Shown piece after piece: positions 1-64,000 of a DNA stretch of 64,000 nt (the stretch's first letter is position 1; each line of letters opens with the position of its first letter). Below the pieces are notes generated by a model. It was not told where the DNA came from and searched no databases. It saw nothing but the letters and a program-made list of their open reading frames with translations. The DNA is taken from positions 21,312,191 to 21,376,190 of the forward strand of contig NC_049986.1 of the NCBI RefSeq assembly GCF_000003815.2. Reading direction: 5' to 3'. Both the position numbers and the translations under genes were made by a program. The DNA is from Branchiostoma floridae (taxonomy: Eukaryota > Chordata > Leptocardii > Amphioxiformes > Branchiostomatidae).

Positions 1-358
1 TTGACGTTATCTACCTGTGTCTTATAACCGCCATATTCGGCGTAAGCTTCGCAAGCACGCGGCGTGGCAACAGCTGTTTATACTATATATTATAGTCATT
101 ATCTTAGTCACGTTTATTACACAAAAATTGCTAAGTTTGGCAAATAATGTATTACTACTAACAACTACAAACTATCCACACTAGCATACTAATCTAACAT
201 TATTACTTAATACTAAAATACTGTGACTAACGTTATATCTGTCTGTCTCACAAGCGACCTTAAAGTTTTCGGATCAAGATTTGGCTCCAAGACTAAGAAC
301 GTTTGCCCCCCATGAAGACTTAGAACTTGCTATAGTGAGTGTTGTTGTGTTATTCCAG

Positions 359-3300
359 TGTGTGGGCTACTTCAACCCGATGGTGGCGTTAATCTGGAAC
401 GGAACGTACGAACTGGCGGCCCGGAACAACTACCTGCTGAAAACTCAGACTGGGGAACCGTACAACTACACTTACCTGTAGGCTTTCGGATCATACTTTG
501 TCATGTCATTTTCATGTCATGCATTTGCGCAAACTGAGAACCACATTATTCAGAACACCGTGCGAGAGTGTGACGTAAACGATGGGTTGTTGGATTGGAA
601 GTCGGTATCGGCCCCCGTCCCGGTTCGATGACGATTGATAGGTCATGAAGTATATAAACGTAGCTTCTGTTACTCCCAAAACAAAATAACAGTGTCAATA
701 TCAATATCCTGAAGAATACATAAGGACTAGTTGAAAAATTTGCTAGCCCATACTTTAAAGTTGTCTTGAAACGAAAGTTGAATTTCTTTCCATAATTTTA
801 TGCGCCAACATAGATGAATGTAGCCTGGGTACCATCCGGGTAGTAGTTCGCTCTTATGTTCGCTTCTGCTACAGCAGAGAAGCGACTTTATATAGTGTAT
901 GATAAATGTCAGAGCGAGAAGCAACTGTATATAGTATATAATGAACGCCGGAGCGAACTACTTTACGGATGGTACCCAGGCTAAGATGAATGTTCATGCT
1001 GATAGGTTTTCCTTGTTTTCAATAACCAGAGGTTACCCAGAGGTGTCCCAGCTGGACTTCACGAACCCCGCCGCCGTGACGTGGTACCAGTCCCAGCTGG
1101 AGTACGCTATCGGGATGGGGTTCCGCGGCTGGATGCAGGACTACGGGGAGTACACGCCGCCTGACTCACTCAGCTTCGACGGCACGGACGGTACAGTAAA
1201 TTCCTCAAAAGCCAAAGCAGTGAACATGATATTTCAGGCACACGTTGCCTAGGACATTGTTGGAACATCAGATTCAGGCGGACCGCTACCGTTAACGCCG
1301 TGTAAATGTTTTTAAAAATCTCCACATACCCTGCCCTGTCGAACAAAGGCCCCCGCGCGGCTTTGTTTATCTCACTTTTATTGTTGCTAAGGCCTTTCTT
1401 TTCACGTGACGTTACAGTCGCGTTCGAACTTTCGGACGGCCATGTTGTATGATAAGCTGCTCGATCTCCACACTATTGTGCGTTGCGTATGTTGTGTTGA
1501 AGGATTTTTTTTTAAATTCAGAAATAGGCTGGATGGTTGTCGTACTAAATGCGAGTCAAAACTATGAGAATTGAAAACAGGTAGCTGTATGTAGAGTAGA
1601 CAGAAAGGAAATATATTGCGAGCAACTACGGCATATTTCACCCTCCCTCGTGACCAAATCAAAAAATGGCATGTGTCCGTAAACAGTGACTGACAGAAGG
1701 GGAAACGAAGCAGATAAACTGCCTCCTAGAGTCTTCGCCTCAGTCCAGAGTACTGAAATGCCATCCGCTACTGATAGGGTTTCAACAGTGCAGTTGCAAC
1801 AGATAACTACATGTTGGCGCAGGTTGGGAGAAACAAACAATCTTGCAGAGAGAGCAAAAAGTTTAAATGGCCATCTCTCGTTACAGTTTAGCCATTAATT
1901 CTATAGATAACATTAGATATGAAAATAGATACTAGTACATAAAATGATTAACAAATGTTTCTTATGTCTTCAGGACTAGAGATGCACAACAAATTTGTGC
2001 TCCTGTACCAGAACGCGACCTATGACCTCCTGACCCGGAAGTACCCATCATCAGAACCAGATAAATACGCGCCGGACTTCGTGGTTTACGTCAGGTGGGT
2101 ACAAATCCAACAGCTGTCATGTCTTAGCTGTGCGATAAAAAGCTTGAAGTCCTACTTTGTATATTTCTTGTTCACTTTCTCGCGCTTGACTCTGACACCA
2201 ATGATTGTCAGGTTGACTTCGCCATGGAAACTTCGTGAAACATTACGGAAAATAAGTTCATAAAAAATTAATGCATCAGACTCTATTTTGGAAGTCACTT
2301 CTGGACACAACTTACTCGAGAAAACGGTTTTATTATTTGTTCTATTATTACAGGTCAGGTTATACGGGCTCTCAACGGTACACCTGGTCTCACTGGACAG
2401 GCGATCCTACCTCCGACTGGTAAGTCTTGCAGTAATGTAATCTTACTGATTTCTACACATCCAAACAGCTGATCAGAATAAAGAAAGATTAGAGTCATCA
2501 ATTGCCGTTAAATTTGACAAGAACAGAATGCATTCAATCAATTTGACATTCTTGAAAATGACATTTAACCATGACATGGTTGTGTGGAATAGCGTGGCTT
2601 CAAATACAACTTCTACTGAAGGTCTTGCGATGGATTTGTTACACGCTTTGTCATGGAGATATGCGTCGGTCCATCCGCAGGTCCCACTCCAGCGGCCTTC
2701 CCGCCCAGATCATCGCCAGCCTCACGGTCGGTCTGTCGGGGATGCCTTACTCCGGGTCAGACATAGGTGAGGAAATATTACCTGTTTTGAGAATGAAGTT
2801 ATCGTAACAATTAAATAGAACGACATCATATATAAGTCTATGTGTTGTTTGATCTAGAACATATTGATAAGTCACATTCCAGAAGTTAGTGGGTAAAATA
2901 CCAGAGGAAAACTAAAGAACCGGTCGAAAATGAGGTCTTTCCTTCTATTTGTCACAAGTTTAGAAAAGCGTTTGTTCAGCACAATGGCAAGATATTCTCT
3001 GTCACTTGCCATGGTTTCGAAGAAAAATCCCCGAAAAAAAAAGTCGAGCCAGACAGGATTCGAACCTGCAATCTTTTTTTTTTAAGACAGACGCGATATC
3101 CATTACTCTACTGGCCCGGTCTTATAACCACCTGTCAGACAAGTGACCCAATCGTTTTCAGTGGTTCTGACTGATCAAAAATCGTTAGAGACATAGTGTT
3201 GGTTTACAGAATACAAAATGTCAGTCATAGTGATTGAAAGCGCTTCTGGGCACGGACCTTGGCAGTCGGGCTGTGCCCCATTCCGTGCCTGAATGGGCAC

Positions 3301-6300
3301 GGAACGGGGCGGGCACGGGTTGGGGCTGACACCCCTATACCGTGGCACGACACCCCTATACCGTGCCCTAGGCACAGTGGATAACATTCCACTGCCTTTA
3401 TAGCATAGCTATGGCCTTAGATGCTACATGTGACTACTTTTACTTTAACTATTAACGTTTGCCGTTTCCAGGCGGGTTTGTGTGGTACCTGACTCCCCCG
3501 CCGACTGAAGAGCTGTGGTGCCGCTGGGCAGAGGTGGGCTGCTTCAGCGGGACCATGCACGAACAAGGTAAGGACAACCATGCACAAGAACAAGGTAAGA
3601 ACAACCATGCACGAACAAGGTAAGACCACCGATCGTCGAACAAGGTTAGAACACCAGTCTTCGAACAAGGTAAGAACACCGTTCTTCGTACAAGGTAGTA
3701 ACACTGTTCGTCGAACAATGTAAGACCACCGTTCTTCGAACAAGGTAAGAACAACCATGCACGAACAAGGTTAGGACAACCATGCACGAACAAGTTAAGA
3801 ACTATAAGCACGTTCACCGTTTCAAGTACGTATGCGCAGCGACAGGAATTGTGAGTACTATGTCTTCACGCCCTTCTTGAAATCAGAGTCCATACTCGTA
3901 CTGCTTTCTGGTTACACATACTGCAAGCTCCTTGGTCAAACCGAGGAAAATATTCTACCTCGATCTTTGGTCAGACAAAGGGAAAACAATTCTTCACTCC
4001 CTCGCGGATCCCCGAGGGCCTAATGATAAATCGACTACAATTTGACTCTAGCTCTAACTCCAGTGACCAAATGACTTCATAATATTTGAGTTAGCTATAT
4101 AAAATGAGAAAGAAAGCTTTTAGTAGCTCACAGCGATATCGAGCTAACTGGATGGATTATTATTGTATTATCATATAGCCAGGCGCCGCGGACCAATCAG
4201 AAGGCCCCGTTCCACGTTGGTTATGACGCCGTAACACGTNNNNNNNNNNNNNNNNNNNNNNNNNNNNNNNNNNNNNNNNNNNNNNNNNNNNNNNNNNNNN
4301 NNNNNNNNNNNNNNNNNNNNNNNNNNNNNNNNNNNNNNNCAGGGATTATCTCACCATATACACCTCGGGCCGGGGCATTAACCCTTTATTATTAATTATC
4401 ATTCATGTCGTTGCTAAAACAGCTAGTGGAAAGGGGTTTGGAGAGAAGACCCACATCTTCGACACCCCGGAAGGCACGCGAATCTGGCGGAAGTACGCCA
4501 AGCTGCGCACCCAGCTCTTCCCGTACCTGTACAACACCGCACACGAGGCCTACCAGGTCAGGAACAGGTACAGATCTAGTACGGGGAAGAAAAATTAAAT
4601 CAAGTGAAATCAAGCACCAAGAGACCACGTCTAGCGAAATAATAGACGTAGAACACCAGAAGCTTTTCATTGATGCACTTTAAATGATAATCCGTGTATA
4701 TCATGGTTGGTAACGTCAGCGTTAGTTTCTGACGATCTATTTGCGATAATTAAGTTCTGATAGTTGTCGAATACTTTGAAAAAAAGGATAGATTTTGAGG
4801 AATTGGTGCTTAATTTCGTAAATATCGTCGATACAATCAGGCTTGTGTGGCCCAAGTTCGTGTATAGAATAAACTAACATCACCAACGTGTATGTGCTAC
4901 CTGTTATTTCCAGACGGGTCTGCCCATCATGCGGCACCACCTGCTGGACTTTCCCAACGACACTCAGGCCATCAGTCACAACTTTCAGGTGAGTCATCGT
5001 AGAGTAAAGGTTCTTCGGTCTTTTCCAAGCAGTATGACAAACGTAATATTGACATTATTAGATGGACCACCTACGTGCTCATGAAAAATGAAAGCTGTTC
5101 CAAATTTTAGTCTGATGCTACATGCATGCATCATCTGTCTCTATTCAAAGTATATCAAAAACATGCAGACAGATTGGACTCGCTGTTCTCTTACCATCTA
5201 AGTCCAGGACACCTACATTATCACGTTCTGTACGCCCTCTTTCTGTTTACATATATCATTACCAACTTTCAAACCACGAAAAAGCAATGATCTTACTGAG
5301 CTGTTCTCGGTGTGCTCTCTCCCCAGTACATGTTCGGTCCGTCGTTCCTGGTTGCCCCGGTGATAGAAGACGGCCGGAGGGGCTGGGACGTGTACCTGCC
5401 GGAGGGGGAGACATGGATAGATGTCAGCAGTCAACTCAAGGTCAGGATGTCTGTGTTTGTGTGTGTGTGTGTTTGTCTGTGTGTGTGTGTCTGTGTGTGT
5501 GTGTGGGGGGGGGGGGGGGTGCCCCCGGGAATCTGTGTTTGTGGGCGTGTCTGTTTGTGTTTCCGGGCGACATTTATAAATTTAGTTTGGATGGATTGTA
5601 ATGATATTTGATATGCATGTAGGTTTTCAGTTACACAATCATACCCTACACAATNNNNNNNNNNNNNNNNNNNNNNNNNNNNNNNNNNNNNNNNNNNNNN
5701 NNNNNNNNNNNNNNNNNNNNNNNNNNNNNNNNNNNNNNNNNNNNNNNNNNNNNNTGAAATATGCGCACTCCCCTCCGCGCTTGAGTGTGCCGACCATTTT
5801 ATTCAACTCGCCGGCGAGCCAAAGTGCGCTTAGAAACGCGTTCGGTGGTTCGCTCGAATCATTACTGAAGTTTGTTGAAAGTCCCCGCTAAGCTCCGAAG
5901 ATCTGCGACCGCAACGGTCGATTCGGAAATCTACGGTCGGCTTACTTCCGGTAGGCTACCCGGAAGTAAGTGAATTTGGTCGCGGCTTACTTTGTCAAAT
6001 TGACGTTGTTAATAAGCACTAGAAATGTGATAAAATGACGCAGATAAGTTAGAAATAAGTTGCAAATGTCAATCTGAATGGAGATTTTCAAGTTCAGAAC
6101 ATTTGAAATTTTGGCGCCATATTTCTACATTATGTCCCTTTAAATCTTTAAAAATCTCACCTGATAACGTTACTAAGTTTACCGTAGCCTTCTGATTTGC
6201 TTTGGAAAACTAATATGAAAGAGCTTATTGTTTCTATTTTTCTCAGCATGTTTTGTCGTAACATCAAATGATTTCGTTGCGTTATTGCTTCCTTATCTTT

Positions 6301-7807
6301 GTGTGATCATATTGCAGAACGGTGAGAGTTTCCGCTCCTCTGGACGTCGTTCCCATGTTCGTTCGCGCGGGAACGATGGTGCCTCTTCTCGATCCCAGAG
6401 TTATGACCCTCAGCGATGCCGCAGATCCAAAGGTCATCACCATGAAGCGACTTCAGGTCAGTGAAAAATAGTCTAGCTGCTAATTTTCTTTGTCAACAAC
6501 AACAAATTGGGGCATTCTAGGGAAAGAGGTGCAAACTGCAGCTGTACGTGTTCTGGCGATAAACGATGCCGAAGATCCTTCTCGACTGCATTCTCGTACG
6601 CAGAGTCGAACCAAGCTGAGTTCTAGGTCGCAGGGGTTATATCTGCGAGAATATATCGATGGTAAGTTCTGTCGAAGCTTGCCGAAAATAATACGATAAC
6701 TAAATCGTATGACGAATGTGGCAGTAGTATCTAAAATGAACTATGTCTATATCCTCTATCGTAGCACCTACTGCATCTGTGGATCTGGCCCACCGAGGAC
6801 GGCTTCGCTCAGCTCGAGTTCCATGACAGGTCCTGGTGGTCCATGTATCATGTCATCTACGCAAGTGGGTAGCTTTTAGAATTTAGTTTCACTTAGTGAC
6901 ACTTACTGAATATACAGAGAGTAGCTATATGGGACAAGCTATTCTGGCTCTTTTTGTTTGTTGTAGTATTGAATTTGTATTGTCTAATTTTTCATAGTAG
7001 TTTTGTAAAGTTTAAAGGTTCACTTTGTCACCGCAGTTTTACTGAATATACTTACATGAGAGCCATGCACTTTCCAGATCCTTTCTTGTTAGTTTTTGTA
7101 ATTTTGTTATATTTTTTTTTATATTTCAGAGCACTGGATGATCGCTTTTAACGACATGACGCCAAACAGAACTAACATTCTACAGGTTTCAGCACCGTGG
7201 ACAGGTTAGTGATCATTTCCTTGTTTTTCCAACGTACAAATATTTCGCACCTTCCATACATCATACACCATATATGCTCTGATCGAGCTGTAAGGTCAGG
7301 TCTGTTCAGGTGACCACTTGTAGATAAGAAACACATGTACATAAGAAGCATCTGGCCGTTGTAACTCGTTTTTGGTGGCCCCTTAGATAATTTTCCCTTT
7401 GACATACTATAGTGACCACCTTTCCAATTAGACCAGATTTCATCCGACCCCTGAGTGAGTTTGACTGCACTCAAATATTGCGCCTTTAACATTTTCTATA
7501 TTTGTGTTAACGATGCGAAAGAAATGTCTTCGCTGATTATGACCAAACTGGCTATGTTGAAATGACGTTCTCTCTGACTAACTTCTCTCTCCTTTTAGAA
7601 ACGGTTTCCACAGTAACGACCCCCACGGGTCACGTATATCCCAAAGCAGCGTCTCTGGACAGGCTCCTCTCAGACGACGCGTCAGAAGGCTGGATAGTAG
7701 ACCATACACAGCGCACACTGTGGGTACGGGTGGTCCCTCCTAACTGCGCTGATGGCATTATATACATAGAAAATTCATCTTCATCTGACAAGACGGGCTT
7801 TGGCTGA
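359..7807 (+). CDS. Glycoside hydrolase family 31 protein, sulfoquinovosidase (YihQ)-like subgroup, 5' partial
   Basis: Thirteen exons join in phase: 359-477, 1030-1190, 1974-2094, 2354-2419, 2681-2766, 3472-3567, 4423-4556, 4914-4988, 5327-5440, 6318-6456, 6765-6864, 7130-7204, 7599-7807 (stop TGA). They give about 498 residues, the catalytic barrel and C-terminal beta domains; upstream exons lie outside the window. GH31 enzymes are retaining alpha-glycosidases. The nucleophile motif reads WMQDYGEYTP (Asp codon 1139-1141), and the acid/base region reads RSGYTGSQ...HWTGDPTSDW (likely Asp codon 2403-2405). The DYGEY form resembles bacterial YihQ-type enzymes rather than the WxDMNE of lysosomal alpha-glucosidase, so the substrate may be an unusual glycoside; this is inference. 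The barrel ends with FGPSFLVAPVIEDGRRGWDVYLP and VPMFVRAGTMVPLL, typical GH31 blocks. Phase breaks once, between 5440 and 6318, across an assembly gap. Family confident, substrate unknown. Confidence 0.88.
821..983. mobile_element. Foldback MITE with 9-bp target duplication in GH31 intron
   Basis: A 163-bp element has long imperfect terminal inverted repeats, beginning TAGCCTGGGTACCATCCGGG and ending with its inverse (GGATGGTACCCAGGCTA). It is flanked on both sides by the direct repeat agatgaatg (812-820 and 984-992), a 9-bp target-site duplication as made by Mutator-like transposons. No coding capacity. It ends 46 bp before the acceptor of the exon starting at 1030. Confidence 0.8.
1191..1973. 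other. GH31 intron, no recognisable content
   Basis: This 783-bp intron between the exon carrying the catalytic nucleophile and the next exon is AT-rich. I see no repeat family, RNA gene or conserved reading frame in it. Confidence 0.5.
3043..3122 (-). pseudogene. Degenerate tRNA-Arg-like sequence with A-tract in place of the anticodon arm
   Basis: Read on the minus strand, the 5' part (GGCC....TAATGGATA.CGCGTCTG) matches the acceptor, D-arm and A-box region of eukaryotic tRNA-Arg, and the 3' part (GATTGCAGGTTCGAATCCTG) is a perfect T-arm with B-box. Acceptor ends still pair (gaccgggcc with the ggctcg-type end, imperfectly). The anticodon stem-loop is replaced by a run of about eleven A. It cannot be a functional tRNA. 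It may be a tRNA pseudogene or the head of a tRNA-derived SINE. Confidence 0.7.
3330..3450 (+). repeat. SINE-like tail fragment
   Basis: The stretch ending ggcacagtggataacattccactgcc...atggcctta matches the 3' parts of the repeats at 10585-10815 and 59205-59500 (cacagtggataacacctcactgcccct and cacattgaataacaacccactgcccct). It sits just upstream of the exon at 3472. Immediately before it, the unit acacccctataccgtg occurs twice. Confidence 0.6.
3561..3803 (+). repeat. 25-bp minisatellite made of an exon end plus its 5' splice site
   Basis: About ten copies of a 25-bp unit, consensus gaacaaggtaagaacaaccatgcac, start in the last seven coding bases of the exon 3472-3567 (GAACAAG) and run into the intron. 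Most copies keep a good donor, CAAG followed by gtaag(a/g); some are broken (gttag, atgtaag, gttaag). The array therefore offers up to six or seven alternative 5' splice sites 25 bp apart. Confidence 0.9.
4240..4339. other. Assembly gap (100 N)
   Basis: Exactly 100 unknown bases inside the intron between GH31 exons 3472-3567 and 4423-4556. Reading phase continues across it, so no exon need be missing here. The fixed length suggests a placeholder of unknown true size. Confidence 0.99.
5450..5520 (+). repeat. (TG)n microsatellite ending in a G-run
   Basis: Interrupted TG dinucleotides directly behind the donor of exon 5327-5440, ending in a run of about fifteen G. Such G-runs often break assemblies, and an N gap follows 135 bp later. 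Confidence 0.95.
5655..5754. other. Assembly gap (100 N), probably hiding a small GH31 exon
   Basis: Exactly 100 N between GH31 exons 5327-5440 (ends in phase 0) and 6318-6456 (needs two bases of a codon from the preceding exon). The phases disagree, and related enzymes have roughly 6-12 more residues between LK and TVRVSAPLD. A short exon of length 3n+2 is probably lost here. Confidence 0.9.
5941..5970. promoter_or_regulatory. Palindromic pair of ETS-type CCGGAAGT sites in an intron
   Basis: cttacttccgg and ccggaagtaag form a perfect 11-bp inverted repeat with a 8-bp centre. Each arm contains CCGGAAGT, the core of ETS/GABP sites. The surroundings (5755-5990) are GC- and CpG-richer than the rest of the intron. 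It may be a regulatory element or just a hairpin; function is not shown by sequence. Confidence 0.4.
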
Positions 7808-7981
7808 TCGCGTCTTGTTTTGTAGGAAGGGATATACCTTTAGTGTATCATCAAGAAATACTTTTTTTAATATTAGTTCTGACGTTTAATAGCTTAATTG
7901 GCATAATAGGTAAAGTATTAAATGCAAATGACGGATGTCAGACCGCGGTATGGTTTATAATTTGTTGAATGTCGTTGTACA

Positions 7982-7987
7982 AATAAA
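7982..7987 (+). terminator. Polyadenylation signal of the GH31 gene
   Basis: AATAAA, 175 bp after the GH31 stop codon and the first canonical signal there, so the 3' UTR probably ends near 8005. Confidence 0.65.
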
Positions 7988-8007
7988 GAGTAATCGTGGT
8001 GATATGT

Positions 8008-8700
8008 GACAGAGCTCTGCCATGACTATTCGGTTCTGTCTCGATGATTATCAGAATATTATTAAGAAAAATCCCTGCTAAATATAATGATTTTCTTGTG
8101 GGAGCAATAAGATGCGTCGGTCAGATACACAGAATGTTGTAGTAGCGAAACTTGACAGGAATAAACATTTAGATGTCGATAAGGATATTTGTAACTTAGT
8201 ATCTATGGTTTCATAATAGAGAAAGGTACCATTTTGAGGCAAGCACAGAGCTCAGAAAATTCTGAGTCGATAGTTGATATATCGAATTTGAGACAAGGGC
8301 ATACTCAAGACCATTTTTTTCTTCGGGTCAACTGAGTTCTGAGTCAACAGACGCTTCTCAGACATGCCTCCTCCTGTCGTCCTGAGCTAAAGCCGCAGTA
8401 CCGTACCCAGAGGCAAGTCTGCGAGTCCTAATTTCACGCTGTCCTAGTTACAGACCTGTCCGACGGGACACTGCCGCCACGCGTCACCAACGACTTGTAA
8501 CTAACGAAGTTAAACAAAGGCATCATAACACATAATGGAGCTTTGTTTGACTGTGATTTAAAGCTACAGTATACTAAAGGAAAAGTGAATTTGTTAAAGT
8601 CTGATCCGTTCTTTCAGAATTTTATCGGAGTACCGGAGTTGTGGCGAACAGTTAAACTAGCGCGGCCACTGTGAATATACCATTGTGTGAATGTGTCAAG
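8008..8700. other. Intergenic spacer between GH31 and Kelch genes
   Basis: About 0.7 kb without a credible reading frame or recognisable repeat. Its distal end is the upstream promoter region of the Kelch gene. Confidence 0.5.
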
Positions 8701-8708
8701 TATATAAA
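8701..8708 (+). promoter_or_regulatory. TATA box of the BTB-Kelch gene
   Basis: TATATAAAGG lies 151 bp upstream of the ATG at 8852, giving a predicted transcription start near 8730 and a 5' UTR of about 120 bases. The sequence just downstream contains gtcacgta and a G-run. No intron is needed between this site and the start codon. Confidence 0.55.
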
Positions 8709-8851
8709 GGCGGATGTCACGTATGGGGGGCGAGGCACGAATCGGTAACTTAGGCGGGTCAAAGTTCGATAAGTCATATTTTCTTCACCTCTGTAAATAA
8801 TCAAGCAAGCCGCACCTCAGAGAGCGCGACGTGAGGACTTTGTGCGACAAC

Positions 8852-11800
8852 ATGGCTGCCATTGCGGACACCCGTCCCGCTGAAAACAACGTCAACACGG
8901 CCCACAAAAGCGTGGTGCTCGGTAAGTTCGAGGACCACTGCTCGGTGCTGACGGCGTGCCTGCAGGCCATGCGGCGAGAGGAGCTTCTCTGTGACGTGAT
9001 CCTAGTGGTGGAGGGGAAGACCATCCCTGCACACAGGGTCGTGCTGGCCGCCTGCAGCGACTACTTCCTTTCCGTCTTTACTTCAGAAGCGGAGGGGACT
9101 GAAGAACAGCGGCAAGACACGACGATTCACGAGGTCGCCAACGCCAACTTCGACGCCGTGCACAAGATCGTGGCCATGATGTACTCCGGCGAGCTCGCGC
9201 TCAGCCCCGAGACCATTGAAGACCTCCTCCTGGCCGCACAGATCCTCCAAGTGGCCAAGGCCACCGACTTCTGCGTGCAGTATCTCCAGACACAGGTCGA
9301 CAGAGAGACGTGTCTACAGTTTCTGAGCATCGCTGATAAATTCGAGCTCCCCGACCTGGACAGAAGGTACATACTTCAGCACGTACACGAGAACTTTTCC
9401 GAAATCTCTACGACGGAAGACTTTATCAATCTTGACAGTGAGACCGTGCAAGAGATCTTGAGCAGCGATAGGCTTGTAGTTTCGACGGAGAAGGAGGTGT
9501 TTGAGGCAGGGAGAAGATGGTTAGCGCACGATGAGGAGAGATACGAACATGCAGAAGCTGTCTTGGGACGGGTGCGTTTTTCATTCATGTCGCAAGAGGA
9601 CCTTCTGCAAGCGGTATGTGAGAATGTGCTGACAGGTGGGTCATCTTATGAACTAATTTTTTTCTGGCAATATTTGAATGGCCTTGAATCTGGATATTAA
9701 TCTTAATGCGAACCTCGGTAAAGGAAAGGCTGGACGACTATCAACACAGCTGTACAATGTCCTTGGCATGCCATACGTCAACACTGAAACGACATCGACA
9801 AGAAGTAACTAACTATGTTTAGCCATTCTTGACACCTGTCAGACGACGACGGCACCTAGTTTGTCTTTGGCGTGTATGCAGTCAAAGACACGCATCTACA
9901 ACGTGACACTGCGTGGTATTCAAATTCTATCTAGTGAACTATCATTTCAAAGTTGGAATGTTCTAAAAAGTCAAAATATTTGGAGTCCTAAAAGCAGTTT
10001 ACAATAATAGTATGATGATTTGTGACATCTTCATTTCAGTCAGGCCATTGGTAATTATCATTATTATGAGATATTTGACATAAGAAAATTTTTTGCGTTG
10101 TTGAATCGTTTAAAAGTTTTAAAACATCTCCACAGCTAACCCAGGGGTCATGGCGGTGGTGCAGGACGTGGTGGAAAGTCGTCTGCACCATGGCAACGGC
10201 GACTCCATCAGCCACCTAGCGGAGACCCCGCGAGGTGCACCCGTGAGGAAGCTCGTCATCCTGGGGGAGGGACATGAGGACATCCCGAGGGTCTATCAGA
10301 CTTGCAGGTGAGGGTTCGAATTCCGTGTTGTCTTTGTTGGTTGTTGTGTTTTCTTACCTTTATATGCACTTCTGTCTTCTAGCCGCCATGGTCACTAAAA
10401 TGACATAGCTAAAAAGTCATCATGATGGGCTTCCATACATCATCTCAAGTTAAAATTCAAGTTGGCCGCAGCCCAATGAAAGAATCAACTGATTTTGAAC
10501 AGATTCGTATTCTTGCGAATTCTGTTGAGGTTTTGCCTTTTCAGGGAAGAACTCTGACAAAATACCATTGATGATTTGGCGTCGAGTTGTTAGGCTAGCA
10601 GAAACGGGATCGAGAGGTCATGCGTTCGATTCCTGGCATTCCTGGCTAGACATACTTTCCTCAGTCAAACTAGGGGTATAAATGGGAGCCTGACTTTGGT
10701 TGGGCCGGGGTGAGATAATAGGCGAGAGATGTGCTCCGCGTCCCAATACCGTGGCCTAGACACAGTGGATAACACCTCACTGCCCCTCAGAAAGTCTATG
10801 AGACTATTTTTACCTTTATCCTACATGCTCCTTTCGATTGACCTTACATACAGTTACAATGGTCACCTGTTACCTGCAGATATTACGAGCAGAAATGGGA
10901 CGACTGGGTGGACCTGTCCTCCATGCCTCCGGGAACGGTTACCAGGCACGCCGTTGCCATGGTGAGCCACGCCCTGTACGTGCTGAGCGACCTTAAGGAC
11001 AGACACGAGCTGTACCGGTACGACCTGGGGGTCAAAGGTTGTTTTTTTTGTTGTTTTTTTTTTGTTTATTCATTTGCACAACAAGAAAGTACATAATTAT
11101 GACAAACGTTAAGAAAACACACACAACTACAGTTCGTAGCTTAGGAAGCTTTCGAGAAAGCACATTATACATAGTACGATAAACAATGGATTAAACAGGT
11201 GCAAGAGGAGGGGAAAGCGTACATATTCTAGGTTCTCCTCCTCTCCTTTATACCAAATAGAATTGATTAAAATCGATGAATAATAAAGTATAATAATACA
11301 TAAAATGTGATGACGATACGATAATGATAAGCAGATAATTAACGGTACGAATTACGATAAGAACTAAACATACATAATGTGTATGAGGCTACTACGTCAA
11401 AAAAGAGGAGGTTGTTTGCATATTTGTTTGAAGGTTGGAAGAAGCTGGCTGGGCCCGAGCACAGACGGACCGGGTACGCGCTCAGCGCCTGGCGGGAGCA
11501 CCTCTTCCTCATTGCCGGGAAGTGCCCGGTCACGACCGCGGTGGAGGAGTACGTGCCCACGGAAAACGAATGGAAATCTATCACAGGTCCATTTTAATGA
11601 GTTACCTAAAATTCTATAACCCTGTCACGAAAAGTTTTTATCTCCACGCACTGTCAGTTTGTACTTTGTTGAAGACCAAGATAGGTAAAGAGTATAGATT
11701 TATTTTAGTTCTATTTATCGATAAAGCTAGGAGAAGATAATTGTGACGTGATTTCCTTTATGCACATTGAAAGATACCCAGACCTAAAGCCTAAAAGTAG

Positions 11801-13266
11801 AGATGCCCTCTCACAACGCAACTTTCAACCACCTGTTACTCAAGAGAGAAAAGTCACAGATCTAGACAATTCAAACTTCGCATGAAAGATGAATTTTAAA
11901 ACCATGGACTATATGAATTCTGACTTGAACATAGCCTCAAGACGTTCCAAATAAAAGCTAAGTATGTTTCAAAGTTGATTGAACAAACACTAACCTGCAT
12001 GCTCATATATCTTGGTCGCATAGCGTTCCCGACAGAAGTGTACGACCATGCAGCCATAGCGGGGCCGGATAACCAGCTCTACGTGACGGGCGGAGCGGTG
12101 ACACAGCCGGCCGGCATCTTCGACAGCGGCCCGGCCAAGTCCGCCAGCAAGAGGTGGGTCTACAGCTGCCCGGGTCCCGGGGAGCCCTGGGAACGAGAGG
12201 CCAACATGAACGCACCCCGGGCACGACACGTCATGCAAGTGAGTTGTTCGGAAAGTACACTGGTCAATGAATTTTGCATTTGTCAACTTTCACCTCAATA
12301 ACGCAAACTAACACAAGATTAAAGATATGTGTTCATAGAGGAAAATGCCAATTCCAAAGACGCTATTGTCTGTGACATAGAAATTACCAAAAAGTTGTCG
12401 AGAAACCCAGAAAATGACACGTGATACCTGTCCACTCTTCATGCGCCGTTCCTAATCCTTACAAGTTGTTTTAATATATACATGTAGTGGTTGCTATACA
12501 GAGAACGCTTCTGTTCTATTTCAAACTTACGTCAGAGGTAATTGTCAGTCAGATTCATTCTGGAACACAGGCTGCCGACGCACGTCTCTTTCTTCAGTAT
12601 AAAGTCTTCAACAGTGTCAATGCGCCTTGTAGCCATGTCACACAGCCAGTGCACTTCACCCAAATGTGCTGATCGCCAGGTGGTTGCTAAATTTAACTCG
12701 TCATAGATTTGAGTGTATTTTTCCAATTGAAAACCTGCCCTAATACATTGAACATGGCACAGTGACCTCTGAACATTGGCTGATCTCTAAAAATTGTTCT
12801 GTGATTCCGAGAACACTGCTGAAAATATGGCTTTACTCTTAATTTATTAATAAAGCTCACGGACTTGTCGACGCGTTGGTGAATGTGACAACGGCTTTTT
12901 GCAATTTGGTTTAAACCTTACGTCTTGAACTTCCAGGTGCTAGGAGACGGTATGTACGTGTTCGGCGGCGCGTCCAAGGGCAACGGGGACGTCGAACGCT
13001 TCGACGTGACGTCACGACAATGGAGCGTGGTAACCAAGCAACGGGTTCTGGCGGGACTCGCGCCACACGGAGCCGTGGCGATGGACTACCGGATCTACGT
13101 GGCGCTGAAGGGAGAGAACGACAGTAAAGGGGTTGTGTACGAGTTTGATCCTGAGACCGAGCGGTGGGACACGCACTGTAGACTGCCGTGGGACGTGCGG
13201 GGGGTGGGGCTATGTGTGCTGGACGTGCCGCAGTGGCTGCTGAAGAGGAGGATCACGATAACGTAG
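8852..13266 (+). CDS. BTB-BACK-Kelch (KLHL family) protein, probable CUL3 ubiquitin-ligase adaptor
   Basis: Six exons, 8852-9635, 10136-10307, 10880-11037, 11434-11586, 12024-12238 and 12937-13266, join in phase to 603 aa. The first exon encodes the BTB domain (about residues 30-140; [28 protein letters not shown]) and BACK domain (about 145-250). In KLHL proteins BTB and BACK bind CUL3 and the Kelch propeller binds substrate. The remaining exons encode the propeller, but it is divergent: the Gly-Gly doublet typical of each blade is seen in only two blades (YVTGGA, YVFGGA), while others read VILGEG, YVLSDL, LIAGK and YVALKG. The start at 8852 (caacATGGCT) is the first in-frame ATG; the frame is open upstream without one. 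The donor after 11037 (gttgtt) is weak but is the one that keeps the frame. I cannot assign a vertebrate orthologue. Confidence 0.9.
10585..10815 (+). repeat. tRNA-derived SINE in Kelch intron
   Basis: An A-box-like start (ttaggctagcagaaacgg) and B-box-like gcgttcgattcctgg are followed by a tRNA-unrelated body (cctcagtcaaactaggggtataaatgggagcctgac) and the tail cacagtggataacacctcactgcccct. The body and tail match the element at 59205-59500, and the tail matches 3330-3450. Confidence 0.65.
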
Positions 13267-13289
13267 CGCTGATCTGTACATATCACGAT

Positions 13290-13800
13290 AGCTACAAGAA
13301 AAGTTAGTTGTTCTGGTTATGTAACGTAACAGTTACGTGTACTATGCACAAAAGCCGAAAATGACAGTTTTGGCGCCATGGTCTGTTCAATGCAGTGGAC
13401 GTGTCACAGTGGCTACTGAAAAGAACAATCATTATCACGTAGCGATACCCATGGTATAAAATTTGTATTCATAGTAAGGTTTTAAGACCCAATTTTCTAC
13501 CAGATCTCCTCAGTGCCACTGACTAAAGGTAGATGTTACCTGAAACGTTTGACCGTTTCCAATGTCATACCCAGTTGCTTGAGTAACTGATATTTGGCAT
13601 ATTTTATTACCTGGATGTCTAACCTTCATCCACACGTAGCAATGATCGCAGTGAAAGAGTGTTACTAATGTCAATATAGCTAGCTAGTAGATAAATTAGT
13701 CCTTCTGGGAAGGTAACGTTTTGTGTATGTACGAAAGCCGAAAATGACAATTTTGACGCCTGAGGTCTATTCAAAGCAGTGAAAAGTTATGACGTTGTAT
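13290..13800 (+). repeat. Decayed tandem copies of the Kelch terminal exon and 3' UTR
   Basis: 13390-13447 (gtggacgtgtcacagtggctactgaaaag...atcacgtagcgata) is a diverged copy of the end of the coding exon at 13208-13272 (ctggacgtgccgcagtggctgctgaagag...ataacgtagcgctg). A further copy of the following 3' UTR (aagccgaaaatgacagttttggcgcc, 13353-13378) recurs at 13735-13762 as aagccgaaaatgacaattttgacgcc. Neither copy keeps a useful reading frame. Confidence 0.7.
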
Positions 13801-14050
13801 ATAGCTCCCGAGAGAATCCCCATAGCGCTGCCAGCCAGCAAGATTGTACAATTAACGTTGTTTTTAGTCTGAAGATAATTCTATATAGATTGCAAATGTA
13901 TTACACGTTTGTAGCCTATATCTTCAGTTCACCCTGAGACCAATTCCTACCTAGATTTGAAAATCCGTTCAGAAATTCATATGTAGCATATGCCTTACTA
14001 ACATATAAAAGTGTAAGCTTCCAATCAGTGGCTATCTTTAATGTACATGT

Positions 14051-14056
14051 TTTATT
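14051..14056 (-). terminator. Polyadenylation signal of SEC22B
   Basis: tttatt, AATAAA on the minus strand. It would give a 3' UTR of about 1.35 kb below the SEC22B stop at 15407. Other matches occur nearer the stop (for example near 14570), so alternative ends are possible. Confidence 0.45.
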
Positions 14057-15406
14057 AGTTTAATTTCAACTATGTACAAAAAATACAGCAAGAGATTCAC
14101 TTTTCTGTTGAATGGTATAAATTCTTACTGTTGTTTGTCCACTTCTTGCAACAGAAGCAATTCTTCGTTCAGGGATGTTTTTCATAAAACTTAGTTGTGG
14201 TCTTAGCATAACATAGCAGAACTAGGCTACCCTGATATGTGACTTGACAAAGACACGTGTACTGCCCCTAAAACTCTTCTTCATTACATAAATTACTTAT
14301 GCTACATACATGTGATGAGCAACTACCAAGTCCTGGCCAAGACTTGCAGAGATTTCTAAATTACGTTTTTGAGCCATCAATTACTTGTATCATCTTACAT
14401 GTATTTCATTAAAAAAATCATATGTATATTTAGGGTGATCCGTCTACAGTTTTAAACTTGTACAACAAAATGAAATGTTCCTCCTTGTAGTACATTATTA
14501 ACAAATTCAACTACATGTAGATGTATAGGCAAATACCTACTACAAGATATAAAACTACGTATCAGTTTATTAGTAGCATATTTTTTCTTGCCTACAATGC
14601 TGACACTCTGCACATTTCTGAAAGAAATTACTGATATCTCTGCGCTTGTACTACAAAAAATACTGACAAAATTTGGTCAAATTAATAAATTACATATTGA
14701 AGAGCTATGTTTTATTTTGCTTCACATAACTTTACACAAGACTTTGTCAAAATGCCTTAAATGTGATGAAATAATGACAAGATATAACACATTTTGCCAG
14801 TTTGTACATTGTATAGTGAGCCAGTGAGTTACAGTCCATATCATCAAATGACTTTGTGTTCACAATAGACACAGATAGATTCTCTACATTTCTGTGTGCT
14901 AAAAGCACAGATCTAGATGCTGCTATAGCTAGGAGGGGGTATTCCTATATACATTGTAATACATACATGTACATATACAATACATGCACATGTATTAGTT
15001 CAGGGGTCATCCAATTACAATGTATAATGGTTAAATGAATCTTCTAAAATAAATGTTACAGTACAAAGAAAACAGGACAAAATAAAATCTAAGAAATTTG
15101 AGAAACTAGGAATTTCAATCCTAAATTCCCAATGTCTCTCCAAATGTAACATAACCAGCACTGAAGACTGAAAGTCAATGTAGCTCACAATGATATAATC
15201 ACTGTGATGTAAAACGTGTAGCTCAAATGCAGGGAAAATAGGATGGACAAACTCCACAAAAATTACTATAACAGTAGTGTAGGAATGGCACTTAAAAATG
15301 GGCAGAAACTGCATACAAGGCCCCAGCCCCCCTCCCAAACCCTGTCTCCTACAGGAGTTCTGCATGTACAACTTTTGTTCACTATTTCCTACGAGCGCTG
15401 CATGAA

Positions 15407-18400
15407 TCAGAATAACCAGAATCTGAAGAACACGACACAGATGGTGACTATGATGGCTCCGGCCGCCACCTTGGCATACGTCGACCTGAGGTTCAGCATC
15501 TTGGCGTCTTTTCTGTACTTCTGAGACAACCCCGCTAGGTTACTGGCCTTGTCGTCTAGAACTGGAGTAAGAACAATCATGTATCAGATGTTAGGATGTT
15601 AGCACTGGTACTATTCTTTAACAAAAGAAAACAGTAAAATTTTATAAATTTAACATTTGCTTGAAGCTCTGCCAAAACATGGGTGAAACTTTCAATTTAA
15701 ATTCATTCCTGTTATTTTCTGAACTGTCTGTAGCCGCCACACATCAACTAATGATGCAAGCGAACGATTGATTGACTAGGTAGTGTATTACACAAGAACG
15801 AATGAGGGAGATTCTTGAAACTGAGACTAAAAATGATGCTAGATACTTTTATGCTGCACATTGGAAACTACCAGTACTGAAGATATTATTATGTCATTCT
15901 GACTGTTAGAACAATAAGCAACAAAGCCCCCCACACACACACACTTGTTCCATATGTGTGCATAATTTCTTATAACCAACAAATCTATATTCTAACATTA
16001 CCAACTTGCACCACCATCCCTTGTTTGTTTTTGTGTGCCTAGACTCAAAATTGCTCTATTCGTCCATCAGTTCTGGTTTTCTTAGAGACCAAATTAAACC
16101 CTTGGACCCCTCCTTACCTGACAAGGCCTCTCCTCTCTGAAGGACATCATCAATGTTCTGGACCATGATCCTTTGCACATCCTGCAGCTCTGTGTTGAGA
16201 TGTGTCAGGTTTCGCCTCGCTCTGGAGTCCATGTACGACTTCTTCGCTTTCTGGATATACGTGTCTGAAATATCAAAACATTGGTATCATAGGCTTAAAG
16301 ACAACCACACCTTCACACCAAACTCGTACCTTAGGACAAAGAAAGAAGTATGTGATTCCGAAACACCTATACCAGGTCATTGGATGAATGAATCAATACA
16401 ACATTGTAGAAAATATCCTTTCCTCTATGAGTATGACAAAATGTGTTCCCGAGACTCTCTCTTCTAAATCTGCTTATCACACCTCCACATTTTAAATTCT
16501 ATAAATGACTCAACCAACTGTATACGGTGAAATGAGGCTTGATCGAATCCCATTGCTCCCTTAAACATGAATGTACCAATGGCCAATCTTCACTCTAGTA
16601 ATATTCATTTGGAAGTTATTGAATGGTTTGGAGAACTAAGCAAGCCCATTACATCATACAGTACTCACCGTGATGAGTCATCAGCCATTTTTCAATACTC
16701 TGAATCACTAAGTTTAGCCCTTAAGCAACCTTTGACTTCCGACAGTTTCAGACCTACCAAACTCAATCATGGAGTAGGGTCTGGACACTGTTGCCACTCT
16801 CTTCCCATACTGTATCTGGAACTCCCCCTGTAGATCCTCCAGGTACGAGAACGCCAGCCTCTTGGAGTAACTCTTGTCACACAGCACCAGGTAGCACACA
16901 CCTCGCTCTATCAGATAGCTGGGGAGGAAGGAAAGGTGCCTCAATATTGAATCAAACTGTAATATTCTCAATCTCCAGCAAGTATATCATGCTATATGTC
17001 CTTTTTTAATCAGAGGAGCAGTGATTGTGTGGCCATGACTTGCCTTCTTGATACAATACATGTGTATCATAACATAGTAAAGAGTGACATAAAAAAAGCT
17101 TAAAAGAAGATAAAGTAAGTGCATAAGAATGTGTTAGGGTTACATCCATATGTAGCCTATGACTTGCAAACAGGTGTATTAAAGTGTGAGTCACACATCA
17201 TGTGCTTCATCCTACCATCACTTGGAGTGATGCAATCTTCACTAAACATTTTATTACACAGTAATATATAAGCAACTGACACAATAATTGTAGTAATTCG
17301 TTCTTTATACTTAAACTGTTACCATTTGTCAAAGGTTGGTCATGGATCTCTACTGTTAGTGTTACTCTACAAAGTCTACATTATTAGCGATGGTCACAAG
17401 TTCAACTTACTGCATGAAACTGAAAGTTATAAAATCATAGTTCTTTTTTGTACGTACTGGAAGATCATGGGTCCTGACTCAATACTACATCTGGGTGGAG
17501 ACTGTTCGTTCAGCTTCCTGAACAGCATCTTGCCCTGGTTCTGGTACTCCATGTAGTTACGCCCCATCTGAGGAGAGAAAACAACAACATACTATTGGGT
17601 CAGCACGACAGCTCATCTTTGTTGGTGGTTTACATAGTACAGTAGAAGCTGTAAGCCGCACACCCATTTGCCAGCGTGTTTCATGCAATTATCCGGGTGA
17701 TGCAACAAAGCAAAGCTATCCAGCTGGACCATACGGGTTTGGGATTTTGTGACTCTGTGCAATAAACAGAAGTGTGCAGTAATTCGCTGTGCAATTAACC
17801 GACTTCTACAGAACATACTGGTAAATAAAATTTTGACTATCCAACTGCAGTTCCTTCAGAATCCATATAAAGCTGACTTGGATGATACCTAGGTTGAATA
17901 AAGTTGCTAGCCATTGGGTTGTGCATGCTATTCTTGAAAGTGAAAATATATACTTGAAAGCAAAAGTGAGAGATACTTATAGTTATACTGCACCTTATCC
18001 CCCTTCCAAGGTGAAAGGCAAGCAGAGCAGATGAAAAGTTATTCATTTTCTATTCAAATGACACACGCTTAAATTGTAAAACATAGTTCACCAAGTCTAC
18101 CTGTGGTCCAACTCTTGATATTTAAGCGAATTTGGTTCCAATAGACTACCTTCACATGGAAGAAGGAAGGCAGGGAATATGATGTAATAGTAATGTGCTA
18201 ACATAAGGCCATCAGGAACTGAAACTTTTTCTGTGGTGATGTGGCAGTCAGATTGTGTTGGCATGATTAGAAATGGTAAAAACGTATGTATACATCAAAA
18301 GACGTTCAATCCATACAGTTATTGAACGAAGTACTAGTAAGTACCATTGAGGAACAGATAACCAGAATACAGACAGGTTAGTCTAATAGAAAAGTACTCA

Positions 18401-18993
18401 TCTTGGATTTCGTACACACTCCATGCAAGGTAACACTTACTCAAGCAACTGGATAGGTTTGTAAACCGTCAGGCATTTCAGATAGCATCCACCGTCACTA
18501 AGAAAGCAGATGCCATCTGAAACATAAGTTCATAAATCTATCTAATTGCTTAACTAAGTAACTGTTATCTTGCAAATCTCATGACTTTCTGGATTTTTAC
18601 CCTTCATTGGTGTACACACTCCAGTGCTCATAAAATCATTATAGATTCTTAAATTACTTCATTACCTTAAATTATACTGTCCAATTAATAAACATGCTCA
18701 GTAAATTCTTTGATTCTCCAGTTTCTAGACCCTACTAGTGAACATATGAATGCTTAGTCGGCAAAAATCCACTGCAACATGTCCTTAGCCATGTGCCACC
18801 AGCAGTAACGGCACGGATACATGTATATTTAACGTTATTCACTGGCAAACGTCCCCCTGGATCAATGAAGTCTCGTACAAAAGAGGGAGGGGGGCGGGTC
18901 ATGTTTGGTCGGACCTACCTGTTCATCCTCCTGCATAGAGGCGGATAGCGGCAGCCCGTCCGCCACGCGGGCGATCATCGTCATCAGCACCAT
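15407..18993 (-). CDS. SEC22B: SEC22B, R-SNARE of ER-Golgi transport, complete
   Basis: Five exons on the minus strand, 18993-18919, 17567-17458, 16918-16758, 16264-16118 and 15561-15407, join in phase to exactly 215 aa, the length I recall for vertebrate SEC22B. The N-terminal longin domain starts [20 protein letters not shown] and contains [20 protein letters not shown] and LAFSYLEDL. The R-SNARE coiled coil (about 134-194) contains [19 protein letters not shown] and the zero-layer arginine in [10 protein letters not shown]-terminal anchor ([20 protein letters not shown]) ends the protein. The family acts on COPII/COPI vesicles between ER and cis-Golgi with STX5, GOSR2 and BET1. It is divergently transcribed from SEC16 across about 0.65 kb, pairing two genes of one pathway. 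No odd or missing residues are seen. Confidence 0.98.
17638..17813. mobile_element. Foldback element, family copy 1 (SEC22B intron)
   Basis: Begins tacagtagaagctgtaa and ends ttaaccgacttctacaga, imperfect inverted ends. Its core gcaattatccgggtgatgc occurs exactly, in inverse orientation, in the element at 36774-36944, so the two are copies of one non-autonomous family. Confidence 0.65.
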
Positions 18994-19641
18994 GTTCGCT
19001 CCTTCTCCTGCCGCCTGTAGCTGTATCTAACCCTGAAACCGTCCCGTACACGTCAGGAACCGCAACTTTCACGGGGTGACGTGGCTGCCGCTCGATTCTC
19101 AGAAGAGGTTAGAGTTCAGCGTTCTCTGTCGGTAATCATCGGCAATTTCCGGCAGCATGCGGAAGTCGTTTGAAATCGTGTTTCTGGACAGAATTACACT
19201 ATTCTATTCTCTGATTGGAAAGAAAGCAGTAAAAGTTCCCTATTTTTTTGTGTTTTCGTGTTTGAAAATCTTCAGGATTTCTCAAATTTTCGAAAATCCG
19301 TTGTCTCGTTTGTGCGCATGCGTGCTTGACACGTCGCACTAGTTCCGGAAAACATGGCGGCCGGTTGTCCGACAGCGTGAGCATTTCTGCACTTTCTACA
19401 CCAAAACTCGCCTTTCTGAGAAGCCACACGAGCTTGTTTTAACGTCAGACGACGGCCAGGATACTGGACAAAGACAAGAAGCTACTTACAGTTGGTTATC
19501 TGACTTACAAATTGGTTTAAACGGCGACTATAACGAGCAGTTTTACCCCGAAATAGTCAAATCTGTGATCCGTATGGTCAGGGTACGACTACCAAGAACG
19601 CGTTAGGAAGGTCCATCAACTTCTGATAGGATAATATTCCG
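18994..19641. promoter_or_regulatory. Bidirectional promoter region of SEC22B (-) and SEC16 (+), with UPR-type elements
   Basis: This interval separates the SEC22B start codon (18993) from the end of the non-coding first SEC16 exon (donor ATTCCG|gtaagt at 19642). It is CpG-richer than its surroundings and has no TATA box. TGACGTGG at 19077-19084 matches the core bound by XBP1/ATF6 and CREB3-family factors, and ACACGTCA at 19048-19055 is a near-match on the other strand. aacATGGCGGC at about 19351 matches the YY1 initiator-type motif and is preceded by ttccggaa (ETS-like). Motif assignment is from known consensus; activity is inferred. Confidence 0.65.
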
Positions 19642-22443
19642 GTAAGTACAGATGATAAACATGTTATATTCTACAGTTTAACATTGCGTAAGATCGCCGA
19701 CATGTAGTTTGTTTAGGTTTACTCGCACACTAACTAAGTGGACATTTCTAGCACCTGGAAACGAGGTATACGAAAATCAACAGACAGGTGGATTTGGTAC
19801 GATTCTTCCAGGATCTGACATGATTTAGACTTACTCTGATTGGTGAACTTAAGTACAAACTACTTGACATAGACTACATGATAGAGTAGCCCATCTTTTG
19901 AATCTAACATAGTGATTTGTGAAGCATTATTTTGGGGTTGAAGTACAGTACACTAATACTAGTACTGATATTTTATGGCATCAGTCACTGCAAGGGGGTG
20001 GGAGGGGGAGGGGTGGAATCTGCCAGAGCAATTAATTATTAAGGGTGTTCAGTCTGTCAGTGTCTGTCCTATTGTCTAACATTGGGACAACAATGGTATG
20101 TTGATGGTCTGTTTGTGTCTTTGTGATAGCACAGATTCAACTACCAATGAGGTGGCACTTGCTAAAATAATTATGGCTCTAAATTGTTATGAATGAGTGA
20201 ATGTACCAATTACCAATTTACAGAAGCATTTTGTCTAATATGATTTGGGGTAAGCATAAGTAAGTGTTCTAGTAAGAGTGAAACTTAATGATATCAATAC
20301 ACTTCCATGCACAATCACAGAGTTGAGCTCCCTGCCTGAGCTATAATTTGAACAACTGACCTGTCAGACCAAAGCCAGGAATGGGGTCTACCTGATGTGT
20401 GTAGTGTTCTAAATAATTACTGATTGACTGTCTTGAATAAGTAGCCATATGGCACCAACCATTGCCTCTCTCCCCATATACACCAAGAAATGTGGAGGTT
20501 CTTTTGTGACCAATATTTATGTCAACCGGGACTTACCCATTGTAATTTTGTATCTGTTTGTAAAGAAGCTCCTAGTAGTATTGATGTTGTTATCATCTGA
20601 CTGTAAAAATAACATCTCATCACATCTCCTCACCCTGACCTTGACCTTTAACCCCTGACAAAGCTCTGTTCCACAGTCCATTCTTCACAGCCTTCCGTAC
20701 TTTGACCTCTGCTATCAGATCGTAAATGTTATTCCACTAAGTCTGCATTGGTATAACCTTACTGAGTACATAGAGTAAGTACAGAAAGTTGTAGCTAGGT
20801 ACTGGTACTTTCACACAAGGCAAATACTAATCACAAACCTTGTCACACAGTTGTAAATCCACACACTACATCAATTCCACGATATTGTTTTCAAGCAATG
20901 CATGTACATATGTACATAATAACTCATGTCTGTCAAAAGTGCTTTTCACGTGGATTTGGAAAAAAAAGACTCCTTTCATTCAGCTGACTACTGGATGAAA
21001 ACATCTTCATATTTTATGTTATTGTAGTTTTAGATATGATTACATAAAAATGCATTTCACATTCTCAAATATCATTTGGTAAAGACAAAAATATACCCTT
21101 CATTTTGTTATTGTTGAAATGTTGATTGGAGTTCATGTCAGCAATGTCAGGAGACTTTGATGCATATCAAAGATCCTGTCACCATAGCAACCATGGTTGA
21201 TTGACATGCTGTTGTTGACCCAGCTGTGACAGGTCCATTGATGGTCATTGCTGTCTGTATTACAGCCATGCTCAAAGTCTGTCTGAATGTCAGTGTTAGG
21301 TCATCAAATGGACAATGTCAACTTCTATGTCTCTTTTGGTTGCAAGCCAGGAAATCAGAGTCCTGGACTTCATAATCAGGGTTGTTGAAGAACAGCCAGC
21401 AAGCTAGACTTCTAGCAAATCCATGGTTTAAACTTTGTCTTTGAGGTTATATAAATGTCACAGTATTAATGATGTACTTGTTCATGTAAAATGAACCGTG
21501 TAAAATTAACTTTAAGGATTATGAATGAGATTGAAGATAAGTTATTAGACAGTGATTGAAGAAAAATGATTTACACAAGAACACTAGAAGCAATATTCAA
21601 TATTACACTTACACATATAATACAGTGGCCAAGGCCATCCCTTTTACTACTAGTACTGGTAATAGCAAGCTTAAGAGAGAGGGCACACTTATGATGGTGA
21701 GATTATTTGCACAGTGTCCAGGATGTTATACTTGATATGGTTGGTCTGCTGTGACTAAAGTTGTAAGGTTTACAAATCAACATTCCATTTACACTGGGTA
21801 TAGACAGTGCTCCAAGAGTGTGGAATCCTTTTAAACAGCCATATGTCAGTGTTAGAAATAATGACCATGAAGTCCCTAATTTGTAAAACCAGATGAGTAG
21901 GTACATGTAAGTTTCCATACTCTTATTAGACTGAGCTCCAAGAGTGTGATAGCCTCTTTAGCAACCATGCATCAGGGTTAGAAATAATGACCATAAAGTC
22001 CCTAATTTGTAAAACCAGATGGGCAGGATTTAGGAAAGAAGGTAACTGTTAATGTTAACGGATAACCCTGTTGATAGTTAATTGATCATTGTTACAGAAA
22101 GCATTTGTATTGCTTTACCTTGTCGTGGGATGTATTGGAAAACATGCATTCTTAATCCCTATCTAATGGTGTAACTACAAGTGTAGCTTGAGAATATGTT
22201 ATAGGAAATTACTGTCACAGAAAGGATGATTCCTACTTCTTGCATTTTCCTAACCTATTTATTCAACTAGACTTGTTCTATCATACATCTTTTGCATTCT
22301 GCAGAATAAAAAGTTAGATGTCATGCTATTAAGTAGAAAAGAACTTAAGATACTAATCTATATCACCTATCTTAACAAATTACCTTGTGATCATATATTA
22401 CTAGTATTAGGTCCTAAGTCATGTTGGTTTTCTGTTTCCACAG
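19642..22443 (+). other. First intron of SEC16
   Basis: A 2.8-kb AT-rich intron between the non-coding first exon and the exon with the start codon. It holds a tandem duplication (see 21805-22026) and an RFX X-box-like GTCACCATAGCAAC at 21178-21191. No other gene is seen. Confidence 0.6.
21805..22026 (+). repeat. Tandem duplication of a ~95-bp segment, period ~128 bp
   Basis: 21805-21898 and 21933-22026 share gctccaagagtgtg, tcagggttagaaataatgacc (with one mismatch) and agtccctaatttgtaaaacc. Copies are about 85-90% alike by eye. No coding potential. Confidence 0.8.
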
Positions 22444-22477
22444 TCTGTACTTGAGGTGGTGACCCCAGTTCAACATC

Positions 22478-25400
22478 ATGGCGGACCAACCTGCTGACGA
22501 CAGGTAAGAGCTGTTGAATACTGAAGGTTTGTTTGGTTTTGTGTCATGTCTAAAGTCAATACATCATGAACTCTAATTTAGTCTAGTAAAGGATAGTTTT
22601 TCACCCTCATTTCTGACTCTTTGTCAGTGCTTCTATTTGGTATGGCAAAAATTGGGCAGAAATGATAGATATTGATTTTGGGAGCAAACTGGAAACTGGA
22701 CTTTTTTTATAGAAAGAAATGTAGTGTGATCACATGGTAGGTAACAGCTAACAGCTTGTAGACAGGCCATTGGACATGTGATCAATATATCATAGGAATC
22801 ACAAAGGAAAGGATGAGGTCATACAGCATGTAATGGCCAGGGACCAACATATAATGTGCTAAAGTGGACACATTACAGCAGGAGTTTTGTTTGAATTCTT
22901 GTTTACTTTTGTTGCTGTGTTCTTGATACATGTGCTTCCAAATTTACAAAGTCCATGGCATCCCAAGGGGTGGAAAAGTAAAATTTGTAGAAATATGTTT
23001 GATTCATTCGGACCCAGTTGTAAATGTGGAGGAAACTTCCCCAATAGGATGAATTAAAATTATGAACGATAGGAACATCTTCCAAGCATTTTACTCTGCT
23101 ATTTATGAGTATTTACTTTCTCTGATGTTTATACTGAGAGCAGAGAAAAGGTAGGAACCTTGCTTAATTTCTTGTTTTGTTTTTTAGTATGCAGGATTCA
23201 AAACAGGGAAATTATATAGATAAAAAGATAAGATGTAAGATTTTCATCACAGTTCAGTTTACTGTGTTCTTTTATATTTGGAAAAAGACCTTAATGATAT
23301 TTCAAGGAACCAGTGTCTGAACCATGTAGGATAAATCTTTCAGTCCAAATTTATTATTTACTACGAAAGACTTTTCATTGCATCAGCAGAGGATGCTTAC
23401 CTGACATTTTCCCACCTGCTCATATCCTGTCTGGTGTTGTTTTGTACACAGTGCACATGTACAGTTCCACGGTGGTTATGCTCAGCCCCAGCCTGCACAA
23501 GGGTGGCCTCCACAAGACTCTGCACAGAAACCAGCCTTCTTCAACCCCCAGCAGATGCCAGCCCCCGCGGGAGGACCTCCCATGTTCTTCAACCCTGCCA
23601 GCTTCGACACTGCCGCCGTCCCTCCGTTCCTCCCCCAGCATGGTCCTGCCCACCCCCCACAGCAGCAGTGGGATCACCCGGCATACCCTCCACAGCAACA
23701 GCAACCGACTTGGAATTCCCACGAGGTTCAGAACGGTCCACCTCACCAAGGGGGTTACCAAGGTGGTAATGTACAGCAAAACGAGTACACCCAACAGTCC
23801 TACTCTAACTGGCAGGAACAGGACCTGTACGCCCCTCCAGTCTCAGACCCACTGGCTGACAGTAGGGCGTCGTCGTCCTTCTATGAGTCTTCTGGGCAGA
23901 GCTCTACTGTAGGCTTCAACTTTTCCAGTGAAAATCCATCGTTGAACTCTAGCGAGAGAACCTCGCCTATGCTAGCAGCCGGGGACTACGGTCAGGGCGG
24001 TTATCCGTACGACGGAAGCGGAATGGAAATTCCGAGAGACGGAATGCAGCAGCCACCGTCAGAAGGAGCGGCAATGTTCCGACAACCGGAGGGAAATTCT
24101 GTACCGAACGATTCAGGGCCTGTAGGACAGTACTTCTCCAGTCCAGGAAATACGAATGTAGCGCCGGTGCCAGCGAGTATGCCACAAGTCAGCATGTTCA
24201 ACCCTCAGTTTGGCCTACCAGAAGAGTCAAGAAGTGCTGCTAGCTTGGGTCAAGAAGAGGGGGCAGAATTCAGCGGGGAAGGGACACTAACACGAGAACT
24301 AACAGGCCAAGAACAGGAGCAGCCAGCGGAAAACGTCCAACACTTTCCACCACCTCAGAACAGCCAGCCTCCACTGCATCCAAACTTGGACGGTTCCCAA
24401 ACTGGCCCTGAAAACAGCAGCTGGGATTACGGAGGGGCGCCTCATCAGGAGATGAGAAGAGAACTGACGGGGCAAGAGGACGGGCTAGACTCCCAGCCGC
24501 TAGATCCCGCGCAGTTTGCTTTACAACCGCCCGGACCACAACAGGCTCCTCCTGTGTTAACTGTAGAAGAGCCAGCTGCAGGGGTTCCCACACAAAGCCC
24601 TGGGGTTCCAACACCGAGCCCCGGACACTCCCGTAGCGGTTCCCAGCAGTTTGACGCGATCAGCCTGGGGAGCGGAAAGGAAGGGAACGCCTCTCGCAGT
24701 GGCAGCAGGGCTAGCTCCCTCATTGTAGAGGGTCAGGCTCAGCCAGCTGTCACTCCAGGCGGTGGTTCTAACAGTGGCACAAGGGAAGACTTTGATGCAG
24801 GCACAAGACCGGTGGGTGACCACAGCAGGTCTGGGTCCATAGACTCTGGTCGAAGCGGTCCAGGAATTGCTGATGGCCCTCCCCAGAGTGTTGTTGCCCA
24901 ACCGGAGACTGCAGGAGGAATGGAGAGGAGTCGGTCTGGATCGGCAGAGTCGGGGAGGAGTGCCCGGAGCAACAGGAGCACCTCCAGCGTGCCGCCCGCG
25001 CCACCGCTTAACGTGCCGTACCAGGAGGGCGCAGCCATGGAGCGAACTCGGTCCGGATCCGCGGAGTCCGGCAGGAGCGGGAGCAGCGGACGGCCGCCAT
25101 CGCTGTCACGCCACAGCCGTGCGGAGTCCAACGACTCCATCCACAGTGCTGGGAGCAACCCAGCTCTATCCTCCCAGCCTCCCCTGATGGAGGAACAGAG
25201 CCCTGGTGACGGAGCGCCCAGCCCCCAGCCGACCCAGACCATCCGGCCTTCGGACGTCGGTCCCGGAGATTCCCCGGAAGGTGCTGCAAGCCCGGACGAG
25301 CCCACGCAGCCCCAGCAAGGCGACGGCGAGCCCGAACCTCCGCCACAAAACACCCGGCCCCCACAAGCCCGGCCCAGCGGCCACAGCCCCCCTCCCCCCT

Positions 25401-28400
25401 CGCGCCCAAGCATACCCAACTTCCCCATCTTCTCCCCCATGGAAGGATCCATGGCACCTCAGTTTCCCTTCACCAGTAGCTTCCCTCCAGCAGGACCCAG
25501 CATGCCCTCCCCCATACAGCACAGTGCCAGCAGCCCGTTCCAGCCCGTCGCCACGAGGCCTCAGCCTTTCCCTGCTAGAACTGAGCACAACGGTTTCCCA
25601 GGGGAAGGGCAGGATAGCACGCCGACATCAGGCAACGACAACGACGCTGCAGCGACAGGCAGACAAGACAGGGAAGCGTCGCAGGTCATGCGACAGTCGT
25701 CCAGAGATGAACACCATGAGCACGGCAGGGAGAACCTGCTGGAAAGGGAGCCCCTGCCGAGGAGAGAGGACATAAGAAATGTCGGAGAGGAGCCAAGAGA
25801 CAGGAGGACTTCTGGACCGCGTGATGGCGCAGAGGGAGAGCAGAGCGTCCCACCACCAATGCCTGTACAGCCTCCTCCCAGCCAGTCTCACCCACATCAC
25901 CATGCTCACCATCGTAAACCAGAGGAGCGTCGCGAATCCACCCCCACCGCGTCTCTCTGGGCGGCGACGGACGTCCCCGCTAGCGTTCCCAGCGTGATCC
26001 TTGCGCCCGCGGCCCCACCCACGTTAACCCAGGCCCCGTCGGTCCAGCCCCATCCCGTCCCCATGTTCGTGCCCACTCCAAACCTCCCCAGCACCATGCA
26101 GGCCCCTCCCCCTGCTGCAGCCAGCCCTCCAGAGAAGCAACAACAGCCTCCTGCTAGTGCGATCCCCTCTTCCAGTGCCTTTGGTACACCCAGCACGGTT
26201 GCTGCCACCGCCCCGACCACGTCTGCGTCCACCCCCTCCCAGCAGTCTCCTGCGTCTAACGACACCTACAGAAACGCCTCCGCCCCTCCCCCTGACTCCA
26301 CTGCTGGTGGTCAGCAACAAAACATGCCACCAGCATCGACCCAGAGCTACAGCACGCCTCCCTCGCGACAGACAAGCACGGTGTCCAACTCCTCCTACAG
26401 CAGCCAGCCGAGTAGACCCGCGGAGGACAGATCACAGGAAAGAAGGAACCCTCAAGAAGGCCAGCCATCACCATCGCGTAGCCCCAGACAAGTGGCAGGC
26501 AACGAGGGAGAGCCTGAAGACCGGTACAGCCAACGTGGACAGCCTCAGAAGCCTGCAGGGCAGGCTACACAGCCAGCAGACACCCGGCGAGACATGCCAC
26601 CATCAGCACTGAGTAACCAGCAGCCGAGTTCTGACAGCGATTATACGAGAACAAGAGACTACAGGGGAAGAGAAGGGGACACGTCATATTCTACACACGA
26701 GCCAGAGAGACCGTCCAGTCGCTCCTCTAACCACGGGAGTGACAGGGACTGGGACAGGGACGACAGATATTATGACAGACAAGACAAGACAGACAAGAGA
26801 GATTCCTGGTACGACCAGAGGGATCGGAGGTTTGTTTGTCTATTTGTTTTTGCATAATACAAACAATTAAAAACAATAATTGTTCCCCCCACTAGAAACT
26901 AGATAATATAAGTGGTTTAAATTGTACATAATCAATGTTAACAAATGGTTACAAGGTTAACAAATGAAGTAAGTTGAAATTATTCCATGAATTATCAAAA
27001 TGAATCAGGACTTAGATTACACAGTAACTACAGTAGTCTGGAGAGAGAGGAGCATTACTCTTTAATTTTCTTTCATAAGGTATGACAACAGGCGCGACTA
27101 CTACCAGGATCGGGACTACCGCAGCAGGTCCTACGACCAAGACCCGCGCTACGCCCGACAGGGATCGTACGACAGCTACTACGGAAGGCAGGAGTCGAGG
27201 GAAAGGGAGAGACCATCCTCCAGACAGGAGAGGGAAAGGCCAAGTTCGAGGCAGGGAGAGAGACCGCGCTCGCGACAAGACTACGATAGGGAAGCGTACT
27301 ACCGACAGTACAGTGCTGAGTACGACAGGAGTGGTTACTACGATCAGGAAAAGTACAGAAGAAGAAGAGACTACTACGGAAGAGAGTATGACTCCAGGTC
27401 ACAGAGGGATCCAAGATATAGCAGAGGTAAGAAAACTCTCACCAGTCACAGTACCTGTTTCTTTGTTTGTGAAAATTTACCATTTCTGTTTGCTTTCCTT
27501 GAGCAAGCTCTTCCAAAAGTCAGGCCTTACTGAATTTCTACTAACAAGTTCTCTCATTTCCAATATGGCAACATGTGTCTGAACATCTTTGTCATTTATA
27601 TCTATTTTTCATACAGTAACCTTTATCACCAAGTTTTCATCTAGCTTACTAACAATAACACTACTAGTATGTTTGTCGTGAAAACTTGAACTTCTCAACC
27701 ATACTGTTGTCACCCTTTGTCATCTTTTATCATGCTTCTGGCTGTGTGCCTGTCACAAACATGTGTTCTTGTTTCCCTTCTGCCTGTGCTACTTGTGGCT
27801 GAAGAGCGTGGGAGTCAGAGGAGCAAATCAGTGGACGACACAGGTGATACAGTGTGTGATACATGTTGGAGTGTGTAGACAGTGTGTCATCTGATTCTTA
27901 GCAACCTTCAGTTGCACTATGTTCAGTATTTGAATCAGGTAGTTGGTTTGTTGTGCCAAAGGGCAGTTATACCGGCAGCTATATAGATACAACAATTACA
28001 AGTACATGTACATGGAGTCCCTTAATCATGTCTTAGCTTGAAGTAGGCAACACAGAATAAGTCTGAAGTGCATTTTTTATCAGTCGTGACGATATTGCAT
28101 TGAAGATACATGTACCTTGACATGATAAATAGCATGTTCATCCCAGACTTAATTCTAGATTAAGCCGCACAACCCAAAATGGTCTCCTGCTAGTTGGAAA
28201 AAATGTTTTTCAGTTGACCGTAAGTGTTACGTAAACTTATGCAGGTATGTGTTTGAATGAAAACTTGAGAGTAATGCTTTTATTTTTCTTCCCAGACTAC
28301 TGGGCAAATGACCCCCGGTACCAGGAGTGGTACAACTACTACTATGGTCGCCATGGCAACAGCTACGACCCGCGGTACTACGAGTACTACAAGCAGCACA

Positions 28401-31400
28401 CACAACAACAACAACAACAACAACAGCAGCAGTCTCAGGGGTACGATATGTACGCTTACGACCCTCGCTACGATAACACGTACGACGACGAGCAATACGT
28501 CGAGGACGACCGGCGTAGCGTGCACAGCAACATGAGCGGCCACAGCTCCCACAGTCATCACTCCCAGGGCTGGGGAGGACAGTACGACGATAGGTAACTA
28601 CTAACCTGTGGCGTGGCGTGGATTTGGAGTGGAGTTGTCTTTCTTTGGCACCCTTTTGTTTTCTCAATTTTTGGCACTTTTGTTTGCTCAATTTCTGTTG
28701 GAGTTTCCTTTGGCACCTTTCGTTTTCTTGATTTCTGGCACTTTAGAGTTTTCTTTGGCACATTTTGTTTTCTCAATTTCTGTTGGTGGTTTCTTTAGCG
28801 CCTTTCGTGTTCTTGATTTCTGGCACTTACTCAATTTCTGGCACTTATTGACCCTTGCATTTATTTCCAGAATATGTGTTCCGTATTGACATTTTTCTGG
28901 CTTAGGTAAAAGTTTGTAGGGAAGTAGTTGTTTTTTTCATGTTGTGCAGCCTGGTTAGCCAACTGAAAAGATGACTTAACCTAACACAAGAAATGTTAGT
29001 ATGGAACTCGGTGATATAAGTGTGATATTCCCAATAGGTCATTAATCAGACCACTGAAGATTTTTTTTAAGATTTAAAAGTTTTAAAATTTTTAAGATTT
29101 TTAAGATTTAAGAAAAAAAGACTGTAAATATATAAACACATAAAATCAAAAAATTCTTATGATGATAAGTACAGCTGATTAAAATTTCTCAAACTCCTGG
29201 CATCTTGATTGCATTTATATTCAATGCCAAAAAGTTAACAAATTTAGACTTGAGACTAAATTTGAAGACACTGAAAATCAAAATCTGACAGCAGGTGAAG
29301 ACAAATCAACAACGCCAATCATTCATTCATTTCATCATTCATTCATTCATTCAACTTGCTTTGCAGACTGTTTAACATCTGAAAAGCATGCATGACAGTA
29401 AAGCAATGACGGCTGTGCATTAGAAAACCTACTTTTAGATATGAGTTAAATCTAAGCAAACTTTAAAGCTATCTCTCATGCTCCCATACAATACCATACC
29501 ATTAGGCTCACCCCAAAGTAGTGTATTTGAGTGAAAAAAAAAGAATTGGGTCCATGACTAGTCCAGTCCAGGTAGACAGCCCAGGAAGCCAAGTCTTCTC
29601 GTAAACCCTTTCTGCAAGGAGGAAGAAAGAAAAAGAACACACCAGCAAAAACAATGTTTTCTCGTTAGGAAAAACATATGACTGCATTTTGTCATGATGT
29701 ACAGTACTTAAGGGAGTTAATCTTTTGCATCCATGTCACTTTTGTCCAGGTTTGCGCGGGACTTCCACCGTGACTCCACCCAGTCGGAGACCAGTGCGTA
29801 CGGACACAACAGTTCTGCGTACGGGGACTGGTACAGGGACTCCTATCAGCAAGGTATGCTGTCTTAATACATACATGTACTTTTGTGTGTAGTAACCCAT
29901 TCCTACTGTCATTACATCACACATATTTGATTTCATTGAATACATCAGAATTCATTCATATTTGTATTGACACTTTTCATAAGCAAATAAGTGAAGTAAA
30001 TCACAAATCACTTCTTGAGATGTCGAGACAATTAGGAAGTGACAACAATAGCTGTTATATGAAAATCTGTAAGTTTTTTTCTCTTGTTCTGTCTCTCTAA
30101 GTCTAAAGCTTGGTACAACAACAGTCGTAATCTCTTCATTTTCAAAAGAAGGTTTTTCTCCTGGGCATGTAATCATATTTGTACACTTTACGAAAGGATG
30201 TTATCTATAGAGTTTCATGTATGTAAAAAACGAAGTACACTTTGTCCTAGAATGTTCACTGTACGAAGATCTGCGAAATGCATTCGCTAATGCTACACAT
30301 ATAGATAAAAAATATGCGCACCTAACGAAGGAAGATCTGTTCAAATACCTTATGTCATCATCTAACTATACTGGAAAAACTCTGTAAGCTCGTCAACGCA
30401 TGTTTCAAGTAGAGAGAAGAAGCATGTAAACTGAGCAAGAAGCAAGTATATATATATAGCTTTCCGATTACTCTCTATGTACCAAACTGACTGCAATTTA
30501 GCCCCAATGGGGTATGAATATGCAATAAGCTTCATTGTCATTGTCATCTATAGCTTGTAACTGAGAGTTTCTTTGATAGTTAAATATTTCTATATCCCCT
30601 CTCCCCCAGGAATGTCCCCTGCTGCCAGGACCACGCCCGCTAAGTTCCACATCCCCCACATGCTGGCACGGTTTGGGCCGGGAGGTCACATGATCAAGGT
30701 GCTGCCCAACAACCCTGCTGACGGCATGCCTGCTGTGGTCGAGGTGCACGGGCTGGAGGTAAGGGACAAACTACAAAATAATGGGGAGGATGGATGGAGG
30801 TGGAAGGGAAGGATTTATTTATTTATTTGTCATTTTTACCCAGGGTTACCTTCTCAGTGATGCAGTGGAGCCCTGTGTTACACAAATAAATCAATTACTG
30901 TATATACGGTGACAATACAAACAGAAAATTAACGTACAATAAATGATGTGATTATGATTCGAGGGAGAGAGTTAAATATGATCCTGAAAAGTCAACAAGA
31001 AAAATGCAGGATGACAGAAAATTGGACAGTACTGTTGATCTAAAAGAATAGCTGCAGAACATTCTTCCTGTCAGTATCCCACCATACTATTGAATAAGAC
31101 AGCACTGGAAATCTGATGTACGATGAATTAAGTTTGATCTTTTCTTCCAGTCAGTTATTTACATGTATGGGCCTTGAGCCTTTTTTACTGTCCCATTTAT
31201 CATCTGTTGGTCTCCATATCGCAAGAGTTATATGCCTGATTTTAACAATTCAGAAATGAATAAAAAGAAAGCAGAGACAGTTAACCCTTTAACAAAATTT
31301 GTGTTGTTTATCCACAGACTCTTCTTGTGAACAACAATGAAGTGGAGGAACTCAGAAGTTTCCATGGACCGCTCATCAAGTATGTCAAGCAGCATGTGGT

Positions 31401-34400
31401 TTTCATAGCAATGTTGTATACATTTGCCCTCTAGCACAAGTGTGCCCAAATACAGCTTAGTAAAATATTTGACAAGTTTCCCTTTCATTAAACTTACCAC
31501 AAAATACAAGGCTGGTAAGCTACTCAGATGCTCTGTGTTATGCTATGCTGCTGTGTGAAACTGACAGATGTCTGTTTACCTTTGACTTAAAAAGTGTAAG
31601 GTTATTCTTGTCAGGGAAGAATTAATGATATCAAAACAGTTAAAAAGCAGGTGCTGAATTCTTAATCTTGCCGTATGCTTTCTGTATTTTTTTGCTTTGA
31701 ACAGTTTTTTTTTAATGCATTGTCTGTTCCAGGGGTGTGACCCACAAGAGCGATGTGATCCGGTTCTGCCAGGACAAGGCTGCGGCCTGTCTGGCCAGCA
31801 CAGACCTGAGGGACAAGGAGTCAGCCGCGCTGCTGTGGCAGCTTCTGGAGCTCCTCTGTAGGCAGAACGGGGTAGGTTTGTAAAGGTTTCTGTGGTGCTG
31901 TGCAACTTATCAATCAATTTTCAGCTGCTTTTTCTTGCTTTCATCAAGGTATAATGAACTTCTTGCTATATTATGGTGTCTCACTGTGATTGTGCTTATA
32001 CTTATAGACTTGTAAATGACTTAGCAATATGATGAATATGATTTGGGTGCCCCACAGGAAAAAAGGAGAGGGGGGAACAGCCATAACTTGGAAAGGAACA
32101 GTTGAGCAGGACCTTGTTGAGATAGACTGCAGTTGGGAAGGAGCTCAGTAGACAGCGTCAGACAAAGAATGGTTGAAGTTATTGATGGCCCACTTCCGTC
32201 CGATGATAATGATCATACATTGTTCTTAAATCAAAAATGTTTTTCTTTCCTCCAGACGATTGTGGGTACAGACATTGCAGAGCTGCTTCTCCAGGGCCAC
32301 CCGTCCATGGCTTATCCCCAGCGTACGGAAGCAGAGGGGGAGGACCGGGGGAGCCAGGGGGACCTGTCCCAGGCCTCCACCGCTAGCGAAGGCACCGTGG
32401 GGGGGACTGAGGCTGCGGACATCGAGAGGCTGACGCAGAAGTTCCGGGAACTGCTGCTGTTTGGGAGGAAAAAGGTAGGAAGAACTTGTTTTTGCTTACA
32501 AACAACAATGTATTAATTGGTGTACTGTGTTGGTACCTTTAAGGTGTAAAATAGAATCCATAGGGTTAATACTTATTATTTAGACTGGCAGAATCTTGCG
32601 GATATACCCAGTAACCAATACAGATACATTGTGTTTGTGGGTACTATAATGTTGCTGGATAGTGCTCAGGTGGTATTTCTGATTTGATTAAGTGTCATAA
32701 AATGCAAAGATGTTGTTCCTTTGGTTTTGGCAAGTGGATTTGAAGTTAAAAGAAAACTGTTGCCCCTGCTAAAAGGAAATAATCGGTACCAAGAATACTG
32801 GTCCTTCGTGTACTGTACTGTAATGTCCTATAATGTAAAGATTTTAATGTTTTGTTATTTCTTCCCCCAGGATGCGCTAGAGTGGGCCATGAAGGGGGGT
32901 CTGTGGGGCCATGCCCTGCTGCTGGCCAGCAAGATGGACTCCAGAGCTCACGCTAACGTCATGACAAGGTTGGTGATGTTTGTTGTTTGTAATGTTGCAA
33001 CTTAGATCATAAAAGAGGTCAGCTTGAGAAGGTTTCAAGAGGCATCCGTCATTTAACTCTGAACGTCACGTGACCTGGGAAAAGTATTGTGGAATAGAAA
33101 CCTTGATCACAGTGTAAGGATGGGGAACAGGACCTGATGTATATGGCCTCTTTGACCCCATGTGCACGCTCAAACCATCTGCTCTCCATGTCAAGGACAG
33201 ATACTTGATATCATCTCCTATGAGGAGGTTATCTTTTTATTATTTGTTGCCTTGCTAGGCAGATAAATCAAAAAGGTTTCAGTTGACCTGTATGTTTGTT
33301 AGTTTTCTGTTCTGACATAATGAGTACCGTAGAGCTGAAAAAAAGCAAGCAATGCGTTTGTTGTCTTGTCTAGGTTTGCGAACAGCCTGCCGATGAACGA
33401 CCCTCTACAGACCCTGTACCAGCTCATGTCCCATCGCCAACCTGCTGCCGTCACCGTGAGTCTTTACTTGTTCTTTTCTCTTAATAGTTGAGCCATGTGC
33501 TAAGTTTTAATGGCAGTTCCACTTCTAAATCCCATGGTTCGATTCCAAGGTGTCCTGGACTTAGACTTGCTGTTGTTTTTGGTCACTGCTGCAAACTTGA
33601 GATATTTAGATAGAAACTTCTTTCAGCTATCCCAAACTTTTTTCAGCTAACCCAAACTAACAGAAAAGCAACTTGAGATTTTATATCTTTATCAGACACT
33701 GCCTTCAGGCAAGAATGTGGCAAAATCACTGGAAATCATTAATGATGGTCCTGTCTAAACTCACCCAGTTGCCACCTGTTATCACTGCTCACTAACTCCC
33801 CCTTGTGATTTTGTTGTGAACTGCAGAGCTGTGCAGATGAGAGGTGGGGCGACTGGAGACCACACCTAGCGATGGTTCTGTCGAACCACACCCAGCGACC
33901 AGAGGTAGACAGGAAGAGCATCATCACCCTCGGAGATACACTAGGTACGCCAGATTGTGTCAGTTAGTCAGGCTTGCCTGAGCTTGATGTTTCTGACTTT
34001 GTGGAGAAGACATACTGCTTCAGTGAGAGTTAGTGCAGTACTCGGAAGTGGTCCATTTGGCCATCCTTGCTGACTAAGCAAACTCATTTGACAAAATAAA
34101 AAGTATTGGAATTCTACTCAAATTTTTTAACTAGAAAACTGCCAACCAGCTTTCATCAAATGTTCAAAGAACTGGAAAAAAGTGGCCACTGCCTGAAAGT
34201 GGCATTTTAACCAAGGAAGAGGTTGCCTTGGTTTGTACTTGAATGGAGAAAACTGCTGACTTCAAACTTTGGTTGCTGGTTGAGTTAGTTTGTTCAAAAG
34301 CTGTTAGGTACTTGTGATAATATTCAGCCCTTGGTGGCTAAGAAATGGACAGTATAAGACTAGACAATACAAAATATAATCCTGGGTATGGCAGAAGAAG

Positions 34401-37400
34401 TAAGACACCAGTCTAAATCTTTTCTTGATCCATCCTCAGGTTCCCGAGGCCTTCTCCATGCCGCCCACTTCTGTTACCTGATGGCCCAGGCCAACTTTGG
34501 GCACTACAGCAAGAAGGCCAGCAAGATGGTGCTACTGGGGTCAAGTCACAGGTAACATGGGCTGCCAAGTTTTACCTTTGAGGGTTACATTCATTTGGAA
34601 CATTGATGAAATACTTGATGGAGAGATGGTAGAAAAATTTGTATGTCGAGGAAGGATAACAAGGTAACAGCCTGAGTGATAGTGTGCTATCTATATATAT
34701 ATGGTGATGTTGGGCCATTCTGTTTAAATCACACCTGTTAGAAGACTTCCTATCATAAAATGTATCTCTTGATGATTGTTCTGTTGGCATGAGGGCTTGA
34801 CAAATGTATTATGTAATTAATTTCTGTGTCTTTGCCCTCTGTAGCCTCCCCTTCATGGAGTTTGCGAGTAACGAGGCCATCCAGATGACAGAAGTGTACG
34901 AGTACGCCATGACTCTGGGCAACGCTGCACACTACATCCTACCCAGCTTCCAGGTAGGCTGGAAAGACATCATGCAATTGTTTCTCTTTGGTGCAGGGCT
35001 CTAGCCAGCTCGAAATTTTTCCGTCAGCCAATTCCCTTTGTCGCGAAAACACTATTCCAGGAGTTAGAGGGACTGAACTGATACCTTGAAAAACCGGTTT
35101 TTAAAGAGATTATTCTATGCGAAAGGGCGCCGACACACATTGTCAACAATCATAACAATAGCAAAACAAACAGTGTGTGGCTTTTACGGCCATGGCCAGC
35201 GTCCCCAAGCTGCCTGTAGAATTTTTGTCCGTCAAGGTTGACCCATTGCTTTTAAAAATTTTCCTTCACACGCAGCAAACTTCCGTCAATTGACGGAAAA
35301 ACAGACGCTGGCTAGAGCCCTGCTTTGGTGGAAGAATCTTTATTGTCTTCAGTCTGTCATTGTAATCTTTGTTTCAATAAGGGTTTCAATGTTCTCTTAT
35401 TGTGTTATTCCAGGAGTACAAGTTTCTGTATGCAACAAGGCTAGCAGAGTGTGGCATGACGGCACAGGTATGTAAACTTCTATCTGACAATGTAGGCTTC
35501 TCCCTTTGAGAACTTTATGATGAGACAGTGTAATTTAACTACATCAATCATTGTTTCTATACGGAAAGCCTTACGTCCTTGCTAGCATTTTCAAGTATAT
35601 ACAGGTGAAAGTTACGTTTGGAAAGTAATACTGTTGGCATCATATACAGGCCCTGATGTACTGTGAGTGTATAGTCTCAGCCGTGGAGAAAGCGCCCACA
35701 TCCTTCAGTAGCACACTGATCCCTCACCACACTTCCTACATACACACATGTACATAACCTTCCCTTACTGCCCCCCTCCCCAGGCCCTGACGTACTGTGA
35801 GTGTATAGTCTCAGCCGTGGAGAAAGCGCCCACATCCTTCAGTAGCACACTGATCTCTCACCACACTTCCTACATACACACATGTACATAACCTTCCCTT
35901 ACCGCCCCCCTCCCCAGGCCCTGACGTACTGTGAGTGTATAGTCTCAGCCGTGGAGAGAGCGCCCACATCCTTCAGTAGCACACTGATCCCTCACCACAC
36001 TTCCTACATACACACATGTACATAACCTTCCCTTACCGCCCCCCTCCCCAGGCCCTGACGTACTGTGAGTGTATAGTCTCAGCCGTGGAGAAAGCGCCCA
36101 CATCCTTCAGTAGCACACTGATCTCTCACCACACTTCCTACATACATAACCTCCCCTTACCGCCCCCCTCCCCAGGCCCTGACGTACTGTGAGTGTATAG
36201 TCTCAGCCGTGGAGAGAGCGCCCACATCCTTCAGTAGCACACTGATCTCTCACCACAGTTCCTACACACATGTACATAACCTTCCCTTACTGCCCCCCTC
36301 CCCAGGCCCTGACGTACTGTGAGTGTATAGTCTCAGCCGTGGAGAAAGCGCCCACATCCTTCAGTAGCACACTGATCTCTCACCACAGTTACACAGATGT
36401 ACATAACCTTCCCTTACCGCCCCCCTCCCCAGGCCTTGACGTACTGTGAGTGTATAGTCTCATCTGTGGAGAGAGCGCCCACATCCTTCAGTAGCACACT
36501 GATCTCTCACCACACTTCCTACACACACACACGTACATAACCTTCCCTTACCGCCCCCCTCCCCAGGCCCTGATGTACTGTGAGTGTATAGTCTCAGCGG
36601 TGGAGAGAGCGCCCACATCCTTCAGTAGCACCCTGATCTCCCAGCTACACCAGCTGTCGGAGCGACTGTTCTGGCACGACCCACAGTTCTCCAGCCTCAG
36701 CACAGAGGAGGACCAGGACTACGACTGGATCAACAGCATCAGATACATGAACCAGCAGGTCCAGGTAGGACTATACAGTAGCACCCACAACAGATTACTG
36801 CACACTTCTGTTAATTGCACAAAGTCCCCAAATCCCAAATCGGTGCTGTTCAGCTGGATAATTTCGTATTGTTGCATCACCCGGATAATTGCACGAAATA
36901 ATCTGGCAAATTATGTGTGCAGTTAAATGGCTTCTAATGTACTAGTTTTGTGCTTGTGGCCACAGAAGCTAACAAAGAGTAATATGAGAGAAACAAAAGT
37001 TCGGCACAATCTTTTGTTACCAAAATGCTAGCTAGTAACTGTGCTATGTTTTGTTTCTCTCAGCCCTTGGGAAAAGAATTGACAATAAACTTTTAATGAA
37101 CATATCTTATGACTGAACCCTGTTGGCAAATCTGAACTCAAGTGGCACACTTTAGCAGCTTTAAAAGAGAAACTGGTGGGAGGCGAGAAATGACAATAAG
37201 CAAATGACTAAAAGAGATGTGTACTGTATTTAAGATTTCAGCTTCCTACAACGAGGAAAAGTGGATCATTCAGAATATTTTTGAGTATGAATTATAAGAT
37301 TGCCTTTGTACAGTTACCGTATATTTTGTCGTCTTGACCTTTTTGTCGTCTTTTGTCCTGACCTCACCTGTCCTATCCTGTCCTGTCCTGAATGAGCGTC

Positions 37401-40400
37401 AGTAGACGATAGGGTGGAAAAAGAATTGCACACCCCTCCTTGTCCTTAGAAAGTCATGTGCAGGCCAGACAAACAGGTCGCCAAAGCCACCAGCAAGTTA
37501 CTGTTTGCCTGCACATCTTTAAAAAAATTGGCAGGAGAAATTCGAATGTCCTGACCTTCATTGATATCTGACTCTCATTTCAGGAGGGCGCCCTGCTGCC
37601 ATCCTCGGCCAGTGACACGCCCATGTTTGTTGGCTCCACGGAGCCCAGCATTGACGGCACCAGCACCCCCACCCCTGGGGAAACCACCTTCACGGGCGTG
37701 GGGACGCCCCAGTACGACCCCAACCAACAGCAGGAGCTGTATGAAGGTAAGATTTTGGCAGTCTGTAGAAACAATAGCAATGTAGTAGTCGTTGGTTCGT
37801 TCAAGAAAATAACTGAATCTTATTTTACTATAACTTACAATAACTTTTAAGTCTGTAGTGATGGAAAAAATATGTTATTTGTCATGCTTACCCGTATATG
37901 TCTAATACCTGAAAAGAAAAGTAGGAATTGTAGTAATAGAAGAGGACTATTTCTACATATTCCATCCATTACTCAGAACTTCTGCTTTATGTAAGATAAT
38001 ACTATACATTTTCTATGTACAAATGTACATGTATGTGACTGTCAGGCAAAACTGTAACTGCAAATGTGTGTAAGATGTTTTAATTTAAGTGAGTATGCAT
38101 CTATAACAAACATGTATCTCAATCCTTGCAGGTTACAACACCAGTGGAATGGACCCATCAGCCTACCAACAGCAGGGTGGAACAGACAGTCCATATCAGC
38201 AGTACAATCAACAACAACAACAACAAATGGGTACTTACTTTCATACATAGTAATAATATCAATTCAAGTACACCATGTATGCAACAACACCACACAAGTG
38301 CAACAATGGGATCATAAGATGTCTTTTGGAAAAAGAAACTTAGGCTATGGAAGTCTTAAAATGGCCAATGTCACAAGTATATAAATATGCATTTTTTTCC
38401 CATTTCTGACATTTTATATCTTTTATAGATTCTTTATTTCAAGTCTCTGAAGATTTTGCTTAAGTTGTAGGATCTAATTGTACAAGCCAAAGATTGAAAA
38501 TATCCCAGGGGCCTTCCTTCTGAACTGTAGCCAATACCACGAAAAGCTATGATTAATCGTTAAACATGGAATCAGACATTGTGTTTGTCTCTGACCCCAC
38601 AGATCCCAACAACTCGTACCAGCCATGGTCCAAGCCTGCCCCGCCTGACATGAACCTGATGGCGTCCATGAACAGTGAGTACAGCACCACGTCTGCGACC
38701 ACCACCACGACCGATGGTGGTACGGAGGTGGAGAATGATGTACCGGACTACTACGACCAGATGGCTGGACAAGTGGTAGGTGTTCTTGGTTGTTTTTCGC
38801 GTCATTCTTTTTCTTGAAAGCAACAATGGTATAAAAAGCTGATAACACCTAGTGATGATTTTTGGCTACTGTAAATGCAGAAATGTTTGTGGTAGTTTTA
38901 TGTTTGCGGTTTTTGCTTTTGCCACTTCACCACAAACTTAAAACTACCACAGACATTTTTCCATTTAATAGTAGGAGACTACAGTCTATGGCACTACCGC
39001 AAACTTAAAAACCACCTCAAACACTCCATTTTCCCACTACAAAGTAAATCCCCACTATCTTAAATGTATTTACAGTAAACTGTTGAAGAAAGTGAATGTT
39101 TGATATATTTTACAGGCATAGCTTCATTGACTGCTTGGTTTGGTTTTTGTCTTGCGAACATAATGACTTTTTGTGAATGATATTCTTTACGCTAAAAGCT
39201 CTGTCGTATGAAGATTTGTTAGCAGCTGCTATCACTACTTCAAAATACTTGAAGAAAGCACAATGTTGTCTTGAGAAGAGTAGAAATTAGCATGTTCTTT
39301 CTTTACCTCTGTTCCTTGACCACAGGTCTTGTAATATCTGTGTAGTCCTTGTGTTGTACCAAAGAGCTTTTGTACAGTATAAAAGCTCCTTAGTTGTACT
39401 AGCACAGTCTGTATCTGTTAGCAGCTTCTTTCACTAGTTCAAAATATTTGAAGAAAGAGCAGCATTGTCTTTAGAAGACTAGAAATTAGAGTAGAAATTG
39501 GTCCTGCATGTTCTTTCTTGACCTCTGTTCCTTTTCCACAAGACTTATAATATCCGTGTAGTCCTGTTCACCTTAAACTAGCACAGTGTGTTCCTTCCCA
39601 TGTTTACAATCTCTCACACACAAGTGTCTCTTTCTCTTTCACATTTCTTCTCCACCCAGAGCTTCAAAACTCTCGCCCCCAGTACTCCTGACGAGAGCCC
39701 AGGAGACTGTCCGGATGATGCCACGGAGGAGGACTCAGAATCTAGCCCTGTAATCACTCTAGTCTTCTGTCTGGTGCATGACTAACTGTCTGCTTTGGCT
39801 AGTATATAGTAGAGTGGATTCATTCCTCAAGCTAACGACATCTTGCACACTTCATTTAGATGTCAGTTAGCTGAGGAATGAGTCCACTGTACTGTATATG
39901 TCTGCTTTGGCTAGAGAATGCTACAGGAACCCATATACAAAAAAAAGACAGAGAGGAAGGGTTTGGGGGAGAGGGTGTGAATGTGGGGAACATTTTCACA
40001 AAAAGCTTGACACAAAAAAATCTGCTTAAGATGATAATCTTTCATATTACCCTCCCCAGATCCTCCTTGTTGGTACTAGCTGTTCGTATTTGTTTGTTTG
40101 TTTATTTGTTGATATCTTTTCTGTTGTCGTCTCAAAGATGCATTTATTACCATATCACCTTCTCTACTCAGTGTTGTTTCTTTGTTGCTTTCACTGTTGA
40201 ATAGATAGCTGGGATCAGAAGTACTTATTTACCAGTTGTTTCATTTCAGTTTGCTGTTATGTTTTTTTTGTTGTTTCTTGAATTAACCCAATCATTTTTT
40301 CTTTACTTTCCTATTTTGTATCTAATGAATGGTTTATTTGCAAAGTATTGCAAAGCATTCAAATGTTGATAACTTGATTGCTATAAAAAATTTGCTGCTT

Positions 40401-43400
40401 CACTTTTCTAGCTACAATTTATAGTACATATAGTTGTCAATAATGTATTCGAATATGCTGAAAGACTGCTATGTGCTTTTTGAAACATATTTCAAGAGGA
40501 ATATCAAGTCAAAATGCATGACACACAATCCTTATTGTACATATATGAACATGTCTTTTATTTTATGAAAATATTTTATACTTAGAAAGATGTGGCTTTA
40601 GAACTTACAAGTTTCCCTCCTTCTCTCCAGCGAATGGTACAGCAGCAGCACCGAGGCACGCCAGACTCCCAGGGTTCCCAGGGCCGTCTGCGCGCGCTCA
40701 GCGGCAGTTCCCACGCCTCCACCACGCGCGCCAGGTCCATGAGTGGGTCGTCACAGCTGTCCCACGGGTCGCAGAGGATGAGACGCAGGCAGAGGACAAC
40801 CTCAGAGTCATCACAGGTGAGAGCATTCCTAATGTCCAGCAGAGATCTTATCTTATTCTTGGCAATGGCATCATATCTGCAATACAAACTGTAAATGCAG
40901 AAATGTTCGCGGTGGATTAATTTCTACGGTTTTCACTGTGACCACTTCACTGCAAACTTAAAACCACCACGAACATTTTTCTATTATGGTATTAGACTGC
41001 AGTCTATGGTGTTACCGCAAAATTAAAACCACTGCAAAAAGTCCTTTTTCCCGCTATAGCGAAATCAAATCCCTGCGAACTTAAGTACATTTACAGTAAT
41101 CTCCAAACTGATCTTGCATGTTTGTAGAGCTAGGACAATTTAAGAGTGTCAAGTAGAAATTTTTTCTAAGAGTTGATGATTCTCGCTGAACATAACAGCA
41201 AAAGTAAATAAGTTCTATATAAAGGAAGATGTTGTGGTGTGCATTTGTGGGTATTATGATTTGCAAGTTGTATTTTTGGCAAATTCTATTATTTTTTACG
41301 TAGTACATATCGGTTACATGCTAGGATTTCTATGCAGTCAATTTTTGTATGTACTTTACAGGTGGACATTAAGGAGGAACAAGGCCAGAAGAAACAGGAA
41401 AAGGTATGTGACAAGTGACCAATGATTAAATTTCACAAGGTCCCTACATGTATTATTAATCGTCAATCAGAACGTTTTGTTTGCAGGCATATCTCTAATT
41501 TCTCTTTTAGCTTGTTTTAGCAGGAGCATACAGCAATTCTTTTCTTGAAACCTTTTTTTGTTTTGAAAATTGAGTTCAGATTGTGAGCTCTTATTGTACA
41601 CCAGGAGCTTAGGTTATAATGTTGACATGAAGAAAAGGATAAAGTTCCTAGAGATTTAGAGTTAGGCCTGTTGAAACTGTTTACCGATAGGTGTTATTTT
41701 CAAGAAAGAAGACTCATGCCTTATGTTTTCTTGAGTTGTGACACGAGGTAGACCAAGAACCAAGACAACTGCAAGATTTCTTGAGTTTAAGTCTCAGAAT
41801 TTCAACACAATCCATCCATCCTGTTATGAACCTAATCTAGTTGCCCGGCAGCAGAAAGACCAAACGTGTGAGTGTGAGCCCTTACCAGGAAACTCCCGAA
41901 CAGTTCACAGAACTGAGCCAAAGCAAAGACTCGGCCAAGCTAGAAATGGCCATGCCAGTAGGAAACAGTCTGGTCCAGGGTCAGGATGTTGGAAGTGGGA
42001 TAGATGCGAGTGGCGGAGGTGGTTTTTGGAGAGAGGAGGCCATCGTCAGAAGGAAGCTGTTTCAGTTAGAGGTGATACAAGAACAGGAGGGAGAGCAAAC
42101 TTCTCCAAGATGTAGGAAAGACTTAGACAAGGAAACAGATACAGAAAAGGATGAAGTAGCAAGAAAAGGTGACCTAGAAGTCTCAACAGCATCAAACCTT
42201 CCTCCACAAAGTCAGAAAAATGCCCAAAGTGATCTCAGGGTTGTAGAAGGCCAGGAGGAAACGATGCTTGAGAAGAAAGAAATTTCAGACAGAAATAAAG
42301 TGCAGGAGTCAGAGGTAGACACGGAAGTTGGCTGTTCAACTAACAGTTTCCAGTTTTTTTTATACCTGTAGATCTGTTGGAAGATGTTGTCTTCTTTTGG
42401 TTGCCTTCAACAGTTGCTGCTTCTTTATAAATTGCTTTTTGCGGATGCTAGTTGTTTCTCTCAGGTCATATATGTTCACTTGTTTTTGTTTTCTGACCAA
42501 GTTGGGGATTTGTGGTATTTTGGAAGCTTTCTTTGCACACCTATTTTAACAGACAGCCTGTTTGTGTTACCCCATGCTATTCTCATGTTGTTGTGTTTCT
42601 GATGTTGTGTTCCCTTTCTTGACCATCTTCAACTGTTGCTCTTTATGTTGATGAAGTTACTTTGTTGTTGCTTTATATGTGCATTGTGGAAGTTTTGTTC
42701 AAGGCTGTTCAGAGGAGGATCAGGAAGAATTGTAGGGCAGTTATGTGAAAGTGAAAATAAAAGAAATTAACATCGGCAGTAACAAAATATTTGCCATCAT
42801 TTTTACAACAGTACAAAGCAAGAAAAACGTAACTTCAGACATTTTTACATTATCATTCTCATGTCAATTCTTCCTGATCTGTGCCTTAGTATAATTGTTA
42901 CAAATAAATACATGTATGTGTTTGTGGGTTCTCTCTTTGCTCACATGTTGTCTTAAACTGTTTCAAAACCATATTGCAGTAAGATCAGCATTTTTGTCAG
43001 TATGATACATATTAGGGATGGGTACCAGTACAAAACCATGTTTTTTTTCTTCTTTTTAGACCGGTCCAGAAAAACACCCTTTCACAAGTTTTCACAAACT
43101 ATTAGGTCCAGGTTCAGGTCTGGACCTGGACCTGATCCTCTGGATCTGAACCGTACCTGTTCCTGAACTTTCTGTACTGGTACCCACCCCTAAAACATTA
43201 CATGTTTACTTGTATGATAATACTATAATGCATGTTACAAGGCATTCCTGTATTCACATCCACAGCTTGTTGTACCCCTTTCAATACTGTGTGTTGTGAT
43301 CTCTCATCATGTGAACCAGCCCATACAACTCTCTCACTCACTCCTTTTGTCTCTTTCTCTCTCTCTCTCTCTCTGCGTGCATGTTTCCCCCGACAGGTCC

Positions 43401-46400
43401 CCAACACTAGGCAGGCTAGTACCAAACCCATGGACTCAAATAAGGCCTCACAAAGTCACCAGGGACAAAAATCCTCCGCCCAGGTAGTAGTCTCAACACA
43501 GCAGCACATATTTGTTCTTGAAGCACATTGACATCGGTTTAACTTGCTACTGTTTTAATTAAGGCACCTTCACTAAGTCTTCCTTTTGGTTTTGTGCATG
43601 TTTTGAGGGAAAAGGGATGCTACATATGACCAGACACAATTGTCTAATATCTGCCAGTGCAAAAAGTAAAAAATAAAGACAAGAGCCTAATGTAAGACAA
43701 ACTGAATCTATATTGAAAATGTGTTGTACTGTTTAAAGACAGAAGTGAAAAGGACTGTTTTAATGTTTTAAAAGTTCTCCTTGTCAACATACCCATTTTC
43801 CTCTGCTCCTAAGATTAGCATGGTTAATTTGTGTGTCACCCATTCCCTAGAAAGCACTGGCAGGTGTTCACATGTTGTATGGTGGGTTGGATATGGTATA
43901 GCCCAAGATAGCTGCATGTTATAGTTATGAGATATGGTTAAGGGTCAGCTGGTCTCTACTGTTCTTTCCTTCTTTGGAGACACTCCTGTCTACACTGGGA
44001 CTAACAAACACCAGCACTTCACCTGGTTTTCTTGGTTTTGGATCTTTTTATGAACTAAGAACTCCCTAACATATGCTATAGCACTAACATGTTTTAGACA
44101 AAGTTTCTGGGTGTTTCTGAAACTACACATTGCTATGTAACCCGGTAAAGCATCCATACTGAAACTAGCATACAGAGTCAGGGGTTTTCTATATAAACTT
44201 TTTAGTATATACTGGCATGATATAATCAAAGAAAGAATCCTTGATTTGCAGTACTTTTACATGAATGTTTGAAACATTTTGAAATTGTCAATGTTTCCCT
44301 GCACCCAGCAGCTTACATGTAGTTTGTAGTAACAGTTGTCTCTTAATGACCTTTCAACCTTAACCTTTGCCTGTTGTCCCTACAGAGGTCAGGAGGAACA
44401 TCATGGCTGGGAGGACTCTTTACTAAAATGATGAGGGGCAAGAACGAAATCCACCTTCCTGACGACACCAACAAATCTGTGAGTGTTCTATCAAATTCCA
44501 AGAAAATGTCACGTATGTTTTATATCTCTTCTTTAAGAGGTTTTATACTCTTTGTAAAAACGTGCTGAAAACTTGCATTTTCCTTTTCAGATTGTTTGGG
44601 ATGCTACAAGGAACAAATGGGTGAACCAGAATGAGGATGAAGAGGAGGTAAGACTAAGAGTGCCATATTGTTAAATATTGTTTATCTGTCTAACCTTCAT
44701 AAACGTATACTATTCAGTGTGAGGATCAGTAATGTGGGCAGCCAGTTTTCACGTACAATGTACATGTATTGCATTAGGAGAACTACAGCACTAGTACTGA
44801 GACCAGGTATTCAACTAGTTTGGGCATTATTCGTCTTTTTTAAGACAGGAACCTACTCGTCGTAACTGGCTTTACTATTGATATTGTGCATGGTTAGTCA
44901 GTTATGCAGATATTATATACAAAGAAATAACACAAACCTTTCTCCACCCCCAGGATGCCGCGCCCCCACCTCCCCCTCCTAAGGACCCCATGATGCCATC
45001 ACCTGCAGGAGGACCCGCCCCTCCACCTGGGAACACTCCCAACAGGTTCTCCAGGAGGGCAGGTGAGGCCTCTTGTACCTGTAACTTTTTCATTATCTGA
45101 TCCCAAGTATCTATTCACATATGTACATAATGGTATCACAATGATGTACGCATATGTAGCAGTCAAATAACGCTGTCTAACACTGGCAGCTTTTCTTTAT
45201 TTCTTTATTTGGGTTTTTCACATAGTGAATGGACTTTTATTGGACTTGAATAAAACCATTCAAAACCGTACTTGGAAATTCATGTTAAACTTTGCATGTT
45301 CATCCCTGTGACCACATAGAAGATGCAGTTGTTGTAGTTCTTTGATTGTTAGCCGTCGGTTCTGTCATGACTTTGCTTAAATCCTATGATGAAAATAGTT
45401 GTACAACCAATGTGATACTAGTAGTACCTTAGCTAAAACTGCTAGTACTGTAATTCACTTTATCTTCACGGTACCAAATTTTCACGGTCTGAGAAAATTG
45501 AACTTGTTCTCGGAACTAAATGTTCACTGTCGAGGCAGGTGCGCATGAAAAAAGTCTGTGAATTATTTTTTATCGGTAATGATAAGTTCACGTTACAGTC
45601 GTCACCGTGAAAACTGTGAACATAACATTACAGTGAAAAAATCAGGAATTACAGTACATCTTAATACGTTCCATGATGTATCTACCCAGTACAACTGCCC
45701 TTTGACACTGGGATGGGGGAACCCACCAGCTTCTGCATATGTACATGTATAGCCGGTACAACCACCCTTCAGCATGACACGAGTTTCTGTGTCTATTTAT
45801 CTGTTACATGTATAAATCACTCTACAGTGTAACACACTAGTGTTGTAAGTATGAGGTGCTGCAGCTGCTGGTTATATTGTGGACATGTATACTTTCAATT
45901 AGCCTTTGGGCATGAATTTGCAATGAGGTTATTTCACTGAAAGTTTGCATGTTTATTTGCCAGGCCCCACAGGAAAGTACGTAGACGTGCTGAACCAGAG
46001 CGGCACGACCAAGCCGGCCGCCCCTCCCCCCGACCTGTTCCCTGGCATGGCTCCAGGAGGGAACGCCATGCCCAACCTGTTTGTACCTGCTGCTGGTGAG
46101 GATATAGGATTATATCCATGAACGCTAAACGAAACAACTTAAAGATTTTACAGTTTTAGGATTTTCATCGACGTAGCAATTGATTATCTCCTTGACTAAA
46201 ATGTAAACCTCAGTCCCAAGTTTACTTAAGTCAGAAAGTATTTGATTTGAGGGAAATAAAGAGGTACATACAGTATACAGCATTGAGCCCTGTTTTCTCA
46301 TCAAAGTACGTACAATTGTTATAATAAAACACAAATTGTCTGTATGTTCGATATCATTTCATTTCTTTTGAAGCATTTGTCTACTGCCTTCATTCTCAGA

Positions 46401-49400
46401 ATAGAAAAGTTAAAGTTAAAGTTACCTGTGCATCTGTAACAGATGGAAAGACATTTTGTTTTTCAATTTCATCCTCTTCTACTTTCTGGCATTTGTGGTC
46501 TGTGCCCATGCACTGCTAGCTGCTATACTAGCATGTTTCACTAGGGGGCATTGTTGCACTGTCTAAGCTTATTTCCTCTCCCTGCAGTACCCACGTCGGA
46601 CGCCAACGAACCGCAGGGATCACAGCTCCAAGGAACTATGACCCAGGGCACCCCACAGGGGACCCAGGCACCGACCCAGGCGCAACAGCCACCCATGGTG
46701 AGGAGAGCATTTTGGGCTAGTCAGAATATGGTTCCGACCGCGACCACGTTTGGGCTGGGGCAAAGTGTCGTCTTTCGCTCGCTGGAGACCATCACTGAAA
46801 GGGGATCGCCCGTCAGTTGAGGAAACTTTTACAGTGTCTCGTAGACCGCAGAAGCAGAGACTCCCCTCCCCCCAGCAGTGCAGCTAGTGTCTGATAAATC
46901 AAAGTTACTAGTAGTAGAACCCCTAGTTTAGGTTGTAGTGCCTCCCCCATGTTTCAACCCCTAGGCAGAGTAGCTCTAACAACTAACAGTTCTCAGTAGA
47001 AGCCTAGAATAGTCGCTATTAGAACTTAGCTATCAAATTTTCAGTGACTAGATTACATGTATGTCTACATAGCCCAAATTATCTTCAAACATTGGTCCAC
47101 ATTCAACTCCTGGGTTTAATGATACAAAAACAAAGAGCTGATGAAGGTAAGAAAATAAAACAGACTGTCCTACTAATACCACTAACTATGGTGTAATCAA
47201 GGCTTTGTACCGAACCATGTGTCTCACACATGCACATGAATTTTTCTCCCCTGTAGTTTTATAACCCCAACGATCCAATGACAGCAGCCGGCCAAGCCAC
47301 GCCCACAAGTATCGCTAACACACAGGCTCAGGTACCATTTTGTTTGTTTGTTTGTTTGTTTGTTTGTTTGTTTGTGTAAAGAAAAGAGCAGACAAAATGT
47401 GCATCTGTCTTGTGTCTTGCACAGACCTGTTATTTGTTGTTTTTTTCCATTTATTCCTCGCATCTTTTTTCCATCAATGTTGACTTCTCTGAATATACAG
47501 ACATCACACAAACCCAAAGCACTTCTCAGATTCTGAAACATTCTGTCCTCTTCGCTACCTGAACGGCATATTTTTGGTTAAATCTCTGTCTTCACTGCTG
47601 CTTTCCCAGTTTTTTATCTCTTAAACTTGAAGTGATGTAAGATTGCAGCATCAGTTCAAGGAGTCTTGGCTTCAAGTAGTTGATATTCAAGAAATTACGT
47701 CCTTATCATCCACTTAATGTTGGAATCCAAATGATAAATCATTGAATTTCTAGCTATTTTTCTGCTGTTCCTCTTCTTGATTAACGCCCACAGCTTAATT
47801 TACAGTACAGTGCTGATCTAATGCTAATATGTGACAATCTGAGAAATACACCAATACTAGAGTTCGGTTCTGATTACTTTATATTTCTTTTCTTTTAAAG
47901 ATAAAACCATCAATTTGTTCACAGATATCTTTCTCTTACAATGCACTTATATACTGACATGATCTATTAAGTGACAATGTAAAATATATGCCATAGGGCC
48001 CCTGCAAGGAGTAAAAAAAGGTAACAATAACAGTAGTATCAAAGTCAAAGAAGAGATTTTGTTTCATTGTCAATATTTCTATAATTGAGAAAGTTAAAAC
48101 AATAAAAAGAACTAAGGTTGCTTTTCGTGTGGGGAAAAATGTATGGCTTTTCAAAACATCATTTTTACAGCAAATATTGGCACTACTTGAGACTGGCACT
48201 ACCTGAACTGCTGCCATTTTTATACCCTATAGTTTTCTCCCACATTTTTGCATGGAGAAGCCAGTTGAGTTGATAGTTATAGTAATGGGTGTGTTGTTGT
48301 TTCCCCCACACATATAGCTGTCTCGGTCGAGCTCTATGAGTTCTATGTCGTACGAGGTCAGCCACCTCCTTAAAGCCCAGGTATCTGAGTTGTGCTTTGG
48401 CTTTTGTGGTGTCTGTCATCATTAGAAAGAAAAAAAAACACACTAATTTCTGCACCATTTTTCTCAGCCTGGTGCCATCCTAGTTAGTTTACTGGGGCTT
48501 CCATAGTCATACATGCATATTAAGGTGTAGTAACAGGAGCATGTACATGTATATAAAGTCTGTATGAGTTCCGTGTTTAAATATTTTTTTTTGTACGCAG
48601 TTGTATACAGTCAAACCTGTATTAGGGGCCACCTCTACAGAGGGGCCACCTGTCCATAGTGGCCACTTTTTGTCGGTCCCTTGAGTGGCCGCTATAGACA
48701 GGTTTGACTGTACTCAATACACACCAAAAATATACATCTCAATCATTTTGTGACAGCTTTACAATGTAGGTACGCCAACCGGGTTGTTCTGTATTTTTTT
48801 TTATTATCATTCAAGAACACGTGACAATGACAATGTGGCGCTGCACTCAAGTTATAAAAACTTATTTTATATTCTGTACTTATACCTGCATACCTAAAAC
48901 CTGCACAAACAAATGAGATGTGTATGAGGTGTGTATTGTGTAAAAAATTGCATAGACAAAAAATGTCAATACAGGCCCATGCAGATTTTGATATACACAT
49001 GTACATACACCTTAATCTAATTGGGATGGCACCAGGCTACATTTTTCTGTAGTTTGTGCTTGGAATCACTCACACGATACAGTAATAACAGGAAATAACA
49101 GTGGACTAACCGGCTCTACTTGTACTGCACTGTAGGGGTGTACTAGGAATGACCACTGTGGAGTGTGTTAGAAAAGTCATGCAACTTTAACTTATTTTTG
49201 TCTTTTTTTTTGGTCCAGTTTCTTGTGAAAACAAGTTTTATAGGATCCATCCAATGCGGGTTTTGTACACCCATACCCACAACCTTCCTGGTTCACTCAT
49301 ACAGTCATCTCTCCCTCTACTTGTAGATTGTAGTTTCTTTTTGCAGTAGCAAGAGAGTACCTCTGAGCGCCTTTCTTCTATTCTTGCTTCCTTCATTGTA

Positions 49401-51212
49401 TATCCTTAGGGTATCACAATACGGTCAGGTCAGGTGTAATGAGTTCAATAAAAAAAGAAAACTGAAAAATGACAACAAATTTTTCAAGACTTTCAGTACA
49501 TAGATGTTTATTGGGAGATTTGTGGTATATTTTCACAACACATGTTCTGGAGATCATAGAAAAACTGCTAAATTTTGTTTAAGATACATGTTTTCTTCCA
49601 TAGCTTTAGTTTGATGCCATTCCTCCTCAGAGCCAACGAGACTATTACCTGCTACTAACCATCTACTACTTGTACCAAAAACACCTCGTGTCTAAGAACA
49701 GCTCACTATATTTTGTAAGGCCTCTGAAAAAATTATGTTTCCTGTTTCAGTCCTGAAATTTTTGGCCCAAGTAAAAACGAAAACGACGTGCTGTGGCATG
49801 CTGCACTGTGGCACCTCTTTTTACTCTGGCAAAAAAGTCGTAGGTCATTTTTAGTAAGTCATTCATTCCCTCATGTAAGCCGGGCCAAGGCAAGGGTAGG
49901 TCGGGAAACAGGAAACACAACATTTTTTTCCTAGGCCTAGTCAAAGTGTAACTACCCATTTCAGCTTTGCTTAATTATACATGAACAATTGATGCTTTAT
50001 GTCACTGACTTGTACTTAGCTTGCAAGAGCATATAAACATACAACGAAGGTCTATCAATCATTAATATTGCCTCTATAACCCCTCAGCAGCCTCAAGACA
50101 ATGCAGGCCCCCCTCCAGGCGACCAGGGGATGGCAGCACCCCCCCAGAGCACGGCCGCACCCCCCATGTTCTTCAACCCCTCCTCCTTCAGCAGCCAGAG
50201 CTCCCCCTTCAACTCCCCAGCACAGGTACTTTGGAACTGTATTCTTTGCTTTCAGACAGGACATGTCCATAGCAATGTAACCAACATAGAATATAAGTTA
50301 TAACAGCCACAATTATAACAGCACAGGTACTGTAAATGCATTTTAAAAAGTTCGCTGGGATTTAATTTTGCGGTTGCGGGAAAAAGGACTTTTCGCTGTG
50401 GTTTTAATTTCGCGGTAGCACCATGCAGTGTAGTCTCTAACTGCCATGGAAAAATGTTTGCGGTGGTTTTAAAATGGCAGTGAAGCGGCCACCGCAAAAA
50501 CCACGAACATTAAACTCATTAAACCAAAGTTTCTGTATTTACAATACTTTGGAACTTTATTCTTTGCTTTCAGACAGGAAATGTCCATAGCAACGTAACC
50601 AACATAGAATATAACAACCACAATGATAAAAGAAACAATATGAGTAACAATGATAAAAGTACTGCAATGACAGACGGAAACAATATGAGAAATAATAGTA
50701 AAAACAATAAGATACAATGACGACTTACATACTGTGAAACATTTACGGGACCTTCATCAGTTTCTTTTTTCTCATAACAATTGGTAAAAGAATAAATTTT
50801 GCTAATTGTCCAGTGATGTGTATTGTAGGGCGATTTATGATTTCTAAGAACTCATGTGGTTTAGGTGCTTTGAATACTGTAAACACATTTAATTTCGCGG
50901 TGGTTTTAATTTCTCGGTATCACGATGCACTGTAGTCTCTTAATGCCATGGAAAAATGTTCATGGTGGTTTTAAATTCTCGGTGAAGCGGACGCCGCGAA
51001 AACCCCGAACATTAAACCACCGCGAAAGTTTCTGCATTTACAGTAATATGGAGGAATGTACTTTTTTCTCAGTGAATTTAAAAATGGACATTCTAAGACA
51101 AAGTGGTATTAGGCCTAAGCAACACAACTGACACAGTCTTTCCCATTTTTGTGTGTCTGTCCAGGGGCCATCTGGTCTGGGCAGCAGGCCAAGATATGCA
51201 CGACCCAGATGA
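22478..51212 (+). CDS. SEC16A: SEC16 (SEC16A-like), COPII ER-exit-site scaffold, complete
   Basis: Coding exons: 22478-22503, 23452-26829, 27080-27426, 27805-27843, 28296-28593, 29750-29853, 30610-30758, 31318-31379, 31733-31871, 32256-32474, 32871-32968, 33374-33455, 33827-33944, 34440-34551, 34845-34953, 35414-35467, 36567-36764, 37584-37746, 38132-38230, 38603-38775, 39660-39749, 40631-40816, 41362-41403, 41841-42314, 43397-43483, 44386-44478, 44591-44647, 44954-45062, 45964-46095, 46588-46697, 47257-47331, 48318-48380, 50088-50225, 51165-51212. All phases agree, giving about 2556 aa (human SEC16A about 2350). SEC16 sits on the ER membrane and organises COPII (SEC13/31, SEC23/24) and SAR1 at exit sites. 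The N-terminal ~1120 residues, mostly one 3.4-kb exon, are Pro/Ser/Gln-rich and disordered. A Tyr/Arg-rich DPRY region with polyQ (28402-28436) follows. The central conserved domain spans about residues 1415-1844 ([40 protein letters not shown]). The C-terminal block contains WLGGLF, HLPDD and SIVWD, and the tail is [14 protein letters not shown] plus [11 protein letters not shown]. Exons 27805-27843 and 41841-42314 are the least certain. Confidence 0.95.
28607..28870 (+). repeat. Degenerate minisatellite in SEC16 intron
   Basis: Directly after the exon ending at 28593, units such as ttctcaatttctgttgg, tttctttggcac and cttgatttctggcac are reused in changing order about eight times. Several frames are open on both strands only because of the repeat. 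Confidence 0.8.
34994..35322. mobile_element. hAT-type MITE with 8-bp target duplication in SEC16 intron
   Basis: Terminal inverted repeats CAGGGCTCTAGCCAGC and GCTGGCTAGAGCCCTG bound a 329-bp element. Both sides carry the direct repeat ctttggtg (34986-34993 and 35323-35330). An 8-bp duplication and CAGGG ends are the signature of hAT transposons. No transposase is encoded, so it is non-autonomous. A nested gacggaaaa/ttttccgtc pairing is also visible near the ends. Confidence 0.88.
35650..36566 (+). repeat. Tandem array of seven truncated copies of a SEC16 exon with its 3' splice site
   Basis: Copies start at 35650, 35784, 35918, 36052, 36176, 36306 and 36433, and the intact exon starts at 36567 (periods 134, 134, 134, 124, 130, 127, 134). 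Each unit has about 80 bases of exon start (gccctgacgtactgtgagtg...), about 25 bases of cacacttcctacatacacac-type filler, and a polypyrimidine tract ending cccccctccccag. Copies 2-7 and the real exon share that acceptor; the first copy uses atcatatacag. In copy 1 the reading frame entering from the previous exon meets TAA after 36 codons. Only the last copy has the whole exon and a donor. Confidence 0.95.
36774..36944. mobile_element. Foldback element, family copy 2 (SEC16 intron)
   Basis: Inverse-orientation relative of 17638-17813: it contains gcatcacccggataattgc, the exact reverse complement of the core there. The ends are tacagtagcacccac and tggcttctaatgta. It begins only 9 bp inside the intron, right after the donor of exon 36567-36764. 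Confidence 0.65.
38868..39077. mobile_element. TACTGTAAATGCAG foldback MITE, copy 1
   Basis: Starts tactgtaaatgcagaaatg and ends aaatgtatttacagta. The interior folds back on itself through repeated variants of cgcaaacttaaaaccacc and its complement. The same family occurs at 40889, 50329, 50875 and, diverged, 60514. It lies in a SEC16 intron. Confidence 0.8.
39200..39575 (+). repeat. Direct duplication of ~150 bp in SEC16 intron
   Basis: Both halves read ttagcagc.....tcacta.ttcaaaata, then gaagaaag..ca..attgtctt.agaag, and then catgttctttctt.acctctgttcctt...cca and gtaatatc.gtgtagtcct. The offset is about 200 bp and identity roughly 80-85% by eye. Confidence 0.75.
40889..41098. mobile_element. 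TACTGTAAATGCAG foldback MITE, copy 2
   Basis: ctgtaaatgcagaaatgttc at the start and aagtacatttacagta at the end, with the family's internal palindrome (ccaccacgaacatttttc...ccgctatagcg). In a SEC16 intron. Confidence 0.8.
43012..43193. mobile_element. Palindromic MITE-like element (SEC16 intron)
   Basis: Ends ttagggatgggtaccagtac and gtactggtacccacccctaa are inverted repeats with one mismatch. The interior (accggtccag..., ggtccaggttcaggtctgga) is itself rich in inverted ggtcc/ggacc words. No coding potential. Confidence 0.8.
45446..45656. mobile_element. Foldback element related in style to the TACTGTAA family
   Basis: Starts tactgtaattcactttatc and ends caggaattacagta, with internal inverted blocks (ttcacggtacc, ttcacggtct, gtcaccgtgaaaactgtgaa). 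In a SEC16 intron. Confidence 0.7.
47339..47376 (+). repeat. (TTTG)n microsatellite
   Basis: About eight TTTG/GTTT units immediately behind the donor of the exon 47257-47331. Confidence 0.97.
48606..48712. mobile_element. Short palindromic MITE, TACAGTCAAACCTGT ends
   Basis: A 107-bp element with perfect 15-bp inverted ends tacagtcaaacctgt/acaggtttgactgta and internal ggggccacct / agtggccgc inversion. It sits at a TA, as Tc1/mariner-like insertions do. In the long SEC16 intron 48381-50087. Confidence 0.85.
50216..50640 (+). repeat. Duplicated exon-34 donor segment flanking a MITE
   Basis: The exon end plus intron start agcacaggtactttggaact... (50218 onward) is copied after a MITE as caatactttggaacttta... 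(50543 onward). The two ~95-bp segments share tctttgctttcagacagga, atgtccatagcaa and gtaaccaacatagaatata. The short junction agcacaggtac also recurs at 50320, just before the MITE. Confidence 0.75.
50329..50545. mobile_element. TACTGTAAATGCAG foldback MITE, copy 3
   Basis: Starts tactgtaaatgcattttaaa and ends aagtttctgtatttaca. Body: cggttgcgggaaaaaggac, ggttttaatttcgcggtagc, gccaccgcaaaaaccacgaa, as in the other copies. Confidence 0.8.
50875..51045. mobile_element. TACTGTAAATGCAG foldback MITE, copy 4
   Basis: Starts tactgtaaacacatttaatt and ends gtttctgcatttacagta, with ggttttaatttctcggtatc and gcggacgccgcgaaaacccc inside. It is shorter than copies 1-3 and ends 119 bp before the last SEC16 exon. 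Confidence 0.8.
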
Positions 51213-53440
51213 GACGCTAGGGGGCTCAAGTGCACTACACCATCATCATCATCATCATCACGTCTCATCTCTAGAGTTTATTAGGATTTATTCATCTCCA
51301 AGCAGATCCTACGGTAGCAGAAGATAGTACCAAAAGCTGGCAGAGGAGTGAAGCTGGCTAAGGAGTGTGTTTCTCAAGAAAGACAATTGAAAACCTTTTG
51401 GATGACTACACTCTTTGGCCAGTTTGGTACTGCTTATCTTATGCCATTGTAGGATCTGCTTGGAGATTAAGGATTTATGTCCATACTTTAATTCTCTGTA
51501 CTGTCTACTCAGGATTGCTTATGTAAGCAGAAAAGTTGGTTGAAAAAAATAGAAGATAGCAAAAGTGATTTTCTAACTGCTGTACAGATTTCTGTAGCTG
51601 CTTGGTAGTGTATTCTTCTAAAAAAGATTGACATTCTGTCAGTCATCTTTTTTTTGTCCAAACCTCTTTATCCAAATTACTTGTACATGTAGGTGGATGA
51701 AATGTAGCATTTGTGTGATGGGTTGAAGTAAGGAAAGAGGCAGCAGGACACAGCAGTGAAATGAGGAAGGTTGTTGACACCTTATAAAGTGGAAAACAGA
51801 CGAAACAGCAGATTTTAGAAGTCTCATCTGTAGTACTACTCTGTGTAGGACTTGGAACTGTTTCCTGATTTCAGTTCATTGAATTTTGAAGATTCTCCAA
51901 AGTAGTGTGAGGAAGAAAGGGAGGAAACAAGATGAATAGGAAGTCTCACTAGGCTGGGAATCGAACCCAAGACCTCGGGTTCACAGCACCGAAACTCTAC
52001 TTCTACTGTCTTGTAATTTGTACATCTTATTTGCAAGGACTGGAGGAGAGTTTAATAGTTGCCAGGCTGTGTAAGATAAGAATTGATTAAATTTTTGGGG
52101 CTGTAGATTTTTGGCGACACTCACAGGGTGGAGCTGTTTATCGATTTGAGCAGAGATTGTTAAGTGCCAGAGAGGCCACACTGTACAGACAAAAAAAAGG
52201 AAATTATGTGCAAGAATGAATATGAATACATACATAGAATGTGCAATGATAGGTATTTATGTACAATATGAGGACCGTTCTTGATCCGGAATTTTTTTAG
52301 CAGGCGCCGAATGTAGAGTAGCGGTGAAGAAACGTTTCAGTCAGAAATGTAGGAAAACACCCCGGTGCCAAAGTTATTCTTCTCACCCACAGTTGCCTAG
52401 CAACGTCCATGGTTGCTTAGCAACATGAATAGATGGGGTTCGTTTTTAGTTGCAGGAAAGCTGATTTTCGTTTCGAGAGTGTCCACACAGAATGCCTTGG
52501 AGAAATTGTATACAAGTTGCCACAGAGGCTTTTTAAGGCTGTGCTGTTGAAAGTACACAATAGGGACAGAAAGCTGAGTCATCATTTCAAATGTAGCTCT
52601 TGTTTATGTAAATCATTTAGCAGTGTACTAGAATCTGGTAGGCAAGAATATGTATTATTGACATGTTATATTGAAAGTTGTTAATATGGATTGAATTGAC
52701 AATACAATGTAAGTGCTTTTAGCCTTGATAAAAAATACATTTTTTTTCAGTTGTATCCGCTGTTAAAGGATGTTTCAACATGTACTGTAATTCTAATTTA
52801 AGTTTAAAAATTGTTGAAGATTTCTGTTGTATTACCTGTAATATACATAGCAAAAGAAATGGTGTTAGCTGTGTACATTGGTAAGGGCTTACACTGCTGT
52901 ACATGTATATCTGCATTCTGTATGTGGGCTCCTATAGTCAAACCAATAGTACATCTAAGGGATTTGGTGGTACAAATTTGTTCTTAGGTTGGTTCTGCCT
53001 TGCTTCTTATGTGACCTCGGATTGCTTGTAAAAGCCTGTTCAAGAATTTTTCTACATCACATTTTTGTATAGGTGTGGGGAAACAAGAAAAGTACCATAA
53101 TGGTCTACATTCTGTACAGCGTTCACTGAGGTCACTATGGAAGAAGGCAAGGCTCTTCATAACTTGAGTCTGTTTTAAGTACCCCAGAACTTATGCAGAG
53201 ATTGTGACAGCGTCGTGCAATCAGGTTCCTTCTGCTGTACAATTGTATCTTCCTCTTAATTCTGACAGTTATAATTGTAATGTAGCTGTTGGTGAGAAAC
53301 TTGAGAAGAGACAAGATGGGTGCTTAGAGAGGAAGGAAGGTCATCACGTGGCGTTTTATGCGTTTTACCTGTTGTATAAAATTAGCTGTTGTTGAGAACT
53401 GTAAAAGGACAAATTATCGGACCCTATCTTTGAATTAAAG
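51213..53440 (+). other. Probable SEC16 3' UTR and downstream flank
   Basis: Follows the SEC16 stop (51210-51212). It contains a CAT-repeat at 51240-51260 and no credible gene. The only plausible poly(A) signal I see near its end is ATTAAA at 53434-53439; an earlier non-canonical end is possible. A B-box-like gggttcgattccc on the minus strand (about 51956-51969) suggests a SINE remnant. Confidence 0.45.
52392..52424. promoter_or_regulatory. Two tandem RFX X-box-like motifs
   Basis: GTTGCCTAGCAAC (52392-52404) fits the RFX X-box consensus GTNRCC-N(0-3)-RGYAAC, and GTTGCTTAGCAAC (52412-52424) departs from it by one base. They start exactly 20 bp apart, two helical turns, on the same strand. 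They lie downstream of SEC16 and no adjacent ciliary gene is seen. Confidence 0.5.
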
Positions 53441-53498
53441 TCACTTGTAGTGGTATTCCCTTATAATGGGCCTCTTGTTTTCATTCCCATTACTTATG

Positions 53499-53696
53499 AT
53501 GATACAATTCTAAACTTTATAACAGTACACAAAAATATAAAGTGCTTAGCAACAAGCTTTCAATCAGTCCTCTGATCCTTTTGAAGTTGTAATAGCCCAA
53601 AGCCTCTCAACTTGAAAAGGATCAGAGGACTGATCGAAAGCATGTTGGTAAGCACTTTATTTTTGTGTATGGTTATAAAGTTTAAGATTGTATCAT
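53499..53696. mobile_element. 198-bp foldback element with ~85-bp arms
   Basis: Left arm starts atgatacaattctaaacttt and the right arm ends with its near inverse aaagtttaagattgtatcat. Shared inner words include caatcagtcctctgatcctt against aaggatcagaggactgatc, and the loop is only about 25 bases. It would form a long imperfect hairpin. Confidence 0.88.
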
Positions 53697-53906
53697 AGCG
53701 TTGATTACCGTAATTCAGATGAACATTCAAGTATTACCATAATACTTGTTTCTAATGAAAAATGTTGGAAGCATAACGGCTTCTAGATTTTGTGCCACTG
53801 CATCAATCAATGACCAGCGCCAGTGTTTAAAGTCTATTGGTAACGTTACATTAGATATAATTACATACGGGCAAGTCCCAGTTAAGAGCAGAGTACTATT
53901 AACTTT

Positions 53907-54010
53907 GTGTGTCTGTATGTGTGTGTGTGTGAGAGAGAGAGAGAGGGTGCGTGTGCATGTGTTCGTGTGTGTTTGTGAGAGTGTGTGTCTTTGTGCGTGT
54001 GTGTGTGGTA
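53907..54010 (+). repeat. (TG)n/(GA)n compound microsatellite
   Basis: tgtgtgtgtg and gagagagagag runs with interruptions. Long frames in this stretch are repeat artefacts. Confidence 0.95.
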
Positions 54011-54222
54011 GTGAGTGATGAGTGATTCTTTATGTAAGGAAGGAAAAACGTGAAGAGCTTCTATAGCTACTTCTGTCAATTTCATATTTTAGTAAACTGA
54101 ACATTTTTGTGTGTTTATCAGTAGTGGAAGGAGAGCATATATGGGGTTTATGTACAGTTAAGATGCCAAACAATGGATGTTTTACCACAAGGAATATGAT
54201 TAGACAGCATCAAATATGTGAA

Positions 54223-54444
54223 ATACCCCTGTCACATTATCCACGATCTTCGGGCGTAACGATGGAAGATCGGCCATATTTAAGATCGACAGAGGATTGC
54301 GCGTATTTTTCACCTGAAAACCGTCCCTGTGACATACAAGCCATACTTTGTACCTTGTACAATTCTCGTGCAATAAAGGCGAGGCTCGGGCAATTGCCGC
54401 AGAATCGTCGTCCGATCGATTTTCGCTAAATGTGACAGGGGTAT
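54223..54444. mobile_element. MITE-like element, ATACCCCTGTCACAT ends
   Basis: Perfect 15-bp inverted ends atacccctgtcacat (54223-54237) and atgtgacaggggtat (54430-54444). The interior is CpG-rich with inverted gatcg/cgatc words. It lies between the converging SEC16 and LRR gene ends. Confidence 0.8.
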
Positions 54445-54778
54445 TATGAAGTTTGGTTTACGCCTGCATATAGCAACATGCGATAAGTGATTGTGCGTCC
54501 ACTTTGTTCAGAAAGTAGTTAAGCCGAAATTGTAGTCTCGAAAATTCAAATACACAAACAACCTTGGTGTAAAAAATCACAAAAAACGACACAGTGAATC
54601 ACAGTGAAAGAAAGGTATCGGTTCCTGTCCCAAAGTCTCCATAATCATGTATGTGTTGCATTCTTTCCAGGAACTGCTTTTTTCATTAGTCTGAGTTGCG
54701 ACTCCGTGGTACGTGTGCTTCAGGGGGTGGAACGTGCAGTATGTGTGGTTGCAGCAAGGAGCTTTTTCTTAATAAATA

Positions 54779-54784
54779 TTTATT
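54779..54784 (-). terminator. Polyadenylation signal of the LRR gene
   Basis: tttatt, AATAAA on the minus strand, 82 bp past the LRR stop codon. Confidence 0.6.
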
Positions 54785-54866
54785 AGGTTTCTACAGCTGG
54801 GCCCAGTTAGAAGAAACCAAGTAAAATGGGGCAGATTTCCCACAAAAAAACTGCGCCGTTGAGTTT

Positions 54867-57571
54867 CTAGAACCCCGTTTCCTCTTCGAAGCGTTCGTCT
54901 TGGTGCCTTCTTCGATCTCTCGCCCGTCTGCGCATGCGTGCCCTTTGTAGACGGTCGTCTCGTCTTCTGCGCCGCTGCCAAGAGCGGACACTGAAGCTGG
55001 CCACCACTAGGACGGCAAGGATTGTGCCGAGGAAGATTGCTGTAAATGCTGGGGAGGAGAGAAAAGTTGTGTTGTTTTTTTAATGGAATAATTATATATA
55101 ATAATAAGCATCAACATATGTAAGAAAACAAACAAAATGATGACACACTAGAATCTACAAGACCAATGTAGGTTAGGTTTTGACACAGCAAGATGAAATA
55201 CAAAATAGAAAGCCCGAAAAAAACGGCTAAACAAAACGTTAAAAAAAACAGCCGTAGCCGTACTCTGCTTGGAGAGTACAATTGGCTGTATTTTTCGCTG
55301 AAAATATGCCCCTTAACAAGTTGGACGGGGCTCTGGCGACGTCTATCCAACACTAATGATTATAGCTACATGTATATCCCCATGAGATAACAGCACCTCT
55401 TGGACATGGACGAAGTGGGAATCAACAAAACTGGATAGTTAAAATAGGTGATATTTGGATCAACTTTAACTTCTGAGTTTTTGAGAACATTTAGTGCATG
55501 AGTAGGGTGGACGGGCACTCTGAACATAATAATATTAACAGGAATGCAGGTCAGATTATGTAATTAGCGGCGTGGAACCATAGCCTCTACCAGGCTCCGC
55601 CGTTCGGTGGTCTAATTGTAGAAATTGGACAAATACGCTAGGGGAGTACTAGTTAGCCACCAGAAGAGTACGTTTCCTCACCGCGGAGCCTGGTAGAGGC
55701 TAGCTACTCTGACCTCACGTGACTCAGGTACCGACTTAAAGCAGAAATCTCATTTCAGTTATTCTTTAAAGGCACTGCACTTTCAATGCTCCAAATCAGC
55801 TTAAGTCATTCTATGTCACAAGAAATAAAACAAGAACCTTACCTTTCCAAAATCCCGTCAACTGAGCCTTTAAGTTGCTGACAGTGGTCTTCTGTCCGCT
55901 GAAAGTGGCTCCCAGTTCTTTCTTCTCGAGCTGTTGTGTTCCCGAAGTGCTTGGCGAGTAAGCTTCTGTTTCTTCTGGCTTTACAGATGTGCTATGAGAG
56001 TCAGAGGGGCACGTCGGAAGGTCCACGTCTCGGATGAACTTTCCTTTCAGCTCGATGGGCGAGTAGCACTTCAGCACGAAGGTATGTATCAGCTGAGAGA
56101 TGTAGCGGTTTTCCGGCACGTCTAGGACGATCACCACGCCTCTCGGATGAAAGTTGCAGTTTGCTAGCATACATGACTTGACTCTCTCGGGCGTGGTGTT
56201 GACGCAGCCGTCCCCGCGGTGGGCCAGGACACACCGCCGGGAACGCGCGATCCACTCCGCCTCACAGTCGCAGCGGAACGGGTTGTGCCACATCCACAGA
56301 TAGAACATGTTTCCAAACGGCTTGGCTCCGGTCAGAAAGGTCTCGGGAATGGAGGCAATGCTATTTGACTGGAGGCGAAGATGCGTTAGTGAGCGGGGGA
56401 AGTCCACATAGGCATCCACTCGTGAAATCTCGTTGTTATCGAGTTCTAAGTCGGTGATGTGCGGGGCGTTGTGAAGAGAAGACCACGGGAATTCTTTCAA
56501 GCGGTTGTAAGACAAAACCAGATGTGTCAGCCTCGGCATTTCAGGCACTGACTTCACCTCCTCTATGGCATTGAACTTCAGAATGAGTCGAGACAAAGTG
56601 CTGAATGTTAGATTGCCGGGGATGGTCTTAAACTTGGGACTATGTCGTGCGCATTGGCCGTCAGTCCAGCAAGAACCAAGTGCGCTTACTTGTGCCAGAG
56701 CTTTGAAGTTGCTGGCAGTGGTCGTCTGTCCGCTGAAAATGGCTCCCAGTTCTTTCTTTTCGAGCTGTTGTGTTCCCGAAGTGGTTGGCAGGTAAGCTTC
56801 TGTTCCTTGTGGTTTTACAGAGGTGCTCTGAGAGTCAGCGGGACACGTCGGAAGGTCCACTTCTCGGATGAACTTTCCCTTCAACTCGATGGGCGAGTTG
56901 CACTTCAGCACGAAGGTATGTATCAGCTGAGAGATGTAGCGGTTCTCCGGCACGTCTAGGATGATCACCACGCCGTTCGGATGAAAGTTGCAGTTTGTCA
57001 GCATGCAGGTCTTCACTCTCTCGGGCGTGGTGTTGACGCACCCGTCGCCGCGGTGGGCCAGCACACACCGCCGAGACCGAGCGATCCACTCCGCCTCACA
57101 GTCGCAGCGGAAAGGGTTGTGCCACATCCATAGATAGAACATGTTCCCAAACGGCTTGGCTCCAGTCAGAAAGGTCTCGGGAATGGAGGCAATGCTATTT
57201 GACTGGAGACGAAGATGCGTTAGCGAGCGAGGAAAGTTGGCGTAGGCATCCACTCGTGAAATCTCGTTGTTATCGAGTTCTAAGTCGGTGATGTGCGGGG
57301 CATTGTGAAGAGAGGACCACGGGAATTCTTTCAAGCGGTTGTAAGACAAGACTAGATGTGTCAGCCTCGGCATTTCAGGCACTGACTTCACCTCCTCTAT
57401 GGCATTGAACTTCAGAATAAGTCGAGACAAAGTGCTGAATGTTAGATTGCCGGGGATGGTCTTAAACTTCGGACTATGCCGTGCGCATTGGCCGTCAGTC
57501 CAGCAAGTACCAAGTGCGCCTATTTGTGCCAAATGTTGTAGAAGCACCATGACAGCAAAGACAGCAAACAT
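54867..57571 (-). CDS. Single-pass LRR membrane protein built of two near-identical LRR-LRRCT halves
   Basis: Two exons, 57571-55843 and 55048-54867, joined across a good donor/acceptor pair, give 636 aa. Residues 1 to about 19 (MFAVFAVMVLLQHLAQIGA) are a signal peptide; the first ATG of the frame is 57571. Each half has a Cys-containing N-cap (CWTDGQCARHSPKFKTIPGN), about five leucine-rich repeats (LTHLVLSYNRLKEFP, ITDLELDNNEISRV) and an LRRCT cap (NPFRCDCEAEWIARSRRC...GDGC). The second half repeats the first at an exact 278-codon offset (834 bp) with few changes. The second exon encodes a transmembrane helix (FTAIFLGTILAVLVVASF) and a roughly 41-residue tail with about 17 arginines ending EEETGF. 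LRR proteins of this shape act in recognition or adhesion at the cell surface. Ligand and orthologue unknown. Confidence 0.9.
55581..55702. mobile_element. Palindromic MITE-like element in LRR intron
   Basis: tagcctctaccaggctccgc (55581-55600) is inverted almost perfectly as gcggagcctggtagaggcta (55683-55702) around about 80 bp. It lies in the intron of the LRR gene. Confidence 0.75.
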
Positions 57572-57635
57572 GATGTTGTTTCTCCTTTTATGAAAGAAAA
57601 GAAAGAAATCTTCCACTCGAATGTCAAGTGAGGGA

Positions 57636-57725
57636 TGTCCCTGTGGCTCAACCGACAGCGTCCTCAAAGTTGTGCTTCTGGCTCCAGTTGTTGACTTGGA
57701 GGCCCGGGTTCAAGTCTCAGGGTCA
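57636..57725 (+). repeat. tRNA-like SINE head just upstream of the LRR gene
   Basis: gtggctcaaccgacagcg is A-box-like and cccgggttcaagtctcaggg is B-box-like, about 60 bp apart as in RNA polymerase III promoters. A downstream body (gacggtccacaagaaaccga) follows. It lies about 65 bp upstream of the LRR start codon on the other strand, so it may overlap the promoter. Confidence 0.55.
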
Positions 57726-58112
57726 GGACATCGGAGACGGTCCACAAGAAACCGAGCACAACCTGACCTGAAATGCCATCAGAAAACAAACAATCATTAT
57801 AACCCCAAATAGTCCTACTCTTACAGCCTGCTAAAGAGATCAGACGAAAGTAGTTACGTCATGCCGTGTGAGCTAGACCCCGCACCTGCCGCCCCCACAC
57901 CCCCAACAAGCGGCGGGCCCTTTACGATCTAGCCCGTCGACAACATCCAGCTTATCCCAGCTTATAACAAGTACGCCGCCCCCGCACTGGGTTTTGAGGT
58001 TAAAAGAAAACAAATCCATGCCTGCACATGTTCGCCCAGGACAGCAGCGCAAACTGAAAGGATGTCTGGCAACGCTAAGTTGTGTAGATTGGAATCACAG
58101 AAACACTGACAT

Positions 58113-58306
58113 ACTCTCCAAGCAGAGGTTCGGCTCCTGCTGTTTGATTCTTACGCGTTTAGGCGTTTTTGTCGGGCTTTCTAATTTGTACTATGTTCGT
58201 CATGTCCGCCAGCCAAACATGAAGAAAACGTTACAAAATAAACAGCCCAACAAAAATGCCTGAACGCGTCAAAACACAACTGGATCCGAACCTCTGCTTG
58301 GAGAGT
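58113..58306. mobile_element. Foldback element, ACTCTCCAAGCAGAGGTTCGG ends
   Basis: The 20-base word starting at 58113 (actctccaagcagaggttcg) is inverted exactly at 58287-58306. Inner words gcgtttaggcgtttttgt and acaaaaatgcctgaacgc also pair, so the element is a near-complete hairpin. A relative of its end (ctctgcttggagagtac) is at 55265-55281. Confidence 0.85.
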
Positions 58307-58574
58307 AACATAGGCAGAGAAACGCGTCAAAACCAATACTTTCCTCCTTTCAAGTGAATAAAAACGAAGTTAAAACGGCTTACCTCTCTCCTTGACGCTC
58401 CTGTGGTAAGTGTGTAGAGACCGCGCTGTTTCCGCTTCTTTGCTGAATGTAGACCATTAATGTAATTAATTCTGTAGCATATTCATAAAGTCGTGCCGAT
58501 CAGCTGACCTGTCCAACATCCAGTGACGTCGAACAGGTGAGAGGGAGGGTAATTTCAAACAAGTTTCTTAAACT

Positions 58575-58905
58575 GCCGTACGTGCAAATACGTGCTGTCT
58601 ACGTGCCAAAACGCGAGCAATCTTTTGGGACCCGTAAAGCTAGGGGCACAACCCGCCGTACTTGCAAGTGCGTGCTGTCTACGTGCCAAAACGCGGCAAT
58701 CTTTTGGGATCCGTAAGTGGTAAGTACCGCCTCCGTATGAACTCGCAGGGAATCCGACGGATTTTGGAGCACGCAGACACGCCGTAGAACTTTACGTGCA
58801 GACAAAACTTTGTGTGCCATTGGGCTGCGAATTCGCCCCCCGTACGTGCCAGTACGGGCGACGTGGCCAAAAAACGTACGGACAAATGGCACGTACGGCG
58901 GGCTT
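58575..58905. repeat. GC-rich element with 80-bp tandem duplication
   Basis: gccgtacgtgcaaatacgtg...ggacccgtaa (58575 onward) recurs 80 bp later as gccgtacttgcaagtgcgtg...gatccgtaa. Outer words acccgccgtac and gtacggcggg are inverted, suggesting a transposon-like boundary. Rich in acgtgc/gcacgt words; no gene seen. Confidence 0.6.
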
Positions 58906-58910
58906 TATAC

Positions 58911-59173
58911 CCCTTTTCCACTAGAACGGCGCTGTCGCCGCGCGCTCTCTGCGACCTAAAATTTGACATATCACTCGACAAATTCTATAACGTTGTTAGA
59001 AAAGAAACAAATCTTTTTGCACTTGGTGTGTTTTGTTATCTTCTCAGTCACACGTGCACTTTTACGTTTTGTATGATATACCCAGTGTGAAAGCAAATGT
59101 TACACATATCCTATGTAGGTCGCAGTGAGAGCGCAGTGAGAGCGCAGCGCGATCGCCGTCTAGTGGAAAGGGG
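58911..59173. mobile_element. MITE-like element, CCCCTTTTCCACTAGA ends
   Basis: Starts cccttttccactagaacggc and ends cgccgtctagtggaaagggg, inverted repeats of about 20 bp. It has internal ctctctgcgacctaaa against gtaggtcgcagtgagagc. It directly abuts the previous element. Confidence 0.82.
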
Positions 59174-59204
59174 ATCTTACCTCCCGAGCTAAATAGCGGT
59201 GTAG

Positions 59205-59500
59205 CTCTCTGCACGTGGGTTCGTGTGGGTAACTCCACGGTGTTTGGTCCAGAAGCCAGAGGTACTGGGTTCCAATCCTGCCATGCTACCGATCTTGCGC
59301 TATTGGGCAAATGCGCCTTACCCGACTTTCCTTACTCCGCCCAGGTGTAAAACTGGGGTCCCTGACTTCGGTTTGGGATGTAAAAGGCGATGGGAGGTGA
59401 GGGATGGGCTCTGCCTTCCAATAGTGTGCCCGAGACACATTGAATAACAACCCACTGCCCCTATGGCCTTAACCTTAAAAAGGCAATGAGACTACCTACC
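59205..59500 (+). repeat. tRNA-derived SINE, copy with full tail
   Basis: A B-box-like ggttccaatcctgcc is followed by a body (cgcccaggtgtaaaactggggtccctgacttcggtttggg) and the tail gagacacattgaataacaacccactgcccctatggcc...gcaatgagactac. Body and tail match the copy at 10585-10815. Confidence 0.7.
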
Positions 59501-59879
59501 TCTGTGCGTACAGCTGACATTGGTTCCACACATAACTCGGATATTTGTTACATGCTGTATGCAAAACCTTGACACTGACTACTCGCGCCAACACGTACAC
59601 AATTCAGACAAATTACAGCATGTTTGTGCACGGTACGTGCTGTCGTACGTAGCTATGACGTCAACGCCAATATACATTTCGCCTAATAAAAAAAACGGTG
59701 TTATTGAGGCCTCAAGAATACATTTCGATACATACATACATGTGCATGTACCTTGTCTGTTTGAACTTTTATTTCTTATTCATGATAAGCACAGATTGCC
59801 AATATCATTACATAAACATATGGTACAAAGCATATGGTACAGCGAAAGCTCAGGGTTCGTAGTCCATATCTGTTCTCAC

Positions 59880-59954
59880 AAACACACAATACATACGCAC
59901 AGACCTACACACATGCACACACATACACACACACACACCTGCACACACACACAC

Positions 59955-60006
<52 letters not shown>

Positions 60007-60047
60007 ACAAACACAGACACACACATACACGCGGGCACACACACACA

Positions 60048-60088
<41 letters not shown>

Positions 60089-60123
60089 ACACACACACCG
60101 TAACACACACACACAAACACACT
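59880..60123 (+). repeat. (CA)n microsatellite, about 240 bp
   Basis: Long interrupted CA repeat with cacacacacacctg sub-units. The long reading frames across it on both strands (His-Thr or Cys-Val repeats) are artefacts. Confidence 0.98.
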
Positions 60124-60513
60124 CAATGCTGGTTTGGAACAGCGCACTTTATATATAAATCCACATCTATCAGAATACTTTATTACCTCTGTCAACGAAG
60201 GCAGTGGCTGTCTGTCTGCGAGTGTGTCTGTCTGTCAGTTTGTCCTTATAGCTGTTTCTGATTTTTTTCCGCATTTCCACTTCGGCCGGTCAAGAACCTC
60301 TGGGTGTATTACAATGATATTTAGCAAGTCGGTAGGTCTCGAAAAGAATAAGGTCAGGGCCAATTTTGGACCTTACTCTGTTTTCTTTGTGTCTTGATTT
60401 AAGTGAGACGTTTAATTTCTATATTAACTGTTAATGAGATGTTACTTAAGGCTGACAAAATAATAGCAAGTTCAAATTGGACAAAAAAGCGTCTCCCATA
60501 CAAAACAAAGGGT

Positions 60514-60707
60514 TACTGTAAAATCGGAAAATATTCGCTGTCATTTAAAGTCACGGTAGCGAGAACGTGTCCGTATTGGTTCTAACTTTGCGGTTGAAAC
60601 AAGCGGGTAGGCTGACAGAAGGGAGAACAAGTAGAGTTTCGCTGTGGTTTCAAGTTCGCGGAGAAGAGGTTACCGCGAAAACCGCGAACATTTTCTCTTT
60701 TACTGTA
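60514..60707. mobile_element. TACTGTAAA foldback MITE, diverged copy 5
   Basis: tactgtaaaatcggaaaata at the start, and taccgcgaaaaccgcgaaca followed by ttactgta at the end. ctaactttgcggttgaaac and gtggtttcaagttcgcgg inside are family-like. It is more diverged than the SEC16 copies. Confidence 0.6.
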
Positions 60708-60719
60708 CTGTGGTATCTT

Positions 60720-61499
60720 CTAGATCTTTGCTACACAAAACTATTCATAGATATCACTGTTAGGTATACGACCTTCATTCAATAGTGTCTGCAGTACGTC
60801 CTACACGTATCAGTACAACTTTTCAGGTGGATTTTGTGGTCTTCGTTAGTCCCCAACAGGTCGTCTTACGGAGGTACAGGGACCGTCGAATTCGGCAAAA
60901 AAAAATCTGGAAATTGGCCAGGGGGAGACAGCACACGCTTATGTTAGCAGTCCCCCTGGTAGCAATTCCCATGGCAAATTATTCCCTTATAATAGCCAGC
61001 GTAGTCAGTCTGGTAGAGACTAGGTACTCGCTGTGAGACGTAGTTTTATCATGCTTCGTAGCTTTGCCCTTCTGGTCTTTTTTTTCTCAGCGAGACATTT
61101 ATTTTTTGTCCGACATGTCAAAATGTTACCAGGCTGCTGCTACGGGTGCTGTCAGTGTCAATGACCGAATCTTCTTAATATCAATAATCTTCTGCGTGAG
61201 CTCACACTGTAACAACTTTGTTTTGATTTGAACGTACCATCTCGATCCGTAAGAAAAATATAGACTTCGCCGAATCATATATGTTTTTATCAGATTTGAT
61301 GTAAAAAGAAGGGTCTATCTTATTGGATATGCGCCATAGATATCTTATTTGCCAATTTAAGAGTGTAGGTGACAATGAAATCTACATTTTCTAAATCCCC
61401 TGCAATTACTTGCGCACAGTTGACGACAGACGTGCCCTCATAATTAATTTCTCTGACCCTCAGAAGCTGAATTTGTGTCCACTTTTCATAACTTTCTCC
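60720..61499. other. Intergenic, nothing recognised
   Basis: No credible gene. A short inverted pair, ggaaattggccaggggga and tccccctggtagcaattcc, spans about 60910-60970. Confidence 0.4.
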
Positions 61500-62070
61500 T
61501 GACCAACAACATGATAAACATGGACGGTTTCTTACGCCATACTGCAAAGGTGCCCCACGACCTGGCTACAGGAAATGGTTCGTGTTAGCAGCACTTTTGC
61601 AAGCCTTCGGCTGATGACCTTGGGTATCTACTGGCTGGCAAAATACACCTTGATGTAGGTGGGGTCGACTAGATGACAGTGATAAGTTGCCATTAGTATG
61701 CACAATCATCATCATATCTTGCCGCACAATGAAAAGGGGAAATCTGGAATGGAACTTACTGATTTGCTAGCATTTGAACATGTGTGATGTAGCAGATACA
61801 GGCGCAGGACTATGAGGCGCAATATATCTCCTGATCAGTGCACAACGCTTCAAGGCCAGCTAAAATGTTTTCATATTTATCAAAGTCATTTGCGTTCGCA
61901 AGAGACAATGTAGATACATTCATCATGATTTTCTTGTCAACAATAAGCCAGCAACGCCTGTTCAAAAATGAATCAAAATTACGCCATAGCTGTCTAAACT
62001 TCAAAAGGGTGACATTTCACGACGCGCACGTACACCGACTTTTCTACAAAACACGCCCCCTTTTTAAGTC
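61500..62070 (+). repeat. Dispersed duplication, copy A (partner at 63420-64000)
   Basis: Shares in the same order with 63420-64000: aggaaatggttcgtgttagc (versus ggaaatggttcattttagc), tttgcaagccttcggctgatg (versus tttgcatgcctttcgctgacg), aggccagc, attcatcat, gcctgttcaaaa, ctgtct.aacttcaaaag.gtgacatttcac, and cgacttttctacaaaacacgcccc. Confidence 0.75.
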
Positions 62071-63419
62071 AGGTACGTATCAAGAACGTCATAATATTGC
62101 GTCCAGCACTCATTTCAGGCGCACTCCTGGACTACAAGGCGGTCGGGAGAGATCGAGTAAAGGCATCACTCTGAAGCCCGTCGTCCAAGCTCTCATGTCA
62201 GGCGCACTGACGAACTTTTAGGCGGGAGAAAGTACTGGCACCACTCTTCCAAAACTATTGGGGACGTGTACAGTACTTGGCTCCACCTTCAATATGAAGT
62301 AGGTTAACTCTTGTTTCTATTTTCACATTTTTTTTTCTAAAATCCGGATAATGCAGAAGGTTGCGGCCTTAAAAGGCAGCGTTTGCCTTTGAACTCCAAA
62401 TCGTTTTCCCGTGGACCTGTGTGCCCAAAATATAAAGTTGTGGTTGCTTTTCTGTAGTTTTCAGAGTCTCCTAAGTGCGCAGGTGGTGGTGGGGTGGTTC
62501 TTGAAAACATGACACTTTCGTAGCATATCTTCAACGGGATACACTAGACCCCATGCAGTAACTACAAAATAAGTACTGAGAACTTTGGAGAGCTTAAAGC
62601 TGTCAATGCCGCCATGCGATAGTCCTCATGATAGTAGAAGTCGAGATCTGTTCCATCCGTCTACACTCTCAACATGTCGCCGTTGTGGGTCTATATCGCC
62701 GGGTCTTTTGTATCCTCTCCCGACAAAATTAAATGTTGAAATTTAAAGGTCGGCTTTTTCACGTATTCCACAACATTGTTGTATGCCGTGTGTTGTATCA
62801 TCATGATGGAGAAGGCAAAATGTACTCTGCCTAACTTCGAAAAAAATCAGCTACTTCTATGATCTCCCACACCACATACACATGTTGTTATCATGTCACT
62901 TGTCAAGTTGGGTTTGTAAACAAGTGATCTTTACCGAGCTTTTTCGTGCTGTTAGCTTAGCTTTGTGCAGACCTAGAGTGTCTCCTTTAGATTTGCTTTA
63001 TAGCATGACATGTCTTCCTTGTTCGACATGATAAAATCGTACATTGACGGTGCCGTCAGGGACCAAGGCATATACTTTGAGCGACCCTCGCTCCTAGTAC
63101 TATTTATTTTCTTCCGCTCGTACTAATACAGTACATGCAACATGCAAGTTTGTACCCGAGCCGAAATATGGACTCTTTTGTATCAGATGGAAAGTATGTC
63201 TTTTTAAAACATACAGCGTTCATTGAAGAATATATTTCATTTGTCAAGTTTGGAATAAAGTAATGTTGTCGACAATAATGGGACGGAACTATATAGACGT
63301 ACCTTGATATGTCACCTACCCCAGTAACTAATTTTTACTTGACTTAGGTTTTCTCAAGTTTCTTATGAAAACCTTAGCCTACTTTTACTTAGAAGATAGT
63401 AACCAGATCGTAAAATTTA
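62071..63419. other. Intergenic, nothing recognised
   Basis: About 1.35 kb between the two halves of the dispersed duplication. No splice-consistent exon, RNA gene or strong repeat is seen. Confidence 0.4.
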
Positions 63420-64000
63420 CTCCAGAAAGGTTTGACACAGCCTAACATTTGAATTCCTCTTGGAAATGGTTCATTTTAGCAAAAATTTTGCATGCCTTTC
63501 GCTGACGGCCAAGATGGTACATTTGTATATGTGTGAATACGTGCGATGACTCACGGATCGGTCACCTGTACAGTCAAGAGGGAGGGTGGCGCTTACTTAT
63601 GTTGATGAGATAAGCCAGAATTAAGTATTTCTACATCTCTGTAACAGCAGGTTTGTCTGATGTGGCGCTTAAGCTTAGCTGGTGAGAAACCTTGAGACCA
63701 TTTCAGGGCATTTACGTCCGACTAGACTGATCGTCTAGCCAATAAGCACGCCTTCCATACTATAGCTATAAAGGCCAGCCAAGAACTTTCCAGACTTTAC
63801 CGAATTCATCTGCATTCAATAGTATTGGATTATAAGATAGATTCATCATAAGCTGCCCATCTTCCAAAACAACAAAGAAGAGAGCAATGCCTGTTCAAAA
63901 CAAATTAATCACAATTTTACTCTACCTGTCTGAACTTCAAAAGAGTGACATTTCACTCTGCATAGCCTACGCCGGCTTTTCGACAAAACACGCCCCTTTT
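63420..64000 (+). repeat. Dispersed duplication, copy B, running off the window
   Basis: Partner of 61500-62070 at about 1.92 kb distance, with diverged spacing. It contains gctataaaggccagcc (TATA-like, about 63761) and, from about 63888, an ATG-led frame open to the window end that is frameshifted in copy A. The frame is short and unsupported, so I do not call a gene. Confidence 0.7.

What the first reader, a model, noticed from the sequence alone, without database searches (positions are those of the whole stretch)
35650..36764. SEC16 exon start and its 3' splice site amplified into an eight-member tandem array
Seven truncated copies, each with a polypyrimidine tract and AG acceptor plus ~80 coding bases, precede the one complete exon (36567-36764). 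All acceptors are in the same phase relative to the upstream exon (35414-35467). Copy 1 meets an in-frame TAA after 36 codons, so use of an early acceptor without a downstream donor would end SEC16 inside its central domain. Each copy also has a donor-like ACTGTGAGT 10 bases in, so 13-base micro-exons are conceivable. The locus could be a decoy-acceptor switch that sets SEC16 dose, or a neutral minisatellite the spliceosome reads through. Copies 2-7 are so alike that the array must be young or homogenised.
Basis: partly seen in the sequence, partly recalled or inferred. Interest (0 to 1): 0.85.

Follow-up and report, generated by a model that had tools for sequence, protein, structure and literature searches.

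The report
Amphioxus SEC16 splice-site minisatellite ("mirage")
In an amphioxus (lancelet) gene, the start of one exon and its splice signal have been copied into a small tandem array; this is a real but already named oddity of amphioxus genes, and the extra copies are most likely spliced out as harmless intron.

Summary
The array is real: eight exon-heads at 35650-36567, 124-134 bp apart, the last opening the intact 198-nt SEC16 exon. Two details are wrong: copy 1 lacks the polypyrimidine tract (10/20 pyrimidines against 18/20 in the other seven), and its TAA follows 35 codons, not 36. The design is that of amphioxus "mirages", minisatellites spanning intron-exon boundaries, published for Adh3, troponin C, globins and PGBD5 (PMC3087553, PMC3902484). 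The same assembly holds related arrays in a globin gene, an ABCC gene and, on the donor side, a GH31 gene in this window. Seven of seven decoys read into a stop, no unit length is a multiple of three, and variants private to the working exon are synonymous while four sites among the decoys change amino acids. Best reading: a young, drifting minisatellite that splicing passes over in favour of the last acceptor, the only one with the whole exon and donor behind it. Adh3 and globin mirages are reported to splice normally. A decoy switch has no positive support but no RNA was available. New member of a known kind.

The parts
35414..35467 (+). upstream SEC16 exon ([18 protein letters not shown]), donor CAG|GTATGT
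   Evidence: sequence and frame; donor score 9.99 on a generic matrix
35468..36566 (+). SEC16 intron that holds the array, if only the last acceptor is used
   Evidence: use of the last acceptor is inferred
35650..35783 (+). unit 1: decoy exon-head after a weak, unrelated acceptor (catatacag)
35784..35917 (+). unit 2: decoy exon-head after polypyrimidine acceptor
35918..36051 (+). unit 3: decoy
36052..36175 (+). unit 4: decoy, 10 bp shorter in the intronic part
36176..36305 (+). unit 5: decoy
36306..36432 (+). unit 6: decoy
36433..36566 (+). unit 7: decoy next to the real exon, with the most diverged exon-head of the seven
36567..36764 (+). intact SEC16 exon, 66 codons, phase 0; its frame matches TPR_Sec16 (PF12931) profile positions 226-265
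36765..36770 (+). donor of the intact exon, CAG|GTAGGA
3552..3802 (+). second boundary array in the window: ten copies, about 25 bp, of exon end plus donor (ACCATGCACGAACAAG|GTAAG) of a GH31 gene

Best explanation
It is a 'mirage': an amphioxus minisatellite whose unit spans a 3' splice site (about 50 nt of intron end plus about 80 nt of exon start of SEC16). A short tandem duplication of the junction was amplified and partly homogenised, by slippage or unequal exchange. The intact exon stayed at the downstream edge, so the truncated copies fell into the intron. Splicing most likely uses acceptor 36567: it is locally almost identical to decoys 2-7, but it alone is followed by the whole exon and a good donor 198 nt on (exon definition). 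Decoy use with read-through would give a stop after 35-48 codons and so a message open to decay. Shown: layout, frames, stops, variation, likeness in design to other mirages. Inferred: origin steps, acceptor choice, neutrality.
For: Layout and statistics. SEC16: 4 of 6 frames scanned from 30561-36923 match TPR_Sec16 in collinear order. The published globin BflGb6 mirage has the same design (3' end of intron plus 5' part of exon, 150-160 bp units, 6 and 3 units in two haplotypes), and RT-PCR suggested regular splicing (section read). An array of that design is in this assembly: L030 954-1601, 158 bp, acceptors opening at 1036, 1190, 1348, 1506, the last with the intact globin exon. Another, in an ABCC gene, came out of 20 stretches of 10 kb taken by position: L019 3693-3952, 135-bp unit, one decoy plus the intact exon. 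A donor-side one lies in the same window. Variation: 8 variable sites in the first 75 exon bases; the 3 variants private to copy 8 (sites 33, 66, 75) are synonymous; of the 5 other sites 4 change an amino acid. Decoys 1-7 meet a stop after 35, 35, 35, 46, 48, 47 and 35 codons; unit lengths are 134, 134, 134, 124, 130, 127, 134, none a multiple of 3.
Against: No transcript was seen, so acceptor use is untested. Local signals of decoys 2-7 are as good as the real ones, so some leakage would be expected from sequence alone; the globin paper itself notes that such sites could act as cryptic splice sites. For PGBD5 the repeat-bearing part of the transcript was not verified and one gene model places an exon inside the repeats. 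Copy 1 does not begin with the unit's intronic part, unlike the globin and ABCC arrays, so a simple duplication of [intron end + exon start] does not explain the left edge without a further step. The variation counts are small (8 sites).
Confidence: 0.85

Rival explanations
1. Decoy-acceptor or poison-exon switch: acceptors 1-7 (read through to donor 36765, or paired with ACT|GTGAGT in the next copy as exons of 137-147 nt) are used at a regulated rate, end SEC16 early and lower its dose.
For: Six decoys share the real site's branch-like TAAC, pyrimidine tract and CAG; 7 of 7 read-throughs hit a stop; a donor-like site with GTGAGT lies in each copy.
Against: ACT|GTGAGT scores 6.3 against 8.8 for the true donor on a recalled generic matrix; Adh3, troponin C and globin mirages are reported not to disturb splicing; units vary in length and sequence; the Sec16 splice control described in human T cells is elsewhere in the gene.
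Confidence: 0.06
2. Assembly artefact: one or few copies in the animal, inflated in the assembly.
Confidence: 0.05
3. A variant of the mirage reading, compatible with it: the array supplied the working splice site. The old acceptor was catatacag before copy 1, the strong pyrimidine acceptor came in with the array, and the intron end moved 917 nt downstream.
For: Likeness of copy 1 to the others starts at the CAG of the splice junction itself, and its upstream sequence is unrelated (20-22 of 34 bases differ).
Against: In the globin and ABCC arrays the intronic part precedes the first copy too, so a later deletion before copy 1 would be enough.
Confidence: 0.12

Closest known systems
Amphioxus mirage of globin BflGb6 (PMC3087553; abstract passage and section 16 read)
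   Same: Tandem units of 3' intron end plus 5' exon part before the intact exon, similar unit length (150-160 bp), several copies, splice signals in many copies, edge copies left out of homogenisation
   Different: Other gene; 124-134 bp; eight heads; copy 1 lacks the intronic part of the unit
Adh3 mirage (Canestro et al. 2002; paper not held, known here only through PMC3087553 and PMC3902484)
   Same: Minisatellite across an exon-intron boundary of an amphioxus gene
   Different: Units 10-72 bp as cited; somatic instability reported there, not tested here
PGBD5 and troponin C splice-site repeats in lancelet (PMC3902484; passages and section 17 read)
   Same: PGBD5: 60- and 108-bp tandem repeats coinciding with or overlapping splice sites; copy number differs between two versions of the genome sequence
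   Different: PGBD5 copies are described as imperfect; other genes
Intron gain by tandem genomic duplication (review PMC3443670; passages read)
   Same: Tandem duplication that repeats splice signals
   Different: No new intron is seen here: the array sits at the end of an existing intron

Membership tests
Amphioxus mirage | tandem repeat whose unit spans an exon-intron boundary | tested here: met
Amphioxus mirage | lies in an amphioxus protein-coding gene, one intact exon copy at the array edge | tested here: met
SEC16 by Pfam; 36567-36764 intact.
Amphioxus mirage | copy-number polymorphism between haplotypes or tissues | not testable with these tools
   one place in one assembly
Amphioxus mirage | does not disturb regular splicing | not testable with these tools
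   no RNA data; reported for other mirages
Regulated poison exon / decoy acceptor | decoy use gives premature stop | tested here: met
   7 of 7 read-throughs
Regulated poison exon / decoy acceptor | sequence kept by selection across species | not testable with these tools
   no second Branchiostoma genome at hand; within the array decoys vary
Regulated poison exon / decoy acceptor | regulated use in RNA | not testable with these tools
   no RNA data

The most novel reading that the evidence does not exclude
The array is a length-variable poison-acceptor bank: each added copy raises the share of SEC16 transcripts that end early, so copy number between animals tunes ER-export capacity.
Probability: 0.05. 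Interest if true: 0.75.

Novelty: new member of a known kind. Interest (0 to 1): 0.3.

Why it matters
It adds a clean, eight-head example in a trafficking gene to a short published list, and two more arrays of this sort turned up in 264 kb (one of them in this selected window), which hints that they may be common in this genome. Because decoys 2-7 and the real site differ by only 0-2 of the last 34 intron bases and 4-6 of the first 75 exon bases, the locus is a natural test of how the spliceosome picks one acceptor among near-equals.

Tried and rejected
RNA families: no Rfam match at gathering score in 35300-37000. Origin of the 51-nt intronic filler: BLAST against the window found the array and otherwise only matches of 10-17 bases; the genome-wide search for it did not complete, nor one for the GH31 array. 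Second SEC16 locus as outgroup: the PF12931 search of the genome did not complete. PDB sequence search with three joined SEC16 exons gave 4 matches, E 0.3 or worse, none a Sec16. The ABCC exon alone gave no Pfam or PDB match; joined with a piece of its next exon it matched PF00664 and, best of 47, ABCC9 chains. A census of boundary arrays was begun, not finished: of 21 arrays of period 24 or more in the 20 sampled stretches I read the sequence around four (one in L019, a mirage; one in L020, a coding repeat; two in L009, not assigned); the other 17 were not judged. Of the 9 globin loci only L030 has a long array; short ones (20-25 bp, about 2 copies) in L026, L027 and L028 were not checked for boundaries, and no BflGb9-like duplicate was looked for beyond the repeat finder. 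Whether arrays favour splice sites or hit them by chance stays open.

Papers: the search for amphioxus + Sec16 + splice found 0 papers; searches on amphioxus minisatellites, mirages and intron gain brought the globin and PGBD5 papers (also 24, 25, the latter listing 15 of 2,666). That a SEC16 mirage is not in print rests on these searches of an open-licence library only. Canestro 2002 is not held.

Full report
What is there. The tandem array exists as described: eight heads of one exon at 35650-36567, 124-134 bp apart. It is far outside chance: score 1694 against at most 56 in 20 shuffles. The gene is SEC16: of six frames scanned between 30561 and 36923, four hit Pfam TPR_Sec16 (PF12931) in collinear order, profile 11-46, 129-168, 176-208, 226-265 (E from 2.8e-5 to 0.021; only the first passes the curated cut-off alone); the first two frames had no Sec16 match. 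The array was found at one place in the 513-Mb assembly.

Anatomy. Each unit holds about 80 nt of exon start, then about 50 nt ending, in most copies, in TACATAACCTTCCCTTACCGCCCCCCTCCCCAG: a branch-like TAAC, a pyrimidine tract and CAG (the branch motif is a recalled consensus). Copies 2-8 differ there from each other at 0-3 of 34 bases. Copy 1 is different: its acceptor is ...GGCATCATATACAG with 10 of 20 pyrimidines, and likeness to the other copies starts at the CAG of the junction.

What a decoy would do. Reading on from acceptors 1-7 gives 35, 35, 35, 46, 48, 47 and 35 codons before a stop. Joined to the donor-like ACT|GTGAGT of the next copy they would form exons of 147, 147, 147, 137, 143, 140 and 147 nt (arithmetic); those from copies 1-3 and 7 hold the stop at codon 36, and those from 4-6 shift the frame. 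So the sequence does allow poison exons. A further donor-like CAG|GTGAAA (7.0) lies in the intron at 35605, before copy 1.

Which copy works. Among the first 75 exon bases 8 sites vary. Three variants are private to copy 8 and all three are synonymous third-position changes (sites 33, 66, 75; site 33 also has a third base in copy 7). Of the other five sites, four change the amino acid (8 M/T, 31 A/S, 41 K/R, 73 S/P) and one does not (4). This is what one expects of one constrained exon and seven free copies, though numbers are small. Copies 1 and 8 share ATG at codon 3 where 2-7 have ACG, as if the inner copies were amplified from one derived unit. The K/R difference alternates over copies 2-7, which hints at growth in two-unit steps (inference).

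What it is. Amphioxus genes are known to hold such arrays, named mirages: Adh3, troponin C, globins BflGb6 and BflGb9, PGBD5 (PMC3087553, section 16 read; PMC3902484, passages and section 17). BflGb6 has the same layout, unit size class and edge-against-inner pattern, differs in copy number between haplotypes, and by RT-PCR seems to splice regularly; its authors add that the copied sites could serve as cryptic ones. For PGBD5 the splicing of the repeat part was not verified. As a control I looked for globins in this assembly: of 9 loci, one (L030) carries a 158-bp array with four acceptors, the last opening the intact globin exon. I take it for BflGb6 from its layout; no comparison with the published letters was made.

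More of them. In 200 kb sampled by position (about 15 kb of it N) one further case came up: L019, minus strand, a 135-bp unit with one decoy (first exon base 3893) before the intact exon 3603-3758 of an ABCC gene, best matched by SUR2 and SUR1 chains. In the window itself, 3552-3802 is a donor-side array: ten copies of an about 25-bp unit of exon end plus GTAAG in a GH31 gene (Pfam PF01055, E 0.0075, below the curated cut-off); 9 of 10 keep GT at the junction. The window was chosen for its finding, so it does not give a rate; the sample, with 17 of 21 arrays not judged, gives only 'at least one'.

How it most likely works. The array is intron. Because decoys 2-7 match the real site at 32-34 of the last 34 intron bases and 69-71 of the first 75 exon bases, the choice of 36567 must rest on something outside that stretch. 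The plainest is what follows: the rest of the exon, about 120 bases, and a good donor (8.8 against 6.3 for the donor-like site, on a generic matrix recalled from memory), that is, exon definition. This is inferred; no RNA was available.

Weighing. The dose-switch reading is allowed by the sequence but has no positive support, and related arrays argue against it. Human Sec16 does have regulated splicing that affects COPII transport, at exons 29 and 30 of the C-terminal region (PMC4980449, passages), not in this domain. The one feature I cannot place is the left edge at the exact splice junction. It may be a later deletion, or a sign that the strong acceptor was brought in by the array.

Verdict. 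Observation good, with two corrections; a new member of a known kind; interest modest.

Noticed in passing
window 3552-3802: Donor-side boundary array: ten copies of about 25 bp, ACCATGCACGAACAAG|GTAAG, at the end of a GH31 exon (about 3472-3567)
   Followed up: partly
L019 3693-3952 (minus strand): Acceptor-side mirage with one decoy in an ABCC (SUR-like) gene, 135-bp unit
   Followed up: yes
L030 954-1601: Globin mirage, four acceptors, 158-bp unit, probably BflGb6
   Followed up: yes
window 36794-36911 and 17783-17666: 118-bp dispersed repeat in opposite orientation, 84% alike, one copy in the intron after the array
   Followed up: no
window 8852-9697: Open frame of a BTB-BACK protein
   Followed up: partly
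L020 7406-7702: 81-bp (27-residue) tandem repeat, 3.7 copies, inside an open frame
   Followed up: no
window 35647-35652: Likeness of copy 1 to the other units begins at the splice junction itself; cause unknown
   Followed up: partly
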